Part shown: in pieces, positions 1 to 64,000 of the stretch
How positions within the stretch are numbered: position 1 is the first letter of the stretch
Layout of the letters: each line of letters begins with the position of its first letter
Assembly (NCBI RefSeq): GCF_016097415.1
Contig: NZ_JAEHGE010000001.1
Location: 1,160,914 to 1,224,913, forward strand
Reading direction: 5' to 3'
Length of the DNA: 64,000 nt
Source of the DNA: a sulfur-oxidizing endosymbiont of Gigantopelta aegis
Lineage (GTDB): Bacteria > Pseudomonadota > Gammaproteobacteria > GRL18
Position numbers and translations under genes: made by a program
The notes under the pieces: model-generated
Seen by the model: only the letters and a program-made list of their open reading frames with translations
Database searches by the model: none
Told to the model about the DNA's origin: nothing

Positions 1-161
1 ATATCAATGATGGCTCGGTGAAAGTGCTGGCAACAGCCACAGCGCCTCTGAGACGACAAGCTGCATCAACGGGTGGAGTAGTGGCATTGCCTGTCAGCGG
101 CTCTGATACCATATTACAGCCTGATGAAATTAAACAATTAATTGCGTTTGCTAAAAAACTT

Positions 162-2068
162 GTAACTTCTCAATAAGTCTGTGCAAAACTTGAAATAAAA
201 ACAAAAAAAGTCTTGACAGCATTTTAGAGGACAAAAATTGCATTTTCACTGCCCCATGTAATTTATCCCTATAAATGATCCTGTCGATCTGTCTCAGATC
301 GAAATAGAATATTTTTGAATATTATCTTAACTGAGAGGGAGTTTGATCAACACAGGGCAAACTAAAGAGCCTTAAAAAGCCATGATACAATTGTTTTATT
401 GAAAACAACCTGTATTGATTATAGTGAAAAAATTACCTCCAATTCCAGAGATACCTGAAGAAGAAAAGACACCGGTAGTCCGATTACTCCTTGCTTTCAT
501 GGAGCAACAACAGGAAATCATTCAAAACCAACAGGTTGAAATCGATGCCCTTAAAACAGAAGTTGCTAAGCTTAAAAAGCTACCTCCAAAGCCTAAAATA
601 AGAGCCAGTAAATTGCCAAAGGATGATGACAATGATAATCCGACAGGTCATTCAGGAAGCAAGAAAAACAACTCAGGAAATGGGACTAGTAAAAGTCGTA
701 AACGAAAGAAGAAATTGGCTATTCATAAAACCACCGTTATCAAACCAGATAACCTGCCAGAACATTCACGTTTTTTAGGGTATCAGGATTATTTTGTTCA
801 GGAGCTGCTGATTAAGCCTTTCAATACTCGTTATCGATTGGCTCGCTATAAAACACCCGATGGTGATACCTGTATAGGAAAATTGAGCTTTGATACACAT
901 ATAGGACATTTTGGCCATACATTACAGAGTTATATCGTTTATCAATATTATCACCAGAGAGTGACTCAGCCATTGATAATACAACAATTAACAGAATTAG
1001 GTTTTGATATTTCAACGGGTCAGATCAATGAGATTTTAATCCATGACAAAGACCATTTTCATACTGAAAAAATACATTGCTAACTGCCGGTATCAACAAT
1101 AGTACTTATATCCATGTTGATGATACGGGTAGTCGTCATGATGGAAAGAATGGTTATTGTACTCACGTTGGCAATGAAACCTTTGCCTGGTTTTCAAGTA
1201 CTCGATATAAGAGCCGGATTAATTTTCTACAATTAGTTACGAGGTGCTGCTGTTGATTATACGCTCAACGATGCAGCACTTGATTATATGAGAGCAGAAA
1301 AATTACCTCACAAGCCATTGAGCGTTATTGAACAAAGTCATCAGACTTGCTTTGATAATGAAGAAGCCTGGAAATACTATCTGCAGAACAATAGTATCAT
1401 AACACAACGGCATGTTCGCATTGCCACAGAAGGCGCTTTACTGGGGGCATTAATTAACAGTGGCTTTCCAAGTGATTTGGTGATTGTGAGTGATGATGCA
1501 GGACAATTTGATATTTTGTTGCACGCATTATGTTGGATACATGCAGACAGAGTGTTTCAGCGGATACTACCACTCAATGAGCGACATGATAAAGAACTGA
1601 ACTGGGTACATACTCAGATTTGGGAACTATTTTATGATCTCAAACAATATAAACTTGAGCCAGATGATCCGTTGAAGTCAGCGATTGCTGAACATTTTGA
1701 TGAATTGTGCCGGACTAAAACAAGCTTTGAAACGTTGAATCAGGCACTGAAACGATTGGCAAGAAATAAAACAGAATTACTGCTGGTATTGGAACGGCCT
1801 GATATTCCTCTTCATAATAATTTGAGTGAAAATGATATTCGAGAATATGTTATTAAGCGTAAAATTAGTGGTAGTACACGCTCAAAGGATGGGCAACTTT
1901 GCAGAGATACCTTTGTCAGTTTAAAGAAAACTTGTTTGAAACAAGGAATTTCATTCTGGGATTTTATTAATGACCGGATCAGCAAGAGAAATTTGATCCC
2001 ATATCTGCCTGAGTTGCTGAAAGGTAAAGTTTGTGCTGTTTAAATGCACAGACTTATTGAGAAGTTAC
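162..2068 (+). mobile_element. IS66-family element, single-ORF type, copy 1
   Basis: 1907 bp. The terminal inverted repeat begins GTAACTTCTCAATAAGTCTG at 162 and its exact reverse complement ends at 2068. An 8-bp direct repeat AAAAACTT flanks it (154-161 and 2069-2076), the duplication length known for IS66. Only a tnpC-like transposase gene is present; no tnpA or tnpB, as in the ISBst12-type branch of the family. A second copy lies at 56101-59535 on the other strand. Confidence 0.92.
424..2043 (+). pseudogene. IS66-family transposase (TnpC-like), two frameshifts
   Basis: The gene begins at a GTG (424) or the TTG at 415. It has a leucine/glutamine-rich N-terminal helix (MEQQQEIIQNQQ), a basic linker, and the IS66 transposase core with VSDDAGQFD (catalytic Asp region) and a C-terminal NNLSENDIREYVIKRK block (NN...E motif of IS66 transposases). 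Compared with the copy at 56126-59273, one A is missing near 1073 and two extra bases sit near 1237, so the frame breaks twice. The 251-residue C-terminal part from 1288 is open. No intact product can be made without frameshifting. Confidence 0.85.
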
Positions 2069-2288
2069 AAAAACTTCCTCAAAAATTTCCATCGATTATC
2101 GACGATGCCGGTAAGCCTGCACCTGCTGATGTTGAGTTTGGTTTTTTAAAGGGTAAATTACAATTGTTTCAATTAAGACCTTTTCTGCAAAATCATGAAG
2201 TGCAAGGCATGGATTATTTAATCAATATGGATAAGTCATTGCATGGCAAGTCTCATATCAAAGTTGATATGTCTGGAGTACCAAAATA

Positions 2289-3656
2289 ATGAAAATGCTT
2301 ATTAATAGTTTAAGTAACTCTCTAAGTAAAAAACTAAACCCCCTTAGTCCCCCTTTGAAAAAGGGGGAAGTAAAAATAAGTGTCTCTTTATTCGCTGTTG
2401 CTTTGTTCAGTGTGTTACCAACGATTGCAGCTGCTTATCCTTTGGATGGTTATGTCGATACCGGTATTCGTCGTGTTGAAGGCTCAAGACTTGCTAATGA
2501 GGGGGTGGTTAAGGATCGTTTAAGTCAGGTGCCGGGGGCATTATTGACGACCAAAGAAGTGGATATTCGTTTGCTGGATCATAAAGATTTTCAGATTCCT
2601 GAAGCTGATCCCCAGCTCAATGCTCAGATCAAAAAATTATTAGGTCAACACGCAGATGAATATGGTATTGCTGTCTTGGATTTAACGGACATGGAGCATC
2701 CTCGCTATGGGGTGCATCGTGGTGATCACAAGCAAAATGTGGGCAGTGTGGGCAAGCTTTTGGTTGGCCTGGGTGTTTTTCAGGCAATGGCTGATGTCTG
2801 GCCTGATGAAACCAAACGCCTTGATGTGTTAAAAAACACTTTGGTGACGGCAGATAAAATTAGCCAGTATGATCACCATACAATTCGACTTTTTAATCCT
2901 GAGACAAAAAAGCTGACTCGCCGTTCGATGAAAATTGGTGATCAGGGCTCGCAATGGGAATTTCTGGATTGGATGTTATCCATCAGCTCAAATTCTGCGG
3001 CAGCGATGAACCAGCGTCAGGGCATGTTGATGAGACAATATGGCACGGATTTCCCACCATCGGAATCTGAAATTGCCCGTTATTTCAAAGAAACACCCTC
3101 AAAAGAAAAAACCGCACTTTATAAACAAACATTTTGGGAGCCCGTGACACGCAATGGACTGGATATAGAGCAATTTCGTCAAGGTAGCTTTTTTTCCCGC
3201 AATGGTAAGTTCGCCGTTAATGGTGGCGGAAATAGTTATGCGACAGCCAATCAGTTATTGCAGTTTTTAGTTAAAATGGAACAAGGCGAGTTAGTCGATG
3301 AATTCTCTTCACGACAATTAAAACGCTTACTCTATTTAACGGAGCATCGTATTCGTTATGCCTCATCGCCTGCGCTAAGAAAATCAGCCGTGTATTATAA
3401 ATCCGGCTCTTGGTATAAGTGCAAAGAAGAAGTCGGTTTTAAATGCCGTGCTTATCAAGGCAATGTTATAAACTATATGAATTCAGTTGCTATTATAGAA
3501 AGCCCTGAAGCGGAAGGTAATCTCTATTATATGGTAGTTGTTATTTCAAATGTACTGAGAAAAAATTCAGCAGTAGAACATCAGACCTTGGCTACCAGAA
3601 TTCACCGACTGATGAAACAAGCACATCCAGTTAAAAATGCTTCAGTTAAAAAATGA
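2289..3656 (+). CDS. Secreted serine hydrolase, class A beta-lactamase / penicillin-binding fold
   Basis: 455 residues with a signal-peptide-like segment (ISVSLFAVALFSVLPTIAAA) and a mature part starting near AYPLDGYVDTG. Motifs of the serine beta-lactamase/DD-peptidase fold are visible: GSVGK (SxxK nucleophile motif), SISSNSAA (SxN-type), and YYKSGSW (KSG). It is therefore probably a periplasmic serine hydrolase; the substrate (beta-lactam, peptidoglycan or another ester/amide) cannot be told. The start codon overlaps the stop of the PEP-synthase-like gene, implying an operon. An unusual feature is a perfect G/C-run palindrome inside the coding sequence between the start and the hydrophobic signal core, giving the stretch NPLSPPLKKGEVK. 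No in-frame ATG lies after it, so the palindrome must be translated. Confidence 0.7.
   Translation: MKMLINSLSNSLSKKLNPLSPPLKKGEVKISVSLFAVALFSVLPTIAAAYPLDGYVDTGIRRVEGSRLANEGVVKDRLSQVPGALLTTKEVDIRLLDHKDFQIPEADPQLNAQIKKLLGQHADEYGIAVLDLTDMEHPRYGVHRGDHKQNVGSVGKLLVGLGVFQAMADVWPDETKRLDVLKNTLVTADKISQYDHHTIRLFNPETKKLTRRSMKIGDQGSQWEFLDWMLSISSNSAAAMNQRQGMLMRQYGTDFPPSESEIARYFKETPSKEKTALYKQTFWEPVTRNGLDIEQFRQGSFFSRNGKFAVNGGGNSYATANQLLQFLVKMEQGELVDEFSSRQLKRLLYLTEHRIRYASSPALRKSAVYYKSGSWYKCKEEVGFKCRAYQGNVINYMNSVAIIESPEAEGNLYYMVVVISNVLRKNSAVEHQTLATRIHRLMKQAHPVKNASVKK
2349..2367. repeat. Short G/C-run palindrome inside a coding region
   Basis: CCCCCTTT GAA AAAGGGGG forms an 8-bp perfect stem with a 3-base loop. 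It lies in the leader-coding part of the serine hydrolase gene and looks like an inserted REP-type palindrome that kept the reading frame open. It could form an mRNA hairpin close to the start codon. Confidence 0.6.
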
Positions 3657-3733
3657 TCGTTAACTTAGCACTAGAGCTATATTATCGACCAGGCCAGGTT
3701 CAGCCTATTAAGCAAGGATGTAAGTTGTAATTT

Positions 3734-5155
3734 ATGGTCGCTGAACATACATCCTTAGAGTTAAATCGAATTGAAAAAATATTAGGTGTTTTTACTGACG
3801 TTAAAGCCGGAGAGGGAACAACGGCAATTTTAATGTTTGCCAATGTATTTTTAATACTATGCGCTTATTATTTTGTCAAACCCTTGCGTGAAGGTTGGAT
3901 CGCAATTTCTGACATTGAAGGTTTGACCAAAATGGAAGTCAAAGCCTATTCAAGTTTCCTGCAAGCCATCTTTCTACTGTTTATTATGGGCTGGTATAGT
4001 CAACTATCTGACCGGTGGTCACGCTCAGCCTTGGTGACTCGCTCAACACTATTTTGTATCTCTAACATGATTGTTTTCTGGTTTTTACAGCCCGGTTTCT
4101 TTTTTGAGGGGTTACCTGTTTCAGGGATTATCTTTTATCTTTGGGTGGGCATGTTCGGGGTTTTTGTTGTTGCTCAGTTTTGGACCTTTTGTGCGGATAT
4201 TTATAATGATGAAGTAGGTAAGCGCTTATTACCACTCATTGCCATTGGCGCGACCTCCGGTGCTGTTTTCGGCTCTAAAATTATTGATACCTTGGTGGGT
4301 TCAGGCTTAGTCCCCACAGAGGCTTTATTATTAGCCGGTACAGCGCCCTTGTTCGCATCAATCATATTAACTCGTATTGTTGAGCAACGTCTATGCCGAA
4401 GTCGTCAGGCAATTGACAAACAAGAAGATGATAAGCTTGACGTTAAGATGACCGAAATTGAAAAAGCTAAAGTTAAAAAGCAAGGCTTCAGTTTTTTATT
4501 AAATGGTGTAAAACTTGTTTTTAAAAGTCGTTTTTTATTCGCCATTGCCATTGTTACCTTACTCACCAATTGGGTGAATACCAATGGTGAAAATTTATTG
4601 TTTCGAGTCATACAAGAAGATTTGGCAATACAAGCTGCTCAATACGGTATTGTGGGTAGTCAAGCGATACTGGAATTTACTCGTGATGGTACCACTGCTT
4701 TTTATGGTAATTTTTTCTTTTGGGTGAATGTGGTTGCATTACTCTTGCAAGCATTAATTGCTTCACGTTTATTAAAATACGGTGGCTTTGGGGCAATTAT
4801 TATGCTGCTGCCGGTTATTGCTCTATTATCCTATTCCGTTATGGCCTTACTGCCTATTTTATTAATAGTAAAAATGATGAAAATTGCTGAAAATGCAACG
4901 GACTATTCGGTGAATAATACTGCGCGTCATGTACTCTGGTTGCCCGTTGATTCAGTGAGCAAGTTTCATGGAAAACCAGCTATAGATACTTTATATGTGA
5001 GAATTGGCGATGGGCTAGCGGCCCTGACTGTTTTAATCGGGGTGCAGTTTTTATCATTAACAACGGCAGAATTTTTTATTATTAATATTATTTTGATTTT
5101 TTTCTGGTTGTATTTTACGCGAGTATTAATACAGGAAAGGAAAAAATTATTATAA
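3734..5155 (+). CDS. Nucleotide transporter of the NTP/NDP exchange (Npt/Tlc-like) MFS group
   Basis: 473 residues with about 12 hydrophobic segments and a charged cytoplasmic loop in the middle (near residues 220-250, rich in Lys/Asp/Glu). The N-terminal block ILCAYYFVKPLREGWI is typical of the ATP/ADP-translocase-like (Npt1/Npt2) proteins also found in free-living bacteria. It lies 77 bases after the serine hydrolase on the same strand. In intracellular bacteria such proteins swap host ATP for ADP; in free-living bacteria of this group the substrate is mostly unknown, so only a general transport role is inferred. Confidence 0.65.
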   Translation: MVAEHTSLELNRIEKILGVFTDVKAGEGTTAILMFANVFLILCAYYFVKPLREGWIAISDIEGLTKMEVKAYSSFLQAIFLLFIMGWYSQLSDRWSRSALVTRSTLFCISNMIVFWFLQPGFFFEGLPVSGIIFYLWVGMFGVFVVAQFWTFCADIYNDEVGKRLLPLIAIGATSGAVFGSKIIDTLVGSGLVPTEALLLAGTAPLFASIILTRIVEQRLCRSRQAIDKQEDDKLDVKMTEIEKAKVKKQGFSFLLNGVKLVFKSRFLFAIAIVTLLTNWVNTNGENLLFRVIQEDLAIQAAQYGIVGSQAILEFTRDGTTAFYGNFFFWVNVVALLLQALIASRLLKYGGFGAIIMLLPVIALLSYSVMALLPILLIVKMMKIAENATDYSVNNTARHVLWLPVDSVSKFHGKPAIDTLYVRIGDGLAALTVLIGVQFLSLTTAEFFIINIILIFFWLYFTRVLIQERKKLL

Positions 5156-5207
5156 GCGAGAAGTGCTTATGATTAATCAATAAATGTGAGTGGAAGGCCG
5201 TAGGGTA

Positions 5208-5226
5208 GGGCACGCTTTTTGTGCCC
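5208..5226. terminator. Hairpin between convergent genes (possible bidirectional terminator)
   Basis: GGGCAC GCTTTTT GTGCCC gives a 6-bp GC-rich stem between the transporter (plus strand) and minE (minus strand). The surrounding wording, GTAGGGTAGGGCACG, resembles a widespread intergenic repeat. It sits where a shared terminator would be expected, but a long U tract is missing. Confidence 0.4.
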
Positions 5227-5260
5227 ACGCTGAAAGTGTGAATAATAAATAAGAGACGTT

Positions 5261-5536
5261 TTACTTTATCAATTTACTGTCTTCAGGTAATGCTACATTC
5301 AATTCCAGAATAGGGCAATTCTTATCATTGGTATCGAGTTGTACCTTGATTTGATCGGGATCGATATCCACGTACTTACTAATGACCTTAAGAATTTCTT
5401 CTTTTAGCTTGGGTAAATAATCCGCATCAGGATGGCTACCACTGCGTTGGTGAGCAACGATGATCTGTAGTCGATCCTTAGCAAGGTTGGCTGTTTTTTT
5501 CTTTTCTGTGCGAAAGAAATTTAAAATACCCATCAT
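5261..5536 (-). CDS. minE: Cell division topological specificity factor MinE
   Basis: 91 residues, close to the usual 88-90. MinE drives the pole-to-pole oscillation of MinCD by stimulating MinD ATPase, restricting FtsZ rings to mid-cell. The N-terminus (MMGILNFFR) is the membrane-targeting start of MinE. It is followed by the MinD-binding helix with RLQIIVAHQR, and then the dimerisation fold with PKLKEEILKVISKYVDID. The start overlaps the stop of minD by one base, so it is the last gene of a minC-minD-minE operon. Confidence 0.95.
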   Translation of the reverse strand: MMGILNFFRTEKKKTANLAKDRLQIIVAHQRSGSHPDADYLPKLKEEILKVISKYVDIDPDQIKVQLDTNDKNCPILELNVALPEDSKLIK

Positions 5537-6345
5537 TATCCTCCAAATACACGAGAGAAAAAGCCTTTCTTCTCAGGCGTTAAAAAGCGGTGTTCAATAT
5601 CATTGCCAAGGAAACGCTCGACCAAATCATCATAGGCCTGACCTGCAATACTATCACTATCCAAAATCACGGGATTACCGGTATTGGATGCCTGTAAGAC
5701 TGATTGAGACTCAGGAATTGCCCCCAATAATGGAATGGCTAAAATTTCAATAATATCATCGACACTGAGCATTTCACCTTCATCGACACGTGTTGGTGAG
5801 TAGCGGGTGATGACTAAATGTGGTTTTACCGGTGAACGACCTTCGATAACGCGTTTGGTTTTGCTGTCGAGAATACCGAGAATGCGATCAGAGTCACGCA
5901 CTGATGAGACTTCGGGATTACTGACGATCAATGCCTCATCGGCAAAATACAATGCCATCAAAGCACCTGATTCGATGCCTGCCGGTGAGTCACAGATAAT
6001 ATAGTCAAAGGTTTTGGATAACTCTTCGATAATTTTCTCAACGCCTTCCATGGTCAGGGCATCTTTGTCCCGTGTTTGTGAAGCCGGCAGAATAAATAAG
6101 TTATCCACTCGCTTATCTTTGATCAGCGCCTGATTGAGGTTGGACTCACCATTGATGACATTGATAAAATCAAATACCACCCGGCGTTCACAGCCCATGA
6201 TTAAATCCAGATTTCTCAGGCCAATATCAAAATCAATAATGACAGTTTTGTGTCCTTTTTGTGCCAGGCCGGTGCCAAATGCTGCGCTGGTGGTGGTTTT
6301 ACCTACACCGCCTTTGCCGGATGTCACTACAATAATTTTTGTCAT
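5536..6345 (-). CDS. minD: Septum site-determining ATPase MinD
   Basis: 269 residues, normal length. The deviant Walker A motif KGGVGKTT lies at residues 10-17, and CDSPAGIE is the switch/Walker B region. The C-terminus (KKGFFSRVFGG) is the amphipathic membrane-targeting helix. MinD binds membrane in the ATP form, recruits MinC to block FtsZ, and is released by MinE. It sits between minC (63-base gap) and minE (one-base overlap) in one operon. Confidence 0.96.
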   Translation of the reverse strand: MTKIIVVTSGKGGVGKTTTSAAFGTGLAQKGHKTVIIDFDIGLRNLDLIMGCERRVVFDFINVINGESNLNQALIKDKRVDNLFILPASQTRDKDALTMEGVEKIIEELSKTFDYIICDSPAGIESGALMALYFADEALIVSNPEVSSVRDSDRILGILDSKTKRVIEGRSPVKPHLVITRYSPTRVDEGEMLSVDDIIEILAIPLLGAIPESQSVLQASNTGNPVILDSDSIAGQAYDDLVERFLGNDIEHRFLTPEKKGFFSRVFGG

Positions 6346-6408
6346 TGTTTTGTCTGTTCCTATTAAGTCTTTGAATAAATAAAGTTTGTGCTGAGAAAAA
6401 TGAAGAAA

Positions 6409-7197
6409 TTACAGTGATTCCATCATTAATTTCTCATCTTTCATACTAATTTGTACCGATGTACCAATTTTATCGTCTTGAATGTCATCACTCAATAGGT
6501 AAATTCCTGCAATTGAGATTAATTCTGCCTGTAGAGTGTGACAAAAAATGGCTGCACTCTGATCACCACGTACTCCAGCCAAGGCACGGCCTCGTAAAAC
6601 ACCATAAACATGAATATTGCCATCTGCGAGTATTTCCGCCCCGGTGCTAACAGAACCGATGATCACTAAGTCGCCACCGGGGGCATAAATTTGCTGTCCG
6701 GAACGAATGGTTTGCCTCAGCACTTTGGTTGCTTTTGTTGAAGCAGAGGGGGAAGGGCTTGGTTTGGTTTCGCTTTCTTCTATCTCAGGTTTGGCTTCAG
6801 GTGTTGTCTCAGGTACTGCTTTAGTAACCGTCGGAACGCTTTCGGTTTCCTTGGTGGTTGTTTCTATAGGCTCTTTGCGCGGTGTTTTTGCTTCTGCAAG
6901 CACGGCCATACCAGCCGCTTCAAGCTGAATGTGACGGGACTTATCTGCACCTTTGACACCCACAGGGATGATTGATAAGGATAAGAGTAGCTCCCGCAAG
7001 TCAAAAAAGTCTAAATCTTGCTTCTCAGCTGATAAATTATGCAGGTCAACAACGAGCGGGGTATGATTAAAAAAGCCCGGTGCCATTTTAACTCGTTCTT
7101 TTAATTGCGTTTCTAGTACGGACAAATCATTTTCAAAGAGCTGTAACACAGTCAGAGTAAATAGGCTTCCTTTTAATTCAAAGCAGGGTTTGTCCAT
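6409..7197 (-). CDS. minC: Septum site-determining protein MinC
   Basis: 262 residues. The N-terminal FtsZ-inhibiting domain (about 1-105) is followed by a Thr/Glu/Pro-rich linker (about 110-155) and the C-terminal beta-helix (about 160-255). That helix carries the family signature RSGQQIYAPGGDL, then GAEILADGNIHVYG and LRGRALAG. This domain dimerises and binds MinD. It is the first gene of the min operon. The linker is longer than in E. coli MinC (231 residues in total) and of low complexity. Confidence 0.95.
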   Translation of the reverse strand: MDKPCFELKGSLFTLTVLQLFENDLSVLETQLKERVKMAPGFFNHTPLVVDLHNLSAEKQDLDFFDLRELLLSLSIIPVGVKGADKSRHIQLEAAGMAVLAEAKTPRKEPIETTTKETESVPTVTKAVPETTPEAKPEIEESETKPSPSPSASTKATKVLRQTIRSGQQIYAPGGDLVIIGSVSTGAEILADGNIHVYGVLRGRALAGVRGDQSAAIFCHTLQAELISIAGIYLLSDDIQDDKIGTSVQISMKDEKLMMESL

Positions 7198-7529
7198 AGA
7201 ACCTCAATATTTTTATACGCGATATTTTAAAAGAAATATGTAAAAGGCAAAATATAGTACATTTAGCCCCAATAGTATAACAAAAACCGCGTATTGCCTT
7301 AAGTTTTGTTAAAAGTGACGGATTATCTGCATTTTTTTATGATAAAATTTGTTCACAAAAAATGCCTGAGAGATTATTTGTAACTATTTTACTCATCGCT
7401 TGTCAAAGCTTGGGTAAAAATACGTATAATTATTCTCATTGCTCAGCTTATAGCTCAAAAATATAGCTCAAGAGTATAGCTTAAATATTGATAGCTCAAG
7501 AACGTAACTCAAAAAATAAAGGTCGATGG
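7198..7529. other. Intergenic region between divergent minC and a membrane-protein gene
   Basis: No gene is seen. A possible sigma70-type pair lies near TTGTCA (about 7399) and TATAAT (about 7425), with a rather long 19-base spacer. The promoter of the min operon must also be here on the other strand but is not obvious. From 7449 a short tandem repeat precedes the plus-strand gene. Confidence 0.4.
7449..7515 (+). repeat. Degenerate tandem repeat with unit TATAGCTCAARAR
   Basis: Units read TATAGCTCAAAAA, TATAGCTCAAGAG, TATAGCTTAAATA, then ATAGCTCAAGAA and a last decayed copy GTAACTCAA. The first two are in exact 13-base register. The array lies in the leader of the gene starting at 7530. Confidence 0.6.
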
Positions 7530-8204
7530 ATGTTAAAAAACTTATCCTTATATGAAAAATTAGCCTTAGCCTATGTCTCATTCTTTACTTTGGTGGGCTT
7601 TATCTGGAGCTATATCAACCATGATACCTTCAAGGCTTATTTTGTCATAGAAGACGGCTTTACAGAATGGTCAACAGTGATTTTCCTCTTAATTGGCCTG
7701 TTTATTTGTGTGAAACGGCTTGTATTGCTCAAAAGCCAGAAACCCATGTTGTTTTTGTTTATGACATCTTTATTGGCCTTATTCTTCTTTTTTGGTGCGG
7801 GTGAAGAAATTTCCTGGGGACAACGTATTTTTAATGTCGAAAGCTCAGAATTTTTTGTCCAAAATAATGCTCAGGGTGAAACCAATTTGCATAATTTGGT
7901 GGTGAATGACACCAAGCTAAACAAGCTTATCTTTGGTCGTGGCATAGGCATTCTTTTATTATTGTATCTTGCTGTGCTGATCCCCTTGTATAGAACCAAA
8001 GAAGGTGTGAAACGCGTTGTTGATAAGTGGGCTATTCCTATCGCACAAAACTATCAGATCGTTGCCTATATTGTTTTATTATTATTGGTTCAGGTGATTA
8101 TGGCATCATCCAAAAAAGGTGAAATGCTGGAATTTGCCGGTTCGGTTATTTTTATTCTTAATGTGGTCTTCCCCTATAATAAAGCTGTTTTTGAAAAACA
8201 CTAA
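7530..8204 (+). CDS. Conserved multi-pass membrane protein with a GAGEEISWGQRIF motif
   Basis: 224 residues from the ATG at 7530 (preceded by AAAGGTCG; an upstream in-frame ATA/ATG at 7488 falls inside the tandem repeat and is less likely). About six hydrophobic segments are seen. The loop GAGEEISWGQRIF after the third segment is a strikingly charged conserved-looking motif, with a following NLHNL block. I do not know the function. It lies upstream of an LTA-synthase-like gene on the same strand, separated by a hairpin. Confidence 0.6.
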   Translation: MLKNLSLYEKLALAYVSFFTLVGFIWSYINHDTFKAYFVIEDGFTEWSTVIFLLIGLFICVKRLVLLKSQKPMLFLFMTSLLALFFFFGAGEEISWGQRIFNVESSEFFVQNNAQGETNLHNLVVNDTKLNKLIFGRGIGILLLLYLAVLIPLYRTKEGVKRVVDKWAIPIAQNYQIVAYIVLLLLVQVIMASSKKGEMLEFAGSVIFILNVVFPYNKAVFEKH

Positions 8205-8219
8205 AAATAGTTGCCGGAG

Positions 8220-8238
8220 CATGGGCATCTCGCCCATG
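8220..8238 (+). terminator. Hairpin after the 7530 gene
   Basis: CATGGGC ATCTC GCCCATG is a perfect 7-bp stem 16 bases after the stop codon. It has no U tract, so it could be a processing or attenuating hairpin rather than an intrinsic terminator. Confidence 0.4.
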
Positions 8239-8290
8239 ATACATCACCTAACTCCCCTCTAATCTTATCTTCATCAGGAAAATTATATCA

Positions 8291-10198
8291 ATGAAATTAG
8301 TTAAGACACTGCTGTATTATTTTTTAGCCCTGGTGTCATTATTTTTTATCGGCAGGGCAGCATTGTTTGCGCTTTATTTTGAGCGTTTTTCTCAAAGTGA
8401 TGTTAATTATTGGCTGAGTTTTTTATACGGTTTAAAAATGGATGCCATTGTGGCATGTATTGTTTTAATTTTACCCATGCTTTTATTAACCCTGATGCCC
8501 AAGGCATTGAAAAAAATCGTAGACAAATTTCTGACCGGCTATTTCCTGGTTATCTTCTTATTTTTTATCTATATAGAAAATGCTACATTTCCTTTCTTTG
8601 CCGAATACGATGTCAGACCAAACTTCTTATTTGTTGAATATTTAATCTATCCCAAAGAAGTTTTTACGATGATTTTTTCAGCCTATAAGCTGGAATTGTT
8701 TATTTCATTTGTCATGCTGGTGAGTGCCGCTTATCTCTTCCTGAAAAATAAGAAATGGCATGATTTTGAAACCGTCTTTGAGTTGCATTATTTCAAACGC
8801 TTTTTATTGTTTTTCCCCCTGTTCATTGTCTTAGCCATTGGCATTCGTTCTTCCTTCGGTCATCGACCTGCCAACCTATCCGATGCCATGTATTCCAGTA
8901 ATCGGGTGGTGAATGAAATTACTAAAAACTCTTTTTATAGCATTGCCTATTCTATTTATAGAGACATGAAACATGGCAAAAAGAAAATTGAAGTGTATGG
9001 TGAAATGCCAATCAGTGAAGCCCTGCAACGAGTGAGTACGGCTTTAAATATCCCTCTAAATGAAAATTCCGACTCACCTTTTCGACGTGAAGAAGTCAGT
9101 CAGTTTCCTCTTGCAAAACCGAAGAATCTGGTTATCTTTTTACAAGAAAGCCTAGGCTCACAATTTGTTGAAGTGACCGGTGGTGCTGCGGGTATTACAC
9201 CGAATTTTAATCGTCTGAGTCAGGAAGGCATTTTATTTAGAAACTTATACTCTAATGGCACGCGTAGTATTCGAGGTATTGCTGGCAGTGTGTCCGGCAA
9301 TTTTTCTGTGCCGGGCAAGGGCGTGATCAAACGCAATAAATCACAAAGCGATTTTTTCACCATTGCTTCATTACTCAAACCCTTTGGCTATCATTCGATG
9401 TTTATCTATGGTGGTGAGAGCCGTTTTGATAATATGCGTGGCTGGTTTTTAGGCAATGGTTTTGATGAAGTGATTGATCAGCCAAAATTTATCAATCCAG
9501 AATATACCGGCACCTGGGGTGTGAGTGATGGTGATATGGTCGCACGTGCTAATCAGGAATTTAAAAAAATGCATGAGCAACAACAGCCCTTTGTTGCCGT
9601 TATGTTCAGTACCTCCAATCATTCCCCTTTTGATTTCCCCGATGGCAAAATTGAGTTGATAGCAGGTGTTGAGAAAAAAAGTGAACTCAATGCCATTAAG
9701 TATGCCGATTATGCCATTGGTCAATTTATTGCAGCGGCAAAAAAAGAAGCCTATTATGAGGATACAGTCATCGTTGTCGTTGCCGATCATAATATCAGAG
9801 TGCGGGGCAGTGATATGTTGCCAGTAAAACTCTACCATATACCGGGGATGATTTTAGGAGGGGGCATTACGGGACAAAATATTGATCGTATGATGACTCA
9901 CCCCGATGTATTGGCAACCGCTTTAGATCTCACCGGGCGAACCTATAATTATCCTATCCTAGGGCATTCAGTGTTCTCTGATAAGAAAAAAGACTTGTCA
10001 TTGATGCAGTTTAATGACACCTATGCCTATCGTGTGGCTGATAAAGTCTCTGTCTTGAGACCAGATAAGGAAGCACTGACCTTTATTTATCAAGATGAAA
10101 AAATGATTCCGACAGAGCATGATGCCGAGTTAGAAAAAAATGCCCTAGCGTTTATATTGACGATGAATCATTTATATGAAAAACGGCTGTACAAATAA
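8291..10198 (+). CDS. LTA-synthase-family sulfatase-fold membrane enzyme
   Basis: 635 residues: about five N-terminal membrane segments (residues 1-200) and a periplasmic alkaline-phosphatase/sulfatase-fold domain (about 270-560). LVIFLQESLGSQF starts the catalytic domain with its metal-binding Glu. SNGTRSIRGI holds the likely Thr nucleophile, and VVADHN is the metal-binding Asp/His block. The family includes LtaS (glycerol-phosphate polymerisation) and Gram-negative phosphoglycerol or phosphoethanolamine transferases such as OpgB-type enzymes. In a Gram-negative cell, phosphoglycerol transfer to periplasmic or surface glycans is the more likely role, but this is inferred. Confidence 0.8.
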   Translation: MKLVKTLLYYFLALVSLFFIGRAALFALYFERFSQSDVNYWLSFLYGLKMDAIVACIVLILPMLLLTLMPKALKKIVDKFLTGYFLVIFLFFIYIENATFPFFAEYDVRPNFLFVEYLIYPKEVFTMIFSAYKLELFISFVMLVSAAYLFLKNKKWHDFETVFELHYFKRFLLFFPLFIVLAIGIRSSFGHRPANLSDAMYSSNRVVNEITKNSFYSIAYSIYRDMKHGKKKIEVYGEMPISEALQRVSTALNIPLNENSDSPFRREEVSQFPLAKPKNLVIFLQESLGSQFVEVTGGAAGITPNFNRLSQEGILFRNLYSNGTRSIRGIAGSVSGNFSVPGKGVIKRNKSQSDFFTIASLLKPFGYHSMFIYGGESRFDNMRGWFLGNGFDEVIDQPKFINPEYTGTWGVSDGDMVARANQEFKKMHEQQQPFVAVMFSTSNHSPFDFPDGKIELIAGVEKKSELNAIKYADYAIGQFIAAAKKEAYYEDTVIVVVADHNIRVRGSDMLPVKLYHIPGMILGGGITGQNIDRMMTHPDVLATALDLTGRTYNYPILGHSVFSDKKKDLSLMQFNDTYAYRVADKVSVLRPDKEALTFIYQDEKMIPTEHDAELEKNALAFILTMNHLYEKRLYK

Positions 10199-10236
10199 AT
10201 AGACATATAGCTGTAATGCGCTAAAAATCTAAAAAC

Positions 10237-10320
10237 TTATCCACAGCTTAACTCTATGACTAATAACAGTATTAAAAAATAAAATCATTTATTAATTTAT
10301 CCTTGAAAAAGTTATCCACA
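10237..10320. promoter_or_regulatory. Two perfect DnaA-box sequences upstream of clpB
   Basis: TTATCCACA, the E. coli consensus DnaA box, occurs at 10237-10245 and again at 10312-10320, both on the plus strand, within 85 bp of AT-rich DNA. This could be a DnaA-regulated promoter or a titration site. Chance is possible because the region is AT-rich. Confidence 0.45.
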
Positions 10321-10328
10321 GGCACAAT
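10302..10328 (+). promoter_or_regulatory. Possible heat-shock (sigma32-like) promoter of clpB
   Basis: CTTGAAA at 10302-10308 matches the sigma32 -35 consensus. It is followed after 13 bases by GCACAAT, a poor match to the -10 CCCCAT element. The location, about 50 bases before a heat-shock gene, is what makes it plausible. It overlaps the second DnaA box. Confidence 0.25.
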
Positions 10329-10375
10329 ATAATAGGTATAGAAAGAATATAACAAATTTCAAGGGGTATTATTGA

Positions 10376-13033
10376 ATGAGAATGGACAAACTAACCAGTA
10401 AATTCCAACAAGCCATTGCAGATGCGCAAAGTCTGGCAATTGGACGTGATCACCAGTTTATCGAATCCATCCATGTGATGGTGGCACTATTGGATCAAGA
10501 CAATGGTACAGCCAGACATTTATTGACGCAATCCAATGTCAATATCAACCTATTACGCTCCCACTTAGCCAAAGCACTGGATCAAATGGCCAGCATCGAA
10601 GGTTTCGCCGGTGATGTGCAAGTGTCGCCCGAACTGACCCGTCTGTTGAATATGACCGACAAACTGTCTCAGCAACGTAAAGATCAATATATTTCCAGCG
10701 AACTCTATATTTTGGCTGCCACCGAAGACAAAGGTCAATTGGGTAGTATTTTAAGTGAGTTAGGTGCAAGCAAGGCAAATATTGAGCAGGCCATTGATAA
10801 TATGCGTGGTGGTCAAACAGTAAACGATCCCAATGCTGAAGAACAACGTCAGGCCTTAGAAAAATACACCATCGATCTAACCGAAAGAGCCGAACAGGGC
10901 AAACTTGATCCCGTCATTGGTCGTGATGATGAAATTCGTCGCACCATCCAGGTCTTGCAACGTCGAACAAAAAACAACCCGGTATTAATTGGTGAACCCG
11001 GGGTAGGAAAAACGGCGATCATTGAAGGTCTAGCACAGCGTATTATCAATGGTGAAGTCCCCGAAGGTCTAAAGCACAAGCGTATTTTATCTTTGGACAT
11101 GGGTACCTTGATCGCCGGTGCCAAATTCCGTGGTGAATTTGAAGAACGCTTAAAAGCTGTTCTCAGTGACCTGTCTAAACAAGAAGGTAGCATCATCCTC
11201 TTTATTGATGAACTGCATACCATGGTTGGAGCAGGTAAAGCCGAAGGCTCTATGGATGCCGGTAACATGCTAAAACCCGCCTTAGCACGAGGCGAGTTAC
11301 ATTGTGTTGGTGCAACAACCCTGGATGAGTATCGCGAATACCTGGAAAAAGATGCCGCCTTAGAACGTCGTTTCCAAAAGGTCTTGGTCGAAGAGCCAAC
11401 TCTGGAAGATACCATTGCCATCTTGCGTGGACTGAAAGAAAAATACGAACTACATCATGGTGTCGATATCACCGACCCTGCGATTGTGGCGGCGGCAACC
11501 TTATCACAGCGTTATATCACGGAACGTAAATTACCCGATAAGGCCATTGATTTAATCGACGAAGCCGGTAGTCGCATTCGTATGGAAATTGATTCCAAAC
11601 CCGAAAAAATGGATCGCTTAGAGCGTCGCATTATTCAGCTTAAAATTGAGCGTGAAGCCTTAGGTAAAGAATCTGACCCCGCGTCTAAAAAACGCTTAGG
11701 TATCTTGCAGGAAGACATTGCCGAGTTAGAATTTGACTATTCAGAACTGGAAGAAATCTGGAAGTCAGAAAAAGCAGCCGTGCAGGGCACACAGCATATT
11801 AAAGAATCATTAGATCAAGCCCGCAAGGATTTAGAAACTGCGCAACGTGCCGGTGATTTAGGCCGTATGTCAGAATTGCAATATGGTCGTATCCCAGAGT
11901 TAGAAAAACAATTGGATATGGCATCTCAGGCTGAAATGATTGATCAGGACGAACAACCTAAACTTTTACGTAATCGCGTCACCGAAGAAGAAGTGGCCGA
12001 AGTGGTGGCCAAGTGGACAGGCATTCCCGTCGCCAAAATGTTAGAAGGCGAAAATGATAAATTATTACGCTTGGAAGAACAACTTCATGAGCGAGTCGTG
12101 GGACAAGATGAGGCGGTGACAGTTGTTGCAAATGCCATTCGTCGCTCTCGTGCGGGCTTATCCGATCCTAATCGTCCCAATGGTTCATTCTTGTTCCTTG
12201 GTCCTACCGGTGTCGGTAAAACCGAACTGACCAAAGCCTTGGCCATGTTTCTTTTTGATACTGAAGCGGCCATGGTACGTTTGGATATGTCAGAATTCAT
12301 GGAAAAACATGCGGTGGCACGTTTGATTGGCGCACCTCCCGGCTATGTCGGTTATGAAGAAGGCGGTTATCTTACCGAAGCCGTTAGACGTAAGCCTTAT
12401 TCCGTTATTTTGTTAGACGAAGTTGAAAAGGCGCATCCTGATGTGTTTAATGTTTTACTTCAGGTCTTGGATGATGGGCGCTTAACCGATGGTCAGGGCA
12501 GAACGGTTGACTTTCGCAATACCGTAATCATTATGACATCTAACCTGGGCTCACAACGTATTCAGGAACTGAGCATGTTGTCATCCGGTAAAAAGTCCGC
12601 GAGCAATTCGGCTGAACAAGCCAAAGCGGAGACTGAAGCGGAATATCAATTAATGAAGTCAGAAGTAATGGAAGTCGTTGAACAACACTTCCGCCCTGAA
12701 TTCATTAACCGTATCGATGATGTTGTCGTCTTCCATCCTTTGGGAAGAGAAGCGATTAATAACATTGCCAAAATTCAGATGCAGGATTTACGTGGCCGTC
12801 TGGAAGAACGTGAACTGGGTATGAGCCTAACCGATGAAGCGATGGCGCACATTAGTGAAGTTGGATATGATCCTGTTTATGGTGCTAGACCACTTAAAAG
12901 GGCCATTCAACAATTGTTGGAAAACCCTTTAGCACAGGAAATCCTAGCCGGTAAATTCATTCCCGGTGATACCATTGCCATCGATGTAATTGACGGTGAT
13001 GTTCAAGGTCGAATGAGCTTTAAAAAGGCTTAG
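10376..13033 (+). CDS. clpB: ATP-dependent disaggregase ClpB
   Basis: 885 residues (E. coli 857). Order of domains: N-terminal double Clp repeat; NBD1 with Walker A GEPGVGKT and Walker B IILFIDE; a long middle coiled-coil (about 410-530) diagnostic for ClpB; NBD2 with Walker A GPTGVGKT; and the C-terminal domain. ClpB works with DnaK to pull aggregated proteins apart after stress. The start is ATG 10376 or ATG 10382, both after AAGGGG. The extra length comes partly from a Ser/Ala/Glu-rich insertion near residues 735-760. Confidence 0.97.
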
Positions 13034-13046
13034 TCAATAACCAACC

Positions 13047-13068
13047 TGCCCCTTTTTTTCAAGGGGCA
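13047..13068 (+). terminator. Hairpin after clpB
   Basis: TGCCCCTT TTTTTC AAGGGGCA forms an 8-bp stem 14 bases after the clpB stop. It fits an intrinsic terminator, although the U run lies in the loop. Confidence 0.6.
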
Positions 13069-13241
13069 CTTACCCCTAATGTAGCTCTCTATTTCGTTTC
13101 CCTACAATTAAACTCTTACCTTCCTGCTCACATAGAACAACGTAGGATGCTGCTGAGGCACGAAGCGCATCAGCAATGTTTAATTAAATATCATAATGAA
13201 TAAAAACACCATTTTTAAATAGGCTATCTTTTTATATGGAA

Positions 13242-13508
13242 TTTTTCCATGTTGGTTGGCTAATATCGGATTAAGTGGAAAGTTTTCCATGTTAGGCGGC
13301 TAATATTGGTTTAAGTGGAAATTATTTAAAATTGACTTTCAGCTTAGGTCGGAATTTTTCCATGTTAGGGCATCTAATATCTGTTTTAGTGGAAAAATTT
13401 CCATGTTAAGGGGGCATATATCGGCTTTAGTGGAAAATATTATTATGTTTTTTGAATTATGCCTTTATTTTCCATGTTTAGGGGGGTAATATCAGTTTAA
13501 GTGGAAAA
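13242..13508 (+). repeat. Five-copy 40-bp repeat with inverted ends
   Basis: Copies at 13242-13281, 13283-13321, 13355-13397, 13398-13437 and 13468-13508. Conserved parts are TTTCCATGTT at the left, TAATATC in the middle, and TTWAGTGGAAA at the right; the outer TTTTCC/GGAAAA are inverted. Spacing is irregular (0 to about 33 bases) and there are no spacers of constant size. A sixth half-like palindrome, GGAAAATTTTCC, follows at 13536. The array fills the space between clpB and the first cassette-type boundary (GTTAGGT at 13561). Function unknown. Confidence 0.85.
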
Positions 13509-13560
13509 TTTAGGCAGTTATTAAAGATTTATCATGGAAAATTTTCCGTTAAAAAAGATC

Positions 13561-13567
13561 GTTAGGT
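13561..13567 (+). other. Left boundary of the cassette array (attC/attI-type core GTTAGGT)
   Basis: GTTAGGT matches the integron core GTTRRRY and stands 13 bases before the first cassette gene, the same relation as in the four following cassettes. What lies to its left is the 40-bp repeat array rather than a recognisable attI or attC stem. Confidence 0.4.
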
Positions 13568-14089
13568 AATGAAATTACAGTGAAAAAAATAAGCTCCATA
13601 ATAATACAGACTTTATTTTTTTGGTCAGCATTTTGGTTTTGTATCCTTTGTTTAGGAGGTAGCTCAGATGTTGCTTTTATGACTGTTTTCCCTCCACTTA
13701 CTTTGTTTATAATTTATATTTTTTTTGGATTTGTAGCCTTACCTATTATAATTTCTTTGGCTATGACTGCATTAATATTTTATTTATTAAATTTTCATGG
13801 TAATTTTGTATATCATAGATTTTATCCACTAATTGTAAATTTTGTTTTCTTAGTTATCTTTTTAATTACATCTGAAATATACCTTCAGTACCAAGTAACA
13901 AAAGCATTAAAAAAAGAAGAACCTAATTGTTTTATTAAGAAATCTTTTATAAAATCATTGCTTTATATGGAGCGTGGATATAGACATACTGTGTATGTAA
14001 AAGATGGTTATGTTTTTAGGTGGAGTTTTCGTGAAAATGAAAAATATTGTCGGATCATAACATAATTCAGTCTATGAGCCGCAAAGAAA

Positions 14090-14290
14090 TTGCTGGGACA
14101 ATGTGTATCAGAGAGCTTCTTTCATAGTTTGAAAACTGAATTGACGCACCATTGTCGATTCAAAACCAGAGTAGAAGCAAAGCAGGCAATATTTGAATAT
14201 ATTGAGGTATTTTATAATCGGGAGCGACTTCATTCGGCTAATGATTATTTGTCACCAGTCGATTATGAAATACAGCAGGAAATAGCTTAA
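14090..14290 (+). pseudogene. IS3 transposase OrfB fragment
   Basis: 66 residues equal to the C-terminal end of the integrase-like (DDE) transposase found at 57368-58168. It includes [11 protein letters not shown], which carries the catalytic Glu of the DDE triad, and the stop codon. Upstream, the reading frame is broken twice relative to that copy (a missing G near 14085 and a missing C near 14104). Confidence 0.85.
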
Positions 14291-14457
14291 ATCGATTGAT
14301 TGAAGAGGGGTAAAGGCGACATAAATGCCGCCCATTACCGTTGACGGCCATCGGCTCCTCAGCCTGTGCCGTGAAGATATTGTAACAGGATCATTACCGT
14401 TGTGAAAATACCTTGGGTGAATGGAACGGCTCTATCGTTCCAGAGGGCAAAGCCCTT

Positions 14458-15509
14458 CTTGATTACCCACAAAGCTCCGCCATATTTCGATAACTATACT
14501 ATAATTATACTATAATTATACTATAATTAAAGTATAGATTATGTGTGGAGTAGAATGATGTCAAAAAATAAAATTCAGTTTCAAGAAGGTTATAGTTTAT
14601 TTGAGCTTTTTAATGATTATGGCACTGACAAACAGTGCCGACAAGCCTTATTTAAATGGAAATTTCCTGATGGATTTGTTTGCCCAGAGTGTGGCAATAA
14701 GACTTATTGCACTCTAGAACATCGCCATCTTTATCAGTGCCACCATTGTCATCATCAGACATCAGCAACCTGTGGGACAATATTTGATAGTACCAAACTG
14801 CCTTTATCTAAGTGGTTTTTAGCGATTCATCTTATGACTCAATTGAAGACAGCGGTTTCAGCATTAGAATTAAAGAGACAGCTTAAGGTAAGCTACAATA
14901 CAGCCTGGAGTATGAAACAAAAGATCATGCAGGTTATGAAAGAACGTGATGACAGTAAACCTTTATCAGGCATCATTCAAATTGATGATGCCTACTGGGG
15001 TGGTGAGCACAGAGGCGGCTCCAGAGGTCGTGGTTCAAAATAAAACACCGTTCGTTGCAGCCGTTTCTACTAATGAAGATGGACACCCGATTGCAATGAA
15101 TTTAAATGTGCTTAAAGGGTTTAAATCCAGTGAAATAAAACGATGGGCACAAACTCATTTAACACCTGGAAGTACTGTTTACTCAGATGGGTTAAATTGT
15201 TTTCCTGCGGTTAAAGAAGCTGACTGTAAGCATGTTCCAATCGTCACGGGTGGTGGTGCGGCAAGTGTTGATAAAATTGAGTTTATCTGGGTTAACACTA
15301 TGATAGGTAATATTAAAAACTCTCTATGAAGGGAAGCTATCATTCCATTAACTCAAAACATTTACCTCGGTATCTTGCTGAATTTTGTTATCGGTTTAAT
15401 AGACGCTTTAACTTAAAAGACATGATGCCAAGGTTTTTATGCGTGGCGATGAAAACGCCACCTATGAATGGAAAGCTCCTAAAAATGGCGGAGCTTTATG
15501 GGTAATCAA
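14458..15509 (+). mobile_element. IS1595-family insertion sequence
   Basis: 1052 bp with inverted ends CTTGATTACCCACAAAGC (left) and, read inward from the right, CTTGATTACCCATAAAGC. An 8-bp direct repeat AAGCCCTT flanks it (14450-14457, 15510-15517), the size known for IS1595. Removing it restores the IS3 sequence GGGCAAAGCCCTTTCTC. A possible excision footprint of the same element type is at 37284-37311. Confidence 0.93.
14555..15504 (+). pseudogene. IS1595-family transposase, two frameshifts
   Basis: The N-terminal zinc ribbon (CPECGNKTYC...YQCHHCHHQTS) and the ISXO2-like DDE domain are clear. IIQIDDAYWGGEHRGG carries the first Asp, and VYSDGLNCF the second. The downstream part continues in another frame after about 15040, and again after about 15325, where SINSKHLPRYLAEFCYRFNR can be read. 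The transposase is therefore not intact. Start chosen at ATG 14555 (ATG 14558 also possible). Confidence 0.85.
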
Positions 15510-15741
15510 GAAGCCCTTTCTCTTCATCTATTTAAAGTTAACATGAGAAACTAAAATGATAGGAAATACAAAATGACAAAAATCACTTGAAACAGCCAAA
15601 AAAATATTTAGAAAACTGTCCGGAAAAGTGTTGACACATCAAAATTCTTTTTACAAGTCAAAAACAAAGCTATTTACCATTAAATGTACTCCTGAACATA
15701 AAGAGTATTGGGAAAACATAGAAAGAAAGTGGGCTAAAAAT

Positions 15742-15871
15742 ACCTAACAAAAATTTGAATTGGATCACTTGGTCTATGCGATTTTTTAAAAAAATTCGAG
15801 TTTTGGTCAAAGAGAGTCATTTTAAACAGTCTCTTTCCTTGACCAAGTGCCCAATTAAATAGGCGTTAGCC
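15742..15871 (+). other. attC site 1 (integron recombination site)
   Basis: The R'' core ACCTAAC (15742) overlaps the stop codon of cassette 1; the R' core GTTAGCC is at 15865. Between them lies a long imperfect stem: AATTGGATCACTTGGTC pairs with GACCAAGTGCCCAATT with one unpaired base, as expected for attC. About 130 bp, a large-loop attC. Confidence 0.8.
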
Positions 15872-15884
15872 AAAGGAATTATTA

Positions 15885-16565
15885 ATGACACTCGGTAGTT
15901 TAATAACCAAAACTGAATCAGTTGAATTATTAAATTCAATTATGCCAGGAGGTAGTAATTGGCATAATGCAAGAAAAACAAATACAGACTGCTTAAATAA
16001 TTGCCCTTGGTCTAAAAAGTGTAAAGGCAATGGTTCTGGTGGTTTTGTGTGCTCTGATGAGTGGGAAAAAGCAGAGCCAACCCCACTAGTTCTGGATGTC
16101 CTGTTTCACGTTCTTAATAACTGGGATTTCTATAATCAAGAAGACTTAAAAGGAATTTCAAAAGAAACTGAATCGGTAAAGAAACTAAGAAATTATGTTT
16201 TTGAATTATCTCATGAAATGGATATTGAGTATGAAGAAGGTGGCGTATCCATAAGGACACATTATTATAGAGAAAGAAAATCAAGTGCCGCTATAAAACT
16301 TAAGAAAAAAGCACTTAATGAAAAAAAAATAGTATGTAAAGCTTGCGAAATTTATTATTATGAAAAACTTTCAGAGCTGGGAATTAAGTTAATAGAGTGT
16401 CACCATTTAATACCAATATCAAGCAGTGAGCATACAGGGAAAACTAAAATATCAGAACTTGTTTTACTTTGTGCAAATTGTCATAGGTTAATACATTCTA
16501 GAAAAGAGCCACTTAGTGTTGAAGAATTACAGAAAATATTAAATTATGAAATGGCTAACAAATAG
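15885..16565 (+). CDS. Cassette 2: HNH endonuclease
   Basis: 226 residues. The C-terminal HNH domain shows CKAC, then ECHHLIPISS (first His pair), then LCANCHRLIH (Asn/His and second Cys pair), a zinc-supported beta-beta-alpha-metal nuclease as in McrA-like restriction enzymes. The N-terminal half has another Cys cluster (CLNNCPWSKKCKG). ATG lies 13 bases after attC 1, and the end overlaps attC 2. It is a candidate phage or plasmid restriction function, inferred from the domain and cassette context only. Confidence 0.75.
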   Translation: MTLGSLITKTESVELLNSIMPGGSNWHNARKTNTDCLNNCPWSKKCKGNGSGGFVCSDEWEKAEPTPLVLDVLFHVLNNWDFYNQEDLKGISKETESVKKLRNYVFELSHEMDIEYEEGGVSIRTHYYRERKSSAAIKLKKKALNEKKIVCKACEIYYYEKLSELGIKLIECHHLIPISSSEHTGKTKISELVLLCANCHRLIHSRKEPLSVEELQKILNYEMANK

Positions 16566-16649
16566 CTGCACCGGACAATTCAAAGCGGCACTTGTTTTGC
16601 TTTCGCAAAAACGTGCCACTTTGAATTGCCGGTGAGCAAGGCGTTAGGA
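16553..16649 (+). other. attC site 2
   Basis: R'' GGCTAAC (16553) and R' GTTAGGA (16643), with stem arms CACCGGACAATTCAAAG and CTTTGAATTGCCGGTG that pair except for one extrahelical A. The GTGCC/GGCAC inner stem and small loop complete a classical attC. Confidence 0.9.
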
Positions 16650-16678
16650 TATCAGTAACAAATAAAAGGAGTCATGAA

Positions 16679-16882
16679 ATGGCAAGAACTGTAGAAGATA
16701 TTGAAACAGAAATTGCACAATTGCCACAGTCACAATTAAAGCAATTTCGTGAATGGTATGAAAGCTTCGATTCAGATGCATGGGATAGGCAAATAGAAGA
16801 TGATATCTTGTCTGGCAAGCTTGATGCCATTGCAGATGCCGCACTTGCAGAGCATAAAGTAGGGAAATCTAAGAGATTATGA
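16679..16882 (+). CDS. Cassette 3: antitoxin of a RelE/ParE-type pair
   Basis: 67 residues, acidic and mainly helical (MARTVEDIETEIAQLPQSQL...). It is followed by the toxin gene with a 4-base ATGA overlap, the classic antitoxin-toxin arrangement. It resembles short 'addiction module' antitoxins that carry helix-rich toxin-neutralising segments and lack an obvious DNA-binding domain. A good GGAG ribosome site (AAAAGGAGTC) precedes the ATG. Confidence 0.7.
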   Translation: MARTVEDIETEIAQLPQSQLKQFREWYESFDSDAWDRQIEDDILSGKLDAIADAALAEHKVGKSKRL

Positions 16883-17136
16883 TTCACCATTCAAGCCCAT
16901 CATTTTGGTCAGCTTATAATGCACTACCAGTATCAGTACAAAAAGTAGCTGATCAAAATTATGAGCTTCTAAAAGACAACCCTAAACATCCTTCACTGCA
17001 TTTTAAAAAAATAAAACGCTTTTGGTCTGTTCGTGTTGGACTTCATTATCGAGCTTTAGCGATAGAAGTTGATGATGGTCTGCTATGGTTTTGGATTGGG
17101 AGTCACACAGTATATGACAGGTTAATAAAATCCTAA
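16879..17136 (+). CDS. Cassette 3: RelE/ParE-superfamily toxin
   Basis: 85 residues. The pattern LHFKKIKRFWSVRVGLHYRALA, then WFWIGSHTVYDRLI, is typical of the small RelE/ParE fold (cytotoxic translational repressor type). The frame is intact, so this is the only complete toxin-antitoxin pair in the window. It shares its cassette with the antitoxin and ends just before attC 3. In integron arrays such pairs are known to stabilise the array. Confidence 0.75.
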   Translation: MIHHSSPSFWSAYNALPVSVQKVADQNYELLKDNPKHPSLHFKKIKRFWSVRVGLHYRALAIEVDDGLLWFWIGSHTVYDRLIKS

Positions 17137-17188
17137 CCAGAAAATGCACCGGAGGCAAAAAGACGCCCCGATGATTTAGGCGTTATAC
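17131..17188 (+). other. attC site 3 (short)
   Basis: R'' TCCTAAC (17131) and R' GTTATAC (17182), 58 bp, with GGCAAAAAGACGCC forming a small inner stem-loop. The core differs from its neighbours: GTTATAC pairs with the next site's GTATAAC, as expected when a cassette carries its own end. Confidence 0.65.
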
Positions 17189-17194
17189 GTAAAT

Positions 17195-17602
17195 ATGAAA
17201 TTCAAGAATATAAAATCATTCACTCATAACCTTACACATTCATATGTTAGTTTTGAAAATTATATCGATGGTGAGTTTGTATTTAATAGCTTAAAAGAAA
17301 TGGCATATGCAGCAAATGGTGAAAAGGTGTCAATATACTGGATTTCCCCTAAAGATAAAATTCAACCACTTTTCAACGAGCGTGTAAATAAAAGCATAGA
17401 ATATTACAAAGAATGGATTCCTAAATTAATGTTACAACATGAAATAGAAAAAGAAACTGTAGTTGAGTTAAGAACAGACATTTATTTAGCTAAAAACAAA
17501 CAAATTGAGGTTCAGGCTTATGCTAGAGAACTCAATGGAAAAGAGTACATAAAAAATATATATGAGTTCGCCGACATAAAGTCATATGATGGTGAGGCGT
17601 AA
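17195..17602 (+). CDS. Cassette 4: hypothetical protein
   Basis: 135 residues, soluble, no signal peptide or membrane segment, mixed charged composition. No family is recognised. The ATG is 7 bases after the attC 3 core and the stop is 6 bases before attC 4, so the gene fills its cassette. Confidence 0.65.
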   Translation: MKFKNIKSFTHNLTHSYVSFENYIDGEFVFNSLKEMAYAANGEKVSIYWISPKDKIQPLFNERVNKSIEYYKEWIPKLMLQHEIEKETVVELRTDIYLAKNKQIEVQAYARELNGKEYIKNIYEFADIKSYDGEA

Positions 17603-17607
17603 AAAAC

Positions 17608-17719
17608 GTATAACAAATAAATTAACGCAGACCCAAAAAGTTACGCACCTTTTGTGGCGCTTCGCTATAATGCCACAAAAGGCACAAAACTTTTCGGTCT
17701 GGTTATTAAAGCGTTAAGT
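17608..17719 (+). other. attC site 4
   Basis: R'' GTATAAC (17608) and R' GTTAAGT (17713). A stem is formed by CAGACCCAAAAAGTT and AACTTTTCGGTCTG, and by GCACCTTTTGTGGC against GCCACAAAAGGCAC with loop GCTTCGCTATAAT. The site is a strong folded hairpin. Confidence 0.85.
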
Positions 17720-17749
17720 AACCTGCAGAAATAAACTAATGAGATTTAA

Positions 17750-18423
17750 ATGAAAGGTAAAGTAATTCAATGGAAAGATGATAAAGGTTTTGGGTTTATT
17801 CTCCCAGATGATGAGTCTGGAAAAATTTTTTTTCATGTTTCAAACGTTAAAACACGTTCTAGAAGACCACAAGTTGGTGATGTGGTTTTTTATGAACCAA
17901 TGCGAGACTCAAAAAACCGTATACAAGCAAAGTCTGTTGTTATTGACGGTGTTACTAATTCATCAAATATATCTAAAAAACCTAGAGGCACACAGGTTGA
18001 GCCACCAAAGAAAAATGTTCTAAATTTCATTCTAATGATCATGTTAACGGCTTCTTTTATTGGTGGAATTTATATTTTTTTAAAAACTAATTCTATTGAA
18101 AAAGCTGTACCATTAGGTATTATAACTATTGTCACTTTTATCGCCCTTAATCGTCAAAAGAAACCAAAAGAAAAAACATACAGTTGTTCACGTTGTAAGA
18201 AGGTTGTTCCTTATGATTCCCGAACGATACAGGCATGGAATAATGGTTTTCTGAAACTATATTGCAGTTCTTGCCATCGAAAGTGGTTAAATGACAAGCC
18301 TCAACAGAACCATACTCATGTTAATTCACGAGGTGGGTCTGTCTTGGTATTATTGCATTATTAGTTATAGTACCAATTACAGCATGGATAAGCATTATAT
18401 CAATAGCAAAAATTATTACTTAA
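17750..18423 (+). pseudogene. Cassette 5: cold-shock domain / zinc-ribbon membrane protein, frameshifted near its end
   Basis: The N-terminus is a cold-shock (OB-fold) domain with KGFGFI (RNP1) and IFFHVSNV (RNP2). Two hydrophobic segments follow (about 95-135), then a CxxC...CxxC ribbon (YSCSRCKKVV, YCSSCHRKW). The frame is open to 18364, but an extra base near 18335 diverts it. The other frame continues CLGIIALLVIVPITAWISI and stops at 18421, overlapping an attC-like core. The original protein was therefore about 224 residues with a third membrane segment. Similar CSD-membrane fusions (with DUF1294) are common; here the membrane part is different. Confidence 0.65.
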
Positions 18424-18556
18424 CAAAGTCATGAATTTGATCTCTGGGTCTTAGAGCCAGATCTTTATAGCGATCTTTATAGCCATATATGGACGCCCCA
18501 CGAAAGTCAACTGATTTTGCTCTAAATCTTTTGATTTTTAACTTCATTTGTTAAAT
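18418..18556 (+). other. Possible degenerate attC site 5
   Basis: ACTTAAC (18418) overlaps the restored stop codon of cassette 5, and GTTAAAT (18550) is a GTTRRRY core. The flanks AACAAAGTCATGAA and TTCATTTGTT pair partly. The middle is not a clean stem, so this may be a decayed end of the array. Confidence 0.3.
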
Positions 18557-18906
18557 TCAAAATAAAGTAATCCATTCATCTGAAGGTGGTTGAAGAGCGG
18601 GCTCTTTCTTACCCCCTTGGTCAGATCGCTTTTTTCTATTAATGGGTTATGTTTTCATTTATTTTAGATGCTCACTCCTAATTCCTCATTCGTTCACTTT
18701 TAGAAAAAAATCCAGGCCGCTCACATATATCCGGTCTCATTGTGGCAGTATTTTTAACTGCCGGACCTTGATGAAATACGCACCTTATCGCCTATACACC
18801 CACTCGGTGTTTAACCAATGGCTCGCCAGGCTCTGATAAGGCACGTAAGCCGTTTTTCTCATCCGTTATTGCGACGGGAGGAAAGGTTTTGTTAATTTTT
18901 TATCTT
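18557..18906. other. Non-coding stretch, no gene seen
   Basis: Only a short hairpin (GGCAGT ATTTTTA ACTGCC, 18744-18762) stands out. The part next to the IS110 fragment may be its 3' flank, where IS1111-type members carry a guide (bridge) RNA, but this cannot be shown here. Confidence 0.3.
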
Positions 18907-19050
18907 TTATTCATACTGAGCTGTTATTTTTTTGGGATCATAAATCTCACCTTGTAATATTCGCCAAGCTGCCCGTGTCAATTTGTTGGCCAATGCGACA
19001 TAGGCTTTTCTTTTACCTCGTCTTGCAACTAGCCGCTGCACCCAACAACT
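18907..19050 (-). pseudogene. IS110-family transposase, 3'-terminal fragment
   Basis: About 47 residues read from 19050 down to a TAA at 18907: WVQRLVARRGKRKAYVALAN, then KLTRAAWRILQ. This pattern (K-K-A-x-VALANK-x-AR) is the usual C-terminus of IS110/IS1111 (DEDD) transposases. The rest of the gene is missing. Confidence 0.6.
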
Positions 19051-19485
19051 TAGAGGGTCATTTTTTTTATTAATTGAAGAGGGTCTTTATAGCCACCCAT
19101 TAAATAAAGATTTATATCAAAGCTAAATTGTAAAAAAATTTCTTCTCGAAATGTGAATTTACAAAAATTGAATGTTTTTCAGTGGAGTGGGCAGGGAATG
19201 GGTAGTAAAAGTAGCTGCTAGATGGGGTTGCTCTGCATGACGAACAAGGGGAGGCCTGCACTGTTCTGCTAAGGTGTGTGCTTTGGTGAGCTGTTACGTT
19301 TAAGTCGTGATGGGGACGGTAGAATCGATTTTAAATAATTTCCTACACAAATTAATACCGCGCACCCAATACCGTTTTTGTTTCAGACATAAGGATTTTA
19401 ATGTAAACGTCAATTAAAACCCACGTTCACAATAAGCTTCAGTTAGCTCAAACTATGATCTTCAATTCGTAATTTGGAGATACAA

Positions 19486-19809
19486 ATGAGCAACCATTCA
19501 AAAGATGCTTCGATGAAGCAACACATAGAGGCCTGCCAAGCCAGTAACTTAAGCCAGGCAGTTTATTGTCAACAACATAAGATACCCTCTCATATTTTTA
19601 GCTATTATCGAAAGAAGTTGGGTTATGTTAGCTCATCAAAACAGGTCAACACCAACAATCAACTCATTCCCATTAATTTACTGGCCAATTCCCCCACAAG
19701 CAATGCAATTAAAGTAAGCCATACCAATGGTTTCAGTTTGGAAATCAATTCTGATACGAACCTGAATCAGCTCAAGTCCATTCTGGATTTGCTCAGGACT
19801 GTTTCATGA
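19486..19809 (+). CDS. tnpA: IS66 accessory protein TnpA
   Basis: 107 residues from ATG 19486 (GGAGATACAA upstream). The helix-turn-helix region CQASNLSQAVYCQQHKIPSH followed by FSYYRKKLG is the usual TnpA pattern. It overlaps tnpB by four bases (ATGA), the normal coupling in IS66. The frame is intact. Confidence 0.85.
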   Translation: MSNHSKDASMKQHIEACQASNLSQAVYCQQHKIPSHIFSYYRKKLGYVSSSKQVNTNNQLIPINLLANSPTSNAIKVSHTNGFSLEINSDTNLNQLKSILDLLRTVS

Positions 19810-20161
19810 TAACGGGCATCACAGTCAATCAGGTTTATCTGGTTTCTGGTGTTACCGATATGAGAAAAGCAACCAATGGGCTATCACTGATTGTCTCAGA
19901 GCAATTGGAACACAATCCCTTTGATGGCAGTGTCTTTGTTTTTTGTAATCGTCAGCGAGATAAACTTAAAATACTGTACTGGGAGCGTAATGGTTTCTGG
20001 CTTTACTATCGTACACTTGAAAAGGGAAATTCCAGTGGCCGATGGAAAAAGAACAACCCACTCTTTCGTTAACACTGAGAGAATTACAGTGGTTACTGGA
20101 TGGTTTATCTTGCACACAACACCATGCTCACCCTGAAATTCATGGTCTGGAAAACAACTAA
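19806..20161 (+). pseudogene. tnpB: IS66 accessory protein TnpB (Orf2), frameshifted
   Basis: VYLVSGVTDMRKATNGLS and FVFCNRQRDKLKILYWERNG are the hallmark of TnpB. After RTLEKG one G appears to be missing (near 20028). The expected continuation FQWPMEKEQPTLSLTLREL is present in the next frame and ends at the TAA at 20159. Confidence 0.85.
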
Positions 20162-20235
20162 AAAAGTCCCTTTAGATGCGCATTAAACAGAATAAATACA
20201 AGCATTTAACGCTCATTTTTAGTATAATATAACGC

Positions 20236-21763
20236 ATGAGTTCAACAGACAAAATACTACCAGAAGAGATACCAACGCTCAAAAACAGGGTGCTTGAACT
20301 CCAGTCAAAAGTGGACTGGTATGAGGAACAATTTCGTCTATTGCAACACAAACGGTTTGGTACTTCCAGTGAAAAAAGCCCACCCCGACTTCTTTAATGA
20401 GGCAGAAACGTTCGCCGAAGAAGCACCGGAAGTCCGTGAAACCATTACTTATGAGCGTAAAAAGCCCGGTCGTAAGCCTTTACCTAAAGACCTACCTCGT
20501 AAAGTTGTTCGTCATGAGTTATCTGAAGCAGAACAAGTCTGTGACTGCGGTCATCACTTGCATGAAATTGGTGAAGAGACCTCAGAGCAACTGGAAATTG
20601 TTCCTGCTCAGGTATATGTTGTAGAACATGTTCAGGTTAAATATGCCTGTCGTGCTTGTGAGGAAGGCGTTAAAACTGCTCCTAAGCCTGCACAGCCCAT
20701 TCCTAGAAGTTTTGCATCACCCAGCCTGCTGGCCTATATCATTGTTTCTAAATTCCTAGACAGCTTGCCTCTCTATCGACAGGAAGCGATATTTAAACGC
20801 TATAAGATAACACTTTCCAGAGCCAGTATGTCCAACTGGGTGCTTAAATCAGCTGAATTACTCAAACCCTTTTATAATCGGTTGTTGTATTATCTCATTA
20901 GGCAGAAAATCATCCAGGCCGATGAAACAACGATGCGAGTGATCCATGATGGACGTGAGAATTGCCCTAAATCTTATATGTGGCTCTATCAAAGTGGCGG
21001 CTATCATTCCAAGTGTCCCATTGTTTTGTATGAGTATCAGCCTACTCGTGCAGGCCAACATGCCAAAACCTTTTTAACGGGGTTTTCAGGTTACCTGCAA
21101 ACGGATGGCTTTCCCGGTTATCATATATTCGAAAATGAGAACAGTGAAGTCACTTTATTAGGCTGCATGGCACATGCTCGTCGCAAGTTCCATGATGCCT
21201 TAAAAGCATTACCCAAGAACAGTCAGAAAAAGCCTGGCATGGTACAAATGGCGATCAGTAAAATTGCTAAATTGTATGCGATTGAAAAACAAATCAAACC
21301 GCTCAATGCTGAACAACGTTACCTGATCCGTCAGGAAAAAAGCAAACCACTACTGGATGACTTTAAAAAGTGGTGTGATGATAAAGTGACTAAAACAACA
21401 AAAGACAGTAAGTTGGGTGTCGCTATTCGTTATGTGATCAATCAATGGAAGTATCTGACTGTCTATCTTGAAGAGGGCAACCTCCAGATTGATAATAATA
21501 TGGCAGAGCGGCGGATCAAACCCTTTGTGATTGGGCGCAAAAACTGGGTCATGAACCAAAATCCTCGTGGTGCTGAGGCCAGTGCTATTTTATATTCAAT
21601 CGTGCAAACAGCGAAAGCAAACAACCTAGAGCCCTTTGCCTTTTTAACACACATTCTGACTGAGTTACCTAAGCTGGGCAGGCATTATGATGATGAGGCT
21701 TTAGAGCAATTGTTGCCATGGAATTTGACTGAAAAAATTCAGCCTTTAAATAAAGTGGAATGA
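20236..21763 (+). pseudogene. tnpC: IS66 transposase TnpC, frameshift near the start
   Basis: ATG 20236 opens MSSTDKILPEEIPTLKNRVL, continues to RFGTSSEK, and then hits a frameshift near 20380. From there the other frame is open to 21763. It carries a zinc-finger-like CDCGHHLHEIG...CRACEEG and the catalytic region KIIQADETTMRVI. LQTDGFPGYH follows, and NNMAERRIKPFVIGRKNW is near the C-terminus. About 500 residues in total, normal for TnpC. Confidence 0.85.
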
Positions 21764-22890
21764 TACGTCAACGTGGGAAGTTTTGACGTATACATTTTAA
21801 TTGTTCTTCCGGGCCAACGAAGGAATGAAAGCCTTTTGAAAAACCATCGACTGTTTCTAGCCAAGCATCTTCATTGAGTTGTAATTTTTGTAATATAGCG
21901 GGAGTGCCCGATTTGATATAGCCACGTTTATCATCTCTCTTCATTCGCCCCGTCCATTCTGCAAGTTCCAGATAGTCGTTAAGGTCAAAGGCAATACCCT
22001 TGTCTTTAAGTGAGCTACAGATAAAGGGGGCGAGCTTAATAGTAGCTGTGTTTTGTTGCGTTATTTTTTGGCTAATGCTTTTTGTCTTTTTAATTGAGTC
22101 GATACGCTGTTTTACTGAAGTATATTCAGAGTCTTCTAGCGTTTGACTGATATCCGCTCTGATAGGATTTAAATCAACATAGACCATGCAGCTAAGAATG
22201 GCTTGCTCATCAAGCAGTGCCTGACTTTTAAAACGTCCTTCCCAGAAACGGCCAGTACATTTATCTTCAGCATTGGCTCTGCGAGCAATGTGTTCATTGA
22301 GGCAACGCATGAACCAACTGATATCCATTAACCGCTCTCTGAAGACGGCAATGGTTTCCCGAGCCTTGTCTTGTTCAGCCTCAGAATGGCATTCACCATT
22401 AAGGTAGCGTTCTACCAATACTGGAATTGAACAAAGTTGTTGCCAGTGTTGTATCACGGTTTCATCTGACCAACTTTGGGCAAGTGAGGCGTTGATTTTC
22501 AATACTGTGTGCAGGTGATTGGACATAATAGCGTAGGCGCAGACGTCAATGGCAAAGGTTTTTGATAGTAAGGCCAGTCGCTCAACAAACCATTGTTTGC
22601 GATGGCTGTAATCTTTATTGGTGGCGCTATCGACACCACATAAGAATGTCCTGCGGACACAGCGGGAGATGCAGTGGTAAAAGGGAGTATCTGAAAGACT
22701 GATTGTTGACTTCTTGGGGTGGGCATTTGATTAACTCCATTTAATCGGTATGACAGTTAGAATGAAGAGTATAGAATATAAACGTACAATATTCAAGTGA
22801 TACTATCCCATGAGCATTTGTTTCAGCTTATTATTTGTATTACACTGGGTTTAGATTATGGGTGGCCAAGACTCCCCAAGACTCCCGCCA

Positions 22891-22914
22891 GTAAATTATG
22901 AAGATTATCACTGA
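22891..22914 (+). pseudogene. 3' stub of a HigB-type toxin gene
   Basis: The bases encode VNYEDYH and a stop, identical in meaning to the end of the higB gene at 23375-23653 (IVNYEDYH). The stub lies just before an intact higA, as expected if the toxin gene was deleted and its tail remained. The junction upstream contains the repeat ATGGGTGGCC. Confidence 0.5.
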
Positions 22915-22926
22915 GGTAAAAACAAT

Positions 22927-23214
22927 ATGCTAATGTACAATCCCCCTCACCCTGGTGAGATAATAAAAAAATTATGCCTAATTCCACTTGGTATAACAGT
23001 AACTGATGCCGCAAAAGGACTTGGTGTTAGTCGAAAAACATTATCAAGTATCATAAATGGAAAAGCAGGTATAAGCCCTGAAATGGCAATTCGCTTATCT
23101 ATAGCATTCAGTACTACATCAGAGAGTTGGCTAAATCAACAATCACAATACGATCTTTGGCAGGCAGAATTACACCGAGATGAATTACATGTTACTAAGT
23201 TATCAGTAGCTTAA
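22927..23214 (+). CDS. higA: HigA-family antitoxin (orphan)
   Basis: 95 residues with the HigA/VapI signature [19 protein letters not shown], then a helix-turn-helix with [20 protein letters not shown], and the ending [15 protein letters not shown]. It binds DNA and neutralises HigB in complete systems. Here only a stub of the toxin gene remains upstream, so it is an orphan antitoxin that could still repress or protect. ATG 22927 or 22933. Confidence 0.85.
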
Positions 23215-23263
23215 ATGACATAATCGGGTAGCCGGAGGTTTCTCTCCTCCCAGCAGTAATCTA

Positions 23264-23301
23264 GGACAGCCATCAATTGAAAATTTAAACTATGGTTGTC
23301 C
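23264..23301. repeat. Dispersed palindromic repeat, copy 1
   Basis: GGACAGCCAT...ATGGTTGTCC: a 10-bp outer inverted repeat around an AT-rich core (TTGAAAATTTAAA). Related copies are at 29448-29484 and 31492-31525. It is REP/MITE-like and lies between the two higA genes. Confidence 0.7.
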
Positions 23302-23374
23302 TTAATCCTCCCTAAAAATATACATCAATACTCAGTAATTTGACAGTTGTAACTCATTGGGTTACAGTGTTTTT

Positions 23375-23653
23375 ATGATTATTACTTTCATACATAAAGG
23401 ATTAGAGAAATTTTATAGTTAAGGCTCTACTGCTGGAATACAAGTAAACCACTCTAAACGCCTAAAGCTCATCCTTTCCAACCTAGACCAAGCAGAAAGT
23501 CCAAATGATATGGACTTACCAGGTCTTAAATTACATGAGCTAAAGGGAGATCGAAAAGGAATATGGTCAGTAAAAGTCAATGGAAACTGGAGAGTTACAT
23601 TTCGATTTGAAGGTCGAGATGTTGAAATAGTTAATTACGAGGATTATCACTAA
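23375..23653 (+). pseudogene. higB: HigB-type (RelE-fold) toxin with an in-frame stop
   Basis: The frame starts MIITFIHKGLEKFYS, then TAA at codon 16, then GSTAGIQVNHSKRLKLIL and so on, through LHELKGDRKGIWSVKVNGNWR to IVNYEDYH. In HigB proteins a Lys/Lys-Thr normally follows FY, so the stop is a single-base change. The rest of the toxin is undamaged. It is coupled to the higA copy that follows (stop TAA directly before ATG). Confidence 0.85.
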
Positions 23654-23946
23654 ATGAGTATACACAATCCAGCTCATCCGGGTGAAATTCTCAAAGAATT
23701 AGTAATAGAACCATTAGGTGTTACTATTACTGATGTCTCTGAGCATTTGGATATAAGCCGAAAAACATTATCAAAAATTTTAAATGGTCATGGTTCAATT
23801 ACACCAGAAATGGCATTAAGATTAGAACTAGCATTTAAAAACCATCCGCTGATCATTGGCTGAGGCTTCAAAATGCGTATGATCTTTGGCAATCACGACA
23901 ACATCTAGCAACTTTGCATGTCCAACCATTTCAAATTGCCTCATAA
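23654..23946 (+). pseudogene. higA: HigA-type antitoxin, frameshifted in its C-terminal part
   Basis: The open part reads [19 protein letters not shown] and a helix-turn-helix ([19 protein letters not shown]). A missing base near 23845 ends it at 23863. The next frame continues [19 protein letters not shown] to HVQPFQIAS and a TAA at 23944. The DNA-binding part is still encoded. Confidence 0.85.
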
Positions 23947-23969
23947 TGGATAGTGGTTTAGGCCACCCA

Positions 23970-24082
23970 GTGCGCCGAGCTAAATCGGTAAGAAATTGGA
24001 GGTGAAAGCCCTCTATCTGGAAAGGGTTAGCTCCCCACCGGAACTCCGAGTTATGGGCGGTTATTCGTAAGGGTAATGGTCG
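23970..24082 (+). ncRNA. Probable 5' fragment of a group II intron
   Basis: It begins GTGCGCC, the usual 5' end of bacterial group II introns. AATTGGAGGTGAAAGCCCTC follows shortly, a stretch that recurs in domain I of many such introns, and then GGAACTCCGAG. No reverse transcriptase gene or domain V/VI is seen before the sequence changes into dispersed repeats, so only a remnant is present. Identified by resemblance, not by folding. Confidence 0.4.
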
Positions 24083-24182
24083 TCTTAAATTATGGCTGTC
24101 ATCAATTCCATTGTTTGAATGGGTGGCTATGATTGTTGTTTGTTTGAAAAAATATTTTTAAATGATGGGTGTCTGGAATCGC
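24083..24182. repeat. Composite of dispersed short repeats
   Basis: TTATGGCTGTCATCAATTCC (also twice at 29549-29593), GAATGGGTGGCTATGATTGT (also at 28264) and TGATGGGTGTCTGGAATCGC (also at 28294 and 28323) lie in a row. The last unit truncates the recombinase gene on the minus strand. Confidence 0.7.
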
Positions 24183-24295
24183 AAGCAATGTATTAGTAGG
24201 CAAGGGAACCAGTCGGTCTTTATTGCCTTTGGCATTGCGAATATGTACTCGACAATTGATGGCATCAATATCGCCTACTTGTAAACGAAGCCCTT

Positions 24296-25810
24296 TGATG
24301 TGTCAACACTTTTCCGGACAGTTTTCTAAATATTTTTTGGCTGTTTCAAGTGATTTTTGTCATTTTGTATTTCCTATCATTTTAGTTTCTCATGTTAACT
24401 TTAAACAGATGAAGAGAAAGGGCTTTGCCCTCTGGAACGATAGAGCCGTTCCATTCACCCAAGGTATTTTCACAACGGTAATGATCCTGTTACAATATCT
24501 TCACGGCACAGGCTGAGGAGCCGATGGCCGTCAACGGTAATGGGCGGCATTTATGTCGCCTTTTACCCCTCTTCAATCAATCGATTTAAGCTATTTCCTG
24601 CTGTATTTCATAATCGACTGGTGACAAATAATCATTAGCCGAATGAAGTCGCTCCCGATTATAAAATACCTCAATATATTCAAATATTGCCTGCTTTGCT
24701 TCTACTCTGGTTTTGAATCGACAATGGTGCGTCAATTCAGTTTCAAACTATGAAAGAAGCTCTCTGATACAGCATTGTCCCAGCAATTTCCTTTGCGGCT
24801 CATAGACTGAATTATGTTATGATCCGACAATATTTTTCTATGACTATCAGAGGCATATTGGCTACCTCGGTCAGTATGCCAAAGCAATCCATCCATTGGT
24901 TTACGCTTCCATATGGCCATCAGTAAAGCATCATTGACTAGCTTGGCTTTCATTCGCTCATCCATCGACCAGCCAACAATTTGCCTAGAGAATAAGTCAA
25001 TGACAACCGCTAAATATAACCAGCCTTCCTTGGTGGCAATATAGGTAATATCACCCACATAGTAGCGATCAGGTTGAGAGACAGTAAACTCTCTTTCCAG
25101 TAAATTTGGAGATATACGCTTATTATGCTTGGAATTAGTCGTCGCTTTAAAGCGTCTCTTCGTTTTACAAAACAAACCGGCTTTTTTCATTAATCGACCA
25201 ATTCTCCGGCGGCTTATATGAACGCCTTTTTCAGCCAGTTTTCTTTTAAGACGACGGGTTCCATAAGTCTTGCGACTGTCTTCAAACAGTTTTTTAGCTG
25301 CTCAGTAAGCGCTTCATTTTCTTTCTCTCTATCCGTTTTAGGAGAGCTAACCCAATCATAATAGCAACTACGGGAAACATCCATAAAACGGCACAGAATC
25401 GTTACCGGGTAATCTTTAGCCTGATCAGTTATCCATGCGTACTTCACAAAGTTTCCCTTGCAAAGTACGCTGTGGCCTTTTTAATAAATCACGCTCCTGA
25501 ATCACTTTTGCCAATTCTTTTTTCAGACGTTTTACTTCATCATAAATGTGTTCATCACTTCTATTGGCTACCGTCTTCACCGGTTTGGAATATTTACTGA
25601 TCCAGGTATGTAGAGTATTTACATTAACACCTAGCTCCCTGGCAGTCTGAGAAACGGTTGATCCGTCTCATTAGCTAATTTGACAGCTGATTCTTTAAAT
25701 TCTGATGTATAGCTTTTATTCGGTTTTTTTGTTTGATCATTCATTTTAGGTCACACTTTTTATTTTTTAGTTATTTTAAGTTGTGTGTCCGGTTAAGTAT
25801 AGCCACATTA
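24296..25810 (-). mobile_element. IS3-family insertion sequence, copy in recombinase gene
   Basis: 1515 bp, ends TGATGTGTCAACACTTTTCC and, inward from the right, TAATGTGGCTATACTTAACC, both followed by GGACA. The 3-bp duplication CTT flanks it (24293-24295, 25811-25813). Nearly identical to the copy at 57077-58594 but with several single-base deletions. Confidence 0.92.
24586..25740 (-). pseudogene. IS3 OrfA/OrfB transposase genes with several frameshifts
   Basis: OrfB pieces are open at 25214-25447 ([20 protein letters not shown]...), 24732-25190 (DDE core: [52 protein letters not shown]), and on to 24586 in another frame. Compared with the 57368 copy, one T is missing at about 24747, one at about 25248, one G at about 25660 and one A near 25729. 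Neither OrfA nor OrfB is intact. Confidence 0.85.
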
Positions 25811-26344
25811 CTTCACCCAATCGAAGTCCCATGCTGTACAAGGTGAAGAACAATACACGATAACTGAGTTTGCGAGTTGAAAGAAAAAGTTTATTGGCTT
25901 CATCAATGGTGATAATGTCTGGGATACGAACGATTTTAGGTGGCTTAATAATAGGAATATCAACCCAATTTCTCTTCAAAACATGAATATAAAAGAATTT
26001 TTAAACCATAGAGATCAAGCTTTACGGCACTCCAAGAAAGCCGTTCTAGAAGTGCATGAAAGTAGTCGATGAGTTGGTTTTCAGTCAGATTGTTTAGTTT
26101 TCCATTAAAATACTCACCAATTCGTCGAATGGCACGGGAGTATGCATCAATGGTTTTGGGTTGCAGGCCTTTAAGTTTTAAATGTTTGCAGTGTAATGCA
26201 TAATATTGCTTGAATTGTTTATTATTTGGTGTTTTCATTAGGTTGTAACCTCTGTTATTTGAAGAGATCACACAAACCTGCTTATTGGTGTAAGCGGTAA
26301 TTTATGAGGTTACACTAAATTAGAGTGATGAGCTGTTTTCTCCG

Positions 26345-26441
26345 CGATAGCGGTTCGTCCAACAAGTGGGTCAAGTTCGCCCACAAACAACGTGGGCTGG
26401 GACCTCCGCTTTACTCTGGCCTCTTACCCTAAGCGTTAGGC
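26345..26441 (+). other. Cassette boundary: imperfect attC ending in GTTAGGC
   Basis: The right core AAGCGTTAGGC (26431-26441) is a textbook attC end and lies 11 bases before a small gene. Upstream, GTGGGTCAAGTTCGCCCAC and AGCGGTTCGTCC...GGGACCTCCGCT can pair partly. A clear R'' core is not found, so the left arm is decayed or was lost when the recombinase/IS3 block arrived. Confidence 0.5.
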
Positions 26442-26451
26442 ATAAATAATC

Positions 26452-26820
26452 ATGTTAGATAGTATGCTCGCACAAATTTCGTCACATTCATTAGATATTA
26501 CATGGTTTGTCTTGTGGGTATCCTCGTTCATTTTTGCATTGATTCTTGCATATCCTCCGATGAAATTAAAACCCTGGCGACGCTACCTTATTGCACTTTT
26601 TCTCTATGTCCTTATTCAAGCAGCCGTTACCATAATGACTAACGAGAGCATCGAACGTACGGTGGAGTCAGGCGATGATGGCGCAGGGTTGATGCTCGTG
26701 CCGGCCTTAATTGCTCTCCCATCAATATTGATGCTGTTCCTTCTGAGCTTGCGCGGATTGATCTGGCTGGCGCGTATTCTTTGGCGGTATGTTGGTAATA
26801 GAAATGTCTCGTCTAGCTAG
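26452..26820 (+). CDS. Cassette-borne small membrane protein
   Basis: 122 residues with three hydrophobic segments (about 18-36, 45-62, 85-110) and a C-terminal basic tail. No family is recognised. GCCTAAC, an R''-type attC core, follows at 26848-26854, and GTTAGGC precedes it. Its base composition looks more GC-rich than its surroundings, supporting a separate origin as a mobile cassette. Confidence 0.6.
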   Translation: MLDSMLAQISSHSLDITWFVLWVSSFIFALILAYPPMKLKPWRRYLIALFLYVLIQAAVTIMTNESIERTVESGDDGAGLMLVPALIALPSILMLFLLSLRGLIWLARILWRYVGNRNVSSS

Positions 26821-26847
26821 TCGGTTCGTCAATCAAAAGAACGTAGC

Positions 26848-26856
26848 GCCTAACGA
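26848..26856 (+). other. Left core (R'') of a truncated attC
   Basis: GCCTAACGA is a perfect 5' attC core after the small membrane-protein gene. No matching GTTAGGC is found within the next 150 bases, where a transposase remnant begins, so the site is cut. Confidence 0.5.
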
Positions 26857-27445
26857 ATAAGCGAAATATTTATTGCCACCCATCTTTTGAGATTAAGTGA
26901 TGGGTGGCCTAAACCACTTTGCCATGGGTGGCCTAAACCACTTTTGAGTCTCTTTTTGCGTGCATCCTGTCGCAAAAAAACATCGCCAGTACCTAATGCA
27001 AGGTTCAGGTCAATATTGTCGATTATCCAACCTGGAAAATGGTATAATTCTTTTAGGGAAGCAGTTGCTGACATTTAATAGATTCCTTACAAAGTGATGT
27101 TTATGCTGTAGTGAGCTATAACATTATACTGTAAGTACTATTTTATGTTTTCGACTGTTTTCCCATCAGCCAAAGTGGTAAAGCCCCTTATTTATTCCCT
27201 AACAGACGATTTAAAGCAGAGAGTTAAAATAGAGTTGAATCTAAGCCTTCTAATTTAACTCTATTTTTAAATTAATTTGATTTGATTTGATTAGTATCCC
27301 AATTATAAGAAAAAGCTGATAAACTTAATGGTAATTTTAGTACATTCAATAGTTGTGATATACAAAGAGAAGCACGGAAATGGAAACTACCCTTGTACGA
27401 GTTTCTAGAGACTGAAATGTTAGCTTATAAAATAAAGGAATAATC
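26857..27445. other. Accessory debris with short repeats and a transposase-like N-terminal remnant
   Basis: GGGTGGCCTAAACCACTTT occurs twice (about 26904 and 26927) and in reverse at 23952. On the minus strand 27074-26965 encodes MSATASLKELYHFPGWIIDN followed by IDLNLALGTGDVFLR, which resembles the N-terminus of ISL3-type transposases, but it decays into the repeats. From 27075 to 27445 nothing recognisable is seen. Confidence 0.35.
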
Positions 27446-27943
27446 ATGGACGAAAATGTATACAAAACACCCGAATCAAATTTATCGGTAAAATCGGAAG
27501 AAAATGACAATATTGCGACTCGATGGAGTCGTTTTTGGGCATCGTTAATCGATGGTCTAATGATTATAGTAGTCACTGTCCCGACAATGTATTTTACCGG
27601 TGGCTTTGATGGGGTTTCAGAAGGAATTCAGCAACCTATTGCCTATACAGTTTCAATAGGGATTCTTGGTCTAGTAATATTTATGATGATAAATCTGAAG
27701 TTTTTGAAAAACTCCGGTCAAACTGTGGGGAAAAAAGCGTTAGACATTAAAGTCGTTACAATGGATGATGAACTGCCAACACTGAGTAATCATTTTCTTA
27801 AACGTTACTCAGTTTATTTTCTTCCAGGACAAATACCTTTGGCAGGTCAGTTTTTTTCAATGCTAAATATATTGTTTATCTTCGGCAAAAACAAGCGATG
27901 TATTCATGATTATGCTGCAGGTACAAAGGTAGTAAAGTGCTAA
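27446..27943 (+). CDS. RDD-family membrane protein
   Basis: 165 residues. ATRWSRFWASLIDGLMI is the RDD signature (Arg then two Asp in the first hydrophobic segment). Three or four membrane segments follow, with NSGQTVGKKALDIKVV between them (the family's G-Q-T-x-GK block) and a C-terminal HDYAAGTKVV. Related proteins are small membrane proteins, some tied to ion exchange or to sorting; the role here is unknown. AAAGGAATAATC gives a good ribosome site. Confidence 0.85.
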   Translation: MDENVYKTPESNLSVKSEENDNIATRWSRFWASLIDGLMIIVVTVPTMYFTGGFDGVSEGIQQPIAYTVSIGILGLVIFMMINLKFLKNSGQTVGKKALDIKVVTMDDELPTLSNHFLKRYSVYFLPGQIPLAGQFFSMLNILFIFGKNKRCIHDYAAGTKVVKC

Positions 27944-28226
27944 TGAGATATTAGTTGTTTCTGGCGTTTTTGAATCAACTCAGAAATTTTCGGATAGCCA
28001 TTTCCCTTTGCATCCTTAGCAATAATCTCAATCCAATTTTTTTCTGTGGGGATACAAGTAATCTTGTCCATTGCATATTGTGTTGATGCCATATCATTAC
28101 TCATGGCAATGTGCCAAAGTGACACAACAGCTAAGCAAGAATCTGGGTGCGTAATTAAATCAAAGCCTTATCAATAAGACGTTCGAGCATTTCCTTATCA
28201 TCAAACCGGTGATCTAGGACGCCCAT
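27940..28226 (-). pseudogene. Frameshifted remnant of an unknown gene
   Basis: One frame reads MGVLDHRFDDKEMLERLIDK from 28226, followed by ALI and a stop. The next frame continues THPDSCLAVVSLWHIAMSND, then MASTQYAMDKIT to a stop at 27940. Together they look like the C-terminal end of one gene with a single frameshift near 28160. No family is recognised. It converges with the RDD gene, overlapping its last four bases. Confidence 0.4.
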
Positions 28227-28239
28227 TATTTGGAAAATC

Positions 28240-28350
28240 ATGGGTGTCCGCAATCTGTCATGAATGGGTGGCTATGATTGTGTTTTTTAAATGATGGGTG
28301 TCTGGAATCGCAATTCATTAAATGATGGGTGTCTGGAATCGCATCTGGAA
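28240..28350. repeat. Cluster of dispersed repeats
   Basis: Two copies of TGATGGGTGTCTGGAATCGC (28294 and 28323), followed by a partial duplicate CATCTGGAATCGCAATTC, and one GAATGGGTGGCTATGATTGT (28264). The same units occur at 24112-24182. The units repeat in tandem with a 29-base step. Confidence 0.75.
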
Positions 28351-28435
28351 TCGCAATTCAAAGCGGCAGGAACCTCCCCCAGTTTTGAACACATCTATTT
28401 ATTTATAAGCCTAGAATGCTTAGGTGGTTATTTTC

Positions 28436-29287
28436 CTAGTCGATAGCAATTATTTCTTCTTTAAACGTCAGGCATTCATTTTCAACAATAGCCCTAACCA
28501 CATGGATTTCCATTGCTTCTGTGCCAAAATTTTTATAATACAGAAACATATTTGTGTCGTTGAGAGTATTGCCACTTGATAGCGATCCATTCTTATATTG
28601 AGTGAATGTGTGTTTGTGGTATAGGTCGGTTGATTTCATTATTGACAAATGATGAGTATGACCACAGAAAACATGTCCTATATTATTCTCCCTTACGAAC
28701 TCGACAACGAATTTGGAGTTGAAAAGAGGATCGGAATCAGTGTCCAGGATGGAATGGTGATTTAGAAGAATTATTCTATCGTAACTCTCTTTGCTAATTG
28801 CTTGAGAGAGTGCGTTCAATATTTCCTTCTCTACAAAACCGTTGTCTGTATAGAGTGAGCCAGTATCAAGGCATACTACCAGAATGGACTCACCATTAAT
28901 CGTGATGTTTTTAAGAAAATTGATGTCAGTAAAATGTTCCTTTATGTCAATGGTATTGTCATCAAGAAAAAGTTTTTTCTTTCTACATTTTTTACGATTT
29001 AATGGGTGAACGACTTCTATATCGTCGATATACTGACGAAAATAGTCAGCACTTCGCATATTTCGTTTGTCATGATTTCCGGGGATTGAAATAACGTGTT
29101 GGCAATCAATTGACTTCAAAAAAATTCCGGCGGCTTCAAATTCATTTTCGAGAGCATCCGTCGTATTGTCGCCTGTGTTAATTACGATATCAGCCGCATA
29201 GCTGTTTAATTTCTCCAGCAACAATTCATTTTTCCCGAGCCAGTGACGAGGGCCAAAGTGCATATCTGAGATGTGTAGTATATTCAT
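28436..29287 (-). CDS. Calcineurin-like metallophosphoesterase
   Basis: 283 residues, complete. All metal-ligand motifs are present: ISDMHFG (DxH) at about residue 7, NTGDN (GD) at about 38, IPGNHDKR (GNHD) at about 68, LNHHS at about 174, and FCGHTHH (GHxH) at about 210. The fold cleaves phosphomono- or diesters, for example cyclic nucleotides, DNA ends or lipids; the substrate cannot be told. It stands alone between repeat clusters, so it may be an acquired gene. Confidence 0.85.
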   Translation of the reverse strand: MNILHISDMHFGPRHWLGKNELLLEKLNSYAADIVINTGDNTTDALENEFEAAGIFLKSIDCQHVISIPGNHDKRNMRSADYFRQYIDDIEVVHPLNRKKCRKKKLFLDDNTIDIKEHFTDINFLKNITINGESILVVCLDTGSLYTDNGFVEKEILNALSQAISKESYDRIILLNHHSILDTDSDPLFNSKFVVEFVRENNIGHVFCGHTHHLSIMKSTDLYHKHTFTQYKNGSLSSGNTLNDTNMFLYYKNFGTEAMEIHVVRAIVENECLTFKEEIIAID

Positions 29288-29447
29288 TTACGTTTCGAGT
29301 ATATTTTTTTCGCTAAGCAAGTATATTTTAACCACTATTTAGGCTCATGTACTTTGGAATTGGTGTCAAAGTACATGCAGTTGTGACCAATAGAGGTTGA
29401 GTACGTCAGTATAATGTGACTATAGTATGTTGTAAAGGGGTGGGCTA

Positions 29448-29593
29448 GGACACCCATCGATTGAAATTTCAAACTATGGCTGTCTGAAGAGCGGATCTAG
29501 AGCGGATCTAGACACCCATTATTGAATTTACAATTCTATCGTCTAAATTATGGCTGTCATCAATTCCTCCGTAAGTTATGGCTGTCATCAATT
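29448..29593. repeat. Dispersed palindromic repeat copy 2 plus two TTATGGCTGTCATCAATTCC units
   Basis: 29448-29484 reads GGACACCCAT...ATGGCTGTC with an inner palindrome TTGAAATTTCAA. Then come a duplicated AGCGGATCTAG and two copies of TTATGGCTGTCATCAATTCC (29549 and 29575) that run up to the stop codon of the next gene. Confidence 0.75.
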
Positions 29594-29594
29594 C

Positions 29595-31244
29595 CTATTC
29601 CTTTTCTGTTTTTAAAATATCCAGTGCCACAGCTTCGGCTGCTTTTATACCATCGATACCAGCAGATAAAATACCACCTGCATAGCCAGCACCTTCACCG
29701 GTAGGGTATAAGCCCATCGTGTTTATACTTTGCATATCTTTACCGCGTTTTATACAAATGGGTGATGAGGTGCGTGTTTCTACACCCGTTAATATTGCAT
29801 CTGCCATCGCAAAGCCTTTTATTTTTTTATCAAATGCGGGAATTGCTTCGCGGATAGCGGTGATTGCAAACTCGGGTAAGGCTTTAGATAAATCGCCCAG
29901 AGTGACTCCGGGTTGATAAGAAGGGGTGACGCTAGCTAACTCTGTTGATGGTTTGTTATTTAAAAAATCTCCAACTAATTGTGCCGGGGCATGATAGCTT
30001 GAACCACCTAATGTATACGCGAGCTTTTCTAATTTTCGTTGTAAATCTATGCCGGCGAAAACATGCTCCGGATAGTCCTGCTGTGGATCTATACCCACTA
30101 CAATAGCCGCATTTGCATTACGTTCTTGGCGTGAATATTGTGACATACCGTTAGTGACGACGGCGCCCTCTTCTGAAGTAGCAGCAACGACTTGACCACC
30201 TGGACACATGCAAAAACTATAAACACTGCGACCATTCGGGCAATGATGTACCAGTTTATAATCTGCAGCACCTAATATCGGATTACCCGCTTCAGCACCA
30301 AAACGTGCTTTATCTATTACTGACTGAGGGTGTTCTATACGAAAGCCAATGGAAAAAGGCTTGGCTTCGATGTACACACCTTGATCCAGTAGCATTTGAA
30401 AACTATCTCGTGCACTATGACCAATGGCCAAAATAATATGTCGGGTATTTAATGATTCACCATTACTTAAAGTAATACCGGTGATCTGAGCACTTTCATT
30501 ATCATTTGATGCTCCACGATGAATAATATCTACTTTGCTATTGAATCGAATTTCACCACCTAAACTGACGATTTCAGCACGCATGGTTTGTACCATTTTT
30601 ACTAGTTTGAAAGTGCCGATGTGTGGTTTACTGATGGAGAGAATTTCTTTCGGTGCGCCGGCTTTAACAAACTCGGTTAATACTTTGCGGCCTAAATGGT
30701 TTTTATCTTTAACTTGGCTATACAACTTGCCGTCTGAAAAGGTCCCTGCGCCGCCTTCGCCAAATTGGACATTAGATTCGGTATTGAGCTTGCCATCACG
30801 CCATAAAGCCCACGTATCTTGAGTGCGTTGTCTAACATCTTGACCGCGTTCTAAGACAATAGGCTTAAGCCCCATTTGTGCAAGTACAAGAGCAGCAAGG
30901 ATTCCAGAGGGGCCAAAACCGATGATGATAGGGCGCTGCTGATCAGCTGTTGGAAAGTCACTAACGCTGGGTGCAACAAATTTATAGCTTGTATCAGGGC
31001 TGGGTCTTACAAACGATTGTCCAGAAAACTTATCTAAAATGTTGCTTTCCAGTGTTTTTTCTAGCGTCACATCTAACTGATATATCAATAATATATTGGT
31101 CTTTTTACGTGCATCAAAGCTACGTTTGTAAACGCTGAAATCAAGTAAATCGTCTTTGTTTATGCCCAGTGTATTAATTATGGCAGCGGCTATGTCAGTT
31201 TCCTGATGATTAAGCGGCAATTTTATTTCATTAAGTCTTAACAT
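29595..31244 (-). CDS. FAD-dependent dehydrogenase of the COG2509 type
   Basis: 549 residues, complete. An N-terminal small domain (about 1-100) precedes the FAD-binding Rossmann motif PIIIGFGPSGILAALVLAQM (GxGxxG). ERGQDVRQR follows, and FGEGGAGTFSDGKLYS is typical of this family. C-terminal blocks CMCPGGQVVAATSEEG and LYPTGEGAGYAGGI complete the FAD site. The reaction is unknown; family members are widespread flavoproteins. The stop codon abuts a dispersed repeat. Confidence 0.85.
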   Translation of the reverse strand: MLRLNEIKLPLNHQETDIAAAIINTLGINKDDLLDFSVYKRSFDARKKTNILLIYQLDVTLEKTLESNILDKFSGQSFVRPSPDTSYKFVAPSVSDFPTADQQRPIIIGFGPSGILAALVLAQMGLKPIVLERGQDVRQRTQDTWALWRDGKLNTESNVQFGEGGAGTFSDGKLYSQVKDKNHLGRKVLTEFVKAGAPKEILSISKPHIGTFKLVKMVQTMRAEIVSLGGEIRFNSKVDIIHRGASNDNESAQITGITLSNGESLNTRHIILAIGHSARDSFQMLLDQGVYIEAKPFSIGFRIEHPQSVIDKARFGAEAGNPILGAADYKLVHHCPNGRSVYSFCMCPGGQVVAATSEEGAVVTNGMSQYSRQERNANAAIVVGIDPQQDYPEHVFAGIDLQRKLEKLAYTLGGSSYHAPAQLVGDFLNNKPSTELASVTPSYQPGVTLGDLSKALPEFAITAIREAIPAFDKKIKGFAMADAILTGVETRTSSPICIKRGKDMQSINTMGLYPTGEGAGYAGGILSAGIDGIKAAEAVALDILKTEKE

Positions 31245-31648
31245 GGATAATTCGCTTGAGGGGTATAAGTGATAGTACTGCGGCTCATTTTAACATCAAT
31301 AAGTAAGACACCCAACCTAATTTTAGTTACTAAAATAATGGGGCTTCTGAAAAATGAGTGGTCATTTTACCCAAAAGAGTTAAACAGAGAGATGAATTAG
31401 TAACATTGCTTTGTTAAGGATGGGATACATAAATTTATGTACGTTAATCAAGCTGTGTTTTACTGAAAAGAAATTTGGGAGCAGATATATACACTCAATG
31501 ATTGAAATTTCAAACTATGGCTGTCCTGCATTTGCTCTGCATTTGCTGCATCTAGCATTTGTGCCATAGATAAAATTTTGGTGCTATATTTTATCTATGC
31601 TGTTACGGGTATAATATCGTTATTTACTCATTTTGGGATGACATTAGT
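31245..31648. other. Intergenic region with palindromic repeat copy 3
   Basis: 31492-31525 holds ATTGAAATTTCAAACTATGG and CTGTCC, the right two thirds of the palindrome seen at 29448. A short imperfect tandem TGCATTTGCTC follows. No gene is seen. Confidence 0.5.
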
Positions 31649-31936
31649 ATGAGCAATGAGATCAATTACAAAAACAACCCCTTACACGGTGTTAGTTTGA
31701 AAAGCTTGTTGATTGAAATAGTCGATCAGTATGGTTTTGAGATACTATTTGCCTATTTAAATATCAATTGTTTTAAAACCAATCCAAGTATCGATTCCAG
31801 TGTTAAATTTTTAAAGAAAACGGATTGGGCACGTGAAAAAGTTGAAGTCTTCTATTTGTATGAATATAAATGCTTACCTAGAGCACCTTATGAACAGTTT
31901 TCATTATCTCCAAGAGAGCGGATCATTCGTAAGCGC

Positions 31937-33497
31937 TTAACGAACAGCGTTCTTTACCTTTTCCAATTCTGATTTTTTAAAATTCCAGGGAAGCAATGCT
32001 TCCAGCTTTTCAACCGTATCCGCATAAGGTAATTGGGTTAATACATAGACCATATACGCATATGGCTCAATATCATTGGCCTTAGCGGTTTCAATAAAAC
32101 TATAATGAACTGCACTGGCATGTGCACCCTTTGGCGTATCTGAAAATAACCAGGCCTTTCTACCCACGCAGAATGGACGGATAGCATTTTCTGCCAGCAC
32201 ATTACTGATATTCAACCGACCATCTTCACAATAAACAGTCAGCTTAGGCCATTGATTATCAATATAGGTGAGTGCTTTTCCTGTCAAGCTGTCGTTCGGC
32301 ACTTTGCCCAGGGTGTTATCGACCCATGTTCTTATTTTCTCAAGAAGCGGCAGGCTCTGTTTCTGACGAACCTTAAATTTTTCATTAACACTGGCTTCTT
32401 TTTATCTCACGCTCAATTAAATACAGCTTATTGATATGGGCCAGTGCCACATCGGCTTTTGTAGGCTTTTGATTGCTCTTTTTCTTTGGTTGTGCCGTCT
32501 GAGAATCTTTGAATTTACGGCGAGTGTGATCCCAGCAGCCGACCGATGTGGCATTATTTTGTGCACACACGGCATTGTAACCGGCATAGCCATCGGTTTG
32601 CAGATAGCCGCTAAAGCCATCAAGCAGGCGCAGTGGTACTTCCTTCTTACGAGAAGGATCGTATTCAAACAGCACACTGGGTTGTCCAGGTGGCCCGCCA
32701 CGACTGACCCACATGTATTTGTTCGAATGAGCACTGAGTCCCGGCTCTTTTAATACTTTGAGCACCGTTTCATCCATTTGGATGATGTCACCCGACAGTT
32801 GATGTTCTCGCATGAGGTTGATGAGCGGCTGGAACTGATGAGCCAGTTTAATAGCCCAATTGGCCATGGTGGCTCGGGTTATATCGCCGCCATAGCGTGA
32901 TAATATGCCTTCCATTCGATACAGAGGCAAACCATCGGCATATTTTGAGATAATGATGTGTGCCATCAGGTGAATACTGCCCATTGATTTAGGTAATGGA
33001 TGTTTTGGCATGACCGCAGCTTTCATTGAACGACTGTCTGTGTCATTGGTGCCTGCAAAGACGGCTTTTTCCTGGAAGTATTCCAGTATTTGGACTTTAG
33101 CTGGAATGATATCCAGCTCTTCTCTGACTTTAGTGTAAAAACCTCAATGGCACCGGCTTTTTCTTCATCTGTCAGATCGATGAAGACAGGGACTCTTGGA
33201 ATAGTCTTTGAGAAAGGCTTCCTGCCTGTTTTTTCTTTCTTCTTAGGCGAAGTGGTTTTAGGTTCAGGAGCCCCTCATCGTCAGCCGCCTGCTCAGCTTC
33301 ATCAAATAAGCGTTCCTGACCATCACTTTTTCACTGCTGGGTGCAAAGCGTTTACTACGAGCCAGACGAAGGGCTTCTTCCAGTATTTTTATACGTTGGT
33401 TTTTCTGTTCAATGACACTCAACAATTCATTCTTGTCCGCGTGTGAAAAAGCGGAAAATATAGAGTCGTTTTTGTGGATTCAGCCTTGTTTTGCATG
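31937..33497 (-). pseudogene. tnpC: IS66 transposase TnpC, several frameshifts
   Basis: Readable parts are the N-terminal helix region (LSVIEQKNQRIKILEEALRL, about 33420), the catalytic core at 33026-32385 (IIQMDETVLKVLK, LQTDGYAGYNAV, CWDHTRRKFKD), and the C-terminus at 32302-31937 (ISNVLAENAIRPFCVGRKAW). The parts lie in different frames, with breaks near 33310, 33270, 33140 and 32400. Confidence 0.8.
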
Positions 33498-33530
33498 GCT
33501 TTATTATAACAAAAAATAGACTAAAAGTAC

Positions 33531-33895
33531 TTAAAATACAGACTCATAATGCAATTTCTTATGCGGTTTCATGACACTGATATCATAGCCGTCTAATAGC
33601 CAGTTGATTTGTTGTCCGGTGATATTCATCAGGTCATCTTCACCCTTTGGCCATTTGAACTTTTCTTCTGAGAGACTTTTGTAATAGAGTACAAAACCGG
33701 TATTATCCCAGAAGAGGCATTTAATTTTATTACGCTGACGATTGGTAAAGGCATACAGATGGCCTGCAAAAGGATTATGACCTAATTCACATTCAACAAT
33801 GGCACTGAGGCCAATAAAACTTTTACGAAATCAACAGGCTTCAGATAGAGATACACCTGTGGCAGGCTGAGTGATGGAAGTATGGCTGACTTCAT
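33531..33895 (-). pseudogene. tnpB: IS66 accessory protein TnpB, frameshifted
   Basis: ATG 33895 overlaps the tnpA stop (ATGA). The frame reads SLPQVYLYLKPVDF, then one base is lost near 33830. The next frame continues RKSFIGLSAIVECELGHNPF, NRQRNKIKCLFWDNTGF and ends at 33531. The usual TnpB motifs are therefore all present but out of frame. Confidence 0.8.
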
Positions 33896-34221
33896 TGGAA
33901 CAATCCTGCTAATTGTTTTACCAGCTGTACATTATCGGCAGTCACCCCTTCAATGCGTAGCTGATTGGGTAATTCTACAATTAATGCTGAGGTGCGGGCT
34001 GAATAGTGTGTCGGGGAAGATAGTTGAATAAAACCATTCCCCTTTGTCATCGCACTGGTTTGCGTTGTTGCACCCAGCAACTTACGCTTGTAATAGCCAA
34101 AACGTTTGATGGGTAGCCCATGTTCCTGACAATAGGATGCCTGGCTGATACTGTTTTCATTCCATTGATTAACGTGGTCTTGCCAAAATTGTTTTGAGTT
34201 GGCTTGGGTTTCTGGTTTCAT
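33892..34221 (-). CDS. tnpA: IS66 accessory protein TnpA
   Basis: 109 residues. FWQDHVNQWNENSISQASYC followed by QEHGLPIKRFGYYKRKL is the TnpA helix-turn-helix region. The frame is intact and overlaps tnpB by four bases. Confidence 0.8.
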   Translation of the reverse strand: MKPETQANSKQFWQDHVNQWNENSISQASYCQEHGLPIKRFGYYKRKLLGATTQTSAMTKGNGFIQLSSPTHYSARTSALIVELPNQLRIEGVTADNVQLVKQLAGLFQ

Positions 34222-34746
34222 TGATGTGCCTCATAATTAATCGATGGATTGATTATGAGGCAGGGGAGATATTTTTTGAATAACGCTAGATGGTTAAGCG
34301 CTTACGATCATTCCAGAAGAGCAAGTACCGAGTAATCCTAGAGAGCTGAGTTTAGAGGATGCTGAGCGGTTGCACGCAAAGCGTGTAAATAAGCCAGTTG
34401 TGCGCGAGCAGTGGGGTGAGAAGTCCTCGGTAAAGAATGTTGATATATGGGCGAATCGGAAAAAAATCTGAGTGATGATGGAGCGAATGGAAGTCACTAA
34501 TGAGGCAATAATCGGTACTAATTGGCCACTATAAAATACAGATGCTATCCATCTTTTATAGTAGTTTTATGAAAATTCTCTAAAAGCGCATAAAGTGTTT
34601 AACGTCAACGAATTTTGCTGATTTGTGAACGGCTTGCTTGACAACATTAGGGAAATAACGGAATCTTCATTAACAAATTTTTTCCTAATATATCGTTAGT
34701 TATTTTCAATAAGTAGTAGAAATTTCATTAAATATTGTGGTGCATA

Positions 34747-36266
34747 ATGCAATCAATCAAGAAAAATATTTCTTTTGTTATTGGGTTGTTTTTTCTATTA
34801 TTCTTAAATATTTCTTCTGCAACAACGACTCTGGGTAGCAAAAACAGGTGCGAATTCAAATGACTGCTTAACTGAATCTTATCCCTGTTTTAACAATACA
34901 TCATGCAGCAAAGCTAGCCAACCAGCCTGGCGACATTGTTAATATAAAAAGTGGTATTTATAAAGAAAATAATGACAATCAGGGCTTATTGTATTTCAAT
35001 ATTCCAATCGGCGTGTTGCTTGAATCAAGTGGCACACTGGACAAGCCTATTACTTTACAAGCAGCACCGGGTCATGAAGGCAAGGTTATTGTTGATGGGC
35101 AAGGTACCAATACATTATTTTTTATTGGTGATCGCGATTATATCGTCATTCAAAATCTACATATAATTAATGCCTACAGCCAGGCCATTGGTAGTCGAGG
35201 TAAATCTGCAAGAATATATGATGATGCTAATAGCTCAATTGGTGTGCATATTTTAAATAATTATATTTTCAATACTAATTCAAATACTGCAGGTGCTAAT
35301 ATCGCCGCTATTCGTTTGGATCACTCAAAAGACTGGGTGATTCGCAATAATACTATTGATAGAATAACTCAAAATGGCATTTTAGCAAAAGCAAATCACA
35401 CCTCGGGCATTCAAGCTTATGAGTACAACAATATACTCATAGAAAATAATAAAATAACGAATGTATCCAGTGGCATATTATGGAAGGATCACAATGTTAT
35501 TAGTGATGATGGCAGTGGCTCTATTATTTACCATAATGGTTCTGAAATTCGCTTTAATATTATTGCAGAAGCCAGTAATGCTATATCATTAATCACCAAT
35601 CGTAGTGGGGGTGATGAAGCCGCCAATCATTTCGTTCACCATAATATTTTCTATAATATAAGCACTGCTGGCATCCACATTAACATGTCGGACTCACTTT
35701 TTTCTTCGACCAACTTTAGGATCGAGCACAACATATTTGACAATGTTTCATTAGGTGTGACTAACGACTCATTTAAGCAGTCATCATTCCTGGGAAATAT
35801 ATTTGTTAACTGCCTAAAATCCTGTATAGACTTCAAAGATGAAACGGATATTGATGCTCAATTAGTGGCTTCGGATTATAACGTCTTTGATAATACATTC
35901 AAAGTTTCCATCGATCGATATGGCATATCACAGAGGTCATTTAAAACATTAACCGATTGGCAAGCAGCTAAAACAATAGATTTTGTCGCTCTCAGTTTTG
36001 ATTTTCCTGATAGTAATAGCATCATCAGTAGTGCTGATTTGTTATTTATGGATTCAGTTAATCGAGACTATCACTATAAGAATACTTCACCTGCCAAGTC
36101 ATTATTGGCCGATGCAAGTAACGCAGGCCCATACCAATTAGGCACAGAGCTTATCGGTTTATTGCCCGATTATCCATCTTATGATGTGCCCATTAAAAAT
36201 AACCTATCCGATAACATAAAATACCGTCGCTCATCAATTATCTGGCTCTTACTTAAAAATGAATGA
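34747..36266 (+). pseudogene. Secreted right-handed beta-helix protein, two early frameshifts
   Basis: ATG 34747 opens a signal peptide (NISFVIGLFFLLFLNISSA). The frame shifts near 34825 (WVAKTGANSNDCLTESYPC) and again near 34893 (TIHHAAKLANQPGDIVNIKS), then stays open to 36266. The body has many N-x-I/N-N-x-I rungs (RNNTIDRI, IENNKITNV, EHNIFDNV), the mark of parallel beta-helix repeats as in pectate-lyase-like or alginate-epimerase-like proteins. No catalytic residues can be assigned. It was probably a carbohydrate-active or surface protein. Confidence 0.7.
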
Positions 36267-36436
36267 AATACCATTTTTTGAGTGGTGGTGTGGTAGGAGA
36301 TTTTACGGGTTTGATTTGTTCAATGCGTTGTTTAATGGATGTATGCTCAGAGGTTTCCAGTGTTTTGAATATCCCGCTGCTTAGATGTCAATTTCTCTGA
36401 AGCACCGGAAACAAATATTTTTGAAAGCTTGATGGG

Positions 36437-36456
36437 GCGTACGCTTTGACGTACGC
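36437..36456. promoter_or_regulatory. Candidate YefM operator: two CGTACG cores, 12 bp apart
   Basis: GCGTACG CTTTGA CGTACGC is a perfect inverted repeat 21 bases before the antitoxin ATG. The two hexamers are spaced 12 bp centre to centre, the spacing reported for the two TGTACA half sites of the E. coli yefM-yoeB operator. Autoregulation by the antitoxin is inferred. Confidence 0.55.
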
Positions 36457-36477
36457 TAAAGTGAGAGGTTAATCATC

Positions 36478-36720
36478 ATGATAATATTAAATGCTACTGA
36501 AGCACGTTCAAAGCTGTATAGACTTATAGATGAGACGGCTGAGACTCAACAACCCATTGTAATTACAAGTAAAAGAGACAATGCCATTTTAGTATCAGAA
36601 GAAGATTGGAATGCTATTTCTGAAACGCTTCATCTATTGTCGGTACCCGGAATGAGAGAGTCAATCCAGGAAGGATTAAAACAAGATCTATCTGAAAGTG
36701 CCAAGGAACTTGATTGGTGA
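36478..36720 (+). CDS. yefM: Antitoxin of the Phd/YefM family
   Basis: 80 residues. MIILNATEARSKLYRLIDET, then QPIVITSKRDNAILVSEEDW, are the standard DNA-binding fold; the C-terminal EGLKQDLSESAKELDW wraps the toxin in known complexes. The frame is intact although the partner toxin gene is broken. AGAGG precedes the start. Confidence 0.9.
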   Translation: MIILNATEARSKLYRLIDETAETQQPIVITSKRDNAILVSEEDWNAISETLHLLSVPGMRESIQEGLKQDLSESAKELDW

Positions 36721-36969
36721 CTTGGACACTGGTGTATACAAGGCAAGCACAAAAAATTAGCTGCCTCGGGGTTAAAAATTAAAGCAACATTACTTTTGAA
36801 CACCATTCAAAAAGACCCCTACCAAAATCCACTACTGTATGAGACATTGCTGGGTGATTTGTCAGGTGCTTATTCACGCCGAATCAATATTCAACATAGG
36901 CTTGTATATCAAGTGTATGAACAGGAGCATACTATTAAAGTTATCAGACTCTGGACGCATTATGCATAA
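36717..36969 (+). pseudogene. yoeB: YoeB-type toxin, frameshifted near its start
   Basis: GTG 36717 overlaps the antitoxin stop by two bases. The frame begins TWTLVYTRQAQK, then a small deletion near 36755 shifts it. The correct frame continues KLAASGLKIKATLLLNTIQK and DLSGAYSRRINIQHRLVYQV, and ends IRLWTHYA at 36969. The residues usually needed for mRNA cleavage (Arg/His/Tyr at the C-terminus) are still encoded, but no full-length toxin is made. Confidence 0.85.
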
Positions 36970-37136
36970 AAGTTCATTTATAACAAAGTTTGCTTATACT
37001 CACCTATCATTTGGCAAGCTGTAGCTGTCCTTAATCTACTTGGTTTAAAATATATTAACCATAAAGTATGCTATAAATAAATAGAAAATGTAAAAATTTA
37101 TCAGTTAATCAATCATCCAATCTTCAAGGGAATAAA

Positions 37137-38011
37137 ATGTTATCAGGTGTAATGCTATTGTGGTTTATTCTTACCGGTATTTCGGTGCTATTTGTTGCTA
37201 TTGATAGCATTAAAACGCCTGAATCCCCTGTTTTGAAATGGGGCTTTATACTACTTACTGCTTATACCGGTCCCGTGGGTGCATTTCTTTACTTGTAATC
37301 AAGTTTCTTTATGTGCTGGGTTGTCGTGAGCCTTTGCCCGGCTTGCATGAAAAATATACTGCCACGCGCTGGCGTCAGGTATTGGGATCAACGATGCATT
37401 GTGTCGCCGGTGATGGTCTGGGGATTTTAGCTGGAGCAATCTTAGGGGCTGTCATCCAGCTATCCAGACCCTGGGAAATTTCGGTTGAATATTTATTGGG
37501 TTTTGGTTTTGGCTGGACTATCTTTCAGGCTTTGTTTATGAAAGCTTCATCCGGTGGTTCGTTTATTAAAGCCTTAAAGAATACTTTTATTCCAGAACTT
37601 GTTTCAATGAACTATTTGATGGCAGCAATGGTACTCGTCACCACTTTTGGCATGCAGATGATTCCACAAAGTGGCGACCCTCTGACAATGGAGTTCTGGT
37701 TTGTTATGTCGATGGCCTTATTAATCGGATTTGTTGCTGCCTGGCCGATAAACTGGTGGTTGGTCAGTAATCATCTTAAACATGGCATGATGACGGTACG
37801 TCCAAGTGCGAGCCATACGGATGATAAAATGTCGGGACATTCTGCCTCTGTTCACGCAGAGCAAGGTGCTGCTACAGAAGAGCATACAGAAGATCATGAT
37901 GGTGGTGAGCATACGGATAAAGTTTCATCTGTCATGATAGGATTTATGGTGCTGCTATCATTTGTTGTGTTTGGCATCAGTGTCAGTATTGCTCTAATGT
38001 ATGGAAGCTAA
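37137..38011 (+). pseudogene. DUF4396 membrane protein, frameshifted by a 20-bp insertion
   Basis: ATG 37137 reads MLSGVMLLWFILTGISVLFV and continues to GPVGAFLYL, then a stop at 37298. Downstream the other frame reads VLGCREPLPGLHEKYTATRW, the conserved block of DUF4396 proteins, and is open to 38011 with five or so membrane segments. A His/Asp/Glu-rich stretch (about residues 195-235 of the open part) could bind metals. Deleting the 20-bp insertion at 37292-37311 joins GAFLY to VLGCREPLPG directly. Function unknown; it lies four bases upstream of the glutamate-synthase-like gene. Confidence 0.75.
37284..37311. mobile_element. Probable IS1595-type excision footprint
   Basis: TTTCTTTA at 37284-37291, CTTGTAATCAAG at 37292-37303, then TTTCTTTA again at 37304-37311. 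The flanks are an 8-bp direct repeat. The middle 12 bases equal the left end (CTTG) plus the right end (TAATCAAG) of the IS1595 element at 14458-15509, whose ends are CTTGATTACCC and GGGTAATCAAG. The insertion shifts the frame of the host gene. Confidence 0.75.
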
Positions 38012-38015
38012 AAGC

Positions 38016-39604
38016 ATGAACGTTCGTCAATATTTTATCATTATCTCTATTCTTGTTTGCTCTACGTTGCTCCTGAGCCAGTTTTATTGGGGCTTTTTAA
38101 TAGTAGGTCCGGTTATTTTTCTGGGCTTATATGATATGTTGCAAACAAGGCATACTAATGTACACATCATACTATTCTTCGTCTTTATCCGGTTATCGGA
38201 CATTTACGCTACTTCTTTGAAAGTATTCGCCCCGAGATTCAACAATACTTTGTTGAATCGAATATCAGCGGTCGTCCTTTGAACCGTGAGTTTAGAGCTC
38301 TGGTTTATCAACGCGCAAAGAAGCAACGAGATACACGTCCTTTTGGCACACAGTTTGATGTCTATCGTTCCGGCTATGAATGGATAAACCATTCGCTTGC
38401 ACCGATTGAAATTACCGATAAACATCCCCGGATCAAGTTTGGCGGTCCGGGATGTCAGAAACCTTACTTGGTTTCCCCCCTGAATATTTCAGCAATGAGT
38501 TATGGCGCATTAAGTCAGTCGGCTATTATGGCCTTAAATAAGGGGGCTAAGCTGGGAAATTTTTCGCATAATACTGGCGAAGGTGGCCTTAGTCCTTATC
38601 ATTTAAAATATGGTGGGGATATTGTATGGCAGATTGGTACCGGCTATTTTAGCTGTCGAGATGAAAATGGTTTGTTTGATAAAGATCTGTTTGCGGAAAA
38701 AGCACAGCTTGATATTGTTAAGATGATTGAAATAAAATTATCACAGGGAGCAAAGCCCGGACATGGCGGTATTCTACCCGCAGCAAAATTAACTCAGGAA
38801 ATTGCTGATATCAGACATGTACCGATGGGCGCTGCTGTTGTTTCACCCTCATCCCACTCGGCCTTTGATTCACCCACGGGCTTGTTGGAATTTGTTAGTG
38901 AATTAAGAACATTGTCTGGCGGAAAGCCCGTTGGCTTCAAATTATGCATTGGTAATAAAAGCGAATTTTTAGGCATTTGTAAGGCCATGTTAGCGACTGA
39001 AATCTACCCTGATTTTATCACCGTTGATGGTGCTGAAGGAGGAACTGGCGCAGCCCCTATTGAATTTACCAATTCTGTTGGTACACCACTACGTGATGGT
39101 GTTATATTTGTCAATAATGCTTTATTGGGTGTCGGGCTACGCCAACATATTCGGATTATTGCATCGGCTAAAATTCTTTCAGCGTTTCATATCGCCCGAA
39201 TCATGGCTTTAGGTGCAGATACAGTCAATTCAGCTCGTGGTATGATGTTAGCTCTGGGTTGTGTACAATCGCTCAGTTGTAATACTGATGAATGTCCAAC
39301 AGGGATTGCAACCCAGAATCCAGCCCGTTATAAATCATTAAATGTGAGTGATAAAAGCAAGCGTGTTGCTAATTTTCATCAGGCAACGGTTGAAGCTTTG
39401 ATGGATTTATTGGGTGCCTGTGGTGTCCAAAGTTTGGATGAGTTGGACTTGAAGCATATTTATCGTCGTGTCGGTGGTACAAATATCGCAACGTATGAAG
39501 ACTTGTACCCAGCCGTAAAGTCGCTTTGCCTGCGTTGTGGCATGGATATTCCCAAGGATTGGAAAAAAATATGGGAGGCTGCATCAGCAGATAAATGGCA
39601 TTGA
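38016..39604 (+). pseudogene. FMN-binding glutamate synthase family protein, frameshifted by a 17-bp insertion
   Basis: ATG 38016 encodes an N-terminal membrane anchor (VRQYFIIISILVCSTLLLSQ), then GLYDMLQTRHT. A 17-bp insertion shifts the frame; beyond it ILRLYPVIGHLRYFFESIRP is restored, and the domain is open from 38279. It has the glutamate synthase FMN barrel (MSYGALSQSAIMALN, GGTGAAPIEF) and the Fe-S Cys cluster CNTDECPTGIATQNP. The family is related to the GltB central domain; its reaction is not established. Confidence 0.8.
38151..38174. mobile_element. Probable second excision footprint
   Basis: CATACTA, ATGTACACAT, CATACTA: a 7-bp direct repeat around a 10-base core with inverted ends (ATGT/ACAT). 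Removing 17 bases restores the reading frame. The responsible element is unknown, because no element in this window has ATGT ends with a 7-bp duplication. Confidence 0.5.
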
Positions 39605-39642
39605 TAAAAACAACTAAATTATAATTAACGAGAATATATTTT

Positions 39643-40119
39643 ATGTTTGATGGTATTGTTAAGAACGAAGTTGTCGGATCTTTTTCAAGACGGCAGCAAT
39701 TATTTTTCCGCTATGTCATTTTTGTACTCATTGACCTAACCGTAATTAATTTATTCAATGAATATTGGGGATATGTATTTATAGAAAGTTTTTCTATTTC
39801 ATTAATGGTGGCATTATTGCTTCAGGTTTTATTGCAATTGACAATTCTTATTGAGCATCGTGTTGCCAATTATTTTAATAAAAAAGCAACGTTTAAAGCT
39901 AAACTGCTTCGTATTCTATCTGCATGGGCGATTCTTTTTAGCTCAAAGTTGATAATTTTAGAAGCAATCAATATATTCTTTGGTGATAGCGTCGTTTTCA
40001 GCGGTCCTATCCATGGTCTAGTGTCATTTATTGCTGTTGTAATTGTCATCATAACAGTAGAACAAATATTTCTCTTTGGTCATCGAAAGTTGGCATCTAA
40101 GTCTGATGAAGATTTCTAA
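39643..40119 (+). CDS. Conserved membrane protein of unknown function
   Basis: 158 residues with four hydrophobic segments (about 22-40, 48-72, 90-108, 122-145). The loop LTILIEHRVANYFNKKATFK is basic, and the tail is polar. It follows the glutamate-synthase-like gene by 38 bases and precedes the antiporter gene by 13 bases, suggesting one transcription unit of membrane genes. Confidence 0.6.
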   Translation: MFDGIVKNEVVGSFSRRQQLFFRYVIFVLIDLTVINLFNEYWGYVFIESFSISLMVALLLQVLLQLTILIEHRVANYFNKKATFKAKLLRILSAWAILFSSKLIILEAINIFFGDSVVFSGPIHGLVSFIAVVIVIITVEQIFLFGHRKLASKSDEDF

Positions 40120-40132
40120 TAGGGATTAGTGT

Positions 40133-41519
40133 ATGTATGAAGTCTTGGCCTTGCTGGCTTTATTCGTACTGGTATACAACCCCGTTGCCGGTGCTGTTGA
40201 GCGCTCCTAGGTCAGTGGACCTATGATTTTTACTCTATTTGGTTTATTGATTGGTCCATTTGGCTTTGATGTGCTGTCCTTAGAAGCCGACCGGGAAATG
40301 ATTAAAGCACTGGCTGAGCTAATGTTTGAATTAGTGTTATTTGCTTATGCAGTCAACGCTGATCTCGGTGTGTTGAAGAAAACCTCTGGCTTGCCGATGC
40401 GCTTGTTGTTGATTGGATTGCCACTGACTATTCTGCTGGGTATCGGCGTTGCTATGCTGTTATTTGATCAACTATCATTGTTTGCTATGGCAGTATTGGC
40501 AACGATGCTAGCACCCACCGATGCAGCACTTGGTAAGGCGGTGATAACCAATAAGACTATGCCCGATGAGATCCGCGAAGGCTTAAACGTAAAAAAATCA
40601 GTTGAACCTACTGCGACCGCCTTATGCACTGAATCTTAAGGATTTTCCATTCACCCGTAGGGTGACTACGAATAAAGCCAAAATAACCTGTAAAACCCTT
40701 AATTTTCAGCACCTAAGTCGCTCTCGCTACGATTCAACTGATTATTTTAGGTTAAATGTTGAAAGTGGTCTGAATGATGGAATTTGTGTACCGGTGTTAC
40801 TGTTATTTTTAACTCTGGCTTTGGGACATGCAGGTGATCAAGGTGCATGGACTTTGGGGATAAAGCTGGTGAGTGAAGAAATCGGTATTGGCCTTGCCGT
40901 GGGATTGGTGTTGACTTATTTTGCCATCAGATTGTTTGGTATTGCGCATTTCCGGCGATGGTTGACACATATCTGGATTCAAGTGCCAGTGATTGCCTTG
41001 GCACTGAGCTGTTTTTCTATAGCACAGTATCTCGGTGGCAGTGGTTTTATTGCTGCATTTAGTGGTGGACTCCTCATCGGTAAGTTGGGGCATTATCTCC
41101 CCCGAAAAGTACATGATGAATTTCTTCTTGCTTCAGAGGGTACGGGTGATACCTTGGCCTTGATCACCTGGGTGATTTTTGGTTCAGCGGTGGTGGGGCA
41201 GGTAGTTGAAAATTTCAGTTGGTTGATCTTACTTTATTCGCTATTGAGTTTGACATTAATTTATATGATACCGGTGGTTTTATCGCTCATTGGCAGTCCG
41301 GTGGATACCGAAGGTAAACTGTTTATCGGCTGGTTCGGTCCACGTGGTTTAGCAAGTATCGTATTTACGGTCATCGTGTTGGGAAGTGGATTGCCAGAGA
41401 GTAGCGTATTGGCGACTACGGTAGTGTATACGGTTATTCTTAGTATCATTGGCCACGGTGTCACCGCAAATCTATGGGCCAAGGCTTATGGCAAACGTAA
41501 GCGACTGGCTACTAAGTAA
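40133..41519 (+). pseudogene. CPA1-type cation:proton antiporter, broken by a stop codon and a MITE
   Basis: ATG 40133 (AGGGA upstream) reads MYEVLALLALFVLVYNPVAG, then TAG at codon 26 where TGG or CAG would be expected. The same frame continues through FTLFGLLIGPFGFDV, LAPTDAALGKAV and PDEIREGLN. There a 165-bp MITE is inserted, and on the far side VESGLNDGICVPVLLL restores the Na+/H+ exchanger signature. The rest is open to 41519. Two independent lesions show that the gene is dead. Confidence 0.85.
40588..40752. mobile_element. MITE copy 1, inside the antiporter gene
   Basis: 165 bp between 5-bp direct repeats TTAAA (40583-40587, 40753-40757). The left end is CGTAAAAAAATCAGTTGAA; the right end, read inward, is CCTAAAATAATCAGTTGAAT. 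No transposase gene is present. It is about 90% identical to the copy at 48266-48441, with an internal gap of about 13 bases. Confidence 0.85.
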
Positions 41520-41538
41520 TGAATGTAATTCATTCATT

Positions 41539-42186
41539 TTATTGCTTAATCAAAAGTACCACATCTTTTTCTGGGATAACTAAAGTGGCTTGCCAATGTT
41601 GAGCCAGCCACTGAAAGCTATCTTCGCTGAAGAAACAAACATGGGTGATATCATTTTTGTAATGCCAGCGCGAGAAGGCATCCTGATCAATCACTCGCTT
41701 AGTCATAATGCCCAATATGCCCTGAGGTTTTAAACAAGTCCAGAGCCGTTCAAGTGTCTGACGAGGATGATGTAGGTGTTCTACAACTTCTGTTGCGGTA
41801 ATGAAATCATATTGTTGCGCTAATAATTGGGGCTTATGTGCGAAAAAAAGGTCATAGTTTTCCACCGAATGTCCGGCTTCATTAAAGAGTGTTGCCAAAA
41901 CAGGTCCCGGACCAGAACCAAAATCCAAACCCTGACTTGCGGGTTTTAAACGCTCTAAGAGTGGCCTTGCCATACGCATCAAAAAATGTCGATAACCGGT
42001 GTCCTCGGCAGAATTTTCATGCAGTTCATAAATGACTTTTTCTTCTTCAGCACTGATAAATTGTGTGGGTGGAACAAATACCAAGGCACATTCAGGGCAA
42101 TAAAAATATTGTCTGTGATCTTCAAAGTAAGGCTGTCCGGTTTTTAATTGACATAGAGGACATAAGAAAGCATCTGTTTCAGACAT
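41539..42186 (-). CDS. Class I SAM-dependent methyltransferase with N-terminal zinc ribbon
   Basis: 215 residues. The N-terminus has CPLC...YCPEC (residues 9-33), a rubredoxin-like zinc knuckle. GLDFGSGPGPVLATLFNEAG at about 86 is motif I (SAM binding), followed by ATEVVEHLHHPRQTLERLW (motif II). Such two-domain proteins are usual uncharacterised methyltransferases of Gram-negative bacteria. The start overlaps the end of the thioredoxin-HEAT gene by 8 bases, so both are in one operon. Confidence 0.85.
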   Translation of the reverse strand: MSETDAFLCPLCQLKTGQPYFEDHRQYFYCPECALVFVPPTQFISAEEEKVIYELHENSAEDTGYRHFLMRMARPLLERLKPASQGLDFGSGPGPVLATLFNEAGHSVENYDLFFAHKPQLLAQQYDFITATEVVEHLHHPRQTLERLWTCLKPQGILGIMTKRVIDQDAFSRWHYKNDITHVCFFSEDSFQWLAQHWQATLVIPEKDVVLLIKQ

Positions 42187-42826
42187 GATTTGAATTCATT
42201 TTATCCGCAATAATACTCAGTGCATCCTCGACGGTTTCCCTGATTGCGGCTTCTTTATCATTGGCCAGTGATTGAATGACAGGAATGGCCTGCGGACTTT
42301 CAGTGAGTCCCAGATAATAACAGGCATCGTGACGAATATTATTATCTGATGAATTCACCAGTTCTCTCAAGGCCGGAATGAGAGCCTGAAGTGAAGGCTG
42401 ACCCTGAAATTCTTCAAAAATAGCGCCGATACCAATTTTTGCCCCAAGGGCAACCTCGTTGCTTTGTATCATTTTGGGTAAATGATGCAATAAGTCCGGT
42501 TCTTTTTTGAGTAATTGGATCACTTGTTTTAATTGACCAGTTGTCAGTAATTCATTGAAATATTCTTGCATGCCGGTTTCGGATTGAGCCAGTTGAATCC
42601 ATTTACTTAATTCGCTCTTGGTTTGTGCGCCGGTAAACTCAAATGGACCTATTTTTACCCAAGGAACCGAGCGAATATTAAGCTCACGGGCTTTTTCGGG
42701 AACCAGTGCCATATTGCTGATGTCTAATTGGGCAATATCCCCCGCTTTTATGAGTTCACTCAGTGCTTGTAAGACATTGGAGCAGTGAGGGCAGCCTGGC
42801 GCGATAAATAATTTGACAGTCATCAT
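42179..42826 (-). CDS. Thioredoxin-fold and HEAT-repeat protein
   Basis: 215 residues from ATG 42826. An N-terminal thioredoxin/glutaredoxin fold with [16 protein letters not shown] (CPHC redox pair) and a cis-Pro block [10 protein letters not shown] (sequence SVPWV) is followed by HEAT-like helices ([32 protein letters not shown]). A longer frame to 42925 exists but overlaps the gene on the other strand. It is divergent from the DUF255 gene and overlaps its leader, and both carry redox-active thioredoxin-type domains, suggesting a shared task. Confidence 0.8.
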
Positions 42827-45485
42827 TGGTTTTTTGCTTTTTAGTCGTATAAATGAGTGGAAATTTAACATACTGTCAGCAATTGAGATAGAGGAATTTG
42901 TTATCAAATATTTTAAGTCATCCATTCAGGCATCACTCGCTTGTTCTTTTTTGTTGTTAGCAATGGCTGTCAGTGCAGAGCCATCAGCCAGACAGGAGCC
43001 GTCAGCCAATCAAGAGCCATCAGCCACACAAAAGCAACATCCAAGTACTGCTTATTCGGCTGAGTTAAGCAAAAAACTACAAGCAGCCTATCAAGCAAAG
43101 GGTAAAGACTATAAACCCCGCACAGAACATTTTAATAAAGAAGGTGCTGCAAAATATACCAACCGCTTGATCCTGGAAGAATCCCCATACTTAATTCAAC
43201 ATGCTCACAACCCAGTGAACTGGTATGCTTGGAGTAAAGAAGCCTTCGAAAAAGCTCGCAAAGAAAATAAGCCGGTGTTTCTGTCTATCGGTTATTCGAC
43301 TTGTCACTGGTGTCATGTGATGGAAAAAGAAAGCTTTGATAATGAAGCAATTGCAGCATATCTCAATGAACATTATATTGCCATTAAAGTGGATCGTGAA
43401 CGTCGCCCTGATGTGGATAAAATCTATATGACAGCGCTCATGATCATGAAACAAAGTGGTGGCTGGCCAATGTCATCTATCTTAACCCCTGATGGCAAGC
43501 CGTTTTATTCCGGCACTTATTTTCCTCCCGACTTGTTTATTCAAGTTTTAGAACAAGCGAGTCAATTGTGGCGTGATGACGAAGAGAACCTCAGAGCCAT
43601 CGCAGAAAAAATAACGCTTGCTGTACAAAGTCGCCAGCGTGGTTTAGAGCAAGCTGAACATATTGGCAAAGAGCGAGTGCAAATTGCCGTGATCAATCTC
43701 ATGAATAGCTTTGATGACTTGCAAGGTGGTTTTTCAGCAGCGCCTAAATTTCCCAATGAAACCTATCTGTTTTTATTGCTAGATGTGGCCATCAGAGATC
43801 AAGATGAAGAAGTCTTACAGGCATTAATATCAACCATGAACCACATGGCTCAGGGTGGTATTTATGATCAAGTTGGGGGTGGTTTTCATCGTTATGCAAC
43901 AGACAATGAATGGCTGGTGCCCCATTTTGAAAAAATGCTCTACAACCAGGCGCACCTGGTCAGGAATTATCTGCAACTTTATCGTGTTACTCAGGATGAA
44001 AATTATCATCGAGTAGTGACACAAACATTAGATTACGTCTTGCGTGAAATGCGCGACCTTAAAGGTGGCTTCTTTTCTGCCAGTGATGCGGATAGTGAGG
44101 GGGAAGAAGGCAAGTTTTTTGTTTGGAGCAAGACTGAATTTGAAGCTGAGTTAACAAACTCATTAGGGTCTGAACTATCCAGTTTAGCGACGGCTGTTTA
44201 TGGTGTGACTAAGGACGGTAATTTTAGTGAACAAGCTGCCCATGAAGTCACAGGTAATAATATTTTATATTTACCCGAATCACTGGCTGCTTTTTCGCAA
44301 CATAAAAAAATACCATTAGCGATGTTATATCAAGATATCGATAAAATTCGTGATGTTTTGTATAAGAAGCGTCAGAGCAGAATTGCTCCCACTATTGATC
44401 ATAAAGTGCTTACCGCATGGAATGGTATGATGATTACAGCCTTCGCACAAGCGGGCAAGCAATTAGATAATAAAAACTATCTTGATGCAGCAATAAAGGC
44501 AGCAGACTACCTCTGGCAAGTACATCATGTGTCAAGCAATTTTTCTGCTTCTAAACTGCTACGCGTCAGCCTTGATGGTAAAGCATCAGTCACTGCAACA
44601 TTAGCCGATTATGCTTATCTTATTCAAAGCTATCTAGCCTTATTTGATGCCACTGAAAACCAGCAATGGTTACAACGCAGTCAGACCCTAATGAGTGAAA
44701 TGCTAAGTTTGTTCTGGGACAAAGAAGAGGGTGCTTTTTATATGAGTGCTTTGATTGATACCAGCCTCCCCGAACATGAGCAAGGAGTCGAATTATTTGA
44801 TCGACCTAAGGATATTTATGATGGCGCTATTCCTTCGGCCAATGCAGTCGCTTTGGAAGGTCTCACGCATTTATATTTGAGAACCGGAGAAGAAAATTAT
44901 CATGCCAAGGCCATGGCTTTGATTGCTTCTTTGTCATCAAAGGTTAAAGTCACACCCTCATCGTTTTCCTATTTGCTGATGGCTGTGAATCAGTTGAATT
45001 TTGGTGAGTTGTCAGATGTTCAATACGGGGGAAAAGGTCATGTCAAACTTGAAGCTCAACATCAATTAAACGACCAAGCCAAAGAGGGAAGTATCTTCGT
45101 TGATATAAAACTTAATTTTGATGAACATTGGCATATCAATAGCCGTTATCCCAAGGATGAAGACTTGCAAGCAACATCCATTACTTTGGGCGAGAAGGCA
45201 AAAGGTTTATGGAAAATTACTCGCGCAGAATATCCTCAAGGTGAAATGGTGAAATTGAAGTTTAATGATACGCCATTGTCGCTTTATCAAAACTCAGTGA
45301 CGATTAAGGTGTTATTGGAGAAAATTGCTCACTCTAATCGCTCTAATAACAAGCAGGAAAAAAACGAAATGCTGTCTATTCCATTGAAAGTTAATTATCA
45401 GACTTGTAGTGATAAGGTATGCTTGGCACCTGAGAGTAATACTTTTTATGTTTTTTCGAGGGACTCCGGGAATTTGGATAAATAG
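42813..45485 (+). CDS. DUF255 (YyaL/SSP411-type) thioredoxin-like protein fused to a DsbD-type N-terminal domain
   Basis: 890 codons are open. A signal peptide ([20 protein letters not shown]) and a repetitive QEPSA linker come first. Next is the DUF255 domain with [20 protein letters not shown] and [11 protein letters not shown] (CxxC). An alpha/alpha toroid with [18 protein letters not shown] follows. The last 150 residues resemble the DsbD alpha (DsbC-interacting) domain, with Cys pair [10 protein letters not shown]. The start is unclear. The frame's only early starts are TTG (42813) and others before the signal peptide; a GAGG lies 8 bases before an ATC at 42903 that would give a perfect leader. 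The first in-frame ATG (42963) is inside the leader. Confidence 0.75.
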
Positions 45486-45517
45486 CGGATAAAATGAGAA
45501 CGGAAAAACATTGCCGT

Positions 45518-45628
45518 TTAAGTTGATTTTTGTTCTCCACAATAAGGCCTAAACCGCTTTTGTGCTTTCGGATTACTCCCACCCACCATCAACAATAACA
45601 CAATCTCATCTTGGCTTAATTTTTGCAT
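45518..45628 (-). CDS. Possible small protein (36 residues)
   Basis: MQKLSQDEIVLLLMVGGSNP then KAQKRFRPYCGEQKST, starting 14 bases before the MotY-like gene on the other strand. It reads like a real peptide (balanced composition, no low complexity), but there is no clear ribosome site, and it may be the end of an older gene. Confidence 0.25.
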   Translation of the reverse strand: MQKLSQDEIVLLLMVGGSNPKAQKRFRPYCGEQKST

Positions 45629-45641
45629 TTCATATACCACC

Positions 45642-46829
45642 ATGAATAAAATTTTTACCATTATCATTTTTTTATACTTTATTGCATCTCACATCGCAAT
45701 AGTGTCCGCCGCTGAGCGCGAGTATGTTGTGCCTATGGAAAAAGCACTTTGGACTAGCGTAGCTAAGAAAAACTATGAGTGTAGTTTGTCACAAATCATT
45801 CCTTTTTATGGTGAAGGAAAATTTATTCATAAGTCGGGTCATAAAGTAAGGTTTGAACTCTTCAGTGATAAACCGGTTATGGATGACAATATAAAGATCA
45901 TTGTGCAATCTGAGCCTCCTCCCTGGCGTCATGACGATAAGGTGTTTGAAATTGGGCAATATGTCTTTGAGCGTGGTCATAATCCTTTGATTGTGGCTTC
46001 ACCTGAAGGCTCAAGAATGATCCAACAGGTAGAAAATGGTATGTCGCCAGTGGTCATTTATCGTGATATGGCCGATGGACGTGACATTATTGCGGTTATG
46101 TTGTCACCGATTAATTTTCGTAAGGCATTGGTAGAATATCGAGATTGTGAAAAGACCTTAATGGATTTTGATTTGGAAGAAATTAAAAATCTTAGACTCT
46201 ATTTTGCGACCAATAAAGATATTTTAACGCCTCGTTCAAAGCGAGATTTAAGAAATATTCCACGTTATTTAAAACTAGATCCCAGTATTAAACAAATCAA
46301 AGTCGATGCTCATGCCGATTCTCGTGGTCGTCGTCGTTTTAATGACAAGCTATCAGAAAGACGTTCTGAGGCTGTGGTGAAGTATTTATTATCCATCGGC
46401 ATCAAAAAAGACCTGATTTATGCGGTTAGTTTTGGTGAACGTAAGCCGTCACATACGAATAAAACAGCCAAGGGACGCTCTAAGAATCGTCGTGCCAATG
46501 TGCAATTATTGACTACAGCGCCGCCAACAGAAGAAGAACAAAAGGCAATTATAGAAGCCAGAAAAGCTGAACGTCGTCGTCAATTGACAGAACGTTCTGT
46601 CTTTAGTGGCGCTAAATCTGCTGAGAATAAAAAGTCAGGTAAAAAGACCCAGGACAAAAACTCTGCCAATATAAATGGCGCAGCACCGTCTTCTGAAACA
46701 AAGAACGGTGCGCCTAGCAACTCATCTTCTGCAGCGAATGATTATGTCGATGACGAGCCACCCGCCCCTAATTTCATCAATTTTGACCATTTGGTTGATA
46801 AAAACAACCAAAAAGTTAATTCTCAGTAG
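45642..46829 (+). CDS. MotY-like OmpA-family protein with long disordered tail
   Basis: 395 residues. Signal peptide (IFTIIIFLYFIASHIAIVSA). The N-terminal part (EREYVVPMEKALWTSVAKKN, then YECSLSQIIPFYGEGKF) matches the N-terminal domain of MotY, the T-ring protein of sodium-driven flagellar motors. The OmpA peptidoglycan-binding domain is at about 185-290 (LYFATNKDIL, DAHADSRGRRRFNDKLSERR). The last 105 residues are Lys/Ala/Ser-rich and likely unstructured; MotY itself ends near the OmpA domain, so this tail is unusual. Confidence 0.75.
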   Translation: MNKIFTIIIFLYFIASHIAIVSAAEREYVVPMEKALWTSVAKKNYECSLSQIIPFYGEGKFIHKSGHKVRFELFSDKPVMDDNIKIIVQSEPPPWRHDDKVFEIGQYVFERGHNPLIVASPEGSRMIQQVENGMSPVVIYRDMADGRDIIAVMLSPINFRKALVEYRDCEKTLMDFDLEEIKNLRLYFATNKDILTPRSKRDLRNIPRYLKLDPSIKQIKVDAHADSRGRRRFNDKLSERRSEAVVKYLLSIGIKKDLIYAVSFGERKPSHTNKTAKGRSKNRRANVQLLTTAPPTEEEQKAIIEARKAERRRQLTERSVFSGAKSAENKKSGKKTQDKNSANINGAAPSSETKNGAPSNSSSAANDYVDDEPPAPNFINFDHLVDKNNQKVNSQ

Positions 46830-46984
46830 GTTAGAAGTCAAGAATCCGCTATAATGCGCCCATTTCGACAGTCTTATTGTTTGTGGTAAGCCTTGGTTTG
46901 AGTAAAGCTTGGTTTGACTAATGTCTGTCTACACTTAATTTATTAATGTTTTCTATACAGAAACGAATGTGGGAGAAATTCTCG

Positions 46985-48199
46985 ATGTCTGACGTGAAAA
47001 AGGTGGTTTTAGCCTATTCCGGTGGTCTTGATACTTCAATTATTGTCAAATGGCTGCAAGATGAATATCAATGTGAAGTAGTCACTTTTACGGCGGATGT
47101 CGGTCAGGGTGAAGAAGTTGAGCCAGCACGTGCCAAAGCAAAGGTGGCGGGTATCAAGGAAATTTATATTGAAGATTTACGCGAAGAATTTGCGCGTGAC
47201 TTCGTATTTCCTATGTTCCGTGCCAATACCATCTATGAAGGTGAATACCTGCTAGGGACTTCGATTGCGCGTCCTTTGATTGCCAAACGCCTGGTTGAAA
47301 TTGCCAATGAAACCGGCGCTGATGCCATTTCTCATGGTGCAACGGGCAAGGGTAATGATCAGGTGCGTTTCGAACTGGGTGCTTATGCCCTGAAACCGGA
47401 TGTACACGTCATTGCTCCTTGGCGTGAATGGGATCTTAACTCTCGCGATAAACTCATGGACTATGCCGAAGAGCATGGTATTGCCATTGAGAAAAAACGA
47501 GGCAAAAAATCGCCGTATTCTATGGACGCTAACTTATTACATATTTCCTATGAAGGTGATATTTTAGAAGATCCAGCGAATGAGCCAGAAGACTCTATGT
47601 GGTTATGGACTGTTTCACCTGAAAAAGCACCGGATGAACCAACCTATCTGGATTTTGATTTTGTTAAGGGTGATATTGTGGCCATTAATGGTGAAAAAAT
47701 GTCACCGGCTACCGTGATGGAATATTTGAATAAAGTCGGTGGTGAAAATGGTGTTGGCCGTACCGATATAGTGGAAAACCGCTATGTGGGCATGAAAGCG
47801 CGTGGTTGTTATGAAACGCCAGCGGGTACAATTATGCTCAAGGCACATCGAGCAATGGAGTCCATTACTCTGGATCGTGAAGCAGCGCATTTAAAAGATG
47901 AAATGATGCCTAAATACGCCACTCTTATTTACAATGGTTATTGGTGGTCACCTGAACGTGAAATGTTGCAAGCCCTGATTGATGCCTCACAGACGGTGGT
48001 TAATGGTCAGGTACGTGCTAAATTGTATAAGGGGAACGTGATTATCGTGGGACGTAGCTCTGAAACGGATAGTCTGTACGATGGTGATATTGCCACCTTT
48101 GAAGATGATGAAGGGGCTTATAACCAACAGGATGCAGAAGGTTTTATTAAATTGAATGCATTAAGATTACGAATTGCTGCGAAACGAAAAAAACAGTAA
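46985..48199 (+). CDS. argG: Argininosuccinate synthase
   Basis: 404 residues from ATG 46985 (GGGAGA upstream). The P-loop [10 protein letters not shown] lies at residues 9-18, with the substrate blocks [13 protein letters not shown] and [13 protein letters not shown], and [13 protein letters not shown]. It joins citrulline and aspartate with ATP in the seventh step of arginine synthesis. It stands alone; a MITE follows 66 bases after its stop. Confidence 0.97.
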
Positions 48200-48265
48200 A
48201 TCCGCTCAAAATTAGCAGTCTTCCCGTTTGTTGTTATGGCGGGGAGTGCTTGTTAAACGCTTTAA

Positions 48266-48441
48266 CCTAAAAAAATCAGTTGAATCTACTGCGACCGCCT
48301 TATGCACTGAATCTTAAGGATTTTCCAGAACATTTTGACTTCACCCGCAGGGTGACTACGAATAAAGCCAAAATAACCTGTAAAACCCTTAATCTTCAGC
48401 ACCTAAGTCGCTCTCGCTACGATTCAACTGATTATTTTAGG
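48266..48441. mobile_element. MITE copy 2, downstream of argG
   Basis: 176 bp. Ends CCTAAAAAAATCAGTTGAAT and, read inward from the right, CCTAAAATAATCAGTTGAAT, matching at 19 of 20 positions. A 5-bp direct repeat TTTAA flanks it (48261-48265, 48442-48446). It contains the internal run GAACATTTTGACT that copy 1 lacks. No coding capacity of its own. Confidence 0.88.
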
Positions 48442-48594
48442 TTTAAATTCACCTTTCCAAGCTTTCACACCCTAGGTTTACTATTTAAAACACTCATGTT
48501 TTTGAGGGTGAACGCTTATATAAAATCTTATTACTATCTCTTATTCTTATTATTAAATCTAGAATGATTACTTGCTTTGGAATTGAATTTCAAC

Positions 48595-48741
48595 ATGAAT
48601 AAGATAAAAAAAATAAGTGTCTCTAAAATGAGTTGGTTTTTTGAAAAAACCATCATGGGTGGTGCTGTTGCTTTTATATCCCTATTTGCCGTATTGATGC
48701 TTGTTTGGATGTTCTATTTGTTGAGTGGTATTGAAGGTTAA
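48595..48741 (+). CDS. Small single-span membrane protein
   Basis: 48 residues: MNKIKKISVSKMSWFFEKTI then a hydrophobic segment GGAVAFISLFAVLMLVWMFY and a short GIEG end. The size and layout resemble small subunits of respiratory complexes or small membrane regulators. A cytochrome c gene follows 91 bases later. There is no family match that I recognise. Confidence 0.4.
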   Translation: MNKIKKISVSKMSWFFEKTIMGGAVAFISLFAVLMLVWMFYLLSGIEG

Positions 48742-48832
48742 GCTATTGAAGGTTAGACTATTGAAATAAAGTCAATTTATGGCTGTCAGATAAATCCCAA
48801 TAGCAATACGATGAGCTATCCGAGACGCCACT

Positions 48833-49264
48833 TTGAAACGAGAACCCATTTTGAAACGAGAACCCATTTTGAAGAAATATACATTAATTTCACTGTTAAT
48901 ATTTCTATCCGGCTGTACCGATAAAAATCAAATAGTAGACGATCGCTGGTATACATACGCTCAAATAGATAAGGGTGCTGATATTTTTAAAAATAATTGT
49001 GCCTCCTGTCATGGCGATAATGCACAGGGTACTACTCCTGACAACCCAGCACCCGCATTAAACGGCACTGCTCATGCTTGGCATCATCCTTTGAAAATGC
49101 TACGACAATCTGTCCGTAATGGCAGTATTCCCTTAGGAGGGACTATGCCGCCATTCAAAGATAAACTCAATGCCGATGAAATAGATGCGTCTATTGCTTT
49201 TTTTCAAAGCCAATGGAAGGATGAAATATATGAAGCATGGATAAAAAGAGGCGCTTTAAAATAA
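48833..49264 (+). CDS. Lipoprotein c-type cytochrome
   Basis: Up to 143 residues. The likely start is TTG 48869, giving MKKYTLISLLIFLSGC, a perfect lipoprotein signal with Cys at its end. Two further in-frame TTG codons upstream belong to an 18-bp tandem duplication. NNCASCHGDN is the CxxCH haem site, and GGTMPPFKDKLN contains the Met axial ligand. A small periplasmic electron carrier, membrane-anchored; the partner is unknown. Confidence 0.8.
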   Translation: MKREPILKREPILKKYTLISLLIFLSGCTDKNQIVDDRWYTYAQIDKGADIFKNNCASCHGDNAQGTTPDNPAPALNGTAHAWHHPLKMLRQSVRNGSIPLGGTMPPFKDKLNADEIDASIAFFQSQWKDEIYEAWIKRGALK

Positions 49265-49333
49265 CAGCGTCGACTTTCTGGGTTGTTTACTTTTAATGCT
49301 CAAGTGTCAGTGCTCAAGCTTCAAGTTTGAAAG

Positions 49334-49684
49334 TTACTTGAAGAAAGGCATGTTACCAAACATCCCATTATTCTTTTTCGGTGGTGGTGGACGCATGCCA
49401 TTGTTTTGGCTAGGTGGTGGTCGACGACTTTTTAATTCTTTGATGGCTAAAATAGTGCCTGTGTAACGGCAGAGGTATTCTGCTTTTTTTTCACTTTTTG
49501 GCATTCTGATGACTTGAGCATCAAAATCGCAAACTCTTGGCACTAAAGTGGGTTTGACCAATATGATATCACCCTTTTCACAATGCTTAGGCTTCCCCTG
49601 ATCGGAAATACAAAAATATTCAGCAAAGCTATTATTGCTGATCACTAGTAGTGCGCCTGCGATTACAAGGCTAATCTGTTTCAT
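49334..49684 (-). CDS. Secreted small protein with Pro-rich tail
   Basis: 116 residues. Signal peptide ISLVIAGALLVISNNSFA; mature part with four Cys (EYFCISDQGKPKHCEKGD, RVCDF, YLCRY) that could form two disulfides; then a tail rich in RPPPSQNNGMRPPPPKKNNG. Conserved-looking but not recognised. It is separated from the DUF1841 gene by 26 bases on the same strand. Confidence 0.6.
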   Translation of the reverse strand: MKQISLVIAGALLVISNNSFAEYFCISDQGKPKHCEKGDIILVKPTLVPRVCDFDAQVIRMPKSEKKAEYLCRYTGTILAIKELKSRRPPPSQNNGMRPPPPKKNNGMFGNMPFFK

Positions 49685-49710
49685 TGACTTCTCCGTTGAT
49701 TGAAAGCTAT

Positions 49711-50139
49711 TTATAACAGCTTTTTAATGCATTCCAAATAGGTAGTTTCATCTGGTTGCTGATTATTACTTTGTGCGGCCCATAGCATTGCGCCTAAACA
49801 CTCCATCATTTGATGTTCGGCTTCATGAGCATCGCCGGTTTTCTTGCATAGTGATTGATACAGGCTGGTGATTTCTGCCGGGCGCTGGGTGCCGAGCTGC
49901 TCCTGAATAGAAATATGCATCCCCAAATGTAAAAAAGGGTTCGTTTGACCCATTTCAGGCGTAAAATCTCGCTCTTGATTGAGTTCGATATTATCAAAAA
50001 AAGCATGGTATTCAGGATGTTGACCAATTAAACTGGCAATTAAGGATTCCATGGGTTCCAGGGGTAATTTTTTTTTAAATTTATCCCAACTTTGAAAGTA
50101 AACCTTGCGTAGCTGATTTCTATCCTGGCCAAAGAGCAT
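49711..50139 (-). CDS. DUF1841 family protein
   Basis: 142 residues, the usual size. The N-terminal block MLFGQDRNQLRKVYFQSWDK and the conserved NPFLHLGMHISIQEQ and HQMMECLGAMLWAAQ identify DUF1841. Function is unknown; members are small helical cytoplasmic proteins of beta- and gammaproteobacteria. Confidence 0.9.
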   Translation of the reverse strand: MLFGQDRNQLRKVYFQSWDKFKKKLPLEPMESLIASLIGQHPEYHAFFDNIELNQERDFTPEMGQTNPFLHLGMHISIQEQLGTQRPAEITSLYQSLCKKTGDAHEAEHQMMECLGAMLWAAQSNNQQPDETTYLECIKKLL

Positions 50140-50575
50140 TCATTATTCCTGTTGTGACAATAAAGTGTGACAATGAAGGTGACAATAAAGTAATAAAAAT
50201 TACTAAAAAACTAAAAAATCATTAGAAAAAATTGCTGATAGAACGGAATTTACCAGAACTTGGGCTATTTTCCACTAAAACGCTTGGCATTGTCCACTAA
50301 AGCTTTTATTTAGCTGATAAATCAACTTTGCAACACCACTTCTAATAAATCAACAACATGAGCCTTTCTTGATAAATGTCAAAAATAGCTTCTTTAGGCA
50401 AGAACTTAGGTAATTATTTCGTTAAATAATGCCTCAAAGTGCAATCTTCGTTTCCATTCTTCTTACAGTTTTATTACAATCGCGCTATAGAAAAATACAA
50501 TGATAAAGCCTGTTGCTATTTAAAAATTGCTGCAACCAGAAAAAGGCTTCCCTGAAACTTAAAAGAAATGTGGTT
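50140..50575. other. Intergenic region between divergent DUF1841 and PiT genes
   Basis: No gene. Two half-motifs similar to the right end of the 13242 repeats occur in reverse: TTTTCCACTAAAAC (50269) and TTGTCCACTAAAGC (50290). A possible Pho box is at 50462. Confidence 0.5.
50462..50479 (-). promoter_or_regulatory. Possible PhoB box upstream of the phosphate transporter
   Basis: On the minus strand TTGTAATAAAACTGTAAG agrees with the Pho-box consensus CTGTCATAAAACTGTCAT at 13-14 of 18 positions. It lies about 100 bases before the PiT gene start. Orientation is reversed relative to the gene, so confidence is low. Confidence 0.35.
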
Positions 50576-52147
50576 ATGGACTTAAAAAATATCAATGATG
50601 TCGACGATGCAACCAAAGGCTCTCGTCGTGAACTTTTTCGTATTGGCACAGCGTTATTATTTATTGTCGGTATTATGCTTTACACCTTATCACAAAATAG
50701 TGTGGATGGTAGTCCCAGCACCTTATTGATTATCGCCGCTATGATTGGCGGTTATATGGCCATGAATATTGGTGCCAACGATGTTGCCAACAATGTCGGG
50801 CCAGCAGTGGGTTCCAAAGCACTTACCTTGACAGGGGCTATTCTTATTGCCGTAATCTTTGAAGCCTCGGGGGCATTAATTGCCGGCGGTGATGTCGTTA
50901 GTACCATTAAAAAAGGTATTATTGATCCGACTGGGGTGCTCACTAGTGATTCCTTTGTATGGATGATGATGGCGGCCTTGTTGGCCGGTGCTATTTGGTT
51001 AAATATTGCCACTGCATTAGGCGCACCGGTATCAACCACACATTCAATTGTCGGTGGTGTACTGGGTGCAGGCATTGCAGCAGGCGGAATGGGTATTGCC
51101 AATTGGGATAAAATGGGTGCGATTGCCGCCAGTTGGGTTATTTCTCCTGTGTTAGGAGGGCTGATAGCAGCCTTTTTCCTCTATATGATTAAACACTTTA
51201 TTACCTATCGAACGGATATGCTGACTTCAGCTAAAAGAGTGGTGCCGATATTTGTGGCCATTATGGCCTGGGCTTTCTCAACGTATTTAATTGTTAAAGG
51301 CTTAAAGAAAATTTGGAAAGTTGAATTTCTGTCTGCAGTGCTGATTGCACTGGTGATTGCCGTGGTAATTTATTTAATCGTCAGACCATTACTGGCTAAA
51401 GCGGCTGATAAATTAACTAATGATAAAGAAAGTGTCAATGCTTTATTTACCATACCGCTTATTTTTTCAGCGGCCTTATTAAGTTTTGCTCATGGTGCTA
51501 ATGATGTGGCAAATGCTGTAGGCCCGCTTGCGGCAATTAATGAAGTCATCAGCACGGGTGCCGTGGTCGCAAAAGCCGCTATTCCGCTATGGGTGATGTT
51601 GATTGGTGCCATTGGTATTGCTGTCGGTTTGGCTTTATATGGTCCCAAGCTGATTAAGACCGTGGGTAGTGAAATTACCGAACTGAATAAAATGCGCGCG
51701 TTTTGTGTTGCGATGGCCGCCTCTATTACGGTGATCATTGCATCACAATTGGGCTTGCCAGTGAGCTCCACACATATTGCGGTGGGTGGTATTTTTGGTG
51801 TGGGCTTTTTAAGAGAATACCTGAAAGCTTCTTATGCACAAATGGTTATCGAAATTAAACACCACCACGAAAGTGATAATCCGGAAGAAATTGAACTATT
51901 CTTAATGGAGTTTAAGGCTGCACCGTTGAAGAAAAAGCGCCTGATGCTAGATGAACTGAAAATGAAATCAGCCAAAGCCAATTTAAGTAAAAAAGAGCGC
52001 AAGCAACTTAAACAAGTCTATAAAACAGAACTCGTAAAACGCTCACATCTCTACAGAATTGCTGCTGCCTGGGTTATTACAGTACCCGTATCAGGTCTCA
52101 TGGCGGCGCTATTGTTTTATATGAACCGTGGCATGATGATGCCTTAA
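50576..52147 (+). CDS. Inorganic phosphate transporter, PiT family
   Basis: 523 residues from ATG 50576. Both PHO4-type signatures are present: MNIGANDVANNVGPAVGSKA near the N-terminus and FAHGANDVANAVGPLAAI in the second half. There are about ten membrane segments and a cytoplasmic loop. It is a low-affinity metal-phosphate:proton symporter. The C-terminal half has an extra charged helical region (EEIELFLMEFKAAPLKKKRL) before the last membrane span. The frame is intact. Confidence 0.92.
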   Translation: MDLKNINDVDDATKGSRRELFRIGTALLFIVGIMLYTLSQNSVDGSPSTLLIIAAMIGGYMAMNIGANDVANNVGPAVGSKALTLTGAILIAVIFEASGALIAGGDVVSTIKKGIIDPTGVLTSDSFVWMMMAALLAGAIWLNIATALGAPVSTTHSIVGGVLGAGIAAGGMGIANWDKMGAIAASWVISPVLGGLIAAFFLYMIKHFITYRTDMLTSAKRVVPIFVAIMAWAFSTYLIVKGLKKIWKVEFLSAVLIALVIAVVIYLIVRPLLAKAADKLTNDKESVNALFTIPLIFSAALLSFAHGANDVANAVGPLAAINEVISTGAVVAKAAIPLWVMLIGAIGIAVGLALYGPKLIKTVGSEITELNKMRAFCVAMAASITVIIASQLGLPVSSTHIAVGGIFGVGFLREYLKASYAQMVIEIKHHHESDNPEEIELFLMEFKAAPLKKKRLMLDELKMKSAKANLSKKERKQLKQVYKTELVKRSHLYRIAAAWVITVPVSGLMAALLFYMNRGMMMP

Positions 52148-55100
52148 TTCTTTAACTCTTTAATTACGGAGTCGTATTCATTTCCCCTGCAGGGATTAAG
52201 GCTGCTGCCGTTGCCAGATGAATAAAGGCACGGTAGGAATGGTAATCTTGTATGGTATCATTCTGATAGGTAATAATGCGATCCAGCCATAGAATACCGG
52301 GATTTGTACTCGCCAGCGGATCCTCCTGCCATTGCCATGTCCAATCATTCCAATCATCCGGTATCGCCAGCATAGAGGCTAGTGAAATCTGAGCCGTATC
52401 ATTAAAGTCATTGCCTGCACGGGTTTGGTTCTCAATAATACGCTTTGTTAAAGCATAATATAAACTACCATCTCTATTCAAGGCCTGTGCATTAGCAGCG
52501 GCAAAAGCTAATAGATTTATCTGATAAAAATAAGAACTGGCATGACCATCAGTGCCGAGATCCCAGTCATCACCATCACCGGCTACCAGAATATCTGCAG
52601 CATCGAGAATGAGTTGGCCAATGACTTGATCCCCCGTACGTTCGTAGCGGTATAACAAGCCTGGAGCTGCGCGCATAAAGAATTCAAATCCAGAACGATA
52701 GAGACTGCGGTTAGAACGTCCATCACCATCCCGATCATGTTGACCATTATTATTCATATCAATGAGTCTGGCCTCAACACGATTCCAACTGTATTGACTG
52801 GAGTTCAAATAGTTACGATAGGCATCAATACGGGTATTGATTGCTTGTGCCAGCGCAGTGTCATCATAAAAAACCGCTAGCATTCTATCTAAGACATCTA
52901 AACCATTTTTCAGTGAGGTTTTATTATCACTGAGACGTAAAATAAACTGCCCGGCTTCATAGAGCGTTTCTTTAGCACGAGGATCACCCGTGAGGTAATA
53001 ATAAGTTTCGATTCCAGCAATATGACTATAATCAGGACTATTGGCATAGCCTGACCAGGCTTGTGCGCCATGACGGTGTAGCGAACCGACGGAATTAATC
53101 ATGTTTCTGCCATCTAAGGCTTGTTTATCACTTTGCACGGCATCGGCATAATGTACCATTTGCTGATCCATCGTATGACGAGCCAGAGCTTCGGCATCGA
53201 GAAAGACTTGTTGTGAGGTCTTTCTTAAAAATTGTACCCAGAGTTGGTTCGAGGGTTCACCAGAATTACCTGACCAGCCATAGCGACCACGCTCTAACCA
53301 GTAAAGCTCATTTTTACCACCTATGAAACGACCGCGTATATCGCCGTAGTTTTCCTGACCAAACCAATTAAACTGCTTACGCTGATTGATACGCATAAAA
53401 TCAGCCATGGTTTTTAATACCCGATCAATTCTAAAATGTCCTTCTGCCTGTTGTGCATCGGTACTGAAGCTAAACGCACCGACACCCATCACCTTGCTTG
53501 CGGAATACCATTCTGGACTGGCCAATAATAATAGCGGGCCTTGATCGACCGCTTTGGCCTGTTGTGCCAGCGTGTTTAAGTCACTGGCCTGAGTACTGAA
53601 AATGATTTCATAATTATCGGTTGCAGATAAGCCTTGCGCACCACGTAAATACAAGTGATCGGTGAAGCGAGTGGTTTCGCCATCATAGGTCGCAATTTCA
53701 TTGAGGGGGAAAGAACTGAACTCGCTTCGAGAAGGATCAGGGGCATCACGGCTCAAGTCCCAGGCTCTGATATTGTCAGGATAGAGTTGCACTTCTAAGC
53801 CCTGAGTATTCGATAAGAGTGCTTTAGGAAAGCGTTCAGCCATATCTCTAAGAATAATACTGATGGAGCCTTGATTATTACTGCGACTGATATAGCCTAT
53901 AGCCTGACCAGCAGAGACAGACTGATTGACTTTAAATTGATCATAGGCGAATTGTTGTAATTCAACATTATTGCCTATCTGACCTTCAACTAACGTTTGT
54001 GTACCGATAAAAGGCAAACGCAAACCATAACCTTCAATGGTTTGTGTTTCATCACCCGTATACACCAGCGTATGATCCACCTTTATATTCTCTTTGCCTG
54101 CATAAAAATGTAAACGGACAATGAAAGTAGAAAAACTGTCACCATTGCTATTGAGGTGAGTGCCGGAAATTCGGATGATGCTATGTAAGTCACCTTGCTC
54201 TTCTATAGCGACATCTAAATTCCAGGGATGATAAAGATTATAATTGCTGACCTGTTGGGCATATTGATTGATTTTGTCGTTGGCCTTAGCTTGTGAAGAG
54301 CTCTGTAATAAGCTGGCAAAATACTGTTGTCCCCCAGTACGAATATAAGGGCCACGATCTTTGGGATCAGTGGGCGTGTCGATCAATAGCGTCCCATCAA
54401 CCCAGGCACGATCAATAATGCCCCCATAGTTTTTTGGGATTTCAACTTTCAAACGCCCAGTATCAACGATAATATGACTACTTGATTGCTGTAGTGTAAT
54501 GGCTGATGGTGTCGTTGCACTACTACTGGCACGGCGCAGGCTGAGTTGTTTGTTTTCTGCCGCGTCAATAGGCAATGTTGTGTCCATTAACAACCAGCGA
54601 ATAGAGCCATCATCCCACAAACTTAAGGTTTTGCTTTGAGTCGGTAGGGGCGTATCTCCGACAAATAAACTCACGGGGGTAGAGGGCGAAAGTAGGCCTT
54701 TAGGTAAAGGGATACCGCTGCGAATATTAGCATTAGCACGTGCCACACCCGCGCTTTCTTCTACACTGAGGTTGACTAAGGTAGCGTTGCTTTTGCGTTG
54801 AAATAGCACATAGTTTTTAGGTTCGCTGACAATGAGTAATTGTGAGAAATCAGCATTAAAAGTCATGCCTTCAAATTGTCGTCCACCTTCATTGATGTCT
54901 AAACTGGTTTGCACATCACCATTGAGATTAACCTCAATAATCTTTTCACTGACATGACTTAAAATCAGCAAGTTTTGGGATTGGTTATTAAAATAACAAC
55001 TGGAAATATCTGAAATATAGGGGCGGAGCTTGCTTTCAGCATTAAAGAGTTCAGTGACACTCAAGCCACTATCCAGATAAGAAATATCAGCACTGCTCGC

Positions 55101-55597
55101 AGGCCGCTTAAATTGATAGACTTTCATAGGGGAAGCCTTATTGGGATCACTATGATAACGCCCCTCAATACAAATATAGAAAGTATCCAAAGCCTTATTA
55201 TAAGCAACACCTTCACCACCGGTATTGCTTAACTTAGGTGTGGATGCATAAGTGATCCGCTGGAAGTTTTTATAGTTTAAATCGGCATCAGCAGCAATGC
55301 TACCTAGAAACATACGCCCGTATTCATCAACGATAGCATATTCATGTAAGCCCGATGCTGTTACACCGATGAAGGTGAGATCCTCATGGTCATTGCCATT
55401 GCCACCATTTCTGATTTGTTTGCTAAAGATAAGATCGTTATCAAACACGTTAAAATAACCATTGCCATTATAAAGCGCGATGTATTGCTGATTAGCACTA
55501 TTAAATGTCACACCCGATAAATTCACTCCAGGATTATCGGCCAGAGTTGACCAGGTTTTTATTTTTTCATACTGATCAATAGGAGCGGGTCCTATTG

Positions 55598-55862
55598 CAC
55601 CTGAGCCGCTTCCGCTTCCGCTGCCTGAGCCGCTTCCGTTGCCTGAGCCGCTTCCGCTGCCTGAGCCGCTTCCGTTGCCTGAGCCGCTTCCGCTGCCTGA
55701 GCCGCTTCCGCTGCCTGAGCCGCTTCCGCTGCTTGAGCCGCTTCCACTGCCTGAGCCGCTTCCGCTGCTTGAGCCGCTTCCGCTGCCTGAGCCGCTTCCG
55801 CTGCCTGAGCCGCTTCCGCTGCCTGAGCCGCTTCCGCTGCTTGAGCCGCTTCCACTACTTGT
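55598..55862 (-). repeat. Ser-Gly coding tandem repeat (18-bp unit)
   Basis: The unit GAGCCGCTTCCGCTGCCT and close variants are repeated about 14 times, coding for an SG linker of about 88 residues with a few Asn and SSS interruptions. The array is open in several frames on both strands, which explains long spurious frames rich in LPLPEP or RFRCLS. Confidence 0.9.
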
Positions 55863-57367
55863 TCCAGTCCCAGTGCCGTTATCACGGTTTAGCATCGATA
55901 TAATTTTTAAAGCAGATGAACGATGTTTAATGGGTTCAGCTTGTTGAGTGATGCTTGTATCTGAACGCTGATAAACAACATAATGACGTGGTTTGCTAGT
56001 GATGATCATTTGGGAGAAATCCTGATTGAAAGTCAGGCCTGAGAAGTCACTCCCGGGTTCTTGAATATTGAGGCTATCCAATAACTTGCCTGTTAAATCG
56101 GTAACTTCTCAATAAGTCTGTGCATTTAAACAGCACAAACTTTACCTTTCAGCAACTCAGGCAGATATGGGGTCAAATTTCTCTTGCTGATCCGGTCATT
56201 AATAAAATCCCAGAATGAAATTCCTTGTTTCAAACAAGTTTTCTTTAAACTGACAAAGGTATCTCTGCAAAGTTGCCCATCCTTTGAGCGTGTACTACCA
56301 CTAATTTTACGCTTAATAACATATTCTCGAATATCATTTTCACTCAAATTATTATGAAGAGGAATATCAGGCCGTTCCAATACCAGCAGTAATTCTGTTT
56401 TATTTCTTGCCAATCGTTTCAGTGCCTGATTCAACGTTTCAAAGCTTCAAAGCTTGTTTTAGTCCGGCACAATTCATCAAAATGTTCAGCAATCGCTGAC
56501 TTCAACGGATCATCTGGCTCAAGTTTATATTGTTTGAGATCATAAAATAGTTCCCAAATCTGAGTATGTACCCAGTTCAGTTCTTTATCATGTCGCTCAT
56601 TGAGTGGTAGTATCCGCTGAAACACTCTGTCTGCATGTATCCAACATAATGCGTGCAACAAAATATCAAATTGTCCTGCATCATCACTCACAATCACCAA
56701 ATCACTTGGAAAGCCACTGTTAATTAATGCCCCCAGTAAAGCGCCTTCTGTGGCAATGCGAACATGCCGTTGTGTTATGATACTATTGTTCTGCAGATAG
56801 TATTTCCAGGCTTCTTCATTATCAAAGCAAGTCTGATGACTTTGTTCAATAACGCTCAATGGCTTGTGAGGTAATTTTTCTGCTCTCATATAATCAAGTG
56901 CTGCATCGTTGAGCGTATAATCAACAGCAGCACCTCGTAACAATTGTAGAAAATTAATCCGGCTCTTATATCGAGTACTTGAAAACCAGGCAAAGGTTTC
57001 ATTGCCAACGTGAGTACAATAACCATTCTTTCCATCATGACGACTACCCGTATCATCAACATGGATATAAGTACTATGATGTGTCAACACTTTTCCGGAC
57101 AGTTTTCTAAATATTTTTTTGGCTGTTTCAAGTGATTTTTGTCATTTTGTATTTCCTATCATTTTAGTTTCTCATGTTAACTTTAAACAGATGAAGAGAA
57201 AGGGCTTTGCCCTCTGGAACGATAGAGCCGTTCCATTCACCCAAGGTATTTTCACAACGGTAATGATCCTGTTACAATATCTTCACGGCACAGGCTGAGG
57301 AGCCGATGGCCGTCAACGGTAATGGGCGGCATTTATGTCGCCTTTTACCCCTCTTCAATCAATCGAT

Positions 57368-58168
57368 TTAAGCTATTTCCTGCTGTATTTCATAATCGAC
57401 TGGTGACAAATAATCATTAGCCGAATGAAGTCGCTCCCGATTATAAAATACCTCAATATATTCAAATATTGCCTGCTTTGCTTCTACTCTGGTTTTGAAT
57501 CGACAATGGTGCGTCAATTCAGTTTTCAAACTATGAAAGAAGCTCTCTGATACAGCATTGTCCCAGCAATTTCCTTTGCGGCTCATAGACTGAATTATGT
57601 TATGATCCGACAATATTTTTCTATGACTATCAGAGGCATATTGGCTACCTCGGTCAGTATGCCAAAGCAATCCATCCATTGGTTTACGCTTCCATATGGC
57701 CATCAGTAAAGCATCATTGACTAGCTTGGCTTTCATTCGCTCATCCATCGACCAGCCAACAATTTGCCTAGAGAATAAGTCAATGACAACCGCTAAATAT
57801 AACCAGCCTTCCTTGGTGGCAATATAGGTAATATCACCCACATAGTAGCGATCAGGTTGAGAGACAGTAAACTCTCTTTCCAGTAAATTTGGAGATATAC
57901 GCTTATTATGCTTGGAATTAGTCGTCGCTTTAAAGCGTCTCTTCGTTTTACAAAACAAACCGGCTTTTTTCATTAATCGACCAATTCTCCGGCGGCTTAT
58001 ATGAACGCCTTTTTCAGCCAGTTTTCTTTTTAAGACGACGGGTTCCATAAGTCTTGCGACTGTCTTCAAACAGTTTTTTAGCTGCTCAGTAAGCGCTTCA
58101 TTTTCTTTCTCTCTATCCGTTTTAGGAGAGCTAACCCAATCATAATAGCAACTACGGGAAACATCCAT
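57368..58168 (-). CDS. IS3 transposase OrfB (DDE integrase domain)
   Basis: 266 residues open. DDE residues are in [20 protein letters not shown] (first Asp), [14 protein letters not shown] (second Asp) and [20 protein letters not shown] (Glu). Compared with the copy at 24586-25447, two bases are missing near 58205, so the first 20 residues (MKYAWITDQAKDYPV...) are cut off and the frame begins at [11 protein letters not shown]. The catalytic part is intact. Confidence 0.9.
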
Positions 58169-58206
58169 AAAACGGCACAGAATCGTTACCGGGTAATCTT
58201 TAGCGA

Positions 58207-58524
58207 TCAGTTATCCATGCGTACTTCACAAAGTTTCCCTTGCAAAGTACGCTGTGGCCTTTTTAATAAATCACGCTCCTGAATCACTTTTGCCAATTCT
58301 TTTTTCAGACGTTTTACTTCATCATAAATGTGTTCATCACTTCTATTGGCTACCGTCTTCACCGGTTTGGAATATTTACTGATCCAGGTATGTAGAGTAT
58401 TTACATTAACACCTAGCTCCCTGGCAGTCTGAGAAACGGGTTGATCCGTCTCATTAGCTAATTTGACAGCTGATTCTTTAAATTCTGATGTATAGCTTTT
58501 ATTCGGTTTTTTTTGTTTGATCAT
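58207..58524 (-). CDS. IS3 OrfA (helix-turn-helix)
   Basis: 105 residues. [20 protein letters not shown] then [20 protein letters not shown] form the transposase_8 helix-turn-helix, followed by a leucine-zipper-like helix ([20 protein letters not shown]). Normal OrfA-OrfB fusion in this family uses a -1 ribosomal frameshift; here the two-base deletion near 58205 lies in that region. Confidence 0.9.
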
Positions 58525-60256
58525 TCATTTTAGGTCACACTTTTTATTTTTTAGTTATTTTAAGTTGTGTGTCCGGTTAAGTATAGCCACATTACTATTG
58601 TTGATACCGGCAGTTAGCAATGTATTTTTTTCAGTATGAAAATGGTCTTTGTCATGGATTAAAATCTCATTGATCTGACCCGTTGAAATATCAAAACCTA
58701 ATTCTGTTAATTGTTGTATTATCAATGGCTGAGTCACTCTCTGGTGATAATATTGATAAACGATATAACTCTGTAATGTATGGCCAAAATGTCCTATATG
58801 TGTATCAAAGCTCAATTTTCCTATACAGGTATCATCATCGGGTGTTTTATAGCGAGCCAATCGATAACGAGTATTGAAAGGCTTAATCAGCAGCTCCTGA
58901 ACAAAATAATCCTGATACCCTAAAAAACGTGAATGTTCTGGCAGGTTATCTGGTTTGATAACGGTGGTTTTATGAATAGCCAATTTCTTCTTTCGTTTAC
59001 GACTTTTACTAGTCCCATTTCCTGAGTTGTTTTTCTTGCTTCCTGAATGACCTGTCGGATTATCATTGTCATCATCCTTTGGCAATTTACTGGCTCTTAT
59101 TTTAGGCTTTGGAGGTAGCTTTTTAAGCTTAGCAACTTCTGTTTTAAGGGCATCGATTTCAACCTGTTGGTTTTGAATGATTTCCTGTTGTTGCTCCATG
59201 AAAGCAAGGAGTAATCGGACTACCGGTGTCTTTTTTCTTCAGGTATCTCTGGAATTGGAGGTAATTTTTTCACTATAATCAATACAGGTTGTTTTCAATA
59301 AAACAATTGTATCATGGCTTTTTAAGGCTCTTTAGTTTGCCCTGTGTTGATCAAACTCCCTCTCAGTTAAGATAATATTCAAAAATATTCTATTTCGATC
59401 TGAGACAGATCGACAGGATCATTTATAGGGATAAATTACATGGGGCAGTGAAAATGCAATTTTTGTCCTCTAAAATGCTGTCAAGACTTTTTTTGTTTTT
59501 ATTTCAAGTTTTGCACAGACTTATTGAGAAGTTACTTAAATCGACTTCAATGACTTTTTCACTGATTTGGCTCAAAATGATCAGGCTTTGAGTTTGATTG
59601 TTAAAATAACAACTGGAAATGTCAGCAATATAGGGGCGTAGTTTTAGCTCGGCATCGAATAATTCCGTAACAGTAAGTCCGCTATCAAGATAAGATATAT
59701 CAGCCTGAGTTGCAGGCCGCGCAAACTGATAGATTTTCATAGGAGAGAATTTATCTGGGTCGGTATGATAACGTCCTTCGACACAGACGTAAAAAGTGTC
59801 ACTAGCAGCATTATAGGCTAAACCTTCGCCGCCATAATTTTTTAGCTGAGGGCCAGCAGAATAAGTAATTGTCTGGAATTGTTTATAGTTAAAACCTGTA
59901 TCAGGCGTGAAGGCTCCAAGAAACAAGCGACCATATTCATCTACGACAGCATATTCATGTTGATTATTGGCTGTCTTGCCAATATAAAGTAAGTCTTCAT
60001 GATCATTTCCATTGGCATTATTATTTATTTGTTTAATGAAGTTAAAGTTTTCATCCAGTACATTACTCAAATTGTTGCCATTGTGAAGCGTAATGTATTG
60101 TTTAAGCTGAGCATTATAGGTGATGCCTACCAGTTTTGTAGCAGGCGTATCAACTAATGGGCTGAGTCCTTGAATTTTGCTATATTGATTGAGATTTGTG
60201 GCTATACTTGTAGAGGGAATGAAAAATATGATGAACAATAGAAGTGTAATGCGCAT

Positions 60257-60626
60257 AGAGCTTGTAGGAATAAGCAGTTTAAGCTTGTCAGGTGCAAACA
60301 TAAAATAATCCAATTAAGTTGAGATGTTAAACAGCTGATCCTTGCTGTTTTCTATGTACTATTAAAGAGCTGTCTAAAAGTGGCAACGCTCTTTTTATGT
60401 TATGACAGATCAATAACAAAAAGCATGATGGTCTTCACAATTAGATGGTGAAATAATGAGAACTCATTGATTTGTGTTGATGTTTTAGAACTACATCACT
60501 TAATTGGGAGCGCTAATATCATGAAACTTTGATGCCACTTACTGTCTTTTTTACTAAAGATATTTTCTAATGAGTCGATATATGACAACAGTAATAAAAA
60601 TAATAACAAGCTATTTGAGGTATTAA
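60257..60626. other. Intergenic region between divergent genes
   Basis: It lies between the start of the large secreted-protein gene and the chemoreceptor gene. No gene or strong promoter is seen. A weak hairpin-free AT-rich stretch fills it. Confidence 0.3.
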
Positions 60627-62198
60627 ATGAAAGTTAATATGCCAGTAACAAGTACTGAAGTCGAAGTCGATAGCACAAAAAACCTTATATCGACGACGAA
60701 TGCCAAAGGCATAATAACTTCTGCTAATCAAGATTTTATCAATATCAGTGGATATAGTCTTGAGGAATTGCTTAATAAGAATCACAATATTTTGCGTCAT
60801 CCTGACATGCCTGCTGCGGCGTTTGAAGACTTATGGCAAACCATAAAGCAGGGTAAATCATGGATGGGTATTGTAAAAAATCGCTGCAAAAACGGTGATT
60901 TTTATTGGGTAAGAGCCATTGTCACGCCCATTACCAAAAATGGTAGGGTTGTTGAATATCAATCAGTGAGAACAAAAGCTCGCCAGGAAGATATCCATCG
61001 GGCAGAAAGAGCTTATCGCTTATTGAATGAAAATAAAATGCCCATTGAACTTAAACTGGCAAAATTGAGTATTAATTTAAAGCTAATGTCGGTATTTATG
61101 CTTGCCTTACTACCGCTCTTATTTCTTGCCAGTGCTAATAACATCATACCGTTACTGATTACTGGTCTTGTTAGCTTTATTGTTGCCTATTCCGGTATCT
61201 GGTTTGTTACCAAAAAACTGAAAGCCTCTATCAAGCAAGTCAGTGCTACAGTTGATAATGATTTATTAGAATATATCTGTACGGGTAATTGTAGTGATAC
61301 AAACAAGCTTGCCTTCGCCATTGAAATGCAAAAATGCCAACTGAATGCAGTTTCTGGACGTCTATCTGATGGTTCTAAGCAATTACAAAATGAAGCAAAA
61401 GGACTAACATCAAATATAGCATTAACTGATCAGGGTGTAACTCACCAACATACAGAAACAACTCAGCTTATTAGCACCATGAATGAAGTTATTGTCAATA
61501 CTTCGCAAGTGACAGCTAATACACAATTGGCATCCGATGCGGCAGATGATGCGAATAGAAGTGTTATAAGTGGTCAGGAAATAGTTAACAATACTATTCA
61601 GACTATTAATCAATTAGCAGAACATGTCCTGCAATCATCAAATGTCATTAGTAAACTAGAAGATGATTCTAATAAAATCAGTACTATTTTAGATGTGATA
61701 AAAGGCATTGCTGAACAGACTAATTTATTAGCATTAAATGCTGCAATAGAAGCAGCCCGTGCAGGAGAGCAAGGTCGTGGTTTTGCTGTTGTTGCAGATG
61801 AGGTTCGGACTCTGGCGAGTAGAACACATGACTCAACCCAAGAAATCGAAGCCATGATTGAGAATCTGCAATCGGGGGCTAAAAATGCGGTAGAAGTGAT
61901 GAACCAAAGTTGTCAGCAAGCAGAGAAAGGCGTTGATCAGGCACGTAAAGCAGGCGAAGCATTAATCGAGATTAGCAATGCAATTGCAAAGATCCAAGTT
62001 ACGACTTTACAAATTGCCAGTGCAGCAGAACAACAGGTGATTTTATCTAATAGTGCTAATGATACCTTATCTGATATTAGTGATGTGAGTGAATTAACGG
62101 TCGAAACACTGGAAAGCTCCAGAAATATTAGTGAGGAACTCAGTAAACTTTCTACCATGTTATTTGATTTATCAGTCCAATTTCGTGAGCCGATTTAA
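60627..62198 (+). CDS. Aer-like chemoreceptor (PAS domain, methyl-accepting signalling domain)
   Basis: 523 residues. An N-terminal PAS domain (about 15-120; [52 protein letters not shown]) as in the redox/oxygen sensor Aer. Then two close membrane segments (about 150-195) without a large periplasmic domain, and a signalling domain with the hairpin tip [20 protein letters not shown] and [17 protein letters not shown]. It senses cell energy state and signals through CheW/CheA. The frame is intact. Confidence 0.92.
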
Positions 62199-62209
62199 TC
62201 TGTCCTGAA

Positions 62210-62845
62210 TTAATCATATTGTTTCTTTTTAAACTCACAGAGATCTTCAATCAGGCAGGCACCACATTTAGGTTTTCTGGCGGTGCATATATAGCGCCCA
62301 AGCAAGATTAGCCAATGATGGGCATCGAGCATAAACTCTTCTGGAATGAGTCGCACCAGACGTTTTTCCACTTCAACAACATCTTTGCCATGGGCAATTT
62401 TAGTACGATTTGACACTCGAAATATATGCGTGTCAACAGCCATTGTTGGATGACCAAAGGCTGTATTAAGTACTACGTTAGCTGTTTTTCGTCCAACACC
62501 AGGTAGGGCTTCCAATGCTTCACGATCATCAGGAACTTGGCTATCATGTAATTCAACCAGCATTTGGCAGGTTTTTATGATGTTTTTGCCTTTGCTATTG
62601 TATAAGCCAATAGTCTTAATGTATTCCTTCAAACCGGCTTCGCCCAGTGCATAGATTGCTTCGGGTGTGTTAGCAATGGGGTATAGTTTATCCGTGGCTT
62701 TATTAACGCCTTTATCCGTTGCTTGAGCGGAAAGTATGACGGCAATTAATAATTCAAAAGGATTGCTGTAATGGAGTTCAGTTTTAGGATGAGGATTATC
62801 CTCTCTGAGGCGGGTAAATATTTCTATGCGTTTTTGTTTGTTCAT
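62210..62845 (-). CDS. nth: Endonuclease III
   Basis: 211 residues, usual size. Helix-hairpin-helix with EALPGVGRKTANVVLNTAFG (catalytic Lys in GRKTAN), AVDTHIFRVSNRT (catalytic Asp), and a C-terminal [4Fe-4S] loop CTARKPKCGACLIEDLC (C-x6-C-x2-C-x5-C). A DNA glycosylase/AP lyase for oxidised pyrimidines in base excision repair. It lies 20 bases after rsxE, as in E. coli. Confidence 0.97.
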   Translation of the reverse strand: MNKQKRIEIFTRLREDNPHPKTELHYSNPFELLIAVILSAQATDKGVNKATDKLYPIANTPEAIYALGEAGLKEYIKTIGLYNSKGKNIIKTCQMLVELHDSQVPDDREALEALPGVGRKTANVVLNTAFGHPTMAVDTHIFRVSNRTKIAHGKDVVEVEKRLVRLIPEEFMLDAHHWLILLGRYICTARKPKCGACLIEDLCEFKKKQYD

Positions 62846-62864
62846 ACGTTGCTTATAAAATAGT

Positions 62865-63593
62865 TTAGGCGGGTGAAGCTTCAGTTGTTATGATGCTTTG
62901 TCTTTGTAATTTTTTCTTTTCGAGTTGTTTTTTCTCATAGAAATTTCGCGCGGCAAGTAAAAAAGCCAGACCAATAAAGGCACCGGGAGGTAAGATAGCC
63001 AGTAGAAAACCATCATAATTGGGTATCACTGTTGTGGTAAGATTGTGGAAACTAGCACCAAACATGATATGGGCATTGGCAAAAATTGTCCCCATGCCGA
63101 TCACTTCACGCAGGGTGCCTAAAACGAATAATACCAAGGTAAATCCCAGTCCCATCATCAGTCCATCAAAGCCAGATTTCATTACGGTATTTTTGGATGC
63201 AAAGGCTTCTGCGCGAGCAATAATGGCACAATTGGTGACAATAAGCGGGATGAAAATACCTAACACTAAATATAACTCATGAAACCAGGCGTGCATGACC
63301 AATTCGATTGCGGTCACGGCAGAGGCGATAATGACGACAAATACCGGCAGACGGATCTCTGGTCGAACAATATTACGAATCAAGGAAACGGACATGTTGG
63401 AAATAATTAATACCATCATGGTGGCAATGCCTAGGCCTAATGCATTGACCATGGTATTGGACACGGCCAATAGCGGGCAGAGTCCCAACATCTGGGCAAA
63501 GACCGGATTGCTAGTCCACAGGCCATCCTTTGCAATAGGCGCATATTCCTCAATAAAAGAGGCTTTGGTTTCTTCAGTATCATTATTTGTCAT
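62865..63593 (-). CDS. rsxE: Electron transport complex subunit RsxE/RnfE
   Basis: 242 residues, six membrane segments. NPVFAQMLGLCPLLAVSNTM and NCAIIARAEAFASKN, with the conserved Cys residues, and GFDGLMMGLGFTLVLFVLG identify RnfE/RsxE. Part of the membrane Rnf/Rsx complex that moves electrons between ferredoxin or NADH carriers and drives an ion gradient or reduces SoxR. The C-terminal tail is a Lys/Gln-rich extension. Confidence 0.95.
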   Translation of the reverse strand: MTNNDTEETKASFIEEYAPIAKDGLWTSNPVFAQMLGLCPLLAVSNTMVNALGLGIATMMVLIISNMSVSLIRNIVRPEIRLPVFVVIIASAVTAIELVMHAWFHELYLVLGIFIPLIVTNCAIIARAEAFASKNTVMKSGFDGLMMGLGFTLVLFVLGTLREVIGMGTIFANAHIMFGASFHNLTTTVIPNYDGFLLAILPPGAFIGLAFLLAARNFYEKKQLEKKKLQRQSIITTEASPA

Positions 63594-63627
63594 CTGATAA
63601 AACTCGCTAGTGTCACGGTAAATAGGT

Positions 63628-64000
63628 TTATTTTTTTCTAGTGCCTAGATTATTGTATTGGCTTTGCTCAAGAAATAATTTGTTTTTATTATCGTCATAA
63701 TAATCTAAGGCCTTATAGACTGCTCTAACGACAGCACGTGGTGTGATGGTTGCACCGGTGAATTGATCGAACACTCCACCGTCTTTTTTCACTTTCCATT
63801 TTTTTCGTTCGGGATCATCAAGGCTTCTATTGTTGAAACTCAGTATCCAGTTGTTTTTGATGATTTCAATTTTATCGCCCAAGCCTGGGGTTTCTTTATG
63901 ACTGATCACCCGTACACCGGAAATTTGTCCGTTTTCTTTAATCGCAACTAACAAGGTAATATCGCCGCTATAACCATCATGCGCAATGATAGAAAACGCA
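63628..64000 (-). CDS. rsxG: Electron transport complex subunit RsxG/RnfG (C-terminal part; start outside window)
   Basis: The frame comes in from beyond the right edge ([20 protein letters not shown]) and ends at 63628. It carries the FMN-binding domain with [20 protein letters not shown] and the covalent FMN-attachment block [15 protein letters not shown] (S/T-G-A-T). A periplasmic flavoprotein subunit of the Rsx complex, 34 bases upstream of rsxE. Confidence 0.93.

Follow-up and report, generated by a model that had tools for sequence, protein, structure and literature searches.

An integron is usually pictured with one attI site, which lies beside its integrase. The crossover box of integron sites is G|TTRRRY (PMC9892861), and attI1 of class 1 integrons carries the upstream repeats DR1 and DR2, which are described as supplementary integrase binding sites favouring attI1 x attC recombination (PMC8946536, PMC9892861). 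The site that we describe here resembles attI1, as far as the descriptions in these two papers go, in its G|TTRRRY core, its left and right boxes and its extra upstream repeats, but differs in having two to five repeats of 39-40 bp with a sequence of their own, spanning ~100-320 bp, in its confinement to one IntI clade and in its dispersed copies without intI. It shares with attIA of Vibrio cholerae the property of being a chromosomal integron attachment site, whereas attIA, in the account given by PMC8946536, has no such repeats. Cassette arrays without a nearby intI are known as CALIN (PMC8618304, PMC12444791), and the locus analysed here is similar in this respect; however, the CALIN origins set out in the relevant parts of these works involve no separate attI, while the clusters reported here start at a recognisable attI, which indicates a specific CALIN origin. 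Delta-attI-type gene cassettes likewise carry attI sequence outside its customary position, where IntI1 still recombines it (PMC12901181). In that case, however, the sites derived from attI are parts of cassettes in mobile integrons, whereas the sites reported here are complete and each stands at the start of its own chromosomal array. Our literature search returned no description of this repeat or of orphan attI copies, and Elsaied 2011, on marine attI sites, may describe some of the sites.

We analysed a window of 64,000 nucleotides (the whole stretch of DNA under study) from the genome of a sulfur-oxidizing endosymbiont of Gigantopelta aegis, in which five repeats occupy the gap between clpB and the first cassette ORF (Table 1). 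We propose that this array is the attI of one integron family, an orphan whose own integrase gene is absent and which is one of six copies, each with a different cassette, and that the repeats are most likely extra IntI-binding sites; from the sequence comparisons, we give this reading a probability of about 0.92. It draws on what was observed directly: the site is homologous to intI-linked sites and has the same junction, it is confined to one IntI clade, and its copies are dispersed.

Table 1. Features of the attI site and its surroundings in the window, and the six attI copies of the genome (positions are those of the window unless given on contig C1).
Feature	Position	Strand	Remarks
clpB, chromosomal, left of the site	10376..13033	+	Pfam ClpB_D2-small, AAA_2, Clp_N
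Unit common to C1:742k, 929k and 931k	13120..13561	+	95-96% identity; right end is the core, left end ragged
REP-like short palindromic stretch within the unit	13139..13172	.	copies at C1:142196-142228 and 142255-142285, 94-97%
attI repeat 1	13243..13281	+	repeat alignment, genome search, profile
attI repeat 2	13283..13321	+	repeat alignment, genome search
attI repeat 3	13356..13395	+	repeat alignment, genome search, profile
attI repeat 4	13397..13436	+	repeat alignment, genome search
attI repeat 5, core-proximal, start of the part conserved across phyla	13468..13507	+	99-bp profile match, 61 bits; alignment A1
Degenerate middle element	13508..13541	+	aligned to its counterpart in intI-linked sites
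Left box preceding the core; carries the right arm of the repeat in inverted form	13542..13560	+	9/14 matches, shuffled mean 5.7
Core site GTTAGGT, putative cassette junction G-to-TT (G|TT)	13561..13567	+	similarity of unit copies stops here; profile match to 13566
First cassette ORF, 161 aa	13580..14065	+	no Pfam hit; from 14039 on, an IS fragment replaces the 3' end
attC site	15743..15869	+	by reading; fold z -3.79
attC site	16561..16647	+	by reading; fold z -8.50
attC-like site	17132..17189	+	87% to L044:6510-6569; fold only z -1.34
attC site	17608..17719	+	fold z -6.00; 96% to L045:12430-12535
attI copy	C1:742k		5 repeats
attI copy, remnant	C1:823k		1 repeat by pattern, 2 by eye
attI copy	C1:927k		3 repeats
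attI copy	C1:929k		4 repeats by pattern, 5 by eye
attI copy	C1:931k		5 repeats
attI copy (window)	C1:1174k		5 repeats

The repeats are 39-40 bp long, with start-to-start distances of 40, 73 (or 74, depending on the register), 41 and 71 bp. A degenerate motif pattern allowing up to 3 mismatches gave 3 matches in the window and 0 in 100 shuffles, confirming the five-copy repeat that the initial annotation had seen between clpB and the first cassette. Copies 1-2 with their spacer and copies 3-4 with theirs form an internal duplication of ~113 bp (13238-13399 aligns with 13351-13511 at 73%), which is an older event inside the array. The initial annotation had also suggested that each repeat could fold as TTTTCC...GGAAAA; the ends can indeed pair, but single repeats showed no folding advantage over shuffled controls (z -0.07 to -1.73). 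A promoter scan gave results near chance level. The core, where the first cassette begins, agrees with GTTRRRY, and the similarity between copies halts there. The score of the window site with our full-site profile R1 has to be read considering that this site is one of the rows from which R1 was built (100 positions, 19 sites). Among the three initial guesses (a protein-binding array, a small mobile element or an unusual attI-side region), the last one held, and the first one is probably correct as well, with IntI as the likely ligand, while the core, the sister copies and the integrase-linked versions elsewhere had been missed. Right half-motifs near 50269 and 50290, previously placed in connection with a phosphate transporter, do exist, but they were missing from the hits of the full-site profile even with a cut-off of E 10; we therefore treated them as unrelated and discarded the regulatory link.

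We searched all 11 contigs of the genome (4.9 Mb; completeness 99.91%) for the repeat, and the pattern found 23 repeats in six groups; the array is thus not the single occurrence that it had been taken for, as the unit is also present at 742k, 927k, 929k and 931k, with a remnant at 823k. The surrounding unit of the window is 95-96% identical to those at 742k, 929k and 931k, and the 742k and 931k units are 99.4% identical to each other. On the right edge, the similarity of the five larger copies stops at AAAGATC|GTTA and is followed by five different sequences, and the 823k remnant has the identical junction with a sixth distinct sequence downstream, so that at the six loci the GTT core is followed by a different cassette each time, joined at the same nucleotide. 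On the left edge, the copies at 742k, 927k, 929k and 931k begin alike at AGTAGTTCTAGACACCC and diverge beyond it, while the window copy is without the ~75 first bp of this end; its similarity to the 929k copy starts at 13088. The left end AGTAGTTCTAGACACCC runs into a hairpin-like stretch and is not an inverted repeat of the right end. An 83-bp stretch (L045:9058-9140), which recurs about a dozen times across the genome, abuts the 929k unit beside a Y2_Tnp transposase fragment, and the cassette at the 823k remnant (L046, minus strand, ~6300-5820) contains two small ORFs which by eye look like a toxin-antitoxin pair.

None of the six loci, the window included, has an intI adjoining the attI, and the window site, being homologous to linked attI sites but having no adjacent intI, is therefore called an orphan attI. 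The genome encodes two intact IntIs (L048, L049), which belong to a far clade and have a different attI, and no intact IntI of the clade linked to the repeats was found in it. The other recombinase fragments of this genome matched other clades best, except for a fragment on contig C5 whose weak match (~29% identity) is closest to the repeat clade, at a distance too great to call it an integron integrase. In the window itself, a recombinase fragment of 36-58 aa (24138-24299, minus strand) resembles integron integrases of another clade in their C-terminal part, at 41-47% identity.

We also scanned a genome collection with the pattern TTTCCATGTTN{15,25}AGTGGAAA, which returned at least 119 stretches. 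Among the 119 matches listed, 25 show the central AATAT together with the right arm of this repeat (assigned by eye), and their hosts are MAGs named Smithella, other Syntrophaceae, Desulfobulbaceae, Desulfurivibrio, Deltaproteobacteria, Gammaproteobacteria and a few others. Among these listed matches, tblastn found intI at 8/25 family-like loci versus 0/94 of the remaining ones. In the intI-linked loci, which come from delta- and gammaproteobacterial MAGs, the repeats lie between a divergent intI and the first cassette, and most of the delta sites have two repeats, 81-84 bp apart. Alignment A1 and profile R1 revealed the homology of the window site to these intervening sites, with a common order of repeat, middle element, TTTTCC box and GTT core. 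Moreover, the distance that separates the last repeat's start from the core is kept in delta, gamma and window sites, with 90-94 bp in 18 intI-linked sites and 93 bp in the window.

We asked how the site is distributed over integron integrases. IntI sampling covered the genus (16 genomes), 19 genomes already known to carry the repeat, and the class of G158 (155 genomes), where 64 genomes gave an IntI match and from which 30 listed loci and 40 further places were taken. Among the 62 usable IntIs of this class set, a single-repeat HMM detected repeats at 12 and none at 47, the other 3 having too little upstream sequence; two of those 47, L247 and L254, carry the site according to the full-site profile. 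In a tree of 103 IntI proteins, built by a quick search without bootstrap, 39 proteins form one clade (SH-aLRT 99) that holds all 35 labelled cases as well as L247 and L254, that is 37/37 testable members, its two remaining members being a 5'-truncated gene (L189) and a gene with no upstream sequence (L256). The attI family was found at 0/60 of the testable IntI rows outside this clade.

Counting copies genome-wide and in relatives, and looking beside other integron arrays, had been proposed by the initial annotation; copies are found at the head of cassette arrays, and the repeats are present beside other integron arrays. With R1, 8/16 genomes of the genus carry the site; two of them (G007 and G010) have an adjacent intI, and the loci of the other six genomes, our six loci included, do not. 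A 22-aa intI-like match beside the copy of G012 (E 0.003) was set aside as probably the repeat itself in translation. The site was found in 6/274 genomes of gammaproteobacteria, including G000 and G007, and in 33/297 genomes of the phylum to which the Desulfobulbaceae MAG G147 belongs. These 33 genomes contain 62 copies (three of which, G147:C66, G206:C9 and G161:C141, are also in the model), with a full intI adjacent in 17, a truncated one in 16, none in 26 and a contig end too near in 3, counts in which the incompleteness of MAGs may hide intI genes. Fifteen of the 33 genomes have more than one copy; of these, 10 have a full intI beside a single copy, 5 beside none and 0 beside two. G147, for example, has five attI copies and one IntI gene, and no IntI match at E 1e-30 was found in G159, G560, G622 and G317. 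Plasmids (72,556 records) gave no real match, the one listed match covering 12% of the query in Paenibacillus, and viral contigs gave none with one strict pattern.

Across 57 aligned copies from 32 genomes, the information per position was 0.75 bits before the core, 1.75 at the GTT and 0.12 from +7. Pairs within a genome were identical at 0.70 over attI (range 0.29 to 0.97) and at 0.28 downstream, compared with 0.43 and 0.29 between genomes, all values being ungapped. Pairwise alignments end on the right mostly at the core, whereas their left ends lie either at the first repeat or within intI. In one genome (G312), the similarity of three copies hardly extends beyond the 99-bp site, and both edges are sharp.

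How should the copies without a full integrase be understood? They could be dead relics of duplicated integrons that lost intI and had no later use, a serious possibility that we put only somewhat below even odds, as a truncated intI adjoins 16/62 copies and some stretches shared between copies extend into intI for several hundred bp. Against this, the GTT core is retained in 51/62 copies, different sequences follow the core from copy to copy, and attI is often 85-97% identical within a genome with unlike flanks, sometimes right from the first repeat (G312, G722). We also noticed that orphan copies often keep only codons 1 to 43-65 of intI (L331, L337, L341, L342, L362, L363, L378). In class 1 integrons, the cassette promoter lies within the start region of intI; by analogy, the retained intI start may hold a cassette promoter.

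In our preferred reading, that of an orphan attI of one integron family, IntI would bind the repeats and the box of the core, and the attC of an incoming cassette would be joined at the G|TT of the core (G|TTRRRY). The site would be duplicated with or without intI, which may have been lost or may never have been copied along, and the orphan site would keep gaining cassettes through an integrase elsewhere, or would have gained them before the loss of intI. An integrase encoded elsewhere in the genome, or since lost, would have acted on the copies in trans. Considering that the six copies are scattered, with different genes after each and none beside the enzyme, attI seems to spread or persist apart from the integrase. 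A stronger version, which we offer tentatively and consider rather doubtful, is that attI is itself the spreading unit, producing precise copies of ~100-540 bp, with the repeats or a fixed left end as one edge and the core as the other. The result would be a many-port integron in which one integrase serves several sites in trans, each founding a cassette cluster that has no integrase of its own; a part in the copying of the unit might then fall to the repeats, which lie at its left edge.

The left box (19 bp before the core, reversed) matches the right arm of the repeat at a mean of 10.2/14 over 19 sites versus 6.9 in shuffles, with 8 to 12 matches per site, L188 being at chance and some others weak. 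As the box of the core must be held by IntI and the repeats share its arm, the repeats are plausibly held by IntI too, which is therefore the likely repeat-bound protein. In addition, an in-frame ATG-GA start, the reverse of the left arm of the repeat, is present in 16/21 repeat-linked IntI genes versus 4/55 others, showing that the repeats overlap the intI start, so that IntI binding may also regulate intI. The same overlap suits autoregulation in another sense: the repeats could be sites of a host or self regulator of intI and cassette transcription, with only the core recombining. We regard this as unlikely, since the distance between repeat and core is fixed, the repeats persist at orphan copies without intI, and the arm of the repeat recurs in the left box of the core. 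We consider it highly improbable that the repeats belong to a satellite, REP family or CRISPR unrelated to the cassettes and beside them only by chance, in spite of their repetitive nature, inverted ends and several genome copies, given that all six loci, the only ones in the genome, end at a GTT core and a cassette (a fixed neighbour that speaks against REP/BIME), that relatives carry the repeats between intI and cassettes, and that, as already concluded by the initial annotation for CRISPR, spacing is uneven (40 to 74) and CRISPR-type spacers are absent, with repeats 64-80% alike to the reference copy.

Taken as attI, the sites form a new family with dispersed orphan copies, which are a plausible origin of CALIN. 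Such a family is recognisable by sequence, is tied to one IntI clade and reaches up to 6 copies per genome with at most 1 full integrase adjacent, offering a concrete and testable origin for integrase-less cassette clusters. The profile built from it is a means to find such ports, and the variation from 2 to 5 repeats is a natural series for asking what the extra repeats of attI do.

The cassettes downstream of the window site were examined by reading chosen attC sites and folding them against shuffles, as two home-made attC finders equalled shuffled controls and were dropped. Four attC sites follow the attI; the folds of three clearly surpass those of shuffled sequence, while the fourth folds weakly, and the window thus agrees with the CALIN definition (at least 2 attC, no intI nearby), with the weak site counted among the four. 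Related attC sites are also found after the attI copies at 931k and 742k. A 599-bp stretch of the window (18476-19074) is 99.5% identical to a stretch at one of the genome's own IntI loci (L055:11155-11753), where it follows a broken attC site; as this stretch, judged by eye, belongs to an IS110-like element, we rejected a cassette exchange between the two loci. Pieces of an IS3-like element lie at 14039-14457 and 15511-15643, and over 30 nearly identical copies of the part at 14039-14345 are present in the genome. The two pieces are split by another insertion (14457-15510), which has a transposase-like frame, of zinc-ribbon type by eye, and a 97% copy at L046:9596-10671.

Follow-up and report, generated by a model that had tools for sequence, protein, structure and literature searches.

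A 20-bp frameshifting insertion in a DUF4396 gene, probably the scar of a lost IS1595-family element

The window analysed here, a stretch of 64,000 nucleotides from the genome of the sulfur-oxidizing endosymbiont of Gigantopelta aegis, contains a DUF4396 gene broken by a 20-bp insertion and, elsewhere, a resident copy of an IS1595-family insertion sequence (IS) between its two target duplications (Table 1). The DUF4396 gene begins with the ATG at 37137 and is interrupted after codon 51-52. Read with the insert, its frame stops after ...GPVGAFLYL at a new TAA (37296-37298), which is formed by the first three bases of the TAATCAAG remnant; taken across the site as in its relatives, the frame continues as ...GAFLYVLGCREPLPGLHEKY and is stop-free to 38011. 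The part downstream of the insertion is recognized by Pfam PF14342 (E=4.6e-34), and the scar still breaks the gene. Directly upstream, at 36478-36970, lies a YefM/YoeB-like antitoxin-toxin pair, identified by eye from the sequence.

Table 1. Positions of the resident element, the broken gene and the parts of the scar, numbered within the window.
Feature	Sequence	Position	Strand	Basis
Resident IS1595-family copy, 1,053 bp, frameshifted transposase		14458..15510	+	sequence; PF12762/PF12760, NF033547 on intact sister copy L002
Left target duplication of resident copy	AAGCCCTT	14450..14457	+	
Right target duplication of resident copy	AAGCCCTT	15511..15518	+	
DUF4396 gene, broken by 20-bp insertion		37137..38011	+	translation; PF14342; alignment of 80 homologues
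8-bp target duplication, copy 1	TTTCTTTA	37284..37291	+	sequence; length and type as in 39 IS duplications of the genome
12-bp remnant	CTTG joined to TAATCAAG	37292..37303	+	sequence; unique in genome
8-bp target duplication, copy 2	TTTCTTTA	37304..37311	+	sequence

The 28 bases at 37284-37311 can be read directly as TTTCTTTA + CTTGTAATCAAG + TTTCTTTA, and every base is as the sequence-only reading had described. The remnant in the middle consists of the first 4 bases of one IS1595-family end (CTTG) and the last 8 bases of the other (TAATCAAG), so that the scar is a net insertion of 20 bp, 12 bp from the element and 8 bp from the duplication. At the joint, CTT-G-TAATCAAG, a single base (G) is common to both sides, and the remnant itself represents the outer 4 bp of a stem plus a TAAT loop. 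What distinguishes an excision remnant is a duplication of the length typical of the family around nothing but terminal bases of both ends, and this is what lies at the site; the anatomy, the match to the element ends and the length of the duplication are all direct observations.

Comparison with relatives of the gene shows, again by direct observation, that the insert is a derived state. Aligned through a highly conserved stretch, none of 80 homologues (0/80; many phyla, 47-85% identity) carries the 20 bp; they are also without an insert at the conserved GAFLYVLGCREP site, and one homologue, L093, has an undivided GCATTCCTTTATGTG at the insertion site. A genome of the same family contains an intact DUF4396 gene that is 81% identical and lacks the insert. 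Related genomes with the same 20 bp as an ancestral segment of the gene had been named beforehand as the observation that would overturn the idea of a footprint, and the insert-free homologues rule out such an ancestry. Within the genus, the DUF4396 gene was not found in any of the 15 other genomes, and no genome was found with the IS still in place at this site.

The sequence-only reading had traced the remnant to an IS1595 element at 14458-15509; the element is indeed there, while its end belongs at 15510. An intact transposase of this IS is 316 aa long and combines a zinc ribbon with a DDE domain of the IS1595 type. In the intact sister copy L002, the DDE_Tnp_IS1595 (ISXO2-like) domain PF12762 is found with E=2.4e-35 and the N-terminal zinc ribbon PF12760, a feature of all IS1595 groups but IS1016, with E=1.1e-13, and NF033547 scores 222 bits against a cut-off of 75. 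AT-rich 8-bp target duplications have also been measured for the IS1595 element ISEc69 (PMC7835479). With its DDE domain, zinc ribbon and 8-bp AT-rich duplication, the resident element is a member of the IS1595 family. Its terminal inverted repeats extend over ~24-30 bp and are ~93% alike over 30 bp. The further objection raised in advance, that an IS1595 copy might be unable to leave such ends, was answered by the presence of both the required ends and the 8-bp duplication.

This IS is abundant. The genome holds ~53 copies, its hits to the end sequence CTTGATTACCCANAAAGCTCCGCC numbering 53 + 53. There are ~41 long copies at 97-100% identity, and among the copies read at least 9 have a full or nearly full transposase frame. 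The window copy lacks 2 bp in GTTCAGAAAATAAAAC (TTCAAAATAAAAC vs TTCAGAAAATAAAAC in other copies), a deletion that is absent from the copies with full-length frames. Because this deletion breaks the transposase frame, the window copy cannot itself be an active source and, being frameshifted and one among ~53, it need not be the parent of the scar. Ahead of their transposase gene, the copies contain between 1 and 8 units of an 11-bp tandem repeat, TATACTATAAT (L001-L030, element positions ~36-80; window 14491-14530), each with a -10-like hexamer. The number of units varies between copies and might tune transposase expression.

Forty insertion sites of the IS were resolved with perfect 8-bp AT-rich duplications, 39 of them in this genome. 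When aligned, these targets are nearly palindromic and AT-rich, the duplicated 8 bp being preceded by CA and followed by TG. The scar target, CA-TTTCTTTA-TG, is directly seen to fit this CA[8 bp]TG preference, its score falling in the top 0.12% of window positions (0.036% in the other orientation), where the leave-one-out median of real sites is 0.65%. Two copies, L247 and L251, are inserted into, or 8 bp beside, other copies of the same IS, showing that the IS can target its own sequence.

The 4.9-Mb genome contains the 12-mer CTTGTAATCAAG a single time, and the repeat around it is the window's one exact 8-bp direct repeat spaced by 12 bp; among all window repeat pairs with spacers of 1-59 bp, only the spacer of the scar begins with CTT and ends with AAG. 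The number of 8-bp repeats expected by chance in the window around any combination of a left end and a right end (spacer 6-40 bp) is 0.003, a figure that does not yet take the 12-bp length or the match to the target site into account. Searches for further scars used patterns that required at least 4 unmutated bases from each element end. The pattern CTTGN{0,24}TAATCAAG gave 58 matches in the whole genome, ~35 of which are one unrelated repeat, and among those read only this scar is flanked by an 8-bp duplication. A target-aware pattern, TTACTTGN{0,30}CAAGNNNNNTTA, gave a second match without a duplication, and no second scar was seen in 15 sister genomes (60 of ~67 loose matches read). The ~35-copy CTTGTGAGG...TATAATCAAG repeat was also considered as the source of the remnant and ruled out, its flanks having no duplication. 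This repeat contains CTTGTGAGGTAATTTTTCTGCTCTCATATAATCAAG, has constant flanks and occurs genome-wide (e.g. window 1279-1314 and 56863-56898); it probably sits inside another high-copy element.

Given the unique 12-mer, the fit of the target, the lone 8-bp repeat with a 12-bp spacer and the insert-free homologues, insertion of an IS1595-family element at TTTCTTTA followed by its near-complete loss is well supported, and we place the probability of this reading at roughly 0.9. A member of the high-copy set would have inserted at TTTCTTTA within the DUF4396 gene, duplicating 8 bp, and would later have been lost almost wholly, with base 4 of one end and base 8 of the other becoming joined at their shared G. 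Such a loss would leave 12 bp of the element plus the duplication, that is, a net gain of 20 bp with a frameshift and a stop. We infer that the site once held a full copy or a deletion derivative of one; the scar is a single case, and 12 bp are too little to identify the copy or derivative that disappeared. The sequence-only reading had gone on to propose imprecise excision of a cut-and-paste element. Insertion and loss of an IS1595 element are borne out by the ends, the 8-bp duplication and the homologues, but the term 'cut-and-paste' exceeds the evidence, as the data fit either transposase-driven or transposase-independent loss.

Most likely, both ends were held together when the loss happened, whether by a transposase whose action was abortive or by inverted repeats that paired in replication: the scar has its two breakpoints no more than 8 bp from the element tips, whereas each of the other deletions examined places one breakpoint or both well inside the element. 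Two of the latter are found in copies that were shortened in place with their duplications kept: a 593-bp copy with a ~514-bp deletion (joint A, 1 base) and an 867-bp copy with a ~166-bp deletion (joint G, 1 base). In each, one breakpoint or both lie far from the element tips, and together they show that deletions with one-base joints do occur in these elements.

The odds of transposase-driven and transposase-free loss are about equal, and each is a serious candidate that falls somewhat short of an even chance. On the one hand, abortive transposition (through a figure-eight or a template switch, as has been proposed for ISApl1, or through a double-strand cut with imperfect joining) may have left the 4 + 8 bp. 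Both breakpoints lie no more than 8 bp from the element ends, other loci of the genome encode intact transposases, and there is a precedent in the IS30 family, in which the recurrent losses of ISApl1 around mcr-1, at joints of 1-4 bp, have been attributed to template switching during abortive copy-out transposition and in which the loss of IS30 itself is ~1000 times more frequent with an active transposase (PMC5821093). However, Ku was not found in this genome or in 15 sister genomes, making Ku-dependent end joining, and with it the classical joining of a cut, unlikely; moreover, none of the papers found establishes how IS1595 elements transpose, and the scar offers one case only.

On the other hand, the element could have been lost without transposase, if its ~24-30-bp inverted ends folded as a hairpin in replication and were skipped by the polymerase, or through another short-homology deletion, with the joint at the shared G. 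The close similarity of the two ends, a remnant made up of the outer stem and loop, and the one-base joints of internal deletions in other copies are consistent with this route, which works without Ku. Judging by precise excision in general, however, slippage between the perfect 8-bp duplications, which would restore the gene exactly, should be preferred to a one-base joint; nor do the internal deletions examined elsewhere ever have both breakpoints near the tips. For Tn10 and Tn5 in E. coli, precise and nearly precise excision is a transposase-independent deletion between short repeats, assisted by the inverted ends. Excision of these elements uses longer direct repeats, whereas the joint in the scar is one base despite the perfect 8-bp repeats.

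The lost element may instead have been a short, non-autonomous, MITE-like derivative with the same ends rather than a full IS. Two-ended shortened forms of 408, 593 and 867 bp exist in this genome, as does a ~220-bp pair of ends in a sister genome (G012), but the 12-bp remnant says nothing about the sequence between the ends and full copies far outnumber derivatives, which leaves a short derivative unlikely. The 408-bp form (L232, G000:C1:3270128-3270535) lies inside one 8-bp duplication and combines a right-end fragment with a 94-bp near-perfect left-end palindrome, resembling the product of a hairpin or an inverted template switch. It is also unlikely that IS1595 transposases, in the manner of some eukaryotic cut-and-paste transposases, cut a few bases inside the element and, after Ku-independent repair, regularly leave scars with 8-bp duplications and the terminal bases of both ends. 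Finally, an origin of the 20 bp independent of the IS, whether by chance insertion, by tandem duplication with added filler or through an error of sequencing or assembly, has nothing specific in its favour and deserves almost no credence, and a chance origin of the scar is for practical purposes excluded, given an expectation of 0.003 or lower, a 12-mer unique in the genome and a site that matches the target preference of the IS.

Loss of an inserted element has parallels in other systems. Eukaryotic cut-and-paste footprints look like the scar, with a duplication around a few terminal bases of both ends, and are made by transposase cuts followed by end joining. Because Ku is absent here, a eukaryote-like cut with end joining is disfavoured. 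Merlin is the eukaryotic relative of IS1595 (PMC8101967). The ISApl1 losses likewise come from natural bacterial genomes in which the IS is gone and a few bases of IS or flank are left at 'ragged' junctions; in contrast to the single scar described here, from the IS1595 family and with an 8-bp duplication, they concern an IS30-family element with 2-bp duplications, a known copy-out-paste-in pathway and many cases (PMC5821093). ISEc69 makes 8-bp AT-rich duplications like those of the resident IS, and the consulted parts of its study deal with insertion and report no scar after loss (PMC7835479). In the titles and abstracts of the open-access literature searched, no excision scars of IS1595 or IS1016 elements are described. 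The scar cleanly illustrates an already known type of event, here in an IS family for which no earlier report was found.

The scar gives a readable history of insertion and loss within a gene, and it shows that IS activity can be recognized as the origin of a small frameshift. IS annotation does not pick up scars of this kind, and IS turnover and IS-caused gene loss are therefore probably undercounted. The ~53 IS copies, with their AT-rich CA[8]TG targets, make this genome well suited to a search for more scars, and whether the loss depends on transposase would inform on the little-studied IS1595 pathway.
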